Shown here: positions 1-64,000 of the stretch, in pieces
Numbering within the stretch: the stretch's first letter is position 1
Layout: every line of letters starts with the position of its first letter
Origin: Mycoplasmataceae bacterium
GTDB lineage: Bacteria; Bacillota_I; Bacilli_A; Mycoplasmatales; Mycoplasmoidaceae
Assembly (NCBI GenBank): GCA_016288695.1
Contig: JAEELD010000009.1
Coordinates: 1-64,000 of the forward strand
DNA length: 64,000 nt
Reading direction: 5' to 3'
Translations under genes and position numbers: made by a program
Notes under the pieces: generated by a model
What the model was told of the DNA's origin: nothing
Databases searched by the model: none
What the model saw: only the letters and a program-made list of their open reading frames with translations

Positions 1-1149
1 AACAAAACCAAAATCACTTTCACTGAACCCGAGCAAATTAATTGCTGCTGCTGAATCGCCACCACCAATTAATGAATAACAACCATTCAATGAAATTTCC
101 TTTATTTTTTTAATAATTTCTAATGTACCGGATTTGTAATTGCCAAATTCAAAAACACCGCAAGGGCCATTCCAAACAACAGTTTTTGCTTTATTTAAAA
201 TTTCTTTAAATGTATGAATTGAATCTGGACCAATATCTAAAGCTTGCAAATTACCATATTCATTTAATTTACATACTTTTCCAGGAACATCAGCAAATTC
301 ATTTGAACAAATTGAATCAGATGTTAAAACTATTTTACTTTTACCAGCATTTAAAATTCCTTTAGCTATAGAAATTGAATCAATGTCGCACAATGAATTT
401 CCAATATCGTAACCAATAGCACGTAAAAATGTATATGCCATCCCACCAGTAATTATTAATTTGTCAGCTTTCTCAAGCAGATTTTTAATAATTTTAATTT
501 TATCATTCACTTTTGAACCACCTAAAACCACAACAAAAGGTCTATTTGGATTATTAATTGCTTTTGAAATTTTTGTTATTTCATTATCCATTAAAAAACC
601 TATACATGAATTCTTATTAAATGATGCTATACCTGCATTTGAGGCATGTGCTCTATGAGCAGTCCCAAAAGCATCATTAACAAAGATCTCTCCCAAACCT
701 GCTCAAAATTTAGCTAAATGCTTATCATTTTTTGACTCATGTTGTACATAATTTCCGCTAGCATCAATATCATAATACCTTGTATTTTCAAGCAATAAAA
801 TTTCTTTATTTTTTAATGACATTACAGATTTGTAAATAGCATTAAAATCAATTGACTGTTCAAATTTAACATTGCAATTTGGAAGAATGGATTGTAATTT
901 TTTTGCAACAGGATACAAAGTTTTTTTATTTGATTTAATGTCATTAATATTTTTAATTCTTGAAAAATGGCTCAAAATTACTATTGAACAATTATTTTTA
1001 AGTAAAAAATTTATTGTAGGAAGAGATGAAACTATTCTTTTATCATCTGTTATATTGCCATTTGAAATTGGAACATTATAATCTGCACGAAGAATCACTC
1101 TTTTATGGAAAATATTAAAATCAGTAATTCTCTTTATATTCTCATACAT
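1..1149 (-). CDS. pgk: Phosphoglycerate kinase, C-terminus cut by window edge
   Basis: Transfers phosphate from 1,3-bisphosphoglycerate to ADP, making ATP in glycolysis, in the cytosol. The N-terminus shows the substrate-binding pattern RADYNVP near residue 21. The ORF track stops at a UGA at 700-702; read as Trp the frame continues (AKFWAGLGEIFVNDAFG) through the VVLGGSKVNDKI segment and the nucleotide-site segment VVWNGPCGVFE and GGGDSAA to the window edge. About 383 of roughly 400 residues are present. It lies 19 nt downstream of gap on the same strand, so the two are probably co-transcribed. Identification is firm; only the last residues are unseen. Confidence 0.96.
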
Positions 1150-1168
1150 TGCGCTATATAAATCTAAG

Positions 1169-2167
1169 TTACAATTTTACAACATGTAAAATGGTTCTAA
1201 CTAATTGACTAACATATGATGATTCATTATCATATCATGAAAACAATTTATACATTTGTTTTCCTTCAACATCAACTGACATAGTAAGTTTTGGATCAAA
1301 AATACTACCGAAGGTACTATTAATAACATCACATGATACTATTTCATCATCATTATAACCTAATGTTTCATTCGAAGCTTCTTTCATTGCAGCATTAATT
1401 TCATGAACTGATGGATTAGATTTTAACTCCAAAGATAAATCAACTAATGAACCAGATATAGTAGGAACACGAATTGCAAGACCATGTAATTTACCTTTTA
1501 GATTAGGCAGAACCAATCCAATTGCTTTCGCTGCACCAGTTGAAGTTGGAACAATATTCATTGCAGCTGCTCTTGCTCGTCTCAAATCTCGATGAGGAGC
1601 ATCGTGTAATCGTTGATCTGCTGTATATGCATGAATTGTAGTCATGATACCTTTAACTATTCCGAACTTTTCATCAATAACCTTTACAACTGGTGCTAAA
1701 GCATTTGTTGTACAACTAGCACCCGAAATAATGTTATCTGATTTATTAATATTTTCATGATTAACGTTATAAACAATAGTAGGGATGCCGTCTCCTTTTG
1801 CAGGAGCAGAAATAATAACTTTTTTTGCACCAGCCATTATGTGTTTATTAGCTGATATTTTATCTGTAAATAGACCAGTAGATTCAATAACAATATCTAT
1901 ATTCATATTTCCCCATGGTAAATTTTCAGGATTTTTTTCAGAAAAAACTTTAATTTCATTATTGTTAACAATAATTGAGTTGTCTGTGTAAGAAATACTA
2001 TATGGATAAATACCATGGACCGAATCATATTTCAATAAATGTGCAAGAGTTTTAGGATTTGCTAAATCATTTATTGCTACAACTTTCACTTTATCTTTTT
2101 TATTAATCAATTCCTTTAATACAAGTCTACCTATTCGACCGAAACCATTAATTGCAATTAATTTCAT
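1169..2167 (-). CDS. gap: Glyceraldehyde-3-phosphate dehydrogenase (type I)
   Basis: Oxidises glyceraldehyde-3-phosphate with NAD+ and phosphate to 1,3-bisphosphoglycerate in glycolysis. The N-terminus has the dinucleotide motif INGFGRIGR (residues 6-14), and the catalytic segment SGASCTTNALAP places the active-site Cys at about 152. The track ORF ends at a UGA at 1235-1237; read as Trp it continues as WYDNESSYVSQLVRTI, the conserved C-terminal end of the family, to a TAA at 1169. Length is then 332 aa, normal for the family. It sits between fba and pgk. Confidence 0.97.
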
Positions 2168-2258
2168 ATTTACTAACTCCTATCAAAATATTATATTTTA
2201 ATCATCTAATCTCAATAAAACAATTGAAAAATAAAATTTTAAATTTTTCCTAAAAATA

Positions 2259-3149
2259 TTATTTAAATTTAGCTTTATTGAATGAACCAAATTCTTTAAT
2301 TTTACTTACAACAACATCATAAATTGCTTTGGAACCAGAAGTAATCAATTTCCTTGGATCATAACCTTTTTTACTAATATTTTTGTCATTACCATCCTCT
2401 ATATATTTTCTTATTGAATTTGCAAATGCTATTTGGCACTCTGTATTTACATTAATTTTTGCAATCCCTAAAGAAATTGATTTTTTTATCATTTCAATAG
2501 GTATGCCTGTACCACCATGAAGAACCAAAGGAAGATGATTAACTGCTAATGAAATTTCTTCTAATCTTTTAAAATCTAACCCAACCCAATTTTTAGGATA
2601 AATACCATGTATGTTCCCAATACCAGCAGCTAGGCAACAAACGGGGTATGAACTAATCTTTCTACACTCATCAATATTAGCTAATTCACCTATTGATGAT
2701 GTCCCATCTTCATTTCCACCAAATGAACCTATTTCTGCCTCAACAGAAGCATTAAATTTTTTTGCTTCCAAAATTATATTACCAAGTTTTTCTAAATTCA
2801 TTTGAAATGGCATTTTACTTCCATCAAACATAATAGAACTAAAGCCTTCATGCAAAGCGTTTATTGCACCATCATATGTTCCGTGATCTAAATGTAAGGC
2901 TACCGGTATGGAAATATTCAAATATTGAATTGCGGAATTAACCATATTAAAAACATTTCTAAAACCACACATATATTTTGCTGCTCCCTCACTTACTCCT
3001 AGGATTATTGGAGAATGTGAATCATTAGCTGCTTGTAAACATGCCTTAATCCATTCTAAATTGTTAATATTTATATGAGGAACAGCATACTTCTCGCTAA
3101 CTGCGTTTCTAAGCATGCTTGCCATGTTAACTAAATTACTTTTTAGCAT
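2259..3149 (-). CDS. fba: Class II fructose-bisphosphate aldolase
   Basis: Splits fructose-1,6-bisphosphate into dihydroxyacetone phosphate and glyceraldehyde-3-phosphate; class II enzymes use a divalent metal, usually Zn2+. The metal-binding segment VALHLDHGTYD is near residue 83, with EAEIGSFGG after it, and VLHGGTGI near residue 210 binds substrate phosphate. Length of 296 aa is normal for this family. The gene begins 17 nt after rpoE and is followed by gap and pgk, giving a regulator-plus-glycolysis operon. It has no in-frame UGA. Confidence 0.95.
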   Translation of the reverse strand: MLKSNLVNMASMLRNAVSEKYAVPHININNLEWIKACLQAANDSHSPIILGVSEGAAKYMCGFRNVFNMVNSAIQYLNISIPVALHLDHGTYDGAINALHEGFSSIMFDGSKMPFQMNLEKLGNIILEAKKFNASVEAEIGSFGGNEDGTSSIGELANIDECRKISSYPVCCLAAGIGNIHGIYPKNWVGLDFKRLEEISLAVNHLPLVLHGGTGIPIEMIKKSISLGIAKINVNTECQIAFANSIRKYIEDGNDKNISKKGYDPRKLITSGSKAIYDVVVSKIKEFGSFNKAKFK

Positions 3150-3166
3150 CGTATATTAAAAAATAA

Positions 3167-3652
3167 CTATTCTTCTTCCTCTTCATTATTCTGGGAAGAA
3201 GTTAATGTCAAATATTCTTCATCCATATCTGAATATCCATTACGTTCACTAATATCATATCCATATTCATCAGATGCATACTCTTCATATACGCTTTCAT
3301 CTTTACTATTCAGCCCTTTTTCATTAATATTTTCGTTAAAACTAATTTTATCCCCATAACCATCTTCATAAATAACATCATTTGAAAATTTAAATAAATT
3401 TTTGTGAAGATTTTCTTTTTCCGAATCTGATAAAAATTCTGAAAGCTTTCATACATTATTCTGATTAAAAATAGTAAATCTTACATCTTGAATTAATTCT
3501 GCATAAAAATCTCCAACAATATTATTTGAATCCTTTGGCTTTATACGTAATTTAGATTTAATTTTGTCTCAAAGATCTGTAAAAGAAAATTCATTATTTG
3601 AATATTCTTTTTTTGCTATTTCATATGCTATATCATTCATTAATTTTGCCAT
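3167..3652 (-). CDS. rpoE: RNA polymerase delta subunit-like protein (RpoE)
   Basis: This gene is missing from the ORF track because it contains a UGA (Trp, NVWKLSEF). Translated with UGA as Trp it gives 161 aa: an N-terminal HARE-HTH-like domain (FTDLWDKIKSKL, then DFYAELIQDVRFTIFNQNNVWKL) and a strongly acidic tail ending in five Glu. That two-part build is typical of the Firmicutes/mollicute delta subunit, which binds RNA polymerase and promotes promoter release and recycling. The start is fixed by a good ribosome binding site, AAGGAGAG, just upstream of ATG. It is the first gene of the apparent rpoE-fba-gap-pgk run. Confidence 0.85.
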
Positions 3653-3770
3653 TTTCTCTCCTTAGTAAACTTAAAGCTAGTAATCACCACACATATGGTA
3701 TTAATTTATAGTTTATCAAATAATTAATACAAAATGAACAAAAATGTATTTTAATAAAATAATTCTACTA

Positions 3771-3845
3771 TGGCTGGGTAAGTTGGATTCGAACCAACGC
3801 ATATCTGATCCAGAGTCAGATGCCTTACCGCTTGGCTACTACCCA
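3771..3845 (-). tRNA. tRNA-Gln (anticodon CUG)
   Basis: A 75-nt cloverleaf with encoded CCA. The acceptor stem TGGGTAG pairs with TTACCCA (one G-U), with U1-A72 and discriminator G73 as in glutamine tRNAs; the T arm is GTTGG-TTCGAAT-CCAAC. The anticodon stem TCTGA/TCAGA closes the loop CTCTGGA, giving anticodon CUG (codon CAG). The base after the anticodon is G rather than the usual A. It lies just downstream of apt. Confidence 0.88.
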
Positions 3846-3853
3846 AAAAACAA

Positions 3854-4396
3854 CTAAAAATCTAATATTTTAAAACATGGAACATCATACTTAGATTTTA
3901 TAAATTCGATCCCTTTTAATTCTGATAATGAAGCGCAAAAAATGCAACCAACAGGAATTGCATTTGATTTTTTTGTCAATTCTATAAGTGCTGCAATCGT
4001 TCCGCCAGTTGCTATTAAATCATCAACAATCAAAACACGTGAATTTGGTTTAATGTCACCTGAGTGAATTTGTAAAACATTATTACTATATTCCAAATAA
4101 TAACTTTGAGAAATAACATCTCGTGGTAACTTTCCTGGTTTTCTAGCAGGAACAAATGGAACATTAGATGCATAAGCAAGTGGTGCTCCAAATCAATATC
4201 CACGTGACTCAGGAGAAATGATGCAATCAAAGTTTAAATGCTTTGAAAAAATTAGCATTTGATCAATTGTCTTTTTTAATAAACCTTTATGGGATAATAT
4301 TGGAGTTAAATCCCTAAACACTACTCCTTTTATCGGAAAATCATTTATATTTTTTATGACAGTTAATAATTCTTTTTTTAAATTTGTATTTTCCAT
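3854..4396 (-). CDS. apt: Adenine phosphoribosyltransferase
   Basis: Salvages adenine with PRPP to give AMP, which matters for a mollicute without de novo purine synthesis. It is split in the track at a UGA (SRGY-W-FGAPLAY); joined, it is 180 aa, the normal length. Visible features are the N-terminal FPIKGVVFRDLTPIL, the ESRGYWFG segment and the PRPP-binding loop VLIVDDLIATGGT near residue 120. It lies 20 nt downstream of secDF and just upstream of the tRNA-Gln gene on the same strand. Confidence 0.95.
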
Positions 4397-4416
4397 TTTT
4401 TAAATTTCTCCAACTT

Positions 4417-7400
4417 TTAATGTGTATTTATCCCTTTGATTAACTGTTCATCCACTTTATCATAATTTATTTTTTCAATTCCAGATTGAATTATATGAAC
4501 ACGCAATGAATATTTATTTTTTATATTAGTTAAAACATAGACAAAATATGGGAAAGAAAAAATTATTATAAATAACAGCATAATCATATTTAGAAAAATA
4601 ATCAAATTCATAAAAACCAAAACTCTTGGCATAAAAATTAAATTGATAAAAAACATTAATGAAAAAAAAGCAAAAATGTGTATCAAATTTTCAGAATAAT
4701 CATCAAAACACTGCATAAAAATATTTAGTAAATTAATATTCGTTAATAAATTTTTTCTATTTCAATGGTCTGTTACAGCTGAAAAAATGCAGAAAAATAA
4801 AATAAATGCAAGGGCCAATGTTATTATTAATGAAAAACTTAAATAAGCATCCAGTGGAATAGAAAAAATAGATATACATGCAAAAGTTAACATTAATAAA
4901 AGCATTGATAAAAATAATATCGATAATGCGCCAACAAAATTGTATCTAATAATACTTCAAATAAACACAAATGCTGTAAATAACAATAATATGTAAATGC
5001 TATTTTTAAGAAATTCAATTGATGATAACGGATTTATCGTTTGTAAGTAAAAAGAATTAGGCTTTAATAATGAACTGATTGCACTAATATCAATTACTGA
5101 TACTGTATCTAGATAGATTCAATCAGTGTTTTGTTTAATGTTATGTCATGAATATTGCTTCAAAATTTCTAAAACATTCTGAAGTGTGCCATTTTCCGTA
5201 GAAATCATGACCCTTGTGCCTCCGAAATATGTAAATGAATTAAAAAAACCACCATATGTATACTTCGCAATTGCGGCAACAAAAATAAGAATAAAAATTA
5301 CAACAGAAAGGAAAAATGTTTTTTTAGTAAAAAAGACTTTATTGAAAAACCTAAAGCGACTAACAAATCCGCCATCACCAAAACCGGTTTTTTGATAATT
5401 TACATTGTTAGCTGAAAAACCACTAACATATCTAGGATCAACTGAATCAAATGAATTATCTAACTTTACATTAGATAATCATCTAAATTTGTACATTCCA
5501 ATATTGTTGCAGAATATAAAGAACAAAATTAAGTAATTAAAGCCAGTAAGCAGAGCCATAGAAAATAATGAACCTATCATTAATGTTAAACCTAATGTAA
5601 TTATGTCACCTAATTGAAAAAATAACATTGAAATGCCTAATAAAAAAATGACAACATGAAAATCTAAAGTTGGCATAAATGATGATTTAAAGCAATTCAT
5701 CAAACATAAATCTAAAGTTTTATGTTGGAGATATTGTTTTTTCAAACGATTTAAAAAATTAAATGAAGAAATAACACCAAGAAGTAAGGTTAAAATAAGT
5801 CCAACTAAAATACTAAAAGAAAAAGTATAACCGCTAAAAATCATTACCAATAAAGAAAGTGATAATGTTGTGATTATGCAACATGAAGAAATCAAACCAA
5901 AGACTTTATAAAATAAAAAAAATAAGAAAGCCGCGAATACTATTAGCATTAACAAAGACAATATGACGGAAATAATATTTTTTAATCCACAAAATGAGTG
6001 ATTTAAAACTTCAGATAATTTTTGAATATATATTGAATTATTGCTCAATCCTTTTTGAACTATATAATCAGTGACTTTTTCAGTGATAGAAGAATTAATA
6101 TTAGTTGGATAACAAACATCCATTAATGGTAATGACATTGCATTTTTTGCTAACAACTCATAATGTTCTTTTAATGTAAATTTTTTGCTTGATGTAGTTG
6201 GGATTGATAACCACAAGCCATCAGAATCAATAGATGTTTTTGTTGGATTTTTATCAGGCAAAAAATCCTTAAAATTTTCACGAGTCACAATAGAAAGCAA
6301 ATATTCATTCATGAATTGATATTTAGCACCGATTGTTTTCCCCGGACATATTTTTTGATTATCAAAACTATCATATGTTTGTAATAATTTAAAAATAACA
6401 CTATTTGAAAAATTTCCTTTACCGTCATAAGGTGATGTTTTAATAGCTTTATTATTTGTTGTATGTGAATTTAATTTAGAATAAGAATCAGTTTGAAAAC
6501 CAGCATTCTGTTTGAAATCAAAATGTGTCAATGCCCCCTCATCATTTACAAGATGATTTTTTTCATTTGACACATCATTTGCAAATTGCCTTTCACTATC
6601 ATCTAACTGCCAATAGGCTTTTACAACAAATTCACTTGGTTTTTGTTTTCTATTATATTCAAAACCTAAATAGGCCAAATATTCACATTTATTTAATAAT
6701 CCCCTAAAATTATTAAAAATAAACATAAATGGATATTTTTGTTTTTTTAGTTCATTAGAATTTAGTGTATCAGGGTTTTTTGCTTTATCAAAAATATATT
6801 TAACAGTATCTTCTTGATATGGCCCTGTTTCAGATATCTTTTTACCAAAACTAAAACCATTCTTTAACTTTATATTGATTTTACTACTTGATGAATCAAA
6901 ACTTATTTTATTAGAATCATCAGTCAAACCATTTCCATCATTTGAAAAAATATTCCATGAATACAATTTAGCAGAATCAAATGAAGCAATAGACTTTTCC
7001 TCATCATATTCATACCCATCACAATAAATGATTGAAAAATCTCCAGCATACATGTTATTATAATAAGCAATGCTTGGGGCAATATCTTGCATTTTTTCAT
7101 TATCTTGTTTGTCAAGAAATGATGGATCAAAAGTCTTAACTTTAGAAATGGGCAGTGATATGTCTATATATGCATGAAATTTAGCTTTTTCATCTTGAAA
7201 CACTTCACTATGAACATTACTAGAAGAAACATTCTTTCTCAGCAATATGTTAGAATATGCATCAGAAATTTTCATCATTTCACTTTTTAATGCTTTTTCT
7301 GTTCATGTTTTCTCAACTGATCTAGGATCATTACTAGTATATGGATCAAATTCATATCTTATGTTATATGAAGAACTAAAATCGCTCGATAGAATAGTCT

Positions 7401-7512
7401 TTTTAACACTAAAAAAAATGCTTAATGATGAGCCTAATAAAAAAATCAATATAATGAAAAAACCTAGAATAATGTTTAAAATACTAAAAAAACTTTTATT
7501 ATCTTTGACCAT
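4417..7512 (-). CDS. secDF: Fused SecDF-type protein-export membrane protein
   Basis: SecD and SecF assist late steps of Sec-dependent protein export using the proton gradient. Here both halves appear in one 1031-aa chain, recovered by joining three track ORFs (5479-7278, 7303-7512, 4417-4716) across UGA codons. Order: one N-terminal membrane helix, a long extracellular region (about residues 45-480), a five-to-six-helix SecD-like block (SVILSLLMLIVFAAF to FNYLILFFIF), a cytosolic linker, then a second extracellular loop (YFGGTRVMISTENG) and a second SecF-like helix block. The sequence is very divergent and the assignment rests on topology plus weak motif resemblance. apt follows 20 nt downstream. 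Confidence 0.72.
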
Positions 7513-7639
7513 AAATAAAAACTATGGGTTATTATATAATAATAAAAGTTAGTCAAAACATGCTGAATTGTCTAATTTATAATTAGTCACGATTTATTAA
7601 TTTTATAAATCATCATTTGTGTGTTTGTTATAGAATATT

Positions 7640-7990
7640 GTGGAATTATTTGCATTTTTATTAAATTTTTTCCTATTCATTGCTACGATCCTTTCAGTAG
7701 GCCCTCTTATACCTCAAATTATCAAATTGCATAAGAATAAATCAAGCGATAACTCATCAAAATTATTTTATTTGATATATTTTGTGTGCTATCTTTTTTG
7801 AACAACTTATCAAATTCTGTTTAATCTGTATTTTTATTTTTATGAAAGTACCAAAGAAATAACAGAAATCACGAAAATTTGTTTATGAATTCAATTATCA
7901 GGAGACATTATATGTTTATTGCTTTCACTATATGCTCTAATTATTAAAATATATTTTTCAAATAAAAATGAGTTTTTATCACAAAAATAA
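7640..7990 (+). CDS. Small PQ-loop/SemiSWEET-like membrane protein
   Basis: Absent from the ORF track because of two UGA codons and a GTG start. The 116-aa product begins MELFAFLLNFFLFIATILSVGPLIPQIIKLHKNKSS and has three predicted membrane helices. The segment GPLIPQIIKLHKNKSSDNSS matches the PQ-loop signature (Pro-Gln in the first helix followed by a basic turn and Ser-rich stretch), as in SemiSWEET-type transporters that work as dimers. The GTG is chosen because a TAG lies three codons upstream; no clear ribosome binding site is seen. Substrate unknown. It is divergent from secDF. Confidence 0.65.
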
Positions 7991-8126
7991 ATATGATAAA
8001 TGCTAACAATTTCACTTATTATTTGTACTAACATCCATATATGTATTTAATGATAAGTAGTAATTCTATTTAAAATATATATATAATTCTTTATGCTTTA
8101 TATTATTGACTTACAATATTTAATCT

Positions 8127-8582
8127 ATGCAAAAAACAACAATGCTAAAAAAAGAACAAGCATATAAAAGACGCAAATGATTTATTATTAATGCGTCTAA
8201 TGCTGTTGTTGGAAAATTAGCTGTTCAAGTAGCAAATATTTTAAGAGGGAAAAATAAAATTGATTTTACCCCAAATGTTGATTGTGGTGATTACATAATA
8301 GTTTTTAATACAGATAAAATGATTTTAACTGGAAAAAAAAGCAAAAATGAAAATTGATATAGTCATTCCCAGTATATTGGTGGGTTAAGAAAACGATCTG
8401 GAGAAGTAATGATTTCTAAATATTCAGACGAATTATTAAATTTGTCTGTGCGTGGGATGCTTCCTAAAAATAGACTTTCAAAAAGATTAATTACAAAATT
8501 GCATATTTTCAAAAAAGAACCACCGGAAAAATTTAATAAATTCAACCCAATAAAAATTAATGCAGAGGGAGTTAGAATTTAA
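8127..8582 (+). CDS. rplM: 50S ribosomal protein L13
   Basis: Not in the track because of in-frame UGA codons. The 151-aa product contains the L13 signature blocks [30 protein letters not shown] near residue 16 and [22 protein letters not shown] near residue 108. It assembles early into the large ribosomal subunit. Its stop codon overlaps the rpsI start (TAATG), the usual L13-S9 arrangement, implying translational coupling. UGA as Trp at KRRKW and NENWYSHS gives the expected family residues. Confidence 0.95.
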
Positions 8583-8983
8583 TGCCTACTAATAAAATCG
8601 AATATAAAGGTTTGGGTCGAAGAAAATCATCAGTTGCGAGAGTGTGTATGTCACCTGGTAATGGCAAATTTACTGTTAACAAAATTGATCTAAATGAATA
8701 TTTTTCAAACAATATTTTCCTAATTCAAAATCTTCAGCAACCACTAGCACTAACGAACACTTTAAAAGGATTTAACATAGAAGTTAAAGTCACAGGTGGT
8801 GGCTTTCAAGGACAAAGTGGTGCTATTAGATTAGGAATATCCCGTGCATTAGTAAATGTAAATGCCGATTATAAAAAAATATTAAAAAAAGAAAAAATGC
8901 TAACAAGAGATTCTAGAAAAAAAGAACGTAAAAAATTTGGAAAATACGGAGCAAGAAGAAGCCCACAATTTACAAAACGTTAG
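8582..8983 (+). CDS. rpsI: 30S ribosomal protein S9
   Basis: Small-subunit protein whose C-terminal tail reaches the P-site tRNA. The 133-aa product has the N-terminal GLGRRKSSVARV, the central VTGGGFQGQSGAIRLGISRALV and the C-terminal KYGARRSPQFTKR, all diagnostic. It overlaps rplM by 1 nt. No UGA is present. Confidence 0.97.
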   Translation: MPTNKIEYKGLGRRKSSVARVCMSPGNGKFTVNKIDLNEYFSNNIFLIQNLQQPLALTNTLKGFNIEVKVTGGGFQGQSGAIRLGISRALVNVNADYKKILKKEKMLTRDSRKKERKKFGKYGARRSPQFTKR

Positions 8984-9067
8984 TCTACTGAATATATTTA
9001 TTAATTATTTCTTTTACTAATATTTAAAATTAAAATTAATTTATACTATTTCAATATAAGTATACTT

Positions 9068-9144
9068 GGGAGTATAGCTCAGTTGGTTAGAGCACACCCC
9101 TGATAAGGGTGAGGTCGCTGGTTCGAATCCATTTGCTCCCACCA
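9068..9144 (+). tRNA. tRNA-Ile (anticodon GAU)
   Basis: A 77-nt cloverleaf with encoded CCA. The acceptor GGGAGTA pairs with TTGCTCCC-side bases (one mispaired or wobble position); the D arm TAGCTCAGTTGGTTAGAGC is typical, and the anticodon loop CTGATAA gives GAU. It is followed 5 nt later by tRNA-Ala, a pair often found in rRNA spacers elsewhere but here outside any rRNA operon. Confidence 0.93.
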
Positions 9145-9149
9145 TTTAT

Positions 9150-9225
9150 GGGGAATTAGCTCAACTGATAGAGCACCTGATTTGCACTCAGGGGGTTGTG
9201 GGTTTGAGTCCCATATTCTCCACCA
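9150..9225 (+). tRNA. tRNA-Ala (anticodon UGC)
   Basis: A 76-nt cloverleaf with encoded CCA. The acceptor stem GGGGAAT pairs with ATTCTCC; the anticodon stem CCTGA/TCAGG closes the loop TTTGCAC, giving UGC. It is immediately downstream of tRNA-Ile and probably co-transcribed with it. Confidence 0.93.
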
Positions 9226-9237
9226 TAGATTATTACG

Positions 9238-9903
9238 TTAAAATAAAAAACAATTGTTTTGTATATATTGTAATTGCTCAGTATTTAAACACTTTTTTGC
9301 TCTATTAAATGCTTTTTTACGAAAACAAGTTAACGTGCTTAACACAAATTGAGTTTTGATACCCAACTTTTCTGCAATTGTTTTCTGCTTAAATCCACAA
9401 AAATGTAATGCTAATATTTTTACATTTAAATTAGCACTATCTAATATCAGATCTGTAATTAAATTTTTAATTGAATCTAAAATAATCTCATTATCAATCT
9501 TTTTCTGGTAATTCAAATCAATAATTTGATCAGTTTTGACATTATTAATCAATTTATCTTGATCTACATCTTTTAACATATTGTAACCATGCTTCTTATT
9601 TAACTGTTTTATGCATAGAGATTTAAATAAACTTCTATTTATCATAAACAAAGCTTGATCGAAATTATAATTTCGCTTCTTTGATAAATCATAATCATTT
9701 ACAATCTTAACAAAATTTAAATAAACAATTGAATCAATGTCACCTTTTTCAAGAACAATTTGATTTGAAAAGTGCTTTATATAATACCATGTTGTTGCAG
9801 AACATAATTTTAAAAAATATTTGTCATATAGAATTTTAAAAGCTGTCTTGTTATCATTCAACTTGTATGATTTTAATAATTCAACATCATCATTTGTCTT
9901 CAT
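9238..9903 (-). CDS. Sigma-70-family-like alternative sigma factor
   Basis: A 221-aa soluble protein. Residues about 5-110 (DVELLKSYKLNDNKTAFKILYDKYF and onward) resemble sigma region 2, and residues about 160-205 (ILALHFCGFKQKTIAEKLGIKTQFVLSTLTCFRKKAFNRAKK) form a region 4 helix-turn-helix. The two-domain, region-3-less layout is that of ECF/SigH-like factors. In Mycoplasma genitalium a comparable divergent protein (MG428) acts as an alternative sigma factor for recombination genes; orthology here is an inference. It lies downstream of pstB on the same strand with a short tandem repeat in the intervening leader. No in-frame UGA. Target promoters unknown. Confidence 0.62.
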   Translation of the reverse strand: MKTNDDVELLKSYKLNDNKTAFKILYDKYFLKLCSATTWYYIKHFSNQIVLEKGDIDSIVYLNFVKIVNDYDLSKKRNYNFDQALFMINRSLFKSLCIKQLNKKHGYNMLKDVDQDKLINNVKTDQIIDLNYQKKIDNEIILDSIKNLITDLILDSANLNVKILALHFCGFKQKTIAEKLGIKTQFVLSTLTCFRKKAFNRAKKCLNTEQLQYIQNNCFLF

Positions 9904-9963
9904 ATTTTTGGAAAATAAATTATTTACTATTTAATTATTAATCATTAATGTGCAAAATAAAAA

Positions 9964-9990
9964 CCAAAAAAGTACCAAAAAAGTGCCAAA
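9964..9990. repeat. Short tandem repeat upstream of the sigma-like gene
   Basis: Two and a half copies of an 11-nt unit, CCAAAAAAGTA then CCAAAAAAGTG then CCAAA (plus-strand reading), between the pstB stop and the start of the sigma-like gene. On the coding strand it reads GGYACTTTTTT repeated, about 60-85 nt before the ATG. It could be a regulator or sigma binding site, or simply low-complexity slippage. Confidence 0.5.
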
Positions 9991-10001
9991 TCAATTACAA
10001 A

Positions 10002-10967
10002 TTAAGCGATTTTTCCTAGTATATAGTCTTTTGTTTTTTTGTTTTTCGGTTCTGTAAACATTGCCCTTGTTGTATTGTATTCGACTATTCGCCCATTATA
10101 AAAAAAAGCACAATAATCTGAAACTCTTTGAACTTGTCCCATATTATGACTAACAAGAATTATTGTGTAATTTTTTTTTAGTTTTAATATCAATTCCTCA
10201 ATTTTACTTGTAGCTATAGGGTCAAGACCTGATGTTGATTCATCCATTAACAAAACTTCAGGATTTAAAGCAATTGCCCTAGCTATGCAAAGTCGTTGTT
10301 GCTGGCCCCCAGAAAGCAAATTAGCTGATAAATGTAATTTGTCTTTTACTTCATCCCATAAAGCAGCTGACATCAATGATTCATAAACAATACTATCTAA
10401 TTTTTTTTTATCATTTATTCCTCGAGATCGCGGACCAAAAGCTACATTTTCATAAATATTCATTTGAAATGGGGTAGGCTTTTGAAATACCATGCCAACC
10501 TTTGAAGTAAGATATGACAATGTTAATTTTTTACTTAGAATATTAACACCCGAATCAAAATATATATAACCAGTAGAAAAAGTCCCAGAAATCTGATTAT
10601 TCATCCTATTTAAACAACGTAAAAAAGTAGATTTCCCGCAACCACTAGGACCAATTAATGCAGTTACTTTATTTCTTTTTATTTTAATGTTGACATCAAA
10701 AAGTGTTTGGATTTCGTTATAAAAAAAATTAAAATTAAACACTTCAAATATATTCTCTTTATCAAAACTAGCATTTATACGATTAATTCTCATCAATTCA
10801 TCAAATTTGATTTTTTTTAATATTTTTTTTTGGTTCTTATTTAAAAAAGGATAAGTAAAAATTTTTTTAATTAAATTGCTCCTTTGAAAAAGTTTAACTT
10901 TCTTTTGATCAAGCTGTTCTTTTTCAATAGGTATTATTTCTTCTACGTTTTTTTTTAATTCACTCAT
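10002..10967 (-). CDS. pstB: Phosphate ABC transporter ATP-binding protein
   Basis: ATPase of the high-affinity phosphate importer. The 321-aa product carries an unusually long, Lys-rich N-terminal extension of about 85 residues before the ABC domain. The Walker A motif GPSGCGKST, the Pst-type Q-loop VFQKPTPFQMNIYENVAFG, the signature LSGGQQQR and the Walker B LLMDESTSGLDP (Ser in place of the more common Pro) are all seen, followed by the H-loop SHNM. It begins 8 nt after pstCA. No phoU follows; the sigma-like gene does. Confidence 0.96.
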   Translation of the reverse strand: MSELKKNVEEIIPIEKEQLDQKKVKLFQRSNLIKKIFTYPFLNKNQKKILKKIKFDELMRINRINASFDKENIFEVFNFNFFYNEIQTLFDVNIKIKRNKVTALIGPSGCGKSTFLRCLNRMNNQISGTFSTGYIYFDSGVNILSKKLTLSYLTSKVGMVFQKPTPFQMNIYENVAFGPRSRGINDKKKLDSIVYESLMSAALWDEVKDKLHLSANLLSGGQQQRLCIARAIALNPEVLLMDESTSGLDPIATSKIEELILKLKKNYTIILVSHNMGQVQRVSDYCAFFYNGRIVEYNTTRAMFTEPKNKKTKDYILGKIA

Positions 10968-10975
10968 GCAAATTC

Positions 10976-13012
10976 TTAATAATAAAAATTATTTAATAAC
11001 TTGAAAAAAAATAATTTTCTTTTTTGTATTTGTTTACTTTGCTTTATAGCAAAATTATCATTGATTGCATATTTTAAACTACTTTTATCTTTAGAATTTT
11101 TATATTCATACCAAAATGGAATCGCAAAATAAACAATAAAAAAAATTAAAGAAATAAGCAATATTGTAATAAAAGCACACTCATACATAATTGAAAATGA
11201 TTTAACTACACTTGGCTCATAAATTTGTGCATAAATACGAGTAGTTAGTGTTTGATTCCCACTAAACAAAGATATAGAAGAACTTGATGATAAACCACAT
11301 GTTAAATATAAGGGAGCAGTTTCTGCAAGTAGTCTACCAATTGTTAAAATAATAGAACTAATTATTCTTAATCTAGCTTCAGGAAGAACAATCTTAACAA
11401 ATGTTTCCCATTTGCTTAAACCAAGAGCATATGAATTTAACCGAACTTGATATGGGACTTTTTCTAAAGAATCTTGAATCAAACGTATAAATATTGGAAG
11501 AATAACAATTACAATTGTTAAAATCCCTGCTAAAAATGATCTTCCAGTTGAGCCATTACTTGATAAGTGCAAAACTTGAATAAAAAATAAAAGACCAAAC
11601 ATGCCAAATAAAATACTTGGGGTTGACCCGAGACTATCAATGAAAAAAGCTAAAAATTTTTTTACTTTAGCATTCTTAATATATTCACTTAAAGAAATTG
11701 CAACAAACAAACTTATTGGAAAACTAATTGATATAGAAATTAAAATTAATAAAATTGTATTAATTAATGCAAAACATGTAGTATCTTTCCCATACATGAA
11801 AATTGTTGAATTATTAAATAATCCGACAAAACCATTCAAAAAAATATCAATCAATATTCAAGCAATAAAAACAAAAACAATAAGAACAGAAAAATATTCT
11901 CAAAATAATTTTCACAAATCATATATTGAAATTTGTGCGATTTTATTTTTAAGTTCGATATCTCGATTTTTGCCTTCTTTATTTAATTTATTTGTGTACC
12001 TAACTTTTCTGCAAAAGGATTTTATACACATTGGTATCAAATAGATGAAATTAGACAACAATAAAGAAAATTTTTGAAATTTTCTATTAACATTTTTATT
12101 CTTACTTTTTATCAAATTAGAAATTATTAAGTTTATTAAAATTACAAACATAAAAAGCAATAATCCATAAACGAATAACAATCCCTGAAATTCTGGTCCA
12201 CTTGATTCACCATACATGTTTGCTGATATCAATGAGCCTAATGTTCTTAATCTACTCACAATAATTGATCAGATACCATTATTAAAGGTTGAATTATAAG
12301 ACTGCGATTGCAAAATCATACTTACTGCCATGGTTTCACCTATTGCTCTATTAATAGCAATTATCACACACACAACTATAGAATTTCTACATTCATTCTT
12401 ACAAATTTTATAAATTGCATGTGTTTTTGTGCTTCCTAAAGCAATTGCAGAATTCAATAATGAAATATCAATATTTTTTAATGAGGTGTATGTTAAAGAA
12501 ATAATGGTTGGTAATATCATAAATGAAAGCATAAAACTAGCTGTCAATATACTGTAATTTGTTGAATTCCCAAAAATAAAATTCACTAAAATTCCTAGAG
12601 AATTAATAGCAAATAAGCCAAAAATCACAGAAGGTATGTTATTTAGTAATTCAACAATAACTTTTAATTTTTTTTGATATTTGTCTGGCAAACGATACCT
12701 TAAAAAAATAGCTGTTTTTATGCCAATTGGCGTAGCAAATAATATAGCAAAAAATGAGGTTAAAAAAGTAATAAATAATGGTAACCAAATTGATACCTTA
12801 TTACTTTTTAAATCGAAATCACCTGTAAATAAAATATTAATTATTCCATAATGCGCAAAACCAGGTATTGATGCATAAAATATAAAACCTAATAATGCTA
12901 TAAACATGAGCAAAACAAAAAATGAAAAAAAATATGAAAAATACTTCATAAATTTATCTAATCTACTCTTCTTGATGAAATTATCTTTAGTTTTAGTTAT
13001 TAAATGGCTCAT
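10976..13012 (-). CDS. pstCA: Fused PstC-PstA phosphate transporter permease
   Basis: Three track ORFs (12269-13024, 11912-12259, 10976-11854) lie in one frame separated only by UGA, giving a single 678-aa chain. Residues about 20-270 are PstC-like (VELLNNIPSVIFGLFAI, AINRAIGETMAVSMILQ) and residues about 390-650 PstA-like (IDSLGSTPSILFGMFGLLFF, LTIGRLLAETAPLYL); both carry the conserved permease EAA-type loops. The two halves form the membrane channel for phosphate import. I chose the ATG at 13012 because AAGG lies right beside it; the track used an upstream TTG. The start overlaps the 3' end of pstS by 20 nt. Confidence 0.88.
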
Positions 13013-14195
13013 CCTTAGCACCAAAAACTACATCATCAATCCATAAATCACTTATGTCTAATCCATTTAAACATACATCTGATATTCAAAAAAATCCATG
13101 TTTGCACATGGTTGCAAAATCATACTTATCAATACATGTCATACCAAGATCGTACCATAATTTACTATTTTCAAGGTTTTTATCAATAACGAAATCTATA
13201 AAATCTTTAACATCCTGCTTCGCTTCAGCAAGATTTAATAATAAATTAAGAGGACGATAAAAATTGTATCCATTTTTCTTTTTAACATTATTAATATTAA
13301 AAGGAATACCATTGTATGATAAAATCCCGTATTTCTTTTTTTGTATTAGATCAAGATTTTTTTGAACAAACCCGGAAGATAAATAAATCATTGAACCAGG
13401 TTTATTATTCACACTAAAAATCTCTCATGCACGAGAATTAGCCTCATCAGTATCAATAATTTTAAAATCATTCCCATATGCGCCAAATTCAAACGCATTC
13501 ATCTGATTTTTAGTGAAATGATTAGTATCAACTTTAACTCCTAAATGACTACCAGTAATAAAGCTTGCTGCAGTACCACTTGTATTATTCCCCCCGCTCC
13601 TAGCATATGGCAAAATCAAAGTTTTATCAAATAAAATTCTATCAACTTTTGAAATTTCAATATCATTATTAAGAAACAAGCCTAAATTTGGTGTTGAATG
13701 TAAAATATTTCCTTTATACCCTGAGAAAGATGCATATAATTGATAAATATTACTTTTATTCAAATCTAAGTATGAATTCAAAGATTCACTAGCATAGTTG
13801 GATAATCCTTCTGGAGGGATATATACTATGCAAATAGACTCCCAGCCAATAGTGATGGTTTTACAATCATTTTTTGTTCATTCTGATTTATACTGTTGCT
13901 TAACTGTTGTATATGGATTTTTGCTTGACATGCCGACATTCACTTGCGAACAAGCAATTTGGCGAATACCAAAACCACTTCCACCAATATCTGTTACAAT
14001 ATCAACTTTATTATTTTTTTCATATGACAAAGCAATGGAATCAACAAAAGACTTGACTCCTGAGCTACCGCCAAAATAAATTAAAGTATTGTTTTTTGAA
14101 TAAATAGAAGTTAGAAAAAAAATGAAAAATGGTAAAAAAAATATAGAGAATACAATAATTAGTTTGATTGTTTTTTTTATAGTACCAAATTTCAT
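12993..14195 (-). CDS. pstS: Phosphate-binding protein of the Pst transporter
   Basis: Captures phosphate outside the membrane and delivers it to PstCA. The full 400-aa frame joins three track ORFs across UGA. The N-terminus is a basic stretch plus one long hydrophobic helix (LIIVFSIFFLPFFIFFLTSIY), with no lipobox Cys, so it looks membrane-anchored. The ligand loops FGGSSGVKSF near residue 37 and ARSGGNNTSGTAASFI near residue 196 match the family's phosphate-binding SGTxxxF pattern. It is the first gene of pstS-pstCA-pstB and overlaps pstCA. Confidence 0.87.
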
Positions 14196-14249
14196 TTAGA
14201 AAATACTATTCCATTGAAATGTCAATACAAGAAGATATATAAAAAATAA

Positions 14250-15515
14250 TTATTTGATTAAGCTAAAATTAAATTTGTTTTTTGCCAATTGTGATTTAAC
14301 TGATTCAATATTATTTTTATCTGGATAAAACAAAGCTAAAAATAATTCGCCAAATTTAGAATTTGAGGACACAATTTTTTCAGAAATTAAATCAATGGCA
14401 GATGAGTTATTTTTAGCAAGAATTGTATTAAATAATGATAAACGCTTTGCATCTTCAATTTTTATTTTTATTCTTGATTTCATGTGTAAAGATTCTGCAC
14501 CACTCAATAGTGAACAAATATATTTAATTGGGTCTATGTTACCACCTGAAACCATTAGAACAACTTTTTCATTCTTCCTAAACTTTACTTTATTTGATAA
14601 AACAGCGGCTGTTGGCATAGCACCAGCACCTTCAACTACAATCTTGCCTGAAAAAGATAAAGTAGCTATAGCGTCAATAATTTCTTTTTCAGTAACAGTT
14701 ACAATGTCATCTACCAAATGACTAATTATGTCAAAAGTAATATTACCAGGAGTCTTTACTGCACATCCATCTGCTAAAGTTGGCAATCCAGTATTGTATG
14801 AAATAATTTTATTCTTTTTAAAAGACATTTTCATTGCAGGAAAGTGTTCTGATTGGACACCAATAATTCGTATATTAGGATTAAAAATTTTTGCAAATGA
14901 AGCAATACCAGAAATAAGTCCGCCTCCACCAATTGGAACAACAAAAGTGTCAACGTCTTGTCATTTTTGCAATATTTCAAGAGCAATAGTTGCTTGGCCG
15001 GCTATTACATCAACACTATCAAATGGGGGAATTTCAACATAGCCTTTCGATTTCGCTAATTCTTTACTCAATTTATATGCTGAATCGAATAATGGCTCTT
15101 TTGCAAGAATAACATTACCACCAAAATTTTTAGTAGCTGCAATTTTTGATAAAGGTGCATTTGATGGCATACAAATAAATGACTTAACGCCTAACTTTGT
15201 GGCTGATATTGCAACACCTTGCGCATGATTCCCTGCAGAAGCACATATAACACCATGTTTTCTTTGTGAATCATTTAAATTAAAAATAGCATTGTAAGCA
15301 CCACGAATTTTAAATGATTTTACCTGCTGTGAAGTCTCCATTGCATGGTAAAATTTTGCTCCATATTTCATTGACAATGTATTACAATACTTTAAAACTA
15401 CTGGAAATACAAGGTCTGAACTCCTTAAATTTCTTTCAGCTTTAAAAATATCTGAAAGTTTAATTTTGTTTACTCAACTCTTGTTTATTTTTTTACTATT
15501 ATGTGTCTTACTCAT
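14250..15515 (-). CDS. ilvA: Threonine dehydratase (threonine ammonia-lyase)
   Basis: PLP enzyme that converts threonine to 2-oxobutyrate and ammonia. The 421-aa frame joins two track ORFs and an N-terminal part across UGA codons. The PLP lysine segment QQVKSFKIRGAYNAI is near residue 65, CASAGNHAQGVA near residue 95, and the phosphate-cradling glycine loop VVPIGGGGLISG near residue 195. A C-terminal extension of about 80 aa may be an ACT-like regulatory domain, as in longer IlvA proteins. No other isoleucine biosynthesis gene is nearby, so a catabolic role is likelier. Start ATG at 15515; AGGAGA lies about 17 nt upstream, further than usual. Confidence 0.88.
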
Positions 15516-15595
15516 ATCAAATTAACATATCTCCTATTACTTAATTATAAATATTTTATATTTATAATTATTTTAATTTTCAAGTAATTTTTTTA

Positions 15596-16069
15596 TTAAT
15601 TAATCAGTTTTTTCTTATTAAAATTTTCGACTGGCCAACAAATTATCCATATCAAGCACAAAATTAGTTGTACACAAATTAATGAAAATGTTATTTCAAA
15701 AAAAATAGGATCATCTTTTATCTTATAAATGCTTATTGGAAATAAAATACATACAAATAATGCAAAGATAAAAAGCAAAATTAAAAAAACACATATATGA
15801 AATAGATGTTTATCAACTTTATACTTTATTAAAATTTCACCATAATATTTCTTGTTTGCTTTTGTTGAATATATATATAAAGTATCATCATTAATATGGT
15901 TAATAATGACATCGCTTTCCGTCAATTCCAAATGATTTTCACTATTTAAAATCTCAATTATTCTATTATTACTATAATAGCTATCAATCTTATAAATTTT
16001 ATTTACATTAATCAAATTAGATAAATTTTGTTTATTTGATGAAAAATTAGTTCTTATCTTTTTTGACAT
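15596..16069 (-). CDS. Unrecognised two-helix membrane protein
   Basis: A 157-aa protein (ATG at 16069) or 167 aa from a GTG at 16099, which would overlap the end of mgtA. The first 85 residues are polar; then two hydrophobic helices follow (ICVFLILLFIFALFVCILFPI and FFEITFSLICVQLILCLIWIICW) with a basic tail. No family is recognised. Its position directly after mgtA on the same strand suggests co-transcription, and a role near the Mg2+ transporter is possible but unsupported. Confidence 0.6.
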   Translation of the reverse strand: MSKKIRTNFSSNKQNLSNLINVNKIYKIDSYYSNNRIIEILNSENHLELTESDVIINHINDDTLYIYSTKANKKYYGEILIKYKVDKHLFHICVFLILLFIFALFVCILFPISIYKIKDDPIFFEITFSLICVQLILCLIWIICWPVENFNKKKLIN

Positions 16070-16089
16070 AAATTTATATTTTAAAAGTA

Positions 16090-18819
16090 TTATAACCACT
16101 CATTAAAAACTTTAATAAAATATTTTTTTGATAATTGGCAAAATAATATATATCCAAACGTCAATAAAAGCCCATATAACAACCAAAGTGGTTTTTCAAT
16201 AAACAAAGAATGAAATTTGATTGCTTCCATTGATTCAACACTCACAAATAATAATCCTACTAACAAAATGCAAATAATTGATAAATTCACAGGAAGTGAT
16301 GGATTTGACTGAATGAAAGGAATTTTTTCAGTTCGCAAAACATAAATTATTGCAGATTGAGTCAATAATGATATGAAAAATCAACCTGTGGAAAAAAGTT
16401 CAGGGTCGGTTGTATCTTGTCTATTCCAGTGAAACGCATAAAACATAATAGCAAAACTAACAATATCAAAAATTGTACTAATAGGGCCTATAAAAATCAT
16501 AAAACGGAAAATAGATTTTGGATCTCATTGCCGTGGTTTTGTAAAATATTCAGCATCAACATTATCTCATGGAATACTAGACTGTGAAAAGTCATAAATC
16601 ATGTTAAGCACTAATATGTGTGTTGTTATCATTGGATCAAAAGGTAGTCAGCATGATCCTATTAGCATACTTAACATATTTCCAAATGATGAGGAAACTG
16701 ACATTTTTATGTACTTAATTATGTTACAGAACGCTTTTCTTCCTTCAATTACCCCTTTTTCCAATATTCTTAAATCTTTTTCCAACAAAATTATATCCGC
16801 AGACTCTTTAGCAATATCAACTGCTGTGTCTACAGAAATGCCAATATCTGCTGCCTTCATTGCGGACGCATCATTAATTCCATCTCCCATAAACCCAACA
16901 ACACGATTATTATCTTTAATAGCCAAAACTATTCGCTGTTTTTGCTCAGGAGAAAGCTTAGCAAATACATTAACCTTCATTACCTTATTTTTTAATTCTG
17001 AATCAGACATCCTTGAAATATCACTACCAAGTAATATATTAGAAGAATCTATACCAACTTTGCTGCAAACATATTTGGTCACAATCTCATTATCTCCCGT
17101 TAAAACTTTTACTTTAATTCCGTTTTTTTGTAAAGCATTAATCGCGCTGTATGCAGTTTTTTTTGGTGGGTCTAACAAGGCAATAAAACCAATTAAAATT
17201 AAATTATTTTCATCTTTAATTTGAAAATTGCGTTTTGGTAAATTTTCATAGTTAATGGCAATTGCTATAACTCGCATTCCATCTGAATTTAACTGCTTTA
17301 CTATATTGGAAGCTTTATCTCTTATTGCTTTAGTTATTCGCACGATTTTCCCTTTATATTTAGCATAATTGCATATGTTCATAATCTCCTCATATGCACC
17401 TTTAGTAATTAACTGTTGTTTTTTTTGTTTATCAACTACTATAACAGACATTCGTTTCCTTTGGAAATCAAATGGAATCTCATCAATTTTTTCAAATCCC
17501 AACACTGGATCATCAATATCCAATTCTTCAGCTTTTTTTATCACTGCCAAATCTAACATGTTTTTCAAACCAGTTTGATAATAGCTATTCAAAAATGCGT
17601 ATAGTAATACTGTGCTGTCATCTTTCCCTTCTAAATTTATATGCCTTTCAAGAATAATTCTGTCTTCAGTTAATGTGCCTGTTTTATCTGTACATAAAAC
17701 TTCCATTGCTCCAAAACTCTGAATTGAATTAATTTTTTTAACTATTGTTTTTTGTTTGCTTAGCCTATAAGCCTGTTTAGCTAAATTTATTGTTACTATC
17801 ATAGGTAGCATTTCTGGTGTTATACCAATTGCGACAGCAAGAGAAAAATGTAAAGCATTTAGTCATGGAACAAATCATTGATCACGAGTATTAAAAAATC
17901 CTTTAAAACCTACTATAACAAAAATTATTAATGACATCACTAACATAGTCCAAATTAACAACCAACTCACATATGAAATCCCTTTATCAAAATTTGATTT
18001 AGAAGATTTTTTAGTCAAAGATTTAGCTATCCTTCCAAAATAAGTTGACTTACCAGTATTTATAACTACACCTAATGCCGACCCTGATGAGACAGATGTG
18101 CCCATAAAACATAAATTTTTTATGTCAAAAATTGAACTTTTTTCTGAATCAGTATCATTTTCGAATTTTTCTGTAGGTTCTGATTCACCTGTTAATGATG
18201 ATTGTGTAACAAATAAGTCTTTTGCATTTATTATCCGCATATCTGCAGGTATCATATCTCCTGCAGATAATTTAATAATATCACCTGGAACAACCTCACT
18301 AATTGGCATCTCTTTTATCAAATTATTCCGTTTAATTGCGGTTGTTGTCTTTATCATTTCTTGTAACTTCTGACTTGCTTTACTACTCCTTGATTCTTGA
18401 AAAAAACGAATAAATGTAGAAATTAATAACATTGATAAAATTATGGAAAAAGATATTCAATCATCTTTTTGAATTTCATGAACTTTTAATAGTGGAACTA
18501 CAACAATCAATACAGAAATCACCATTAAGATTAATGAAAAAGGGTTAATTAGTGCAGAAAAAATAGTAAAAAATAAATTACTTTTTTTCTTATCTGAAAT
18601 TGAATTAAAGCCAACTTTTTCTTGCAACTGTTGAACTTTTTCTAAACTCAATCCATTTATTGAACTATCTAATTCTTTTAAACTATTTTGGGTAGATGCT
18701 CTAGAAAAATGAAGAAGTCTATCATGTTCACTTCTATAAAGGTTCTGAATTTTGTTTTTTTGATTTAATTTTAACTTTTTTTTATTTATTGTAAATCCCA
18801 TGCTTGATCGAATTAACAT
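16090..18819 (-). CDS. mgtA: Magnesium-importing P-type ATPase (MgtA type)
   Basis: A 909-aa P-type ATPase, the usual size for MgtA/MgtB, rebuilt from four track ORFs in one frame. Features in order: N-terminal LHFSRAS cytosolic part; actuator motif LTGESEPTE; the membrane segment AVAIGITPEMLPMIV; the phosphorylation site CTDKTGTLTED with Asp at about 378; KGAYEE nucleotide-domain segment; LTGDNEIVT; the hinge GFMGDGINDASAMKAADIG; and a C-terminal helix block including [30 protein letters not shown], typical of Mg2+ importers. Probable promoter and structured leader lie upstream. A small membrane protein follows. Confidence 0.95.
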
Positions 18820-18896
18820 GTGGATTTGGCATTTACTAATTTAAACTTACTAAAAATTTAATTTTTGATAAGGTTGCAAATTATAAAGAAAAAAGT

Positions 18897-18988
18897 GAAG
18901 GAAGGCAATCAAAATGATTTATTATCCTATTAGTTCTAACATAACTTGATATGTATAAATGCACATCCACTATTTGTTGCCCTCCTTC
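18897..18988 (-). promoter_or_regulatory. Structured 5' leader of mgtA, candidate cis-regulatory RNA
   Basis: In the untranslated region before mgtA, the arms GAAGGAGGGCAA and TTGCCTTCCTTC (minus-strand reading) pair over 12 bp with a single G-U wobble, enclosing 68 nt that hold two smaller hairpin possibilities (GATGTG/CATATC and TTAG-AA-CTAA). On the opposite strand the same position would be an A-C mismatch, so the structure favours an RNA made in the mgtA direction. GC content is far above the surroundings. Mg2+ transporter genes often carry sensing leaders, but I do not see the known M-box sequence. Function is an inference. Confidence 0.5.
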
Positions 18989-19003
18989 CAACTGTCTAAA
19001 CAA

Positions 19004-19032
19004 AATATAAATATTTTGTTATATTGTAACAA
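19004..19032 (-). promoter_or_regulatory. Probable sigma-70-type promoter for the mgtA leader
   Basis: On the minus strand TTGTTA (-35-like, 19027-19032) is followed after exactly 17 nt by TATATT (-10-like, 19004-19009). Transcription would start about 7 nt later, just before the 5' arm of the leader stem. In an AT-rich genome such matches arise by chance, but position and spacing agree with the leader. Confidence 0.45.
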
Positions 19033-19067
19033 AAATGTTAAAAATATGATAATCAATACTTTTAATA

Positions 19068-19700
19068 ATGTTAACTAGACATAAAAATTTAGCTATTTTT
19101 AGCCAAAATGAATTTGGCAACAATTCCTACATAATCATTGATGAAAATGCAAATGGCATTATAATTGATCCATCAAATTATGCTTCACAAATAAATGACT
19201 TCTTAGAAAAAAATAAAATAAAACTAATTTGCATACTAATTACACATATTCATTATGATCATATAGCTTCGGTCAATAATTTCAATTGTCCTATTTATGC
19301 ACCAAGATTATCAAAAGAATTAATAATAAGAGGTAATTGCAGTGAAATGTTTAATGTCCACAATTTTAAAGTTGATATCAACAAATTAATTTTTTTTAAA
19401 AATGATGTTTTAAAAATTCAAAATAATTTAATCAATATTATAAAAACGCCTGGGCATACAAAAGATAGTGTATGCTATAAATGAAAAAAATACATATTTA
19501 CTGGAGACACAATTTTTTTTGACTCTATTGGAAGATGGGATCTTCCATCAGGAAATAAAATTGAAATTTTTAAATCAATTAAAAAAATTGCTAATTTATT
19601 TAACAATAATGATGTAATTTTACCTGGACATGGAATTACATATAAAGAATTTTCAGAACTTAAAAAATTTAATCCTTATCTAAAACATTTCCTTAGTTAA
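19068..19700 (+). CDS. Metallo-beta-lactamase-fold hydrolase (glyoxalase II-like)
   Basis: A 210-aa protein, joined across a UGA (VCYK-W-KKYIFTGDT). The metal-binding motif THIHYDHI (HxHxDH) is near residue 58; further ligands appear in TPGHTKD, FTGDTIF and the C-terminal LPGHG. This order matches the hydroxyacylglutathione hydrolase-like branch, which hydrolyses thioesters or related substrates with one or two Zn2+ or Fe ions. Substrate cannot be assigned. It is divergent from mgtA and upstream of the small gene and pyrG on the same strand. Confidence 0.88.
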
Positions 19701-19796
19701 AAACTATAAGTGAGAAATAAATAAAAATAAAACTTTAGTAATATTAATTAGTAAATGATATAAAGTATAAAGAACTTATAAACATCTTCTAAAAAT

Positions 19797-20009
19797 ATGC
19801 GCACTCTAAAAAAAACAAAATTGAAATCTGAAAAAATAGAAAAAAAAGCTGATATTGAAAAATTAATTAATGATTTTATAAAAAAAGCAGATGAAAATCC
19901 TAATTCTATTACAAATAAAAACTGTGATTCTGGAAAATGCATATCTTGAGATATAAATCCAAATAATATTTTTCTAAAAAATAATAAAAGTAAAAATAAG
20001 GATGAATAA
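19797..20009 (+). CDS. Small Lys-rich protein upstream of pyrG
   Basis: A 70-aa ORF visible only with UGA as Trp. It begins MRTLKKTKLKSEKIEKKADIEKLINDFIKKADEN, likely helical and charged, and carries two cysteines in NCDSGKCISWDINP, a spacing (CxxxxC) that could bind metal. Its stop overlaps the pyrG start by 8 nt, arguing that it is translated and coupled to pyrG. In many Firmicutes rpoE lies here, but in this genome rpoE is at 3167-3652. No family recognised. Confidence 0.55.
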
Positions 20010-21615
20010 TTTTATGAAATCTGATTCTAAAACAAGAGTAATAATCTTATTTGGTGGTGTATATAGTTCACTTGGAAAAGGAATTGTAATATCATCTATT
20101 GGAAAAATATTAAGCTGCTTAGGTAAAAAAGTTAGCATTCTTAAATTTGATCCATATTTGAATGTTGATCCAGAAAATATGTCTCCTAATCAACATGGTG
20201 AAGTTTATGTTTGCAAAGATGGAGCACAAACAGATTTAGACTTAGGGAATTATGAAAGATTTATAGGTTGCGAATTAACGCAAATGTCAAATATTACTAG
20301 TGGAAGAATTTACAATGAAATAATAAAAAAAGAGCGCGATGGAAAATACAATGGTAAAACAGTACAGGTCATACCCCATGTAGTGAACATGATTAATTCA
20401 AAAATATATTCAATCATTGAAAAAGAAAAACCAAATTTTTTGTTAATTGAAGTTGGTGGAACTATTGGGGATGCAGAATCCATTCCTTTTGTTGAAGCAA
20501 TTAGTCAATTTATAATTGAGTACAAAAAAGAAAATGTATTATCTTGCCTCTTATGTCCACTAATTAATTTATCAGCCACATCAAATGAATTAAAAACAAA
20601 ACCAACACAACACTCAATTAGACAGTTAAGAAGTATGGGAATTGACCCAAATTTTTTAATATTGCGTACAAATACAAAAATAGATGAAAATGTTATTGAA
20701 AAGCTTCATACAACAAGTCATATTGATAAAAAAAATATATTTATCTCACCAAACCTTAATTCAATTTATGATTTGCCCGATATATTGTACAAACAACAGA
20801 TGCATTTGACAATTCTTAATTTTTTTTCTATTGCTTACAACAAAAATAATGACAATTTTGAAAAAAAATGAAGTAAGTATAATGAAAAAATAAAAAAAAT
20901 CACAAAAGTGATAAACATAGGATTAATGGGAAAATATACAGAACTTCATGATGCATATTTTTCTGTAGTTGAATCTTTAAAATTTGCTGGTTATGAAAAC
21001 AATGTAAAAGTAAAAATTGTGTGAATTAAAGTTAATGATAAAAATTTTAAAAATCTGATCAAAAAATGCAATGGCATAATTGTCCCTGGTGGGTTTGGTG
21101 ATAGAGGAATAGAATTTATGATTAATGCAATAAAATTTATAAGGGAAAATAATATTCCTATATTTGGCATATGCTTAGGAATGCAATTGATGCTAATCGA
21201 ATTTGCTAGAAATGTCCTAAAAATAAAAGATGCTCATAGTATAGAATTTTCACCTAAAGCAAAAAACCCTATAATCGATTTGATTGATGGAAAACTAATA
21301 CTTGGTGACAAAAAATGTTTTGTCAAAAATGAGACAATTGCCAAAAATATATACAAAAAAAATATAATCTTCCAACGTCATCGTCATAGATATGGATTAT
21401 TTGAAGAAAGAATTATGAAAAAATTTAGCAAATCCAATATAAATATCTCAATTATTAGTAAATATAATAATAAAACTATATGTGAATTTATTGAGGATAA
21501 AAACAAGAAATGCTACATAGGTTGTCAATTCCATCCTGAATTTCATAGCAAACCGCAAAATGTTGATCCAGCTTTTCTTTTTTTTATTAAACAATCCATT
21601 AATGCAATAAAATAA
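20002..21615 (+). CDS. pyrG: CTP synthase
   Basis: Converts UTP to CTP with ATP and glutamine. The 537-aa frame joins two track ORFs across three UGA codons and has normal length. The N-terminal synthetase domain shows [40 protein letters not shown] and [11 protein letters not shown]; the C-terminal glutaminase shows [10 protein letters not shown], the nucleophile segment GICLGMQ with Cys at about 391, and [10 protein letters not shown] holding the catalytic His and Glu. It overlaps the preceding small ORF, suggesting coupling. Confidence 0.97.
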
Positions 21616-21628
21616 GCAAGAAAATGCT

Positions 21629-22276
21629 CTAACTAAATAAAATTTCTGTTATTTGCTCTAATAACTTTTCTGCATCAGATGATAATTTAATAAATTTATT
21701 TTTGTGTGCAAAATGAATTGAGCCATCTGTTTCACTAATACTAAATGAAAAACAGTCTGAAACTTCACAAATACCTAATACTGCTCTATGACGTGAACCA
21801 AAGCGAGCATCAATAACTTTCTTAGTTAATGGCAAAAAGCATGAAACAGAAATAATTTTATAGTCTCTAATTATTATCGCACCATCATGCAATGGAGAAT
21901 TGTGATTATAAAAAATGTTATAAACAAATTCAGGAGTAAAATCGCAACTAACTAACTTCCCGGAATTAATAAAAAAATCTAATTTATCAAAATTTTCAAT
22001 AACAATTATCCCACCTACGCGATCAAATGAAAGCTTGGAAAGTACTGAAACAAAGTTTCTAATAAATAACATTTTGTTTTCAGTATCAATTTTTCTTTCC
22101 TTTTTATTCATTTTTCTTATGAAAAAAGAAAAAACTTTTTTTGATATTTTGATAATAAATGTTCGAAAATATAAAATTACGATGATTGAAGTAACAATAA
22201 CAATAAAATCGCCTAATTTAAGAGAAAAAAAATCATCAAATCAACTCTGAACTGACAAAATAAAATTATTTTCCAT
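21629..22276 (-). CDS. cdaA: Diadenylate cyclase (short, one-helix CdaM/CdaA type)
   Basis: Makes the second messenger c-di-AMP from two ATP. The 215-aa product has one N-terminal membrane helix (LGDFIVIVTSIIVILYF) instead of the three of B. subtilis CdaA, as in Mycoplasma pneumoniae CdaM. The DAC domain motifs are intact: SPLHDGAIII (DGA at about 131-133) and FGSRHRAVLGICE (RHR at about 162-164). The track lists only the C-terminal 160 aa; a UGA in VQSWFDD lies upstream. Its start overlaps the stop of the upstream DHH phosphodiesterase gene by 11 nt. c-di-AMP usually controls potassium and osmotic balance. Confidence 0.92.
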
Positions 22277-23240
22277 TGTGATATATCTTAATATAGTTAA
22301 TTACATCTTTTACTAATTTCTTATGATCTTTTAAATTATTTAAAATAAAACCAGCAGCAAATTTATGCCCGCCTCCATTGTATTTTGAAACAATTTCATT
22401 CACAACTAAATTTTCACTGCGTATAGAGCCTTTTCACCTCTTGATGGAATTATCATAATATATTGACATCCAAACATTTATGTTCTTTATGTTTGATAAC
22501 AATTCAACTTTGCTTGACCTATTTTTAATACCAAATTTATTAAATAGATTTTTTGGAATAATCAAATATGCAAAATTATATTTGTTATAAACTTTAATAT
22601 TTTTAAAGACATATGCATTAAATTTTACTTCTTCAAGTTCTCTAGAATATATGTTCCTATAAATATCTCCAATATCAATTTTTTTTTCTATTAATTTACT
22701 AGCAATCAAAAAAGTTTTTGAACTTACATTATGATATCTAAATCTTCCTGTATCAGTAACAATGCCTGCAAATAAATATGTTGCAATCGCCGGAGAAATG
22801 CACTTTTCATCTCAGTCAAAAAGAAATTCTGTTACCATTTCACATGTAGAAGAATATGATGAATCAATTCATTCTACTTTAGTTGCTATAGAATCTGCTT
22901 TTGGATGATGATCAATTAAAATCAATTCGGCACATTCTGTATGTCTGATAGTCCAAACTCTACTATTATTTGCCGTGTCAAAAATTACACCTATAGCATT
23001 TTTTAAAAATGAATGCTCCACATGTTCTTTTGGAAATACAAAAATATTTTTACCAAATGAATCATCCAAAATATCTAAACCAACAATTTTTATGTTTTTT
23101 TTTGGAAATTTAGTCTTTAAAAAATCACAAAAAGCAAAAGAACTACCAAGCGTATCAAAATCAGGAACCTCATGAAAAAAAATAGCAATATTTTGATATT
23201 TTTCTATTTTCTTAATTATTTCTTTTTTAATTGTATCCAT
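22266..23240 (-). CDS. DHH/DHHA1 phosphoesterase (NrnA/PdeM-like)
   Basis: A 324-aa protein joined across three UGA codons. The DHH domain has HEVPDFDTLGS near residue 23 and the namesake IDHHPKADS near residue 110; the DHHA1 domain ends with GGGHKFAAGF near residue 300. The family degrades nanoRNA, pAp or cyclic dinucleotides; some mollicute members hydrolyse c-di-AMP. Overlap with the cyclase gene supports a role in c-di-AMP or pApA turnover, but nanoRNA degradation is equally possible from sequence alone. Confidence 0.88.
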
Positions 23241-23272
23241 TGACTGATTTTATAAATTATAACTTATACAAA

Positions 23273-24505
23273 TTAAAACTTAAATTTACAAACTTTTTTG
23301 ATTGCAGATGAATTGTAAACATTAATATGTTTTGTGATAGTTAATTTATACACATCAGAAATCAAATTCAATGATTTTTCAATTTTCTCAGCTATAGAAA
23401 TACTTGGCTTTGTAACAGGGTTATTTGGCACAAATAAGGCACAACAATCACTATAAGGCAATATTGATATATCATATGTTAATATCGATTTAGAAATTTT
23501 TATAATTTCATTTTTGTCAAATGATAGCAATGGTCTAAGAACTACCGTTGATGGTTTCAAAACAGAAGATATACATGTCATGCTTTGAATTGTTTGACTA
23601 GCGACTTGACCAGCTGATTCGCCTGTAGCTATTGCATCATATTTATACTTCTCTTTAAGATATTCAGCAATCTTATAAAAGTATCTTCTCATTATGGTTA
23701 TTTTATAGGAAGTATTACTCATATGTGAAAGTTCATGTAAAATATACGAAAAATTGCATACAAATAATTTGCTTCTTTGAAGCCTTTCATTTAGTGAAAT
23801 GGTGTTAATTAATGAATTAACTTTTTTTAGAACATTTTCTGATGTGTGGGGGGGTGTTAAAAAAGTTAAAAAATCAACTTGAAAACCTTTTTTTATAAGC
23901 AAATTCGCAGCAACTGGTGAATCTATGCCACCAGAGATAAGCAATAATACCCTGCCGTTTGTCCCTACCGGAAATCCACCAACACCACACAACTTTTCAA
24001 AATAAATAATCGAATTATCCTTCTTTACTTCCACAAAAATTTTTACATCAGGATTTTTTAGTGACACATTTGAGTTAGAATACTTTTCCAAAATACTAGC
24101 TCCTATTTTTTTAGCTATATCTAAGGAATTAATTGGAAAAGATTTATCATGTCTTTTAGCAAAAACTTTAAAAGAATATTTCTTCAATTTTAATTGATTT
24201 AATTTTTTCTTTATAATTTGACATATTTTATGTATATCATTTGTATTTAACTGGTAAGCTTGCATTACTTGTGAAATCCCCGGCGTTCTCAATAAAATAT
24301 TTAAGATTTCATTTTTATTTTTTTTGTCAAAAAATATTGTCATGTTATCAAAATGTTTTTCAATGAGCAAATTTTTAACATCGACAAAGGAATCTTTGAG
24401 ATTCCTATATAAGGCGTTTATAAAATCAACTCTATTTTTCCCTTTTAAGACTAGTTCTCCGTATTTAATATAAAAAATATCTTTACAAACTAATTTGCAA
24501 CTCAT
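23273..24505 (-). CDS. thiI: tRNA 4-thiouridine synthase ThiI (no rhodanese domain)
   Basis: Adenylates and thiolates uridine 8 of tRNA. The 410-aa product has an N-terminal ferredoxin-like/THUMP region (residues about 1-170), then the PP-loop LLISGGIDSPVAANLLIKKG near residue 185, ATGESAGQVASQTIQSM near 293 and the C-terminal DCCALFVPNNPVTKPS. Length fits the short Gram-positive type without rhodanese domain. No UGA lies in the frame. It overlaps the preceding nuclease-like gene by 23 nt and precedes the DHH gene by 32 nt. Confidence 0.95.
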   Translation of the reverse strand: MSCKLVCKDIFYIKYGELVLKGKNRVDFINALYRNLKDSFVDVKNLLIEKHFDNMTIFFDKKNKNEILNILLRTPGISQVMQAYQLNTNDIHKICQIIKKKLNQLKLKKYSFKVFAKRHDKSFPINSLDIAKKIGASILEKYSNSNVSLKNPDVKIFVEVKKDNSIIYFEKLCGVGGFPVGTNGRVLLLISGGIDSPVAANLLIKKGFQVDFLTFLTPPHTSENVLKKVNSLINTISLNERLQRSKLFVCNFSYILHELSHMSNTSYKITIMRRYFYKIAEYLKEKYKYDAIATGESAGQVASQTIQSMTCISSVLKPSTVVLRPLLSFDKNEIIKISKSILTYDISILPYSDCCALFVPNNPVTKPSISIAEKIEKSLNLISDVYKLTITKHINVYNSSAIKKVCKFKF

Positions 24506-25337
24506 CTTCTATTCACTTTTCATCTAAATTAGAAAATTTTGGGGAAAAGGTATTGTTAATCATATAGTTTTTATATCATCTTTGAGCATAATTAATCAAA
24601 CTTAATAATTCAGTATTGTTTTTAATTCTCATTTCCACAATATGAATATCACGTTTGTATGGATCAAAATTCTCTGGATATTTATAATCTTCCTTTTCTA
24701 AAAAGGCAAATGCAAAAATGCCAAAATTTACATTTCGTAAATGTAAATATAACATTAATTGACATTGATACTCTATTGGAATTTGAATTTCATTTTTAAT
24801 AAACATTAATTTTTTTTTAGCAAATTTTTGCTTCACTATTGGATAACCAAATTCATCTTTTAAAAGAATTAGAGAATTATTTATTTTTTTATACATAAAA
24901 TTATCTACACTAGTTGTTTTTATTTCAAGCATTGGTTTATTATCTTTATAAGAAATGTATCCATTCTCATCAATTGGTTCGCCATCAGGAATGCCACCAA
25001 AAATTTTATTATCCTTAAATAAATCAAAAGCAATGTCTTTGGGATTATATGATCTAAATTTTATATTTAATATATTTGAAACAAAATCACGCACTTTACA
25101 CTCAACAATGCTTCCAACTTTTGCTAATGTAGGATCTATTTCGTCTTTATAAATATTAACCATAGATGCTCAAGTTTTAAGAGGAGAAGAATATTTATTT
25201 AAACCTAAAATACCAGCAAGCCTTGTTCCAGTTATTTTCTTAAAACAATTTATATTTTTTTCAACATATGATTGATTTAAAAAAAATCTCTTATCTTTAA
25301 TAAAAAAATCTTGATCAAGTTTTTTTATGAATGGCAT
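24483..25337 (-). CDS. YqaJ/PD-(D/E)XK-like putative nuclease
   Basis: A 284-aa protein joined across UGA codons. The N-terminus RLAGILGLNKYSSPLKTWASM, then VGSIVECKVRDFV, GGIPDGEP and MLEIKTTS, followed by PIEYQCQLMLYLHLRN, follow the arrangement of YqaJ-like exonucleases: entry motif, catalytic acids (D of GIPDG, E-x-K of LEIKT) and the Q-containing helix. It recalls the mollicute putative nuclease family named after MAGa7180; this is from memory. A DNA repair or recombination role is inferred. The last 15 codons overlap thiI and depend on reading a UGA as Trp. Confidence 0.68.
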
Positions 25338-25469
25338 ATGATATAAACAATATTTATAAAATTTATTAAAATTTTCACATTGAATGAATAATTTAATTTC
25401 AAATAAATTAATCTAATTACAGTAAGATTATGATTGAACTATTAAAGTATATAATCTTATTATATCTTT

Positions 25470-26345
25470 ATGAAAAAGATTTGCTATCTTGTTGATTCAT
25501 CAAGTGGAATTAAAAGTAAACAATATAAAAATGTTTATGTTTTACCCTTATTAATAAATGTAATAAACAAACTCAATGAAACAAAAACCTATAAAGATAA
25601 TGTTGACATATCTTGCAAAAAAATTTGTGAGCATATAACAAAGGGTGATGATGTAAAAACATCACAAGCTTCACCAGGCCAAATAATTCAGTTTATTAAT
25701 TCAATATATGAGAAATATGATAAAATTTTTTGCATCCCTATTCCTATTTCAATTTCGAATAATTACAACTCATGAAATCTTGTATCAAAAAATTATCCAA
25801 AACTTCACATAATAAAAAATATTGATGTTGCATATGCTGTTAAATGAATAATAAATGATTTATTTGAACTTGAGAAAAAAAACAAGGATTTAACTATAGA
25901 AATTGTTGAAAAATATTTTCATGAAAGACAAAATAAGTCTCTTTGCATGTTAACTGTATCTAATGTTAATCAATTAAAAAAGGGTGGAAGATTAAATGAA
26001 TTTGCTGCAAGTGCAATAAAATTGCTTAATTTAAAAATAATAATATTTCTAGATAATAAAGGGCTTTATCTATTTAAATGCTGCAAAACAATAGATAAGG
26101 CTATCAAATCTGTATTTAAACATTTCAAAAAGGAAAATGATAATTTTGATCCAGTGAATTCTATAAAACGCATTGCAATTTTAAAGTCTCCCACATTTAC
26201 ATTGACTAAAGAAATTAATGATTCAATTAATGATTTAAAAAAAATTTGTAAAAATAAAACGAACTTTTATGTGGATGAAATTCCTGGAATCATTTGTGCC
26301 CATACTGGTGCAGAATCTTTTGCACTCTATTTTGAATTATATTAA
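25470..26345 (+). CDS. degV: DegV family fatty-acid-binding protein, copy 1
   Basis: DegV (FakB-like) proteins bind a fatty acid for phosphorylation by FakA. The 291-aa product is joined across UGA codons: CYLVDSSSGIKSKQYKN at the start, VKTSQASPGQIIQFI near residue 68, then TVSNVNQLKKGGRLNEFAA (family GGR motif) near residue 161, and a C-terminal IICAHTGAESFALYF. It is followed 2 nt later by a second copy, so the pair arose by duplication. Fatty-acid specificity could differ between the copies. Confidence 0.9.
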
Positions 26346-26347
26346 AG

Positions 26348-27235
26348 ATGAAAAAAATTGCAATAGTTACAGATTCAAGTTCAGGATTCAAAAATTTAGA
26401 ATACCGTAATTTATATGTTGTCCCCTTAACTGTCACATCTACTTATGACCTTAATGGAAAAAAAATAACTAAATCATATTATGACGGGGTAGATTGTTTT
26501 AATTCTGATGTGATAAAATTATTAGAAAATAAAAAAATTGATTTAAAAACATCCCAAGCACCATTAGGTGAATGTATAAAACTAATTAATAAAATAAAAA
26601 ATGAATATGATGAAATCTATGTAATCCCTATAACTAGTTCAACTAGTGGAAGTATTTCTACATGAAAAATGATTGCAAGTGAATATGAAAAAGTTTTTGT
26701 TATTAATCAGCATATGGGTGGCCCTATGCTTAAATGAATTATCCTAAAATTTCTAAAAATGTCAAGGGAAGGTACTCTAAATAAAGATTATGCACTAAGA
26801 TATGCAAAAAAATATAAAGACATTGTTTTTGGATCAATGATTGTGAATGATATTAATCAATTAATAAAAGGTGGTAGAGTAAAAACACTTGTTAAAAAAA
26901 TTTTAAACTTATTAAAAGTAAATGTGATAATTTCATTAGATGAAAAGGGGATGAATTTTAATGGGATTTCGAAAAATTATGAAAAAGGCGTCAATAGTAT
27001 AATGAAATATTTTAAAAAACATAATAAAAATTTTAGTTCTGAAAACATAGAAGAAATAATGTTTATTAGAAATTCAAACGAAACATTAAAACAAAAAATA
27101 GATGAATGTATAAAATATGTGAAATCGCTATTTAAAAAATCTAATTTTATCTTTTCTACTTGTATAATGCCTTCCGTTCTTGTCGCACATGCCGGGAATA
27201 ACTCATTAATTATTGCTACAAAATTAAAAGATTAA
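26348..27235 (+). CDS. degV: DegV family fatty-acid-binding protein, copy 2
   Basis: A 295-aa paralogue of the preceding gene, joined across UGA codons. It has AIVTDSSSGFKNLEYRNLYVVPLTV, DLKTSQAPLGECIKLI, IPITSSTSGSIST, VNDINQLIKGGRVKTLVKKI and MPSVLVAHAGNNSLII, matching each block of copy 1 and of the FakB family. The ITSSTSGS segment is closer to the canonical ligand-contact motif than the IPISISNNY of copy 1, so copy 2 looks the less altered. Its end overlaps trmB on the other strand by 4 nt. Confidence 0.91.
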
Positions 27236-27858
27236 TTGCAATACATAAATGAAATAAATTTAATCTTTATTTTCATATTGATAAATTTTTTTTCATATTC
27301 AGTTAAAAAAAAATCATTAGGTTTTTTATTCCTATAAAAATCATTTGTTCGTTTAAGAAATTTTACCTCACTTAATTGAGTAAGTGTGTCTATTGTATAT
27401 TTATACAACATATCATTATCAGTTTTAAAATCAACTATGCCATGCGGACGTAAAATTTTTTTATATAACAACAAAAAATTTGGTGAAGTCAATCTTCTAT
27501 TTACATGAGATTTTTTTGGCCATGGGTCGCAAAAATTTATATAAATCTTATTAAAAAAATTATTAGGAAAATACCTATTTATATTTATTAAATCAATAGC
27601 AGAAAATTTTAAATTTTCTAGATGTAAATTCATACCTTTTAATTTATTTTCAGCTTTTATTAATATTGTTGGATACTTATCTATACCGTAATAATTAATA
27701 AATGGATTTTGTACTGCTTGTGAAATAATAAAATTCCCTTTGCCCATCCCTACTTCAAGATAATTTATTTTGTCATTATAATGAACCGGATGCAACAAAT
27801 AATAAGGAGATAGCTTTACCTTTTCAACATCATTTTTAATTCTTCTCAATCTCCCCAT
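27232..27858 (-). CDS. trmB: tRNA (guanine-N7-)-methyltransferase
   Basis: Makes m7G46 in tRNA using SAM. The 208-aa product shows RLRRIKNDVEKV at the start, the SAM-binding motif YLEVGMGKGNFI near residue 34, the family-specific FCDPWPKKSHVNRRLTSPNFL near residue 109 and a C-terminal TEYEKKF. It is the last gene of the thyA-folA-scpA-scpB-trmB run and converges with degV copy 2. Confidence 0.95.
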   Translation of the reverse strand: MGRLRRIKNDVEKVKLSPYYLLHPVHYNDKINYLEVGMGKGNFIISQAVQNPFINYYGIDKYPTILIKAENKLKGMNLHLENLKFSAIDLININRYFPNNFFNKIYINFCDPWPKKSHVNRRLTSPNFLLLYKKILRPHGIVDFKTDNDMLYKYTIDTLTQLSEVKFLKRTNDFYRNKKPNDFFLTEYEKKFINMKIKIKFISFMYCN

Positions 27859-27867
27859 TTTAAATAA

Positions 27868-28446
27868 TTATTCATTTACTTCATTTTCAGAGCCAAAAAA
27901 ATCAAAATTGTCCTCATCATTTATGTTTAATTTTTCAAAATCAATTTTAGGAAGATCATTTATCGATTTAATTCCAAAAACATCAAAAAATTTTTGTGAT
28001 ATTTCATAAACATATGGCCTTCCAATTGTATCACTTCTCCCTAGATTGTTAACTAATCCTAATTCAATAAGCCTATCAACTAATGTTGATGCATTATGTC
28101 CCCTAATTGACTCAATTTTGGATAATGGGCATGGCTGATTATATGCAATAATCGCTAATGTTTCAAGCAATGACTGAGTTAGTGGATTTTTTATCTTTAT
28201 GTCAAAAATTTTACTTATGATTTCATAATTATCTTTTTTCGTTAACAATAAATACTTCTCGCCAAATTTTTTTATTGTCAACCCTCTATCTGCATTCGAA
28301 TCATATTCATTTTTCATTTGCCTCATCAATTTATGTATTTCATCTGATGGAATGTTAATAATTTTTTTAATATCCACAACTGTGATACCATCATTGCCGC
28401 TAACATATAATAAACTCTCAATAATAGATTTATTTGATAAAGACAT
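27868..28446 (-). CDS. scpB: Segregation and condensation protein B
   Basis: Partner of ScpA in the SMC condensin complex. The 192-aa product has two winged-helix regions: IIESLLYVSGNDGITVVDIKKII at the start and TQSLLETLAIIAYNQPCPLSKIESIRGHNASTLVDRLIELGLV in the middle, with GRPYVYEISQKFFDVFGI after it, all typical. It lies 8 nt after scpA and 9 nt before trmB. Confidence 0.95.
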   Translation of the reverse strand: MSLSNKSIIESLLYVSGNDGITVVDIKKIINIPSDEIHKLMRQMKNEYDSNADRGLTIKKFGEKYLLLTKKDNYEIISKIFDIKIKNPLTQSLLETLAIIAYNQPCPLSKIESIRGHNASTLVDRLIELGLVNNLGRSDTIGRPYVYEISQKFFDVFGIKSINDLPKIDFEKLNINDEDNFDFFGSENEVNE

Positions 28447-28454
28447 AATTTATT

Positions 28455-29222
28455 TTACCCCTTACACTCTATATAGATTTCTTCACTAGCATCATTTAGG
28501 TTCTGTGTTAGCATAATTTTGTTAGATTTGCATAAATCTAATAAGGCTAAAAATGTTGTAACAACAAATTGCTGTGTTAATTTTATTGGATCAACTTTCT
28601 CTAGATACTCACTAAAAGTAGTGCTCTTAATTTTATTTTTCACTATAAAATCCCATAATTCATCTTCAATTACTTGTACTGATAGTTCTTGAACAAGAAT
28701 ACGCTTTTGTATAAAAAGAAGTGATTGATATTTCTCAATCGCTCTATTTAAAGCTGTTATTAACTTATTAACATCAATTTTTTTTGGAAGTGTCTCTAAT
28801 ATAAAATCATTAGGTTTAAATTCCCCAATATCATTAGTAGTTTTCGAAAAAAATAATAATCTTTCGTTTCGCTTTTTTTCTAAAATTTTTACAATATCTT
28901 TATATTTTCTATAGTCTATGATCCTTTTTATAAGCATATCACGTTCATATTCAAAATTACTATCAGAATTATTCACGTCAGAATAAATAACTTTTTTTGT
29001 TTTCAATGACAGTAAATAAATACTCATTTCTAAATATTCACCAGCATCATCAATTGATAATGAATCAATTTGATTTTCTACAAATTCCAAATACTGATTA
29101 GCTATCTCGGCCACATCAAGTTCGATAACATTAATTTTTTTTTGCTTTATTAAAGAATCCAATAAATCAAGTGGTCCTTCAAAGTCTTTTAATTTTAAAC
29201 TAAATTTGGCTAAGTTTTTCAT
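28455..29222 (-). CDS. scpA: Segregation and condensation protein A (kleisin)
   Basis: Bridges SMC heads in condensin. The 255-aa product begins with FSLKLKDFEGPLDLLDSLIKQKKINVIELDVAEIANQYLEFVE, the diagnostic ScpA start, continues with MSIYLLSLKTKKVIY, and ends in a small winged-helix (TTFLALLDLCKSNKIMLTQ). Its ATG directly follows the folA stop with no gap, so it is probably coupled to folA translation. Confidence 0.95.
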   Translation of the reverse strand: MKNLAKFSLKLKDFEGPLDLLDSLIKQKKINVIELDVAEIANQYLEFVENQIDSLSIDDAGEYLEMSIYLLSLKTKKVIYSDVNNSDSNFEYERDMLIKRIIDYRKYKDIVKILEKKRNERLLFFSKTTNDIGEFKPNDFILETLPKKIDVNKLITALNRAIEKYQSLLFIQKRILVQELSVQVIEDELWDFIVKNKIKSTTFSEYLEKVDPIKLTQQFVVTTFLALLDLCKSNKIMLTQNLNDASEEIYIECKG

Positions 29223-29693
29223 TTAATATTTCTTTATTCTATTGTAATAATTAACAACAAATTGAATATAGTCTTCTGATTTTGTTTTTTCAAAAGATGA
29301 TAAATCAAAATTCATAAAAACATTACATTTATACTTTTTTTTTAATGTTGAAATTATTAATTTATCAGCATAAGGAAAAAAAAGATTGTATATAGTTTTG
29401 CCGCCAATAATAAAAATATCTTCCTTTTTAAAATCGTTAATTAATTTATTAACATCATGATAAACAAGAACGTTGTTTAAATTGTCCAAACTTTTATCTA
29501 ATGTAATAATAACATTTGTCCTACCACTTAATGGCTTCCCACCAAAAGAAAAAAAAGTTTTTTCTCCACAAACAACTATCTTCCCCATTGTTGTCTGTTT
29601 GAAATGATTCATTTCTTCCTTAATGCTCCACGGCAATTTATTGTTATATCCAATACCATGTTGAATATCTTCACACCAAATCATTGAAATCAT
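29223..29693 (-). CDS. folA: Dihydrofolate reductase
   Basis: Reduces dihydrofolate to tetrahydrofolate with NADPH, recycling the product of thymidylate synthase. The 156-aa product has IGYNNKLPWSIKEEMNHFKQTTMGK (substrate site, near residue 14), the GEKTFFSFGGKPLSGRTNVI block and the IFIIGGKTIYNLF motif. It lies 2 nt after thyA and abuts scpA. Size and motifs are standard. Confidence 0.95.
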   Translation of the reverse strand: MISMIWCEDIQHGIGYNNKLPWSIKEEMNHFKQTTMGKIVVCGEKTFFSFGGKPLSGRTNVIITLDKSLDNLNNVLVYHDVNKLINDFKKEDIFIIGGKTIYNLFFPYADKLIISTLKKKYKCNVFMNFDLSSFEKTKSEDYIQFVVNYYNRIKKY

Positions 29694-29695
29694 TA

Positions 29696-30562
29696 TTAAA
29701 CTGCAACGTCTCCTTTAATTGATGGATAGGGATAGTAATCTACAAGTTTAAAATTATCATATGTTAATTCTTCAATGTTTGTTGGAAAATTACAAAGCAC
29801 TAATTTTGGTGATTGTTTTGGAATTCGTGATAATTGCAAATCAACTTGATCAAGGTGATTTTTATAAATATGTAAATCACCAAATGTATGAATAAATTCA
29901 CCTGGTTTTAAATTTGTATAAGCAGCCACAATGTATGTTAAAAGTGAATATGAAGCTATATTAAAAGGCACACCAAGAAAAGCGTCTGCGCTTCTTTGGT
30001 ATAATTCACATGATAACTTGCCGCTATCAACATAAAATTGAAACAATGAATGACATGGTGGTAATGACATATAATTTATTTCACTAGGATTCCAAGCAGA
30101 TATAATTAATCTTCGAGAATTAGGGTTTATTCTTATTTCACTCAACAATCATTTTAGCTGATCAAAACCATTAAAGTTGCGCCATTGCTTGCCATAAACA
30201 GGCCCCAAGTTACCATATTTTTTTGCAAAAAACAAATTAGTCTTTATCTTTTCAATAAATTCGTTCATGGTTTCGCCTTGAAAATCTTTTGAATTTTTAT
30301 ATTCTTTATATGCCCACTCATTCCAAATGTTGCAATTGTTATCAACTAAATATTTAATATTTGTATCACCTTTTATAAATCACAAAAGTTCAATCACTAT
30401 GGCTTTCCAATATATTTTTTTAGTTGTTAATAACGGAAAATATTCACTTATATCATAGCGCGTTTGATAACCAAATGTAGATAATGTATCAACCCCAGTT
30501 CGATTATTTCTCATTTTTCCATATCTCTTAATGTAACGAAGTAAATCCAAATACTGTTTCAT
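29696..30562 (-). CDS. thyA: Thymidylate synthase (ThyA)
   Basis: Methylates dUMP to dTMP using methylene-tetrahydrofolate. The 288-aa frame joins two track ORFs over several UGA codons (including IELLWFIKGDTN and QLKWLLSEIR). Visible: [19 protein letters not shown] at the start, [12 protein letters not shown], the catalytic segment [32 protein letters not shown] and [15 protein letters not shown]. It is directly followed by folA, a functional pair. Confidence 0.97.
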
Positions 30563-30579
30563 ATATAAAACTTTTTTAT

Positions 30580-31392
30580 TTAATCAAAAACCATATTTTC
30601 TTTCCCGTGAGAGTGACTAATAATTTTTTTCTGAATTTGGTTATATTCATCAATAAATTTATTTCTTAATGAATCACTCAATTTACAAGGATTAATTGTC
30701 AAATAGCTATTTGACTTAATAGGATCTAAACATTTCACATACACATGTTTTTTCTTATCATAGTATGATCTATCATTGTCACTCTTTGATAAACCGCTTG
30801 ATCCATAAATAATTATTGGAACAATTGGAGAAAATGAATTATATGCAACTTTAAGTGAACCACTATGCCACTCACCAATTTTATTTACATCATATATTCT
30901 TGTCCCTTCAATGAACAAAACAATAGATTTTTTATTTGCAGATATATTTAAATTATTGTTATATATTTCATATGTAGATCTCAAGTTAAATCTATCTATA
31001 AAAATAGTATCAACTAATTTAAATATGTTGTATATTCTTGAGTCAAGATTCAATTCTTTTTTTGCAACAAATTGAAAGTAATAACCTTGCTTTTTTTCAT
31101 ATAAAATTACAAATAAAATTAAAGGATCAAAACTTGATTTATGGTTGGCTATAAATAATGAAGGTGTGGACATTACATTCGAAAAATCATTTGAAGAAAT
31201 TTTAATCCCATAAATAAATAGAACTTTTTTAATCATTTTGTATACATATTTGTATCTATACTCAATGTCAAGTGAATCTTGGTCAATTAAATATTTATTA
31301 ACCTTAGCATTTGAAAAAAGCAAATTTCACATGAATGAAATTAAAACAAATGGCATAAATAATTTATGAAAAACTCTTTTTAAGAAACCCAT
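30580..31392 (-). CDS. plsC: 1-acyl-sn-glycerol-3-phosphate acyltransferase
   Basis: Makes phosphatidic acid from lysophosphatidic acid at the membrane. The 270-aa frame starts at an ATG at 31392; a UGA (FMWNLLF) hides the true N-terminus in the track. An N-terminal hydrophobic helix (LFMPFVLISFMWNLLF) is followed by the acyltransferase motif NHKSSFDPLI near residue 98 and the substrate motif FIEGTRIYD near residue 166. It lies between cls and thyA; both cls and plsC belong to phospholipid synthesis. Confidence 0.92.
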
Positions 31393-31480
31393 TGTATAGA
31401 TTAATATTTATGAAAAAATAAATAACACATTATTTAAGTAATTATATGAAATATAATACCCAAATATATTTTTTGTGGAT

Positions 31481-33046
31481 TTAAATTAATGGCGATATGA
31501 TTTCTAAAAATGCATTATGCATTTTTGATCAAGTTTTGTAAGTTTTAATTAATCCATCCAAGTTAATTGAACTAGATAACAATTTAACAAAATCAAAATT
31601 CGAGATTAAAATTCTAGCAAGATCATTATCATAAATTAATAATGCTGATTCAAAATTAATTCAAAGTGAACGAAAATCTAAATTATTGCTTCCAGATAAA
31701 ATTATTGAGTCATCAACAATGATATATTTTGAATGAATAAAACCATTGAACTCATAAATATGACATCCGTACTTTAATAATTCATAATAAAATTTTCTAT
31801 TTATGTTAACTATTAAATTGTAATTATCACCTACTGCTGGTAATATAATCTCTACTTTAACGCCACACATGGATACAGACAATAAAGCATTTAATATTTT
31901 TTCTGTCAAAATAAAATATGGACAAATTATTCTTATACTTGATTTAGCTTTAGCAAATAAAAGCAATAATGTTTGCTCAATTGTCTTCTCTTGAAAAACA
32001 GGTGATGAATGAATTAATTGAGTTACTAAATTCTTTTTTAAAAATGAATAATTTTGCATTTCTTTTTTTAATTTATTTTTAAATTCATTGTTTCTCATTC
32101 TTTGTCTATTTGATGAGTGATCAGAAAAATTAAACCAATGATATAAAAAAAGTGAATAGAATTCATTAACTATCTCTCCACTAATCAAATAATTCATGTC
32201 AAAAAAATTATTGTAATTAGGCGAAATATTTAAATACTCATCACTTATGTTGCTACCGCCATATAAAACAACTTCATTGTCTACTATTATTGACTTTATA
32301 TGCAAGCGATAATTAGTAATACTCTTAAACATATTTATTCCTCTTGGGTTAAATATAGCCACTTCTACACCAAGTTTTTTTAGTTTACTTAAAATCCTCT
32401 TAGGAGCTTTTCCATATGAACCAACTCAATCATACATAATTTTTATTTGTACATTTTCCTTTATTTTTTTTAACAATTCTGCAACAATTGCTCTCCACCA
32501 ATATCCATCATTTAATATATAGGTTTCAATAAAAATAAACTTTTTTGCGCTTCTAATTATATTAATTGAACTTTCAAATAACTTACTAGAATTATCGATA
32601 ATGTTAATATTATTTCTCATAGAAATTAATGAGCCTAGTACAGAGAAGTTATATTTATAAATTTGTCTAATATCTTCATTATTAACTTTATCTAATCTCT
32701 TTGAAAATTGCCTATTATCATAATTAAACCACCCACTTAAATTTTTCTTAAAATCTCAATAGTTCTGTTTGACAAATGGTTGACTACCAAAAACAATAAA
32801 AACAAAAACTCCAAGTATATGAAAGACACAAATAATCAATGTCCAACATAGTTTTACATAAATCGGTCTCCTACTAAAAAAAATATAAACACTAAAAAGT
32901 GCATCTATTAAAAGAAGAAATAAGAAGGTGAATACAATTGCAATGTGTATATGAAAAGTTTGATAAAAAATAAATAATAAAATAACCACAGCTATTACTG
33001 CTAACAATGATAGTATTCATGAAATTATTATTTTTTTATAATTCAC
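31481..33046 (-). CDS. cls: Cardiolipin synthase (two HKD motifs)
   Basis: Condenses phosphatidylglycerol molecules to cardiolipin. The 521-aa frame joins three track ORFs over UGA codons and starts at a GTG (33044-33046), because the following MNYKKIIISWILSLLAVIAVVILL adds a normal first helix. Two to three N-terminal helices are followed by two phospholipase D motifs: YRLHIKSIIVDNEVVLYGGSNIS near residue 236 and FIHSKYIIVDDSIILSGSNNLDFRS near residue 440. A perfect 9-bp inverted repeat (AAAAATGCA/TGCATTTTT) lies inside the last codons. plsC follows after 88 nt. Confidence 0.92.
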
Positions 33047-33162
33047 TTTTAAAATGACACATACATTATAAATAATGAAAAATTAATTCCAAAATGCATT
33101 ATGTTTATAAAAAAATAATTTAAATTCAATAAATCAAAAAATATATAATTCTATTTATCAAA

Positions 33163-33178
33163 ATTCTAATTTTAGAAT
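33163..33178. repeat. Perfect inverted repeat just upstream of rpmE
   Basis: ATTCTAA-TT-TTAGAAT, a 16-nt perfect palindromic element ending 14 nt before the rpmE ATG. It could be an operator (for example of a regulator controlling the Zn-type L31) or a small leader hairpin (ATTCTA, loop ATTT, TAGAAT). No functional evidence beyond symmetry and position. Confidence 0.35.
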
Positions 33179-33192
33179 AGGTATCAAAAATT

Positions 33193-33498
33193 ATGAATAA
33201 GAATATACAACCGAAATTACATGAAGTTAAATTTAAATGTGCTACTTGCGGCTCTGAATTTGTCATTATGTCTACAATAAATAAAAAAATAGTAGCTATT
33301 GATGTGTGTAGCAATTGTCATCCATTTTATAAAGATGGACAAACTAACCAAAAAATTAAAGGTAGAGCAGAAAAACTTTCTGCTAAATTTAAAACAGCAA
33401 AAGAAAAATTATCTTCTAAAAAAACAATTAAATCTAAAAAAACAAAAAAAAATAAAAATAAATACTTTAAAACTATTGATCAAATAAATAATAAGTAA
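33193..33498 (+). CDS. rpmE: 50S ribosomal protein L31 (Cys-containing)
   Basis: The 101-aa product has the L31 core KLHEVKFKCATCGSEFVIMSTI then VDVCSNCHPFYKDGQ, with CxxC pairs that bind Zn2+ (usual core about 65-75 aa), followed by a long Lys-rich tail of about 40 residues (KKTIKSKKTKKNKNK) not seen in most bacteria. It precedes prfA by 28 nt, a common Gram-positive order. A short inverted repeat lies upstream. Confidence 0.94.
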   Translation: MNKNIQPKLHEVKFKCATCGSEFVIMSTINKKIVAIDVCSNCHPFYKDGQTNQKIKGRAEKLSAKFKTAKEKLSSKKTIKSKKTKKNKNKYFKTIDQINNK

Positions 33499-33526
33499 TT
33501 TTTAAATTTCCACTGAATTTTCAATT

Positions 33527-34609
33527 ATGGAATATAACAAAAATATTTATACTTCGCTAAAATCTATAAGTGAAAAATATGAGGAAATAAGTAAAAAAGT
33601 TGAAGTTTGTACAGACATAAATGAATTAAAGCAGTTAAACAAGGTAATTAAATATAACAAACCAATTTATGTTAAGTTCCTTGAGTACAAAAAATTAATA
33701 AAGGCAGGTCTAGAAGATGAGCAAATTTTAAATTCATCTAATCAAAATCAAGAATTAATTGATTTAGCAAAATCTGATTTGGAAAATATCAAAAACCAAA
33801 TCCCTAAAATGGAAGACGAAATTAGAATATTGTTAATTCCTAAAGATCCAAATGATGAAAAGGATGTAATAGTTGAAATGAGGCCAGGCGTTGGTGGGGA
33901 TGAATCATGCATTTTCATTACTGATCTATTTGAAACTTATAGACAATATGCAGAAAAAGAAGGATGAAAAATAACTGTGAATGACTCATCTTTTAATAAA
34001 ACAGGATATGATTACATTTTTTTTACAATTAAAGGAGAAAAGGTATACTCCAAATTTAAATTTGAATCAGGGGTTCATAGAGTCCAAAGAGTACCATTAA
34101 CTGAAACAAAAGGACGAGTACATACATCAACAATTACAGTAGCAGTTCTCCCTGAAATTGACCCAATTGAATTTAAAATAAATCCCAATGATTTGAGAAT
34201 TGATACATATAGGGCATCTGGTGCAGGTGGACAACATGTTAATCGTACAGAATCTGCAGTTAGAATTACACACATCCCAACAAATGTTGTTGTTGCATGT
34301 CAAGAAGGAAGAAGTCAAATTGAAAATAGGGAAACTGCAATGAAACTTTTAAGAGCGAAACTTTGACAAAAATACAATGATGAACAAATTGCAAAAATAT
34401 CAAATATAAGAAGACAGCAAGTTGGACATGGGGAAAGAAGTGAAAAAATAAGAACTTATAATTATCCACAAAATCGCATAACTGATCACAGAATTGGCCT
34501 AACACTTAACAAATTAGAAACAATAATGCAAGGAAATTTAAATGAAATTATCGAACCATTAATTGCAAATGAACAAGAAAAAAAACTAGAAGAATTAAAA
34601 AAATCTTAA
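33527..34609 (+). CDS. prfA: Peptide chain release factor 1
   Basis: Terminates translation at UAA and UAG. The 360-aa frame joins two track ORFs across UGA codons. Domain 2 has [15 protein letters not shown], carrying a PxT peptide anticodon (P-L-T), and domain 3 the GGQ motif [15 protein letters not shown] at about residue 234. RF1 is the only release factor expected in a genome where UGA is Trp, which fits this sequence. Its stop overlaps prmC (TAATG), the enzyme that methylates the GGQ glutamine. Confidence 0.97.
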
Positions 34610-35436
34610 TGACATTTTTAAATTTAATAAACAAAATTAATGCTGAATATGATAACAAGTGAGTAAATAATGAATTAATTTTTTATATTTCAAATATTGT
34701 CAAAAATTCTAATGATTTGATCACAAATGCAAACAAAAAAATAGATTTTAAAATAAAAAAAATTAACAAATTGCTAAAACTTTACTACCATGACAAAAAA
34801 CCTCTATATCAAATTACACATAAATGTTTATTCAATAATGAACATTTTGTTGTCTCTAAAAAAGTTCATTGTCCGCGAAATGAAACAGAATATTTAACAA
34901 TAGAAATTGAAAAAATATTGAAAAAAAATAATAAATTAATTTCTTTAATAGACATATGTGCAGGAACTGGATGTATAGGTATTTCATTAAAAAAACACAT
35001 TAAAAATATTGAACTAACTCTTGTTGATATAAGCAAAAAATGTATAAAAAATATCAAAAAAAATTTAAGAATCAATAATGTAAATGGAAAAACTATCAAA
35101 ATGAATTTTTTCAAATTTATCAAGGTTAATAAAAAAAAATTTGATGTATTAATAATGAATCCGCCATATCTTGAAAAAAATGAACTTACAAAACCACTAA
35201 CTAAATATGAAAATAGTATTAGCTTTAATTTTCAGAATAATGTAATAAATTTCTATAAAAAATTATTTGAAAAAATTAATTTATTGACTAATGATCATTT
35301 TCTTATTGGTATTGAATTTGGTTATAAACAAAAGCAAATGATACTAAACATAATCAAAGAAAACAAATTAGAAATATATACAAAATTTTATAGAGATATA
35401 AATAATCTAGACAGATATGCCATTATTTATAAATAA
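34609..35436 (+). CDS. prmC: Release factor glutamine methyltransferase
   Basis: Methylates the Gln of the GGQ motif in release factors using SAM. The 275-aa frame begins at the ATG overlapping the prfA stop and crosses one UGA (DNKWVNNEL). The SAM site IDICAGTGCIGISLKKH is near residue 115 and the catalytic NPPY (LIMNPPYLEKN) near residue 184, both diagnostic. Its last 30 nt overlap tsaD on the other strand. Confidence 0.93.
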
Positions 35437-36375
35437 ATAGGCTAAATTTGCCACCATAGCTGCATTATCATTACAATATTGTTTTTCTGCTAATGTAATA
35501 TTACATTTAATCTCTTTAATTTTTGTTCGTAATAGTTTACAAGATGAAACTCCTCCACCTATAACAATTGTTTTAACTTTATAAATTTTTGAATAATAAA
35601 TAATTTTTTTAATTAATTCATCAATGCACCATCTCAATACACTGCTTCCAATAATAACAGAATCAATTTTTTTATTTTTCATTCGTAATGAATTCACATA
35701 ATTGAATACAAAAGTTTTTAACCCAGAAAAACTAAATTTAAAAGCAGGAGAATAATGATTAATAAGCTTTAAATTAGCTTTTCTTTCATCATATATTTTG
35801 TCAATACTTAAACCACCTGGATACGGAAGATTTAAAATTCTTCCTATCTTATCTAAGCACTCGCCAACAGCATCATCAGATGTGGAATTTAAAATAGTAT
35901 ATTCACTAAATGAATTAAATAAATATATCATTGTATTCCCGCCAGAAGCATTTAAGCAAATGAAAGGAAATTTTATAATTCCGAATCCTTTATTTATAGA
36001 AAAACTAAAAGCATGTGCTAGCATGTGGTCGATTTTTATTATTGGTTTGCCAATAAGAAAAGAAAGGGTTTTTGAAAAAATTTTTCCAACATGGAGACTT
36101 CCAGCAAGTCCTGGTTTATAAGTATAAGCCACATAATCAATATTCGATAATTTAGTCGTAGTTCCATCAATGACCGAAAAAAAACACTTGATTATTGCAC
36201 TAGCATGATTCCGAGCAGCTATTTCAGGAACTATGCCACCATATCTAACATGCAATTTATTATTTGTAATTACCTCATTACGAATGATCTTCCCATGTGA
36301 TAAAATTGCAATAGAAGTGTCATCGCAAGATGTTTCTACTCCTAAAATTGTGCTACTACAATAATTCTTTTTCAT
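35407..36375 (-). CDS. tsaD: tRNA threonylcarbamoyladenosine transferase subunit TsaD
   Basis: Transfers the threonylcarbamoyl group to A37 of ANN-decoding tRNAs. I start at the ATG at 36375 (MKKNYCSSTILGVETSCDDTSIAI); the 18 extra residues of the track ORF would run into the potD end. The 322-aa product shows HVRYGGIVPEIAARNH, the metal-binding HMLAHAFS near residue 110, the ATPase-fold segment SGGNTMIYL, and VVIGGGVSS-type end (TIVIGGGVSSCKLLR). It follows potD by 10 nt and converges with prmC. Confidence 0.95.
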   Translation of the reverse strand: MKKNYCSSTILGVETSCDDTSIAILSHGKIIRNEVITNNKLHVRYGGIVPEIAARNHASAIIKCFFSVIDGTTTKLSNIDYVAYTYKPGLAGSLHVGKIFSKTLSFLIGKPIIKIDHMLAHAFSFSINKGFGIIKFPFICLNASGGNTMIYLFNSFSEYTILNSTSDDAVGECLDKIGRILNLPYPGGLSIDKIYDERKANLKLINHYSPAFKFSFSGLKTFVFNYVNSLRMKNKKIDSVIIGSSVLRWCIDELIKKIIYYSKIYKVKTIVIGGGVSSCKLLRTKIKEIKCNITLAEKQYCNDNAAMVANLAYLFINNGISV

Positions 36376-36385
36376 ATATATATGC

Positions 36386-37744
36386 TCAATGCATATTTGA
36401 TTTATCCAAAATTGAAATTGGACACTCAACTACATTACATATGTAGTCGTCAAATTCAGAACCAAAATCAATTTTATATATTTTTTGAAATAGCTTTTGC
36501 TGACTTAGTGAGTAATTTGAAAAATAGCTGTTTTGTTCATCCAATACATATTTATCTACTATTTTAAAAGGACTTGAATATTGCAAAAAATCAAAATTAG
36601 ACATAATTCCATATATATACTCGTCATTTTCCTTATCATATATATGTTTATCATTAACATTATTTCCCAAATCTGCTCCATCCAAAGCAATAGACTTCAC
36701 TACAGAATAAATTCTTTTTAATCTATTATTATTACTAGAATTTTTTTTATTAAATACTAAACAGTCTAGCGTAGTAAAATTGAAATTATCACTAGCCCTA
36801 AAAAAGTGAAAATTGTCTTCATCATATGGTTCATATAATTCTGCCCCTTCTGCTGCATATAAAATATCACCATTATAAGCAAATGTTGAATTATTGCCAT
36901 TCCTAGATGAAAAAGAAGACAATATTTGATAAGAATCACTATTAAAGTAAAAATAGTTTTTTTTAAATTTAGAAACAAAATTATGATAATCTAGCTTATA
37001 TTTCTCTATATCCGTGTTTCTATTTGTTGGATTTATTGTTCAACTACTTTTATCAAATGGATACATATTTTGACTTCCTATCAATTTAGACAATCCATAT
37101 ACTGTTCTTGCATCATCAATACATCCTATGTGCGAACTTAATGTAGGCATAAATCTTTGATCTAAATATGGATTCAAAACGGGACTGATTAAATCTGTAA
37201 AATTATTTCAATTTTTTGCAGATGCTAATTCAGATATTTCATCCCCTTTATATGCAAATATAAAATCTTGTAAAAAATATGGTATTACAAAATCCAATAA
37301 GCATTTACCTGGATATAACCCTTCTGGCCCAAATAAATTAGCATATTTGTGTGTCAATTGATCTAATATTAAATTAGTTGAGTTATTCAATAAAGATTTA
37401 ACATCTTTCCCTTCCTTAATTTTTTTACCATTCTCATCATTCAAACCAAAGTAATCTCAATTAATTTCAGAAACCATTCCTTCTTGAATTAGCGATATTG
37501 CTTGATAAATGCTGGGAATTGCAATGTCATAATTTTTGCTAAATTTGCTATTAATTTCTTCATTGCTGGAATAAAAAACAAAATTAACATTATGTTCATT
37601 AGTAATTTTCTGCATTAAATTTAAAGACATATAACTCTCAAAATTTGCAAAAACAATGTAATCATTATTAACACAGCAAAATGAATTAAATAATCAGATA
37701 AAACTAAAAATTAATAAAACTAAATTATTAATAAATCTTCTCAT
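36386..37744 (-). CDS. potD: Polyamine-binding protein of the Pot transporter
   Basis: The 452-aa frame starts at an ATG at 37744 and crosses UGA codons that hide it in the track. The N-terminus is a signal-anchor or lipoprotein leader (MRRFINNLVLLIFSFIWLFNSFCC) with two Cys that could be lipidated. Following segments DYIVFANFESYMS and INWDYFGLNDENG resemble the periplasmic-binding fold of PotD, but the protein is longer and diverged. Assignment relies heavily on its place after potC, which it overlaps by 17 nt. Spermidine or putrescine are the likely ligands. Confidence 0.72.
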
Positions 37745-38573
37745 ACATTTTTCTTTTATTAGATCTTAACCTTATCAGAATTGATGAAATAACTAAAATT
37801 ATGATTGCTGTTAAAATTATTATTGAACCAAAAGTAACAACCCAAACTTTAATTCCTTTTCTTGTCATATAAATTGAAGTTCCAATTGTCTGAAATGAAC
37901 CATTTACTAAATTTGTAATAATGAAATCATCAAAACTTGTTGATAACACTATAGCAGATGCAGAAAGAATTGCATCTTTTAAATATGGTATTATCACATG
38001 AAAAAAAGTTCTTATCTTGCTACTACCAACATCATAGCTAGCAAAAATCAAATTTTTATTCATCTTTTCAATCTTTGGATAAAAAATAATTATGGCATAT
38101 GGAGTACAAAATGAAATATGTGAAAGCAAAACAGTAAAAAATCCAAAATTAAACCCAAGTGAAACTCATGTTGAAGAAAATAATATTAATAAACTAACAC
38201 CAGTTATTATTTCTGGATTGAAAATCGAAAAATTGCTAATAAGAAGAGTGCCAAATTTGCTAAATTTATTTGCATCATATAAGCCAAATACAGTTATTAT
38301 TCCAATAAACAAGCACATGGGCACAACTATAACAGATAATAACAATGAATTTAATAAACCATTTAAAAAAGTATTATCTTTTCATAAATTTAAATAATTA
38401 TCAAAAGTTGGGGTTGTAAAATTTAAACTTATGTTGCCCCTATTTGTAGATGGATTAAAACTTATAAAAACAATTATCAATAATGGAATATAAATGATGC
38501 ACAAAACAATTAATATATACCATTGCCTTAAAAAATTAAAAATATTTTTATTAAAATTAGATGTTTTAACCAT
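37728..38573 (-). CDS. potC: Spermidine/putrescine ABC transporter permease
   Basis: One of two channel subunits for polyamine import. The 281-aa frame joins two track ORFs across UGA codons. Six hydrophobic segments are seen; the permease loop (ASYDVGSSKIRTFFHVIIPYLKDAILSASAIVLSTSFDDFIIT) contains the family's coupling-helix pattern and the FDDFIIT typical of PotC. Its start overlaps potB by 8 nt and its end overlaps potD by 17 nt. Confidence 0.9.
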
Positions 38574-39411
38574 ACTTAATTCAAATTAATCTTTTAATCT
38601 TCTTTCTTATAATCTTCACACCATGATAAAAAAGAAATCATGAAAAAATAATAATTATTGAAATCATTGATAAAGAACTTGCTCTTGCTAATGATAAATC
38701 ACTTGATTGGGCAAGAATACCCTCCTCCATAATTATGTCACCTATTAGTGATCCACTATTACTTGAATTTAAAAACTGTGGCACAGATATGGAAGTAAAA
38801 GATGGCAAAAAAACCAAAGAAATTCCACTATACAATGCTGTTAATGTATAAGGAAAAACGACTTTAATAAATGTTCAAAAATTATTTTGTCCTAGATCTT
38901 TTGAAACCAAAACTAAATTTTTTGGCATGGTCAATAATGTGTTGTATAGTGGTAATGCCATAAAAGGTAAATATATGTAAGACAAGCCAAAAATGGAATA
39001 AATATCGCCAAATGTTGAATTAGGATACCCATTAATACAATCAAACAATGTTTTTAAACCAATTATTTTTATCAAAAAGCTAATTCATGTTGGGGTTGTC
39101 ATCATGAGTAATAAAAGTGATCTAGTAGACTTTGATTCAACATAAAAAACTAAAAAATATGAAAAAGGATAAGACAATATAATCACAATAATTGTTGCAA
39201 AAAAAGCAACCTTCATTGATTTAAAAATTTTACCTAAGATAAATTTATCAATAAATACTCAGTTCAGCATTGATGAACCAGATGATGTTGGCATAATAGA
39301 TTTACAAAAAACAATTATCATTGGAGCAATTATGAAAATAATTGCAATCAGTAGATATGGGAAAATAAGAAATCGTTTCCGTGGAAAAAATTTAAAATTT
39401 CTGCTAAACAT
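38566..39411 (-). CDS. potB: Spermidine/putrescine ABC transporter permease
   Basis: The 281-aa frame joins several pieces across UGA codons, starting [35 protein letters not shown] at 39411 with AGAGGAT before the ATG. Helix-rich, with the coupling loop SKDLGQNNFWTFIKVVFPYTLTALYSGISLVFLPSFTSISVPQFL, matching PotB. The start overlaps the last codons of potA by 8 nt and the end overlaps potC by 8 nt. Confidence 0.9.
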
Positions 39412-41062
39412 TTTTATCCTCTTCCATATTTGAATATGGCAATATATGAATCCTATTTACATTCAATTTTAAACCTATTTCAGCATTTATATCATATTGA
39501 TTCAGTGAATCAACATTAATTATTAAGTCATTTCATTTAACAAAAATTTCAAATTTAGCTCCTTTGTAATTGCATTTTACTACTTTGCCAACAATCTGTG
39601 AATTTTGCGCAGCTGAAATTTCAATATCCTCAGGTCTAATTAACAAATTAACAAGTGAACCAATAGCATATTTTTTTTCTAAATTTGAAAAGGTAAGGCT
39701 AATATTCCCAAATTTAATAACATTTTCTTGTACAACTTCCCCCGTAAATACATTAATTTTGCCAATAAAATTAGCAACCCATAAATTGGAAGGGGAATCA
39801 TATATTTTTTTTGGAGAATTAATTTGTTGAATTATGCCCTTTGACATGACAACCACTTTATTCGAAAGAAACAAAGCTTCTTCTTGATCATGAGTTACTA
39901 AAATAAAAGTTATTTTTAATTGCTGGTGTAACTTTTTTAATTCAATTTGCATTTTTTGTTTAACTTTTGCATCCAAAGCAGACAGTGGTTCATCAAGCAA
40001 TATTATTTCTGGTTGAACAACTATTGCTCTTGCTAATGCTACACGTTGTTGCATACCTCCAGAAATTTCATTTGGATATTTGCTCTCAAAGCCTTTTAGT
40101 CCGACTAAATCCACTGCACTTTTCACTTTATCATAAATCTCTTTTTTTGACAATTTTTTTGAAATAAAAAATTCAATAACTTGTTTAGTTTTTTGTAAAG
40201 GAAAGTCTAATCAATGCAAATATCTATCACTTAAATAATTTAACTGATTATTTATTTTTAAAATATGAGATCTAATTAAATTATTGAATTGATATTTGCT
40301 ATAAAATGTTAATGCTTGAATTTGAAAATTATTTAAATTATTTGCTCTATAAGATACCGATTTAGAAACAAGCATCATTTTTGATTTTATTTTGAATATT
40401 ATTTTTTTTAATTTATTAAAAAATGAAAATTTAAGTACTTTAATGTTCCGCGAATTTGCAAAATTGTTAATTGATGATCTGTGCATTTTTACTTGTAATG
40501 ATTCAATTGACTTTTTAAGCCACAAATTTATTTTTTTTTGATTAGTAAAATTAATAAGTATTTCATCATATAGACTATCATTTTTAACTTTATCCAAAAA
40601 AGCAATTTTTTTTCTAAGCAGAATTTGAATTTCTTTCTGAATCACTTTTATTTTTTTATTAGCAATCTTTGAAAACTTGGTATAAATTCTTTTTTCAAAT
40701 CTATTAACAACGTCAATTGGTTTATCATTGCATGGTTTCCTTAATGATTTCAAACCATATGATATATTTTGCCATACATTCATATTAGGGAACAAGGCAT
40801 AATCTTGAAAAACTGTAGCTGTTGGTCTTTTATTTATTGATAAATCTTTTATATCAATATCATTAACAAGCAACCTGCCACTTGTTGGTTGCTCGAACCC
40901 ACCAATAATTTTTAAAAGTGTGGATTTGCCACAACCACTAGGACCCAAAATTGTTACAAACTCGCCTTTATTTATAACAAAATTTATATTTGATAAAGCT
41001 ATTGTTCCATCCTTATATGTTTTGCTGATGTGATCAAAATTTATAAAATTCTTAATTACCAT
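39404..41062 (-). CDS. potA: Polyamine ABC transporter ATPase PotA with large insertion
   Basis: The 552-aa frame joins two track ORFs over UGA codons. Walker A is [10 protein letters not shown] near residue 40 and the Q-loop [20 protein letters not shown] near 85, but the signature [14 protein letters not shown] and Walker [16 protein letters not shown] come about 210 residues later than in ordinary ABC ATPases: an insertion rich in Lys and Asn helices (residues about 100-305) sits in the helical subdomain. A C-terminal TOBE-like regulatory part follows ([11 protein letters not shown]). Enlarged PotA is known in mycoplasmas. Overlaps the preceding HAD gene by 11 nt. Confidence 0.93.
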
Positions 41063-42683
41063 TTTTCTGTTTTTTTAAAAAAAAGTTACAAATATCACCT
41101 AATTCAAACTTCTTAGAACATGGGGCTATATGAGTTGCAAATTTTTTTACATTTGCAGAAGCATTAGAAAATGCAAATGAAGAACTACATAATTTTAAAA
41201 TTGATAAATCATTATCATAATGCCCAAATCCGAATAGATTATTATGAGAAATGTTTAATGAACTAATTATAAGCTTTAACATATTCATTTTCGATGCATT
41301 TTTATTAGTAATTATGACATGATGATTATTAACTCAAAAAAAACCAATAGATGCAGAAGATAAAATTAACATTTTAATTATTGAATCTATTAAAACTTTA
41401 TTTGATGAGTAAATGCTTATAGACAAAAAATTTGTTAGATGGTCAAAATGCATGTCATTAAATTTTTCAATATTAAAAGAATAAATTTTTTCATTTTTTA
41501 CACCATTTACAACAACTGAAATTTTTTTATTCAATAAAGCAAATTTAAAATGATTGTTTATGGAATTAAAAACTAATGATAAATCATCTTTATTCAAAAA
41601 ATCAACTGCTATTAATCTATTTTTAAAAAAGTCAAAAACAGATGTTCCATTTTCTAAAACTACATAATGAAAATTATTTAAAGAAAAACCTAAATCATGA
41701 GAAATTTTTACCAATTCTGTAAATGAGTAATCTGTACACAAACACATTATGCAATTACAACGATTTACAAAATTTAATAGTTGTTTATTGAAATTACATT
41801 TTTTTGAGTGTTTTAAATTGTTAAAAATGTAGTCGATATTGAAAGCAAACATTTTTGCTTCAGAACGACTATCTACAAGCAAATAATTTTCAATCGCATG
41901 CTTTACTGCCTTATTTTGCTTTCTTAAATTGAATGGTGCTATTTTGGTTAATTGATTTAACCCGCCTATTGAAAAACCAAATTTTACATCCTTTATTGCC
42001 GAAATATCATTGCCTGAGTCGCCAATGGCAGCAGACTGATTAAGTGGGATTTTTAGCAAACTACAAACATGTTGAATTGAAGTTCCTTTTGAACATTTTG
42101 AATTATAAATTTCAATCTGTCTCCCAGCACCACCAATTGAAAAATTAATTTCATCGGAAAGTTCTTTTGACAATCATGAAACTAATTTCAATATCTTTTT
42201 CTTTGAGAAACTAAAAATATTAAATTTCGCAATGCCGTTCAATGAAGAGGGGATAAATTTTATTGTCTTAAGAGGGAAATTTAATTTTGAAATAAATAAA
42301 AAAAACTTATTATTGCATAAAACAGAATCTTTTTTAATTGATTGATCATTGTAAGCTCAACATGCAACCTTTAATTCTCTTGTTTTCGCATAAATTTTTT
42401 TAGAAATTTCATTTGAGATGAGGCATTTCTTAATCTCTTTGCCGTTTTTATCTAAAATTATTGCTCCACATAAAGTAATAATGTATTCAAGCTTCTTGCC
42501 AATATATTTTTGAATCATATCAACATAAACTCTTGCACTACTTATACTCCTACCAGTAGCAATAATTATTTTCCCTCCATTGTCACTATAATGCTTTAAT
42601 GCATCCAAATTTGGTTTTGAAATTTTTTTATATGCATTTAATAAAGTTCCATCAAGATCAATAGCAAACAAATTATTAATCAT
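41052..42683 (-). CDS. Fused tandem Cof-type HAD phosphatase, second domain degenerate
   Basis: Three track ORFs in one frame give 543 aa. Domain 1 (about residues 1-270) is a complete Cof-like HAD hydrolase: [19 protein letters not shown], and [24 protein letters not shown]. Domain 2 (about 280-540) is a diverged copy: its end [35 protein letters not shown] mirrors the end of domain 1, but no DxDGT nucleophile is visible at its start, so it is probably inactive. Such enzymes dephosphorylate sugar phosphates or FMN-like compounds. It is the first gene of the run into potABCD. Confidence 0.8.
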
Positions 42684-42810
42684 CTATCTACCCGTCATGT
42701 GAATAATACTAATGTTAATTAACAAAAATTAATGTAAAAGTATTTTATAAAAAAATATTAATTTCAATAATTTAATTTAACATATAAAATAATACACATT
42801 CTAAACAAAT

Positions 42811-43818
42811 ATGAAGCTTACTGAAAGACAATTAAATTTATTAAAAGTTATAATTGAAGAACATATATTGATTGCACAGCCAATTTCAAGTAAACTTATA
42901 ACAAAAAAATATATGAAAAATCTTTCACCGCAAACAATCAGAAATGAAATGAATTATTTAGAAAAAATTAATTTATTGCAGAAATCTCATGCTTCATCTG
43001 GAAGAATTCCTACTATACAAGGTTATAAATATTATGAGGCAAATATACTAAAAACAAGCGTCTCAAATGAAATAAAACAAAAATTACAAATTGTTCTAAA
43101 AAAAAGAAATATCTCCATTGATAGCATAATTGATGAAACAGCTTCACTTATAGAAGAAATACTAAAATTACCAACAGTTGTTCATTCACAAAATAATTCT
43201 TTGTTATTAAAAAGATTTGATTTAATTCCCATCTCAGACAAACTTGTTCTAATCATATTAATAACTAGTTCTGGGGACATAATAAAAAATAAGATTCATA
43301 TAACAAATAACAAACAATTAGAAGATGTAGCTATTTGCACAAAAATTTTTAATGATAGGCTTGTTGATACCCCAATAAATGAAATAAGCAAAAAGCTAAA
43401 TGTCATAAAAGAGATAATACGAAATTCAGTTCATCAATATGAATTTGTCATTCAAAATGTAATAAAAAAAATTTTTGAATTCAATACTATTGATAATAAG
43501 AAAAAAATATATGGTATTAAAAATTTAACTGCACAACCTGAATTTAGAAATATTGATAACTTACATAATATTCTTATGCTCCTTGATAATTCAAGCATAT
43601 GAAAACACATAGCTTATTCACAAGAAAAAACTGGAAAAACAAAAATTACTTTTATTAATGATGTTGGTGAAAAAGATATCACAATTGCATCAACATCTGT
43701 AAAAACTAATAATTCTGTAAAACAAATTTCTATAGTAGGTCCAACAAGAATGAATTATTCTGAAGTAAAGGGACTATTAGACTACATTAAAGATGAATTA
43801 GAAAAAATAAATAATTAA
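42811..43818 (+). CDS. hrcA: Heat-inducible transcription repressor HrcA
   Basis: Represses chaperone genes by binding CIRCE operators. The 335-aa frame crosses a UGA (NSSIWKHIAYS). The N-terminal winged helix LTERQLNLLKVIIEEHILIAQPISSKLI, NLSPQTIRNEMNYLEKINLLQKSHASSGRIPTIQGYKYY and the C-terminal ISIVGPTRMNYSEVKGLLDYI are diagnostic. No CIRCE element was seen nearby, and dnaK/grpE do not follow; an unknown gene does. It is divergent from the HAD/pot operon. Confidence 0.94.
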
Positions 43819-43821
43819 TCT

Positions 43822-44361
43822 ATGGTAATTAACTTTAGACAAATTATTAAACTAAAAAGAAAAATATCGCATAAAATTAGAAGAATATGCAAGAAAAAGA
43901 AGATAACATTTGAAAATAATACTTGATATTCAATCATAATCTTTTATTTTTTTACATTAATGAACACTAAAAAAATAAAATGGAAAGATACTTTAACAAA
44001 CTTGAGTAATCAAAATTTTTTTACTAACTTTTATGAATTAGTTAAAAATTTAAATAAAGAACATATAGAAAAAAACACTTTTTTGCCAATGAATGAATAT
44101 ATTGGCATTAACAAAGAAGATGGTATACTTTATTCTGAAATAATTGTGAAAATTTTTACTTACATAGAAAATGTTAAACAAATTAAAGAAACCTATAAGA
44201 TTAACAAAATGATTAATCTCAATAAACTTAATTCAAATAGCGATATTATAACTTCTTCGCTAAAATTATTTGATGATATCAAAAAAAAGTTAGTTAAATT
44301 TGACATTAAAAATTTTAGTTCATATGTTATTTTGTTAAATAATATTAGTTGAAAAAACTAA
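43822..44361 (+). CDS. Unrecognised protein with basic N-terminus
   Basis: A 179-aa frame (with UGA as Trp) starting 3 nt after hrcA. Residues 1-33 are extremely basic (RQIIKLKRKISHKIRRICKKKKI), followed by a short hydrophobic stretch (WYSIIIFYFFTLM), then a polar helical part with no motif known to me. The track lists only an internal start at 43960. GrpE often follows HrcA, but this sequence does not look like GrpE. Closeness to hrcA suggests co-transcription; function unknown. Confidence 0.6.
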
Positions 44362-44373
44362 ATTAGACTAGTT

Positions 44374-44835
44374 TTACTTGATAAATAGTTTTATTTGATC
44401 AAAATACCAATAATTTTTTTGTGGTATTCCTCAAACAACATCTATTAGACAGCAATTCTTATCACTGTTAAAACGATAATTTATTTTGATTGAATACTCA
44501 TTGATTCGATATTTAAATAAATCTATTTGAGCAATCATAGCTCTTATCTCTTTTTGCAAGAAAGAAATAAATTTTTCACTATTAATTATTTTGGTAAATG
44601 AACCACTTGCATATTCTATATCAATTAATTGATTTAATGCCGAACTGTGTTGCATATATTTTCTTAAATCAAAATGCTTGTAATTGCTGCCACGATTCAA
44701 TGGGTTCATGTCATGTGATAAAATATTATCTGACAAAACATAACTCTTATTAAAACATAAAGTGAATGATGAAACAATTAGCATTGAAATACAAAATCAT
44801 GTAAGGTAATTAATTTTTTTGCTTATTTTTTTCAT
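44374..44835 (-). CDS. Unrecognised membrane-anchored protein
   Basis: A 153-aa frame starting at ATG 44835 behind a good ribosome binding site (GAGGTGTAAC). The N-terminus (MKKISKKINYLTWFCISMLIVSSFTLCFNK) is a basic signal or anchor followed by a polar, probably extracellular part with a C-terminal CC. It is the last of three genes (46212 to 44374) lying end to end; the gap to the upstream gene is 1 nt. No family recognised. Confidence 0.62.
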
Positions 44836-44836
44836 G

Positions 44837-45874
44837 TTACACCTCAATTTCATTGAAATTACTTAGATTATCAATCCAAACATTTTCGCATTTAATATTA
44901 AAAAAATGTGAAGGATCACTGGTAAAATTAAATGATTTAGTAAATTTAAAAAACACTTTATTGGAATCGGTTAATAATGCAAATTTTATTTCAAAATATC
45001 CTATTGACTTTTTAGGAATCAAAAATCCTCTATCTTCTGAAATAAAATTTTCAATCTCGTTTGTCTGAGTATTAAATTTTGTCCCATATAAATAATTAAA
45101 TTGATATTCATCAGTGCAAAAAATCAAATCATCAATTTTATACTCTAAAGTTTTAATGTCCATTCCATCAATTGAATAATTAAAAGTAACCTTATATCCA
45201 TCAATAACAAAATTACCCTTATATTTAATTTTTAGTAATTCTCTTATCTTGTCTGATAAATTAACATATGAGAAATCGTTTGTGTAATACAAAATCTCCT
45301 CACATATGCCGCTACTATTATCATTTACCAATTTAAAACCTTTTAATAATTTTGTCTCTCCAGACTTGTTTTCATTGTAGTAGTTAGTTAGACAAAAACT
45401 TGAATTTGATGATATGGTATTCACTTCACTAATAAATTTAACAATCTCATTTGGATTTAAATCAATATCTACATTATTCAATATATCAGTATCAATACCA
45501 AACTTTAAATATGATTCGAATTTATAATTAATCATTAAATTGTCTAATATTTTAGTGTCAGATAAATCCAATAAAAATGATGTTTTATACAAGTTACAAC
45601 TTGTTTTATCTTTAATATAATCAGGAAATTTTTTTGTCTCTGATAAATTTATTTCTAAATTATTTACTTTCACAAAACCTAAATCAAAATTTAAATAAAT
45701 AGTGTTTTTAGGTAAATTAAAATTGCTATTTATGTATAGATCAAAATTAAATTCTCATACTTGCTTCTTTAATAAAATCTCTCCTTCAAATCCAGAAAAA
45801 TATATGTATCTATTGCTGTTAACAGGATTATGATCCAATTGCTTTATGTAGTATGGTTTGTTTATACTTATCAT
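44837..45874 (-). CDS. Unrecognised 345-aa protein
   Basis: The frame runs from ATG 45874 through one UGA (KKQVWEFNF) to a TAA at 44837. The sequence is rich in alternating hydrophobic/polar stretches suggesting beta structure (VIDGYKVTFNYSIDGMDIKTLEYKIDDLIF), with no signal peptide or obvious membrane helix. It overlaps the stop of the upstream gene by 1 nt and the downstream gene starts 1 nt after it, so the trio is one operon. I do not recognise it. Confidence 0.65.
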
Positions 45875-46212
45875 TATAAGACGAATAATTTATTAGATGT
45901 TGAATATAAATCGAGAAAATGAGAAACTGCTTGCAAGAAATGTCTATAAAAACTAGATTTAGAATAATTGTTGCTAGTTCAAGATTTATTCTCGATTAAT
46001 TGATTAATGATTAATTGTGATTCTGTCTTATGCATAGAATTCAAAATTAAGTCAATGTATGCAATAAATGATTTAGCTTCTTCTATTTTTTTATTATTAA
46101 CCCTTTTTGTAGAACACGGAATACTTCCTGCAGTTACAATAAAAGTACATAACTTATATTCTTTAATTATTTCTTTTACTCTATCTACTGTTAATTTGAA
46201 ATCTGCTTTCAT
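45874..46212 (-). CDS. Small conserved mollicute protein (possibly MG284/MPN403-like)
   Basis: A 112-aa frame, joined across a UGA (IENKSWTSNNYSKSSFYRHFLQAVSHFLDLY). ATG at 46212 (MKADFKLTVDRVKEIIKEY) is preferred over the earlier start in the track. The C-terminal pattern W..NNYSKSSFYRHFLQAVSHFLDLY recalls ArpU-like small regulators and the mollicute MG284/MPN403 family; this is from memory and uncertain. It heads the three-gene minus-strand operon. Confidence 0.6.
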
Positions 46213-46328
46213 AATAATAAATCCATTAACATAATAGTTAAAAATTGGCAAAAAGTACACCAACAATTAAAATTTTTTCAAAATTTTATAAAAAATGTAA
46301 TTTTAAAAAACTAAAAAAATGTTCATTT

Positions 46329-47450
46329 TTATTTAATTTTGAAAATTTTTTCTCATGGGTAATTACTATTACTATTTAAATTAGTGAAATGTCCATATAT
46401 GCTTGTCTTAGTAAAATCAAATTTTTCTAAATCAAATTTTTTAACTATATTACTTAATTCGAAATCAAAAGTTTTATTAACAATCTTATAAATCTTTTGA
46501 ATTTGACATTTTTCTGTGCCGAAACAATTTATGTAAATAGATGTGGGAGTATAATCGCCAATGTTATAAACTAATTGGACTTCCATCCTGTCAGCAAAAT
46601 TATTTGCAACCATATTTTTTGCAATAAACCTTGCAAAGTATGCTCCTGTTCTATCAATTTTAGTATAGTCCTTGCCACTAAATGCTCCTCCGCCATGATG
46701 AGCAATTGTGCCATATGTATCTACCATTAACTTTCTTCCAGTTAAACCTGTATCAGCAAAAGGACCACCAAGAATAAAATTCCCACCATTATTAAATGTA
46801 ATTTTGAAATCTGTATTCATTTTGTATTTTTTAGCTAATGGTTTTAAGATTCTCATCACAATTTTATTAAAAAGGGAATCTAAATTAACGTCTTTTTTAT
46901 GCTGAATAGAAAGGATGATATTATCAATCTGAACAGGGAAATTATTTTCATCATAATAAATAGAGACTTGACATTTTGTGTCAAAACATAAGCCTTTTAA
47001 CTGATGTTTTCTAGTCATTTGATTAATTTCGAAAATAATTCTAGTTGCTAAAACATATGGCAATGGTAGGTATTCACTAGTCTCATTCGTTGCATATCCA
47101 TATACAATACCCATATCGCCAGATCCAAGATGATTTTTTTTATTAACATGGTCTGAAATTTCTGGAGATTGCTTGTTAATATTGGACAGTATAGTAAAAT
47201 CATTTTCATTATAACCAAGTGGTAATAAAACATCTCATGCACACTTTGTTACATCTACATAGGATTTTGTTGATATTTCACCACCAATTACAATCAAATG
47301 ATTACTAGCAAACACCTCGCATGCAACTCTTGAATCTTTATCATTTTTTAAACACTGAACCAAAATCTTATCGGAAATTTGATCACATATTTTGTCTGGA
47401 TGTCCTATACCTACTGCTTCAGATGAAATTAATGATAAGTTTTTAAACAT
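46329..47450 (-). CDS. metK: S-adenosylmethionine synthetase
   Basis: Makes SAM from methionine and ATP; supplies methylases such as TrmB and PrmC. The 373-aa frame joins several track ORFs over UGA codons and ends WEKIFKIK. Motifs: [19 protein letters not shown] at the start, [46 protein letters not shown] and [22 protein letters not shown]. No SAM riboswitch is recognised upstream. Confidence 0.97.
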
Positions 47451-47652
47451 AAATAATTTAAATTAATTTTACTAATAAATGAAATCAAAAAAACAATTTC
47501 ACTGCTTTAACAAACACAACACAAAATATAAAAATTTAATATAAAATCAATAAATAATATATCTATATTTTTTGAACTTTGTGATAAAATTTCCATGAAA
47601 ATCGAACCTATAGATAATTTATTTGATATCATTTTATAAGAGGGAAATACTT

Positions 47653-47958
47653 ATGTTAGCAATTATAGAAATAGGAAAAATACAATATAAAATTTCTGAA
47701 AATTCAGAAATATATGTTGAAAAAGTAACTGGTAAACCTCATGACTTAATTAAAATTGATAAAGTACTAATGATTGATAAAAAAATTGGTCATCCTTACT
47801 TAAAAAATTCTTATGTTGAGTGTGAAATTCTTAAACATGGTAAAAAAGAAAAAATTACTGTCATCCACCATATTAGTCAAAAACATCATACACGAAAATA
47901 TGGGCATAGACAAGCATATACTAAACTATTGGTAAAAAAAATTAACTTAAATGATTAA
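47653..47958 (+). CDS. rplU: 50S ribosomal protein L21
   Basis: The 101-aa product starts at ATG 47653 behind AAGAGGGA (the track used an upstream non-ATG codon). It shows AIIEIGKIQYKISENSEIYVEKV and the C-terminal KKEKITVIHHISQKHHTRKYGHRQAYTKLLV. First gene of rplU-prp-rpmA; overlaps prp by 8 nt. Confidence 0.95.
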   Translation: MLAIIEIGKIQYKISENSEIYVEKVTGKPHDLIKIDKVLMIDKKIGHPYLKNSYVECEILKHGKKEKITVIHHISQKHHTRKYGHRQAYTKLLVKKINLND

Positions 47959-48256
47959 AGTTTATTGAAATAATCAATTCATTTCTGTTAGCGGTCATGC
48001 AAATAAAATAGATAAAAGCAAAAATTTAGTTTGTTGTGCTGTTAGTACAATAATGTTCTCTTCGCAAACATTATTTAACAAAAAGTCCATTAGTTTTAAT
48101 ATTAATAAAAAAAATAACTCAATAACGCTTGCTCTATTAAATAAATCTTATTCGAACAAAAAAATATTGAAAATGATATGCATGCAGCTCATGTATTTAA
48201 GCACTCAATTCCCAAAAGAAATAAAATTATTAAAAATAAAAAATAATATGCTATAA
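47951..48256 (+). CDS. prp: Ribosomal-processing cysteine protease Prp
   Basis: Removes the N-terminal leader of ribosomal protein L27 in Firmicutes. The 101-aa product has ISVSGHANKIDKSKNLVCCAVSTIMFSSQTL, containing the catalytic His (SGHA) near residue 14 and Cys (CCAVS) near residue 26. The N-terminal part holds a UGA (VYWNNQ). It lies between rplU and rpmA, the standard order, and the L27 product next door has a matching cleavage motif. Confidence 0.93.
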
Positions 48257-48309
48257 ACTTTATTACTTTTCAAATGTAGAATAGATAAAATAAACAAATT
48301 TAATAAATT

Positions 48310-48639
48310 ATGAAAAATATCAATGAATTTATCTCAGACAAAAGAGAAAAAGAATTAATAAGAATTGACTTACAGTTTTTTGCTTCAAAAAAAGGAGTTG
48401 GATCTACAAAAAATGGACGTGATTCTAATCCAAAATTTTTAGGTGCGAAAATTAGTGATGGTGAAATTGCAAAAGCTGGTCAAATAATATACCGCCAGCG
48501 AGGTAATAGAATTTATCCTGGTAAAAATGTTGGTGAAGGCAGAGATTTTACATTGTTTGCAAAAAAAGAAGGAAAAGTAAAATACTCACCATATAAAAAT
48601 AACAAAATTAAAGTAGAGATAATATCAAAAAATTTATAG
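48310..48639 (+). CDS. rpmA: 50S ribosomal protein L27 with long cleavable leader
   Basis: The 109-aa product has the L27 core [41 protein letters not shown]. In front is a 24-residue leader, [24 protein letters not shown], ending in the Prp recognition motif LQFF followed by ASKKG. Known Firmicutes leaders are about 9-12 residues, so this one is more than twice as long, with an acidic and basic helix-like part. Leader removal is needed for L27 to reach the peptidyl transferase centre. No alternative ATG lies closer to the core. Confidence 0.95.
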
Positions 48640-48672
48640 TAAATTTGTTCATATTAGATAATTAATTGCCCT

Positions 48673-49860
48673 TTAAACAAGTTTTTTATTCTTGTTAAAT
48701 GAATAATGCAAAAAACCAAAAATTCCTAAAAAAGCTGGAATGTATGCAGTAAAAAATCTTCATACAAGAATTCCATTATCTACAATTGTTTCTACCTCTT
48801 TTCTATCTATATTTCTAATTACATCTTTTAAATTTAAAATAGTTTTCAAAAAGAATTCTATTGATCCTTCTCCGCCAGGCAATGGTATAAATTTATTAGC
48901 TGTAATTGCTACATTCCCTGAATTAAAAGATCATAGAGGGTCAATATATACATCAGGTGAAGTTATTAACAACAATGATACTCAAATATTGATATATAAA
49001 AAAATTTCATAGAAGCAATAAAAAGCAAACAATCAAACAGAAATTTTTCATTCCTTTAAAAAAGAAGCAAATTCAATTTTCATCTGCTTGTTATATGAAT
49101 ACTTGTTTATAATTTCTTGTTTTGTTTTATATTTGAATCTAAAAAATTTCAAAATCTTATTAAATAGAAGGGAAACAAAAATTTGAAAATGAGCATTTAA
49201 CCCTGAAAATACTAGAAAAAATACATTGAAAATATTAATTAAAAAACCTATTGTCATTGCTCAAAATGCGCCAAGTGCTATGACATCTAATTGTAATTCT
49301 TGATACCTAAGACATAAACAAATAAATGAAGGTAAAGTTACAGCAATTTGTGCTAATTGTCATAATAAACTGCAACATAATGTAAGGACAACAGACTTGT
49401 ACATTTCCAAACCATGTTTTTTAAAAAAATAAATAGCAAAGGGGTCAGTAAATAAATTGGCTGGTGTTACGCAAAATAAAAATGACATTATTGTGCCGAA
49501 TGACACTTTATCTCATAATGTCAAATTGACACCATATTTTTTAGCTTTTATTGTGAATTGAAAATAATTAAAAAAGGTTCGAAAAAGAATAAAAAATATC
49601 AAGGGGATAAACCATAAATAACGATGATTTGAAAAACATAATTTGATAGCTTCTAACAAAGCAGATGAATCAATTTTTACTATGTAAAGGAATGTTAAAC
49701 ATAATACTAAGGCAGTTAATAAAATGCTAATACATAAAAAAATAAACCTTTTATGATTATCATCATTTTTTAGCAAATCATCATTTATTTTTTCATTAAT
49801 ATCAAATTGATCGATTTTTTTGGTAGTTACAGGCACTATAATGTTGTATATAAATGACAA
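48673..49860 (-). CDS. Flippase-like integral membrane protein (LPG_synthase_TM type)
   Basis: A 395-aa frame joined across several UGA codons, with about eight hydrophobic helices and a late motif FIPLPGGEGSIEFFL that matches the P-x-P-G-G-x-G signature of the UPF0104/MprF-flippase-like family. The start is uncertain: TTG at 49860 or GTG at 49836. It is divergent from glf, and the neighbouring genes make and use activated galactose, so lipid-linked glycan or glycolipid movement is a reasonable but unproven role. Confidence 0.68.
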
Positions 49861-49878
49861 TATTATATACTATTCATT

Positions 49879-51033
49879 ATGAATAAAATGGTATACATTT
49901 TCGGCGCTGGTATTAGTGGAATTACACTGGCTAGAAAACTTGCAGAACAAAATTGACAAATAAAAATTTTTGAAAAAAATAATTTTGTCGGTGGTAATTG
50001 TTATGACTACTTTGATAAACATAATGTTTTAATCCACAAATTTGGTCCGCACATATTTCATACTGATAAGAATATAATTCAAAAATTTATTAAAAAATTT
50101 GCAAAATTTAGAGAATATGAACATCATGTTCGTGTAAATGTCAAAAACCAACAAATACCTTTGCCCATAAATTTCAAATCTTTAGAAATGATATTTAAGA
50201 AAAAATCAAAAATTATTATTGGTGTTCTAAAAGAAAAATTTAAAAACAAAAAAAATATTAATTTATCAGATTTAGAGAAAATAAAAAATAAATATATACA
50301 AGAAGTTTATAACTTTTTATATAGAAATATTTATGCAAACTACACATCAAAAATGTGGGGAATCTCTATAAAAAAAATATCCCATGATGTTATTAATAGA
50401 GTAAAAATTAATCTATCTTATCAAGATAATTATTTTCCAAATGATAAATTTATTGGAATCCCCAAAAATAGTTATTCATCTATGATGAAAAATATGCTAT
50501 CCCACAAAAATATTCAGTTATTTTTAAATCAAAAAGGAAAATTAATATTTAAAAATAAATCAATTTTTTTTCAAAATAAATTAATTTGCTCCCCAATAGT
50601 TTTTTGTGGAGCCATTGATGAATTATTCAATTACAAATTTGGAAAATTGCCATATCGTAGTCTCAATATAAATTTTATCCATTACAATAAAAATTCCTAC
50701 CAAAAAAATGCTGTTATAAATTACCCTGCACATGCCAAAATAACAAGAATCACAGAATATAAAAAATTAACCCAACAAAGAATAAATGGAACAACAATAA
50801 GCAAAGAAACACCAGGTGAATATTCAAGCAAAAGCAAAAACTTCAATCACCGTTTCTACCCTATAAACAATATTTTTACGTCAAAAATATATAATAGTTA
50901 CTATAAATTAGCAAGTAAATTTAAAAATTTATATCTGCTTGGGCGTTTAGCACAATACAAATATTTTGACATGGATGATGCTATTTTCAATGCTCTTGAG
51001 TTATCACAAAAAATAATAAATAATTATGAATAA
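49879..51033 (+). CDS. glf: UDP-galactopyranose mutase
   Basis: FAD enzyme that converts UDP-galactopyranose to UDP-galactofuranose. The 384-aa frame starts MNKMVYIFGAGISGITLARKLAEQNWQIKIFEKNNFVGGN; the FAD-binding GAGISG and the characteristic GGNCYDYFD, then GPHIFHTDKN, NYTSKMWG and the C-terminal LGRLAQYKYFDMDDAI match the family. A UGA hides the first part in the track. It overlaps the glycosyltransferase gene by 8 nt, so both act together. Confidence 0.95.
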
Positions 51034-51940
51034 AAAAAGTTTTACAGTAATCACAGCTGCTTATAATTCACAAGACTACATAGAAAAATGTATTAAAAGT
51101 GTTATAAATTCTAAATATGATATTTCCCTAGTCGAGCACATAATTGTTGATGATGGGTCAACTGATAATACTGCAAATATTGTTAAAAAGTATGCAATGT
51201 ATTATAAACACATTCATTACTACAAAAAAACAAATGGTAATTGGGGAAGTGTTATAAATTATGTTACAAAAAATAGATTGGTACATAATGATTATGTTGT
51301 AATTTGTGATAGTGATGATAGAATTAAACCAAAAGCTTTCTATTATGTAAACAAGTATTCAAAAAGTGCAGATATATTTGCAGGTATGTACATAATGCAC
51401 TCAAAATCAAGACTATCAAAACTACTTGTAATTTCGCCTTATTATTGAATATTTAGAAGAAATATGTTTAATAAAAAAAATAACAAATGTATTCATTCTT
51501 TTTCATTATTTTTAAATGCTACATATTTTAAAAAGGAATTATTTTACAATCACATAAAATTAAAAGAAAAAGTTAATTTCCAGGATGCTCTTCTCATTAA
51601 AGATTTATTTAATAAATCTAATTCAGTTAGATGAAAACCAAGAATCTTATCCTATTACTGAAGATGACGAAAAGGTAACACTATGTCAAAATTTAATAAT
51701 CAAGAGTCATTCAAAGATCTTTTGTATATTATGCGTATGTTTTCTGAATTTAACTTAAATGAAGGAATTTTTTATTACCTATTCGGAAACAAAAAATTTA
51801 GAGAGTATTTAAAAGCTAACAAAATTAAATTTAAATTAAAACAAAAATTTAAGATAAAAATGTGACCTTGATACATTAAATGATTTTTTTATGTAATATA
51901 CTTTGTTTTTCAATACAAAAATTTTTGAGAAAAAAATTAA
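51026..51940 (+). CDS. Family 2 glycosyltransferase
   Basis: A 304-aa frame joined across several UGA codons. The N-terminal GT-A fold shows FTVITAAYNSQDYIEKCIKSV, VDDGSTDNT and the metal-binding VICDSDDRIK near residue 98. The C-terminal part is basic with aromatic residues (IKMWPWYIKWFFYVIYFVFQ), possibly membrane-associated. It overlaps glf and presumably adds galactofuranose or galactose to a lipid or surface glycan; acceptor unknown. Its 3' end overlaps galE by 4 nt on the other strand. Confidence 0.9.
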
Positions 51941-52908
51941 TTTTTCTTTAATAGTTTTATCCGAAATAAGTAATCAGATTTAATCATATCAACTAAATTA
52001 TATTTAGGTTTTCATTTTAAAATTTCATAGGATTTTTTATTAGAACCAACTAAAACATCAGGATCCCCTGCTCGGCTTGGTTTATACATAAAGTTTTTTT
52101 GTTTTTTTAAAACTTTTGTTGCTATATCATAAACTTGTTTTACAGTATAACCTTTGTTTGAGCATAAATTAACACAGCATGATTTATTTTTGCTAAGAAA
52201 TTTTAAACCCAAAATTATAGCATTTGCTAAATCCAGAACGTGAACATAATCTCTCAATGCTGTTTTATCAACTGTATTAAAATGTTTTCCGAATATAAAA
52301 AACTTTTTATTAAGAATTATTGATTGGTTGATTAATGGAATTAATAAAGTTAATTTGTCTCTTGCCATTCCATAATCAGCCTTTTTACTAGCTCCAGAGA
52401 CATTAAAAAATCTATAAATACAATATTTAAGATTGTTACTATACGTAAAATCATGAATCATACTTTCACAACACAATTTAGTTGAACCATAAGGATTACA
52501 AGGATTTTTAGGTTCACTTTCCAAAATTAATTTCTTGTTTAAATTACCATAAACGGCTGCGGATGATGCAAAAATAATTTTTTTGCACCCTGATTTAACC
52601 ATAGTTTTCAATAAATTAAATGTTCCTATCACATTATTTTCATAGTAAAATGCTGGCATATTTACTGACTCACCAACAACTGTTTTTGCTGCTAAATGTA
52701 TTACAGCATTTATCTTATACTTTTTAAAAATAACTAGGAGTTTATTTAAATCAAGAATGCTGCCATTAACAAAAATTGATTTCTTGTTAACAAATTTTTT
52801 GTTTCCTGTTGACAAATCATCATAAACAATAACTTTGTGCTTGCTAACTAACTCATCAACAACAACACTTCCAATATATCCAGCTCCACCTGTGACTAAA
52901 ATGTTCAT
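51937..52908 (-). CDS. galE: UDP-glucose 4-epimerase
   Basis: Interconverts UDP-glucose and UDP-galactose. The 323-aa frame, extended beyond the track past a UGA to a TAA at 51937, shows the NAD motif VTGGAGYIGS, the catalytic ASSAAVYG then NPYGSTKLCCE (Ser, YxxxK), RFFNVSGA and DYVHVLDLANA, all typical. It supplies the UDP-galactose that Glf converts, linking it to the neighbouring plus-strand genes. It is preceded by the DUF2130 gene on the same strand. Confidence 0.95.
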
Positions 52909-52917
52909 AGTATAAAT

Positions 52918-54219
52918 TTATTTAATAACCCTCTTATGAACATATAAAACTTGATCATCGTTTTCACTATTATTATCTATATTGTTGATAGCATGTTTGT
53001 TGTAAGAACTAAATAATTTAGATAGGTCAAAATCATCAATTTTTCTCATAAGACTATCCAAATGCGTATCAATTATTTTCTTAACACACTCAAGTGCCCT
53101 ACTTGAATTTTTATTTATGTTTTCAAGCAACTTATGTATCTCATTAGCGTTATCTTGAATATATTTAATTGATTTATCAATGATTGATGATTTAAAGTCT
53201 TTTATCTTTTTTTGTATATCTGCCGTATCAACATTGTGATTTTTTAATTCTTTTTCGCGCTTTTCATAATCCATAATAGTTTGGGAAATTTTCTTATAGG
53301 TTGAATTGAGTATTGCAAGGAAGGATATAAAAAAAGATGGGCGGGCCATATACATATCTTTATATTCACTAACTTTTTGTATCGAAAATTCTTGTTCAGG
53401 CTCAAGCTCAGTTATAAGTAAAGAATATTCACAACCTTTTTTTATTTTATTTTTCTCTAATTTCTTGAAATAATGTGCATTTTTTAATTTATCCTTGGAA
53501 GAAAGAAATTCTGTCTTTACTTCACAACAAACAGATGCTAATACTTTCCTTTTTAACCTATCATTGCAATCATAAATTTTAAAAATAAAATCAGCTTTTG
53601 AGCCTTTCTCTTCATTTTGATCTTTAACTATCTCATTGTCCTTGAAAAATTCACAATTTTCAAAAGCACCATTTGTAAATGCTTTATCATATTCATTCTT
53701 GCATCACTTTTCAAGATTTTCTCCATGTGTCTTTACTGTATTAATATTTTGCTGTCTTTCGATTGTATTAACTTTGCTTTCCAATTGTTCTTTTTCTTTT
53801 TGTAATTCTTCTTTTTCATTTTGTCATGATTTTCTTTCCTCATCAAAATTGTTTTTAAGGTCTCTTTCTTGTTTTAACAATTTATTATCTAGAGAAAGCA
53901 TAATAGAATTCAATTCAATATCTTTTTTATTGAGTTCATCTTTTCATTTTGTCTCTTCCTCTAATTTAGTAATTTTTTTTGCTTCTTCTATTGCATGTGT
54001 TTTTTCTTCATTAAATTTGGTTTCAAATTTCCCTTTTTCAAGATCAACTTTTATCTGAATTAATTTTTGTGTCTCGCTATCTAATTTTTTAATAATTTCT
54101 ATTGCATTACTCTTATTAATATCAAGATATTTATTTATATCTATTAGATCACCCTTTTTGGCATCTTCATCAAGTTGAATTTCGTGTTCATTTTTAATTG
54201 AGAATTTTATATACGACAT
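52918..54219 (-). CDS. DUF2130 family coiled-coil protein (RmuC-like)
   Basis: A 433-aa frame joined across UGA codons. Residues about 40-170 are a long charged coiled coil (KEELQKEKEQLESKVNTIERQQ). Then comes a DUF2130-like domain: NGAFENCEFFKDNEIV, EEKGSKADFIFKIYD, CCEVKTEF and MYMARPSFFISFLAIL, with acidic and Lys residues arranged as in restriction-endonuclease-like folds (D...E.K). RmuC proteins limit DNA inversions, but function here is unknown. It lies directly upstream of galE. Confidence 0.72.
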
Positions 54220-54309
54220 ATGATAAATATCTATTATAGTTATTTAGAGTAATGTTTCAACATTACTCAGATTATTGTAAAATAACAACAATATATAAAG
54301 AGACAAAGT

Positions 54310-54984
54310 ATGTTAGTTGATACAAGAGTAGAAACTTCTGAGAATGCTATTGGATTTAAACCAAATGTCCAAAACCAAATTATTACACCTAAGAAAAGTG
54401 TTGGAATTACGATTCTAAATTTTTTCTTGTGTATTATTACCATTGGTATATATGGTATTGTTTTGGTTAGCAAGCGCAACTGATTCAATAGACAACAACA
54501 AGAAATCAACAAGAGAACTAGTGATATTAGTGTTCAATTAACACAAAGAAGAGATACTTTAATCAAGTTATTGGATTTAACCAAATCTCACATGAAATAT
54601 GAAAAAGATTTATTAAAAAATATAACTGAATTAAGATCTCTTCAAAGTGGCAGCATTAAAGCTGAAGATTTATCTATAGTCAATGACAAAATTAACCAAG
54701 GTTTTACTAAAATAAATGTTGCTTTTGAAGCATATCCAAATTTACGTGCTAGTGAATCAGTAATGCAATTAATGTCAACTGCTGACTTAAATGAAAGGGA
54801 AATTGCTGCAAGTCGTAGACTTTATAACCAATCTATAATGGAATTTAACCAAAAATTATTTGTATTCCCAGATCAAAATATTGCTGCTGGAATGAAATTA
54901 CACACACTTCCATTATTTGAAGCTAGTGCTGAACAAAAGGAAGATGTTAATTTAGATATGAATTCTTTCTTAAAAGAAAATTAA
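54310..54984 (+). CDS. lemA: LemA family membrane-anchored protein
   Basis: The 224-aa frame starts at ATG 54310 upstream of the track ORF and crosses a UGA (KRNWFNR). A membrane helix at about residues 33-52 (ITILNFFLCIITIGIYGIVLV) is followed by a long helical cytosolic/extracellular domain with the LemA pattern TQRRDTLIKLLDLTKS, FEAYPNLRASESVMQLM and ERE-IAASRRLYNQSIMEFN. Function of LemA is unclear in general. It precedes a large membrane protein by 30 nt. Confidence 0.88.
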
Positions 54985-55014
54985 TTTAGTATTGACTTAT
55001 AAAATCAATAGCTT

Positions 55015-56793
55015 ATGAGTAATGAAAATATAACCTCATTAGATGTTTGTAAATTTTATGACCAAAAAATCAAAAATTTAGTAAAAAAGAACACTGATGA
55101 ATATATTGACAAAATTTTTGAACAAAATAATTACAATAAAAAATTAGTTAGTGAACTTGCCCCTAAAATAGATACTCAAAATGAGCAAATTAAAATTTAC
55201 AATAGTAAGTTTTATAACAAAGAAAGATTTTTTACTAAATTAAAAATTTGAATTGTTGTTTTTACTCTCCTAATAACTCTAGGTGTCTGGTTTTCAATAT
55301 ATGGATTTAAAGCTGCATCGACATCATGATTAGGTTATTTAGGAATCAGCATAGGATTAATTGGTTTAATTCTTTTTATTCTGTTTATGGTTTTTTATTT
55401 CAAATGAAAAAAACTATCACAAAAAGAAAAAAGTGATATTTCTCCAATTATTGAACAAAATAAAATTGATATTGCAACTATGCATAGAGAAATGCAAAAG
55501 GTTGTTGGATTAATCAAAGCAAGAGATTGCTTTAATATTTATGAAAAATCTTTTGAAAATTTAAAAATTAACAACTATATTTCTGAAGGAGATTACAGTA
55601 TTTGAAAAGATGTTTTGAGTCAAAACAAAAATGAGTCTCTGTATTGTGAAATTCATGGTGAAGTATACAACCATCCATTTATATATTTAATAAATAAGTG
55701 TATGGAAATGCGTGATGTGCCTTACGTGGGTTCTACTATAGTGACTTATACTACATCAGATGGTAATGGTGGTTCTAGAACACAAACAGCAACAGTTACT
55801 GCAACTATTTATAAGCCAAAACCATTCTATACAAAAAACACACGCTATGTATACAAGATGAATGTATACCCTGAATTAACTTTCAATAGTTTGACTCCAT
55901 TAAAAAATGAACATGGAGTAAACAAGTTCTATAAACAACATAAAGACTATGAAAGAATGGAGAATACTAAATTTGATATTCTTTTACCATGCGAAAGAAA
56001 TAATGATTTACAATTCCATACAGTGTTTAGCATCTTTGCTCAAGAACAAATTGTTAACTGTATTGAGCAATATGGTTTAACAAACTTACAGATAGCTAAA
56101 ACTGCCCAATATGTTTACACAAATTTAAATAATGAATTAACTAATAAAAATTTAGTTTACAGTGGTGAAGCATTCTTAAATTATAACCCTAAGGTTATTC
56201 GCGAAAACTTTATTAGAACTATGAACAATAACATGAAATATTTATATCAATATATGTCACCAATCTTTTCTGTTGGATTGTTCCAACAAGAAAGATTCAT
56301 TCTCCCTAAATCAAAAGCTGGGAACAATAATGCTATTGATTGCATGATTCAAAAATTCATCAATTCAAATGCAACAAGTGCAAATTACTTTAATTTAAAA
56401 ACAAGTAATGTAGTATATGATGCTATTCCTTCTACTAAAGTACTTTATGCTACACCAAGTTATGCTGTTACATCAATGAGTATGGATTCATATAGCCATG
56501 TAAATAAAGTACAAAATGTAGCAAAATATTTCCGTGGTAAAATGGTAATTGTACCAGTCCCATACCTTGAATTCCATCCCGTAAATAATGAATACTTAAC
56601 TTTATCTTGAATTTATAACAAATCTATGAAAGATTGTACTATTGAAATTCAAACTGAATATATGAAAACTTTAGGAATTAAAGCAATTTACAAATATCTA
56701 AATCAAATTGTAGTTGTATTTGAGCAAGAAGTCAAATCAATTAAAGGTAAAGAAAACCAAATTATCAACAAAATAAATTCACACTTTAATTAA
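55015..56793 (+). CDS. LemA-linked membrane protein (DUF3137-like, tentative)
   Basis: A 592-aa frame joined across UGA codons. Residues 1-75 are polar and helical (DVCKFYDQKIKNLVKKNTDEYI), two membrane helices follow (WIVVFTLLITLGVWFSIYGF and WLGYLGISIGLIGLILFILFMVFYF), then a long soluble domain. The general build and its place after lemA are like the DUF3137 partners of LemA; sequence similarity is not something I can confirm. A Thr-rich loop (TYTTSDGNGGSRTQTATVTATIY) interrupts the soluble domain. Confidence 0.6.
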
Positions 56794-57156
56794 TTGTCTA
56801 AAGTTTTGGAATAAAACTAAGTAATGGGGGGCTTAAAAAAAACAAAGTCTTTATAAATTTTTTTAATTTATTATTGAATGTCTTAATTTCCTCACTGTTT
56901 TATAGTTAAATTTAACAATGAATTCTATTAATTTTAACTCCACAATCGTTCAAATTTAGACAATGCCACAAAAAGCTAGTTTTTTACTAACTTGAAAAGT
57001 GTATGACAAAACTAGTATACATATATGCTTTTTTTTGATTTATGTCAAAAAACCAACTTCTTTGCAAAATTACTCAAAAAATAAACCATTCATTTTTAAA
57101 TGTAACTTATAATAAATAAGTTAAACATAAAATTAATTTGGAATATTATTTTTAAA
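56794..57156. other. Long gene-free spacer between the LemA pair and feoA
   Basis: The only stretch over 300 bp without a gene. No ORF of size appears in either code. It contains a perfect 10-bp inverted repeat pair, ATTGTCTAAA (56793-56802) and TTTAGACAAT (56955-56964), 152 nt apart; a short hairpin AGTTTT-GGAAT-AAAACT near 56802; and near 57015-57036 a weak stem (GTATA-CATA-TATGC) followed by eight T, which could be a terminator for the LemA pair. The 3' half probably holds the feoAB promoter. Confidence 0.5.
57014..57036 (+). terminator. Possible weak terminator downstream of the LemA pair
   Basis: A short imperfect stem GTATA/TATGC followed directly by a run of eight T. Weak pairing; listed only because of the T-run and its place in the spacer. 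Confidence 0.22.
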
Positions 57157-57390
57157 ATGAATTTGAATAGAAACCATAAGGGTAAATATGTAATAATTAG
57201 GAAATTAAACTTTAATAATGAAAAGATTAATCATATGTTAAGAAATATAGGTATTGACACTAATAATATTGTACAAGTTCTTGATTATAACCAAAACAAT
57301 AAAATACTCCATCTAAAAGTGTTTAATACAGAATATGCAGTGAGAGAAAAAGATTGCTCCTTAATTGATGTTGCTGAAATTAAAAAATAA
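57157..57390 (+). CDS. feoA: FeoA-like ferrous iron transport accessory protein
   Basis: A 77-aa SH3-like protein (GKYVIIRKLNFNNEKINHMLRNIGIDTNNIVQVLDYNQNNKILHLKVFNTEYAVREKDCSLIDV) with the FeoA core pattern of a lead strand, LRNIG turn and the AVREKD strand. It is very AT-rich and diverged, so context matters: its 3' end overlaps the feoB start by 23 nt. Thought to help FeoB import Fe2+. Confidence 0.78.
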   Translation: MNLNRNHKGKYVIIRKLNFNNEKINHMLRNIGIDTNNIVQVLDYNQNNKILHLKVFNTEYAVREKDCSLIDVAEIKK

Positions 57391-59521
57391 TTTTTCAAAA
57401 AATGAAACTAACTTAAATAACAATCATTTGATAACCAAATGATTTAACAAATATAGTCACAATTTTTTTAATAATAATTGCATAGATGCAAAAAAAAGAA
57501 TTCTCTTAGTTGGGCCACCAAATGTTGGGAAATCAACTATTTTCAATAAGATCACAAAGGCAACAGCGTTTGTTTCCAATATTGATCGTGTAACTGTTGA
57601 TAACAATTATGGAATTTTGAAAAAAAATAAAAATTTTCTTGTTGTTGACTTGCCTGGTTTATATAACATCTCTCACCCGATTGATGAAGAATTAATTGTA
57701 AATAATGAGTTGTGCTGTGGGAAAAAGAGTGATAAAATTGTAAATGTTGTTGGTGCGCAATCAATAAAACGTGATTTAAAATTAGTTATTCAGTCACTCG
57801 AAACAGGAAAATTATCCTCAATCATAATAAATATGATTGATGCTGTTAATATTAACAATATAAAAATAGATAAACTATCAAAACTGCTAAACAATGTTGA
57901 AATTCTACCATTGCAATCTAACAAAAAGATAGATCAACATAAAATTATTGAAAGAATTATCAAATGTGACGCTGTTAACCATAAATTAATTAATTATGGT
58001 AAAGAAATTGAAAAAATAATTAATGACATTTCAAAATATATTCCTAATATGACATGCTCTAAGCGTTGATATGCATTAATGATCTTAGAAAAAAATGAAT
58101 TTATCATAGATGCTATAAAAACAAAAGATAAAGTTTGTTTCCAAAAAATTGAAAACATTCTAAAAAATAATGCCCATCAAAATTTCCCTATGTTAATAGA
58201 AACAAAAAGGGCAGAATTTATTGAAAAGATCATTAAAAATTGTATTGTAAACCTACCAAATAATGGATATATAAAAATTTCAAGGAGAAATAATCACAAA
58301 ATTGATAAATATGTTTACAAAAAATTTATTGGGGTGCCATTATTAATTTTATTGATGTGTATGATTTATTATGCCTCATTTGGCCCATATATGGGAGGCG
58401 GACTACAAAAATTACTTAATGAAAATTTATTTCAAGAATTAATTAGAAAAAATTTAAATAGCTTATTTAATAATCTTAATTGAAATGAATGGTGACAACA
58501 ATTTGCAATTGATGGGGTGCTTGGTGGTGTATTTACATTATTATCCTTCATACCACCCATTTTTATTCTTTTTTTAATGATAAACATAGTTCAACAAATT
58601 GGAATCATGTCAAGAATATCCATTCTTCTTGATTCAGCACTGGAAAAATTTGGATTATGCGGGCGCGATGTAATTAATTTAATAACGGGTTTTGGTTGTA
58701 ATGTCCCAAGTATACTCGCAACAAGATCTCTAAATACAAAAAAAGAAAAAATAATCTCAATAATTGTTTTACCTTTTATTTGTTGTTCAGCACGAACTAT
58801 ATTTTTTGCATATATTTCAAATAAAATTTTTGGCGAAAATTGGGGTTGACTTTGCATAATAATAATGCTGCTTGCATCTTCAATAGTTACTCTTTTAATA
58901 AGCCAATTCTTTTCTAACACCTTATTTAAAAAAACAAATCCATTTTTTATAGTTGAAGTCCCAAATTGAACATTTCCTGACATATTGGTTGCATTCAAAA
59001 ATGTTTATTTTCAAATAAAAAATTTCATTATTGAAGTGGCATCACTAATTCTAATATCAAATTTTCTCATTTGGTTATTTTTACATCTTGGTCCTAATGG
59101 ACCAATTCTTAATAATAAGAACTTATCATTATCATTTATTGGTCATTTTAGTAAATTCATTAACTTAATTATGTTCCCATTAGGTGGTAATTCTAATTAT
59201 GGTTGAGTAAAACATGATGATGGTTGAAAATTGACATTTACACTTATCTCTGCATTGCCTGCTAAAGAAATTGCATTAACAAATATGCAACTCTTTTTTG
59301 GTGATAAACTTGATGGTTTTTTTATTTGCTATAAAAATCTTCCACTAATTTTTAGTTTTTTATTAATATTTATGTTTTATTCACCATGCATTTCAACTAT
59401 GGCTGTTATCATAAAAGAAGGTGGATGAAAAATTTTGGGAATACATTTATTAACTAGCTTTTTTATCTCATATATTATTGGTTTATTTGCATATTGGATA
59501 ACTTTTGCTTTTGTTCATTAA
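57368..59521 (+). CDS. feoB: Ferrous iron transporter FeoB
   Basis: A 717-aa frame reconstructed from six track fragments, starting at ATG 57368 inside feoA. The G domain has the P-loop LLVGPPNVGKST near residue 56, the G3 DLPGLYNIS, and NMIDAVN (G4). The membrane part shows GGVFTLLSFIPPIFILFL, DSALEKFGLCGRDVINLITGFGCNVPSILATRSL (the conserved GCNVP gate) and CCSARTIFFAY, then the second gate half SALPAKEIALTNM. The usual C-terminal soluble part is short. It imports Fe2+. Confidence 0.95.
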
Positions 59522-59570
59522 AATTGATTAATAAATTAATCAATATTGTATTTTGAATACATAATTTATA

Positions 59571-62500
59571 ATGTACTTTATTATTTATATTATGTTACTA
59601 CTTTTAAAAAGTGTCATAAGATCATTACGAAAAAATAAATTATCAGTTTTTGGTTTATTTTTTTTAATTTTCATAGCAATAACATTATTAACCTCAATTG
59701 ATGGGAGTTATTCATCAATTAATAATATGTACAACAAAATTTCAAAAATTGGTAAATTACATGAATTTACAATTTCAGAGGTTTATAACACAGGTGTGAT
59801 TAAATATACAAATAATGAGAAAGATGAAACAATTGATGGCCAAACTCAGCCTAATGAATTATGAAAGCAAGACTACCTTGTGAAAAGTAATGATGGTGCT
59901 TTTTTCCCATATATCAATACAATTAAAATTCCTGATGCTGATAATGAATTCATTCTTGATGCACATTTTCTACTATGAATAGATCAAATAGATGAAAATG
60001 CTTCAGTTAAAAAATTTTATTTAAATGCTTTAAAAAACGAAGAAATATGAAAGAGATATCAATATTTGTTATGTCCTAATATACGTGTTAAATTGAAAAT
60101 AACAGACACTAATTTAGAAAATTATTTACGCAATATACAAAAACGACATGGAGAAAAAAGCGAATCAATTACAGATTTATCAGCAAGTAGTATAAAACAG
60201 TATTTATCTGGATTAAATAATAGTGAATTTGATGCCAAGCTAAGTGAATTAACTGATGAACTTTACCACATTTCATCTAATACTTTTACTCCAATGGGCC
60301 AATATCTTACAGATACTAAATATGGACTTGGCAATGAAGTAGATTGAAAAACAATTTCTTCACTCAATATTAATAATTCTTCTGATAATATTTTTTATAA
60401 AATTGTTGAATCTAACCCTGAAGATACAATTGATAAAATTTGTCCAATAGATCCATTGACAGACAAAAATGAAATAAATTGAAATAATTTTAGCAATTCA
60501 GATTGCACATATGATGTGCTAGATTATAAAAATAATGAAGGCTATTCACTTGCTGATACACTAAAATATTTACCTTTAAGTATAAATGAAACATTAGATA
60601 TTCATTATTATGAAAAAATTTTTCTTCTTGCTAAAGGGCATTGAGGAGAAGATGCAACTCATGAAAAACTTGGTGATATAGGTAAAGAAGTAGATAAAAT
60701 AGTAAAAGATACCCAAAGTACTTTTATATTAAAAGAAAGAGAAGAATGATGAAGGAAAAACTTAGAAAAAATTAAAAAACTATTTGATCTTGAAAAAATA
60801 TCTAATGAGCAAATTTATATAAAAGATCATCAAATTACTATTCAGTGAGTTGGTGAACTAGGTAACCCAAGTTCTTATTCAATACAAGATTGAGCATGTA
60901 AATTTACAGTTTTAAACCCTGAATATATGAATTTAAACAATAAATATACGATGAATAGAACTATTTATGAAAATGAGGATTCATTCAAAAAATATTTACT
61001 AAACCATCCTACAATTACTGATCAAAGACTCCAATTCATTGGATGAATGAATTCATTAAAATATCCAGATATAGAGAACTGATTTCAAAACACAGTGACA
61101 AATGAAAATTATAATAACCAAATCATTAAGCCTGGTGGCAGTGTACCATTTATTATTATTGGAAGTGGTATCACGCCTGACTACATATATCCTATAGTCT
61201 CATTTAGTAAAAGTGTACCTAACCCTGCGGTTGAAGCAATTCTTTTCTCAACAAAAAGTGGTTATTCAAGAATATTAGATGGATTCCGTGGAAATGAAAG
61301 TGAAAATTATATAGTAGGTACTTTTAAATCTAGAAATAAAACAAAACAAAATAAAATTCTTGATGAAATAAATGAATATGCTAGCAAAATTATGACATAT
61401 CCGAAAGGTATTAAAGCTGCATATTTTGCAACAGATACATCAAATACATTAAATACATCAGCATTTAGAATTAGTTATATCCCTAATTTCATTAATATGA
61501 TTAACTTAATATCACGAATTTTAACATCATTCATTTTGATATTAAGTTTGCTTATTAGTTCTATAGTTATTCACAGGTACATTTCTAATAATAAAACAAC
61601 ACTTGCAACAATGCATGCTAATGGAATTCATAAAATGGAAATAGCTAGTAGTTTGATTCCATTTGTTTTATTCCCATCTGTTTTTGGAGTAGTTATTGGG
61701 ACAATTTTTGGCATAATTTTGCAACTTCCTATAATTGGATTACTAAAAAATTATTGAATGCTCCCAACTCCAGTTGCTAGTCTAAATGTGATTAGTCTAT
61801 TCATAATGGTTATAATTACATTTGCAATATTTTTACTCACTTCATATATTACATCTTTTTTCGTCTTAAAAGATAAAACTACAGAATTAATGAAATTAAA
61901 CAACACTGACAAGATAAATATTATTGCAAGATACACAAAAAAAATTGCAAATAAATTTAGTGTAGTGGTGAAATTCAGAATAGCAGTTGCTTTTAGTTCA
62001 ATATGAAAACTAATAACACTAGTAATAATGTCTTCATTAACTTTGTCATCATTAGTATTTATGATCAGCATAAATGGTAAGTTCGACACTGTTATTGCAC
62101 ACACTAACAATAGCAAGAATTTTAAATTTGCCATTGATTTGCCTACCCCAACAATTCAAGGTGGTCAGTATATTCCTATAAATTATGATGTTGATGAAAA
62201 TAATTTTTTTACTGGCTTTGGGGCTTCTGGTTATCATCAAGCAGGAAATGACAATAGGGATATAAATTATTTACAGTCAATCTATTATGGGATGGGAGGA
62301 GAATTTTCAATTTCTCCAATTCCAATACCAATACCATTTATGGATAAATTCTTTATTGATGAATTAAAATACCCAGACAATTTAATGCCAAAAATTAAAA
62401 ATCCTAACAAAAATCAAATATCTAATGAAGATATTCCATTGAACCAATTAATTAATAAACCTATATACAATTCTTCATGACATATTGATTGATATGTGAC

Positions 62501-64000
62501 ACCTGAAGAAGAAAAAGGAAAAGAAGAATCATCAAATGATCACATAAAAAGTTACAGAAAATCAGTTACATACAATGAGAATGGTAAGGATGATGGTTCA
62601 AATTTATGTTCAAATTTATTTTTCCCATACATGGGAGATAGTTTAGGTCAACAAGCAGATTTAATGTACTTAAAAGATAGGACTTTAACAAAAAATGGAT
62701 TAGACTACACAGTTGGTGCATTATGACTAAAATCCAATCCATGAGATATTGCTGAATCATTAATGCCTGAGAACACAAAGATATTATGTACAAACTCTCA
62801 ACATAATTTTATTGATTTTGTTGGCAATTGCATATACTATGATGAACAATCTGACAACAAATATAAAGAATTGCATGACAGAATATTAAAAGCATTTGAC
62901 AATGACATATCTATATGTAAAAAATTCATTAAAAAAAATGAAGATAAAACCAAAAATTATAAATATGAAATTGATAAATCCAATGTTGTCCATATTATTG
63001 CTGCAGCATTGATTAACCAATTTATTAAATTACTAACTACATGTTATACATATAAGGAATGCGCTATGTTAGATTATGGTATTTTTTATAATCAAATTCC
63101 ACTAAGTAAAGAAGAAGAAACATTTACTAAAATTGATGCAAACATTAAAATTGATAACTCCTCTGTTTCAATTATGGGTATAAAATCCAAGCCCGGACAT
63201 AAAACAAAATATATTAATTTAATTGATAAAAATGGTAATAATTTAATTGATAAAATTGCTTACAGTACTAAAGATTTAAAAGCAAAAAATATTTATCCAA
63301 TAATACCTAATGAATATGCAAAACATAAATATAACTTAAAATTGGGTGATGAAATTACATTTACTATTAATAATAGGGCTGATAGAATATCCCATCAGAT
63401 GATAATTGACAATGGAGAAAAGGATGATGATTGAGACAATAAAGTTACATTTAAAATTAGTGGTTTTTGCAATACCTATGAAGACCAAGAATTTTATTGC
63501 GACCAAGATGTTGCAAATAAAATTCTAAAGCTAAAAACTCATTTGGATGATGAAAATGGTAATTTTCATCAACCTCATCATTACTACCTAAATCAATGAA
63601 AAACATTAGGACTAGCACAATGTTTTAGTGGCTTTATGCTTGATACTGAGAATGGTGCTTTCCTTTCCGAATGTGCAGATGCCCCAGAAAAAGAAATATC
63701 AATCTTTGATATTAGTAAATACAAAATAAGCAAAAATGAATATAACTTGACCTCATATGGATTTAATGGAATATTTACAAATAAGTCTAATGGTGGTGTA
63801 GCATTAAGCAACTCTATGTGTCTATATAGTCCTAGTGGTTTATATCCTGGAAATGATAAAATCACAAGCAATGTATTTAGAAATATTTTGCAATATGGAG
63901 GTAACCTACAAATTGCAAATTTAATATCATTGCAAAATAATTTACCAATTTCAAAAGAAATTAATTTGCTTTATGAAAAATGACAAAATACACCAATATC
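59571..64000 (+). CDS. Giant FtsX/MacB-like ABC permease, 3' end beyond window
   Basis: At least 1476 aa in one frame once UGA is Trp; eight track ORFs belong to it. The first helix is near residues 15-43 (SVIRSLRKNKLSVFGLFFLIFIAITLLTSI), then an extracellular region of about 590 residues, then four helices at about 640-840, including NLISRILTSFILILSLLISSIVIHRYISNNKTTLATMHANGIHKMEIASSL, the core FtsX segment. A second extracellular region follows to the window end. Large FtsX-type permeases of unknown substrate are common in mycoplasmas and usually pair with an ATPase. The start could be ATG 59571 or the internal ATG 59592. Confidence 0.85.

Follow-up and report, generated by a model that had tools for sequence, protein, structure and literature searches.

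In Salmonella, the RBS of the Mg2+ transporter gene mgtB is hidden by helices 1:2 and 3:4 of a leader with the short ORF mgtQ, which carries Asp2 and Glu5, and helix 2:3 forms when ribosomes are destabilised (PMC8092293). The leader ORF mgtL is a sensor of the same kind, but Rho-based (PMC11282234). The two Salmonella cases demonstrate this mode of action for acidic short ORFs that precede genes for Mg2+ transporters (PMC8092293, PMC11282234). Genes for Mg2+ transporters, among them mgtA in Clostridia and related Mollicutes, are also under the control of the M-box (RF00380), and in M. tuberculosis the conserved small ORF rv1805A is located in a Mg2+-responsive leader, in which an M-box controls the ORF and Rho terminates (PMC12810186). 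The window, i.e., the 64,000-nt stretch of DNA analysed here as a whole, harbored a gene mgtA preceded by the following features:

16090..18801, minus strand: mgtA, Mg2+-transporting P-type ATPase (TIGR01524); the longest ORF begins at 18819
18793..18802, minus strand: 3' arm of helix P2, CATGGGATTT; holds the probable mgtA start ATG (18801-18799)
18817..18827, minus strand: 5' arm of P2, AAATCCaCATG
18820..18834, minus strand: 3' arm of a possible helix P3, AAAUGCcaaAUCCAC; pairs with the first leader ORF codons at 18957-18970 (GUGGAUguGCAUUU)
18881..18970, minus strand: leader ORF, GTG start, 29 codons, TAA, MDVHLYISSYVRTNRIINHFDCLPSLFSL; unannotated; read under code 4
18889..18894, minus strand: six-U run two nt after helix P1; resembles a terminator, but is not kept across the genus
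18897..18908, minus strand: 3' arm of P1; codons close to the leader ORF end
18977..18988, minus strand: 5' arm of P1; covers the Shine-Dalgarno sequence (SD) of the leader ORF
18981..18987, minus strand: SD of the leader ORF, AAGGAGG, within the P1 5' arm
19004..19032, minus strand: probable promoter, TTGTTA (19032-19027), 17 nt, TATATT (19009-19004), from a consensus scan

The closest worked example is mgtQ-mgtB (PMC8092293). Both leaders comprise a short ORF before a Mg2+ transporter gene, a pair of helices 1:2 and 3:4, and the transporter RBS or start in the last hairpin, while an opposing helix 2:3 and early acidic residues in the peptide are candidate parallels; here, P1 corresponds to helix 1:2 and P2, which hides the transporter start, to helix 3:4. 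A counterpart of helix 2:3 was supported in the Mollicutes family f5 (ORF end with the gap before mgtA) and not in the genus of the window, which revealed a weaker helix between ORF start and gap. While mgtQ is 8 codons long and part of an operon, the leader ORF described here ranges from 17 to 38 codons across relatives, lies at the probable transcript start and has its own SD in helix 1:2, and mgtA of the genus lacks an SD. With mgtL of E. coli and Salmonella mgtA (PMC11282234) it shares the position of a short predicted ORF directly before mgtA (18970-18881 and its counterparts, with a coding signature) and, in many members, an acidic or Pro-rich start. Early acidic and Pro residues were enriched over the family and weak in the window peptide, which has no EPDP-like run; the likeness to mgtL is not based on sequence. 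In addition, mgtL is Rho-dependent, whereas a search of the 89%-complete genome for Rho revealed nothing above the cut-off, with only weak matches of 40 and 30 of 509 bits, which makes an mgtL-type Rho route unlikely. The likeness to rv1805A, likewise not based on sequence, consists in a conserved small ORF within a leader that responds to Mg2+ there and may do so here; the window leader, however, has no aptamer and would rely on its ORF, while Clostridia combine M-box and ORF in one leader.

P1 is formed by GAAGGAGGGCAA (18988-18977) and TTGCCTTCCTTC (18908-18897) on the minus strand, which pair over 12 bp with a single G-U (18982-18903) and enclose a loop of 68 nt (18909-18976), exactly the stem described in a first-pass annotation of the sequence. 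Its further statements on a strand-specific structure and a following mgtA also held, and so, plausibly, did that on a well-spaced promoter. The mgtA strand of 18820-19032 folded with -41.3 kcal/mol (z -2.7; 1/200 shuffles as stable) versus -35.4 kcal/mol (z -1.6; 15/200 shuffles as stable) for the opposite strand, the gene product proved to be a true MgtA (1017 bits against TIGR01524, cut-off 611), and the consensus scan yielded a plausible TTGTTA-17-TATATT. Furthermore, 24 clade representatives displayed a 5/6 or 6/6 match to TATAAT within 61 nt upstream of the leader ORF SD. On the minus strand (19000-19032), the putative promoter coincides with inverted repeats of AT-rich sequence, AACAAAATAT-tt-ATATTTTGTT and TTGTTA-caata-TAACAA, which might serve as an operator or form a 5' hairpin. 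Altogether, the data support a cis-regulatory leader of mgtA that is structured and strand-specific, and it extends beyond 18820, where the first-pass annotation had ended it, to about 18793. It is barely conceivable that the stem arose as an inverted repeat by chance or is part of the divergent plus-strand gene (MBL-fold, 19068): short GC-rich patches may pair randomly and this gene shares the intergenic region with mgtA, but the shuffles, the swap tests given below, the recurrence before mgtA in other genomes and the poorer pairing on the plus strand all argue otherwise.

An Rfam search across the window detected tRNAs only, and the leader matched no family. In particular, M-box RF00380 gave no match in the window at gathering score, in agreement with the first-pass annotation, to which an M-box had not been apparent, while the same search matched the positive controls, i.e., the Mollicutes loci L027, L209, and L210 and clostridial loci. 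The M-box and every other Rfam family were therefore rejected as identity of the leader for lack of a match; the only hit at E<=10, to a CRISPR repeat (E=8.8), was considered chance. A DNA-level homologue search resulted in AT-rich noise only, and next to its second match within the genome (C20:11300), a 492-aa ORF runs on the opposite strand, where no leader ORF was recognised.

The first-pass annotation had overlooked that P1 brackets an ORF, so that the enclosed loop is coding sequence, preceded by AAGGAGG and a spacing of 10 nt before GTG. Among 36 genomes of the genus, 24 yielded a match to mgtA when a strict cut-off was applied, and 22 orthologous leaders were examined, outside of which remained one fragmented mgtA copy and a distant copy (L026, 44% identity) without leader ORF. 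All 22 (L003-L024) harbored a short ORF at the equivalent place, with peptide starts such as MDVHLNESCSTDYNS.., MNPHLNNNADSDYY.., MDPLTNSSQQDGYDS.., and MDISDYSSQSDEYDE... After removal of redundancy, 18/18 genus leaders carried the ORF versus 0.71 expected from dinucleotide shuffling; the counts for families f7 (7/7 versus 0.41) and f5 (21/23 versus 1.94) refer to sets chosen because the ORF had already been seen there. Leader ORFs as a general trait of upstream regions were rejected, since, of the 24 upstream regions in the window that reach 90 nt or more, only that of mgtA had both such an ORF and a strong stem closing it (-24.3 kcal/mol); one other candidate ORF was found, with a weak stem (-5.1 kcal/mol).

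The pattern of substitutions showed that the predicted ORF is conserved and under coding constraint in the relatives. For codons 2-14, pN/pS was 0.66 in frame versus 1.43 and 1.23 for the two shifted frames, and differences at the three codon positions numbered 122, 105, and 175, with third positions most affected. Constraint was lower at codons 15-20, and pN reached 0.48 in the second half of the peptide, which is about 50% hydrophobic. Compared with shuffles, residues 2-15 were rich in D/E/P (21.8% versus 10%) and Ser (19.5% versus 9%) and poor in K/R (6.6% versus 12.6%), and 36/52 peptides had a net negative charge versus 23% in shuffles. The window peptide displayed this acidic signature weakly, with one acidic residue only and two Arg at positions 2-15, which makes it doubtful that this peptide can destabilise ribosomes.

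Purifying selection on codons 2-14 and the hydrophobic second half could also point to a small protein with a function of its own, at MgtA or at another site, with P1 controlling only the translation of this protein. We regard this as very unlikely, as the second half is free to vary and is accounted for by base-pairing, lengths differ among relatives, and the ORF was always situated directly before mgtA among the leaders examined. The same coding signature bears on the suggestion of the first-pass annotation that the leader might be a metal- or metabolite-sensing RNA. A novel riboswitch aptamer for Mg2+ or a metabolite, closed by P1, would fit the stability of the stem in front of mgtA, its compensatory changes, and inner hairpins in the fold; its loop, however, encodes a peptide under purifying selection, varies in length and sequence, and is, apart from the N-terminal codons, not conserved in aptamer fashion. 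Taken together with the missing Rfam match and with arms that track the SD and the end of the ORF in each lineage, this renders an aptamer highly improbable. The suggestion was not supported, since the stem pairs the SD of a conserved ORF with the 3' codons of that ORF; any sensing of Mg2+ by this leader would more likely go through the translating ribosome.

As nucleotide alignments fail at such divergence, we used a swap test, in which the 5' arm of each species was paired with its own versus other species' 3' regions; all swap and permutation p-values are optimistic, since leaders within a species cluster are not independent. On this basis, P1 had -16.9 kcal/mol with its own partner versus -11.6 kcal/mol with swapped partners in the genus (p=8e-6), and the own partner also prevailed outside the genus (p=5e-9). 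The first-pass annotation had named covariation in relatives as the check on its stem, and compensatory changes indeed preserve the predicted P1 pairing, the arms of which are the SD and the end of the leader ORF in each lineage. P2, too, is retained by compensatory change, with swap tests of p=5e-5 in the genus and 1e-7 over all. When each clade was reduced to a single representative, P1 and P2 both reached a permutation p of about 5e-5 over all clades, while P2 was weaker outside the genus (p=0.02). Because of P2 and the N-termini of relatives, the mgtA start is probably ATG 18801, codon 7 of the longest ORF. An SD was not recognisable at the mgtA start in the window or in other genus members (L003-L024). 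While mgtA in f5 and f7 possesses an SD, mgtA of the genus does without one and its leader ORF has a strong SD.

Comparison of segment pairs supported P1, P2, and one lineage-specific helix in each lineage. In f5, the ORF end pairs with the gap (permutation p=5e-5 in the non-genus set, one representative per clade), while in the genus the ORF start may do so (P3; p=0.004 in the genus, one representative per clade; duplex of -18.1 kcal/mol in the window). P3 may gain in score from the AUGG common to both start regions, and this pairing of ORF start and gap is suggestive only.

In the window, the 12-bp stem is followed by ACUUUUUUCUUU, and U-runs of at least 5 were detected after P1 in 8/23 f5 leaders. 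Based on this, P1 could be an intrinsic terminator, with the position of the ribosome on the short ORF deciding between termination and read-through and P2 being secondary. However, a U-run was found in only 1/18 genus leaders, that of the window itself, even with a mildly raised U content after P1 (0.50 versus 0.38-0.40), the loop is unusually large, and the conservation of P2 favours translation control. We therefore consider this explanation unlikely; P1 as a conserved intrinsic terminator was rejected, being not kept in the genus, and a terminator role in the window and part of f5 is possible.

Our preferred reading of the mgtA leader is a leader-peptide attenuator similar to mgtQ and mgtL, in which low Mg2+ would disturb translation of the short ORF and thereby release mgtA. 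We regard it as likely in this full form; that an ORF-based attenuator of mgtA is present is a still firmer expectation, and for Mg2+-dependent ribosome destabilisation as the signal we see about an even chance. The transcript probably starts just upstream of the short ORF with its strong SD. When no ribosome holds the RNA open, the SD region would pair with the last codons of the ORF (P1), and P2 would sequester the start codon of mgtA, itself without SD; under normal translation of the short ORF, P1 and P2 could form and mgtA would stay low. At low Mg2+, ribosomes may pause or drop off early in the short ORF, and pairing would shift so that mgtA is made, in f5 by pairing of the ORF end with the P2 5' arm and in the genus perhaps through the ORF start. 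Folds computed with a ribosome footprint placed on successive codons supported release by a ribosome within the first five codons in part of f5 (mean change of +0.09; 8/23 leaders exceeded +0.1 at codon 1) and left the mgtA start unaffected in the genus. With a modest effect in f5 and none in the genus, such folding was rejected as proof of a switch. We infer the switching step and the alternative helix in the genus, as well as Mg2+ as signal, ribosome destabilisation as sensor, and the direction in which the leader would switch.

Leader ORFs before mgtA were also identified in several other Mollicutes families. Peptides outside the genus start with MSSDEWKMIKL.. in sister genus g18, MEVQSSDRS.. 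in f7, and MSIPSVEQL.. and MASSPLPVSDSPES.. in f5. Across several genera of f5 (L191-L202), the start MSIPS (ATGAGTATTCCTTCC) was near-invariant, at the nucleotide level too. About 20 mgtA genes of genus g14 of f7 (L152-L171) had no convincing leader ORF, with no Rfam match in the four leaders scanned, and the three Mollicutes loci that served as M-box controls carried an M-box in place of the ORF.

Beyond Mollicutes, mgtA loci were collected from a genome scan by protein. An SD-led M[DE] ORF rich in D/E/S/P/G was detected in 20/36 non-Mollicute Bacillota loci (0.11 expected; criterion fixed after a first look at part of the loci) and in 0/29 other loci, with peptides such as MDAGSSNNI.., MDEESSKCI.., and MEPESSRIGIDDDYP... 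Swap tests for P1 and P2 in the non-Mollicute Bacillota gave p=2e-4 each. An M-box was located upstream of mgtA in 11/12 Bacillota loci scanned with Rfam, and the M[DE] ORF mostly lay behind it. In clostridial loci L081, L083, L085, L087, L096, L097, L104, L115, and L142, an M-box, then an M[DE]..S-rich ORF preceded mgtA. Such a tandem suggests two-layer control. Bacillota and Mollicutes peptides may share common ancestry, as read from their similar starts rather than from a tree. Tentatively, and with more reserve than for the attenuator itself, these leaders may represent an undescribed M[DE]xxSS.. leader-peptide family across Bacillota that acts as a Mg2+ sensor via ribosome stability, together with the M-box in Clostridia and by itself in Mollicutes, from which the M-box would have been lost. 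The open-licence literature yielded no account of such leader peptides, by which novelty is not proven.

If true, ribosome-based Mg2+ sensing would be far wider than enterobacteria. Mollicutes have few regulators, and a switch built from the leader peptide's own SD and last codons suggests that Mg2+ import can be controlled by the ribosome alone, while the clostridial counterparts suggest control by M-box and leader peptide that was simplified later. An unexplained hairpin thereby becomes a family of regulators that can be tested and of which nature offers numerous variants.
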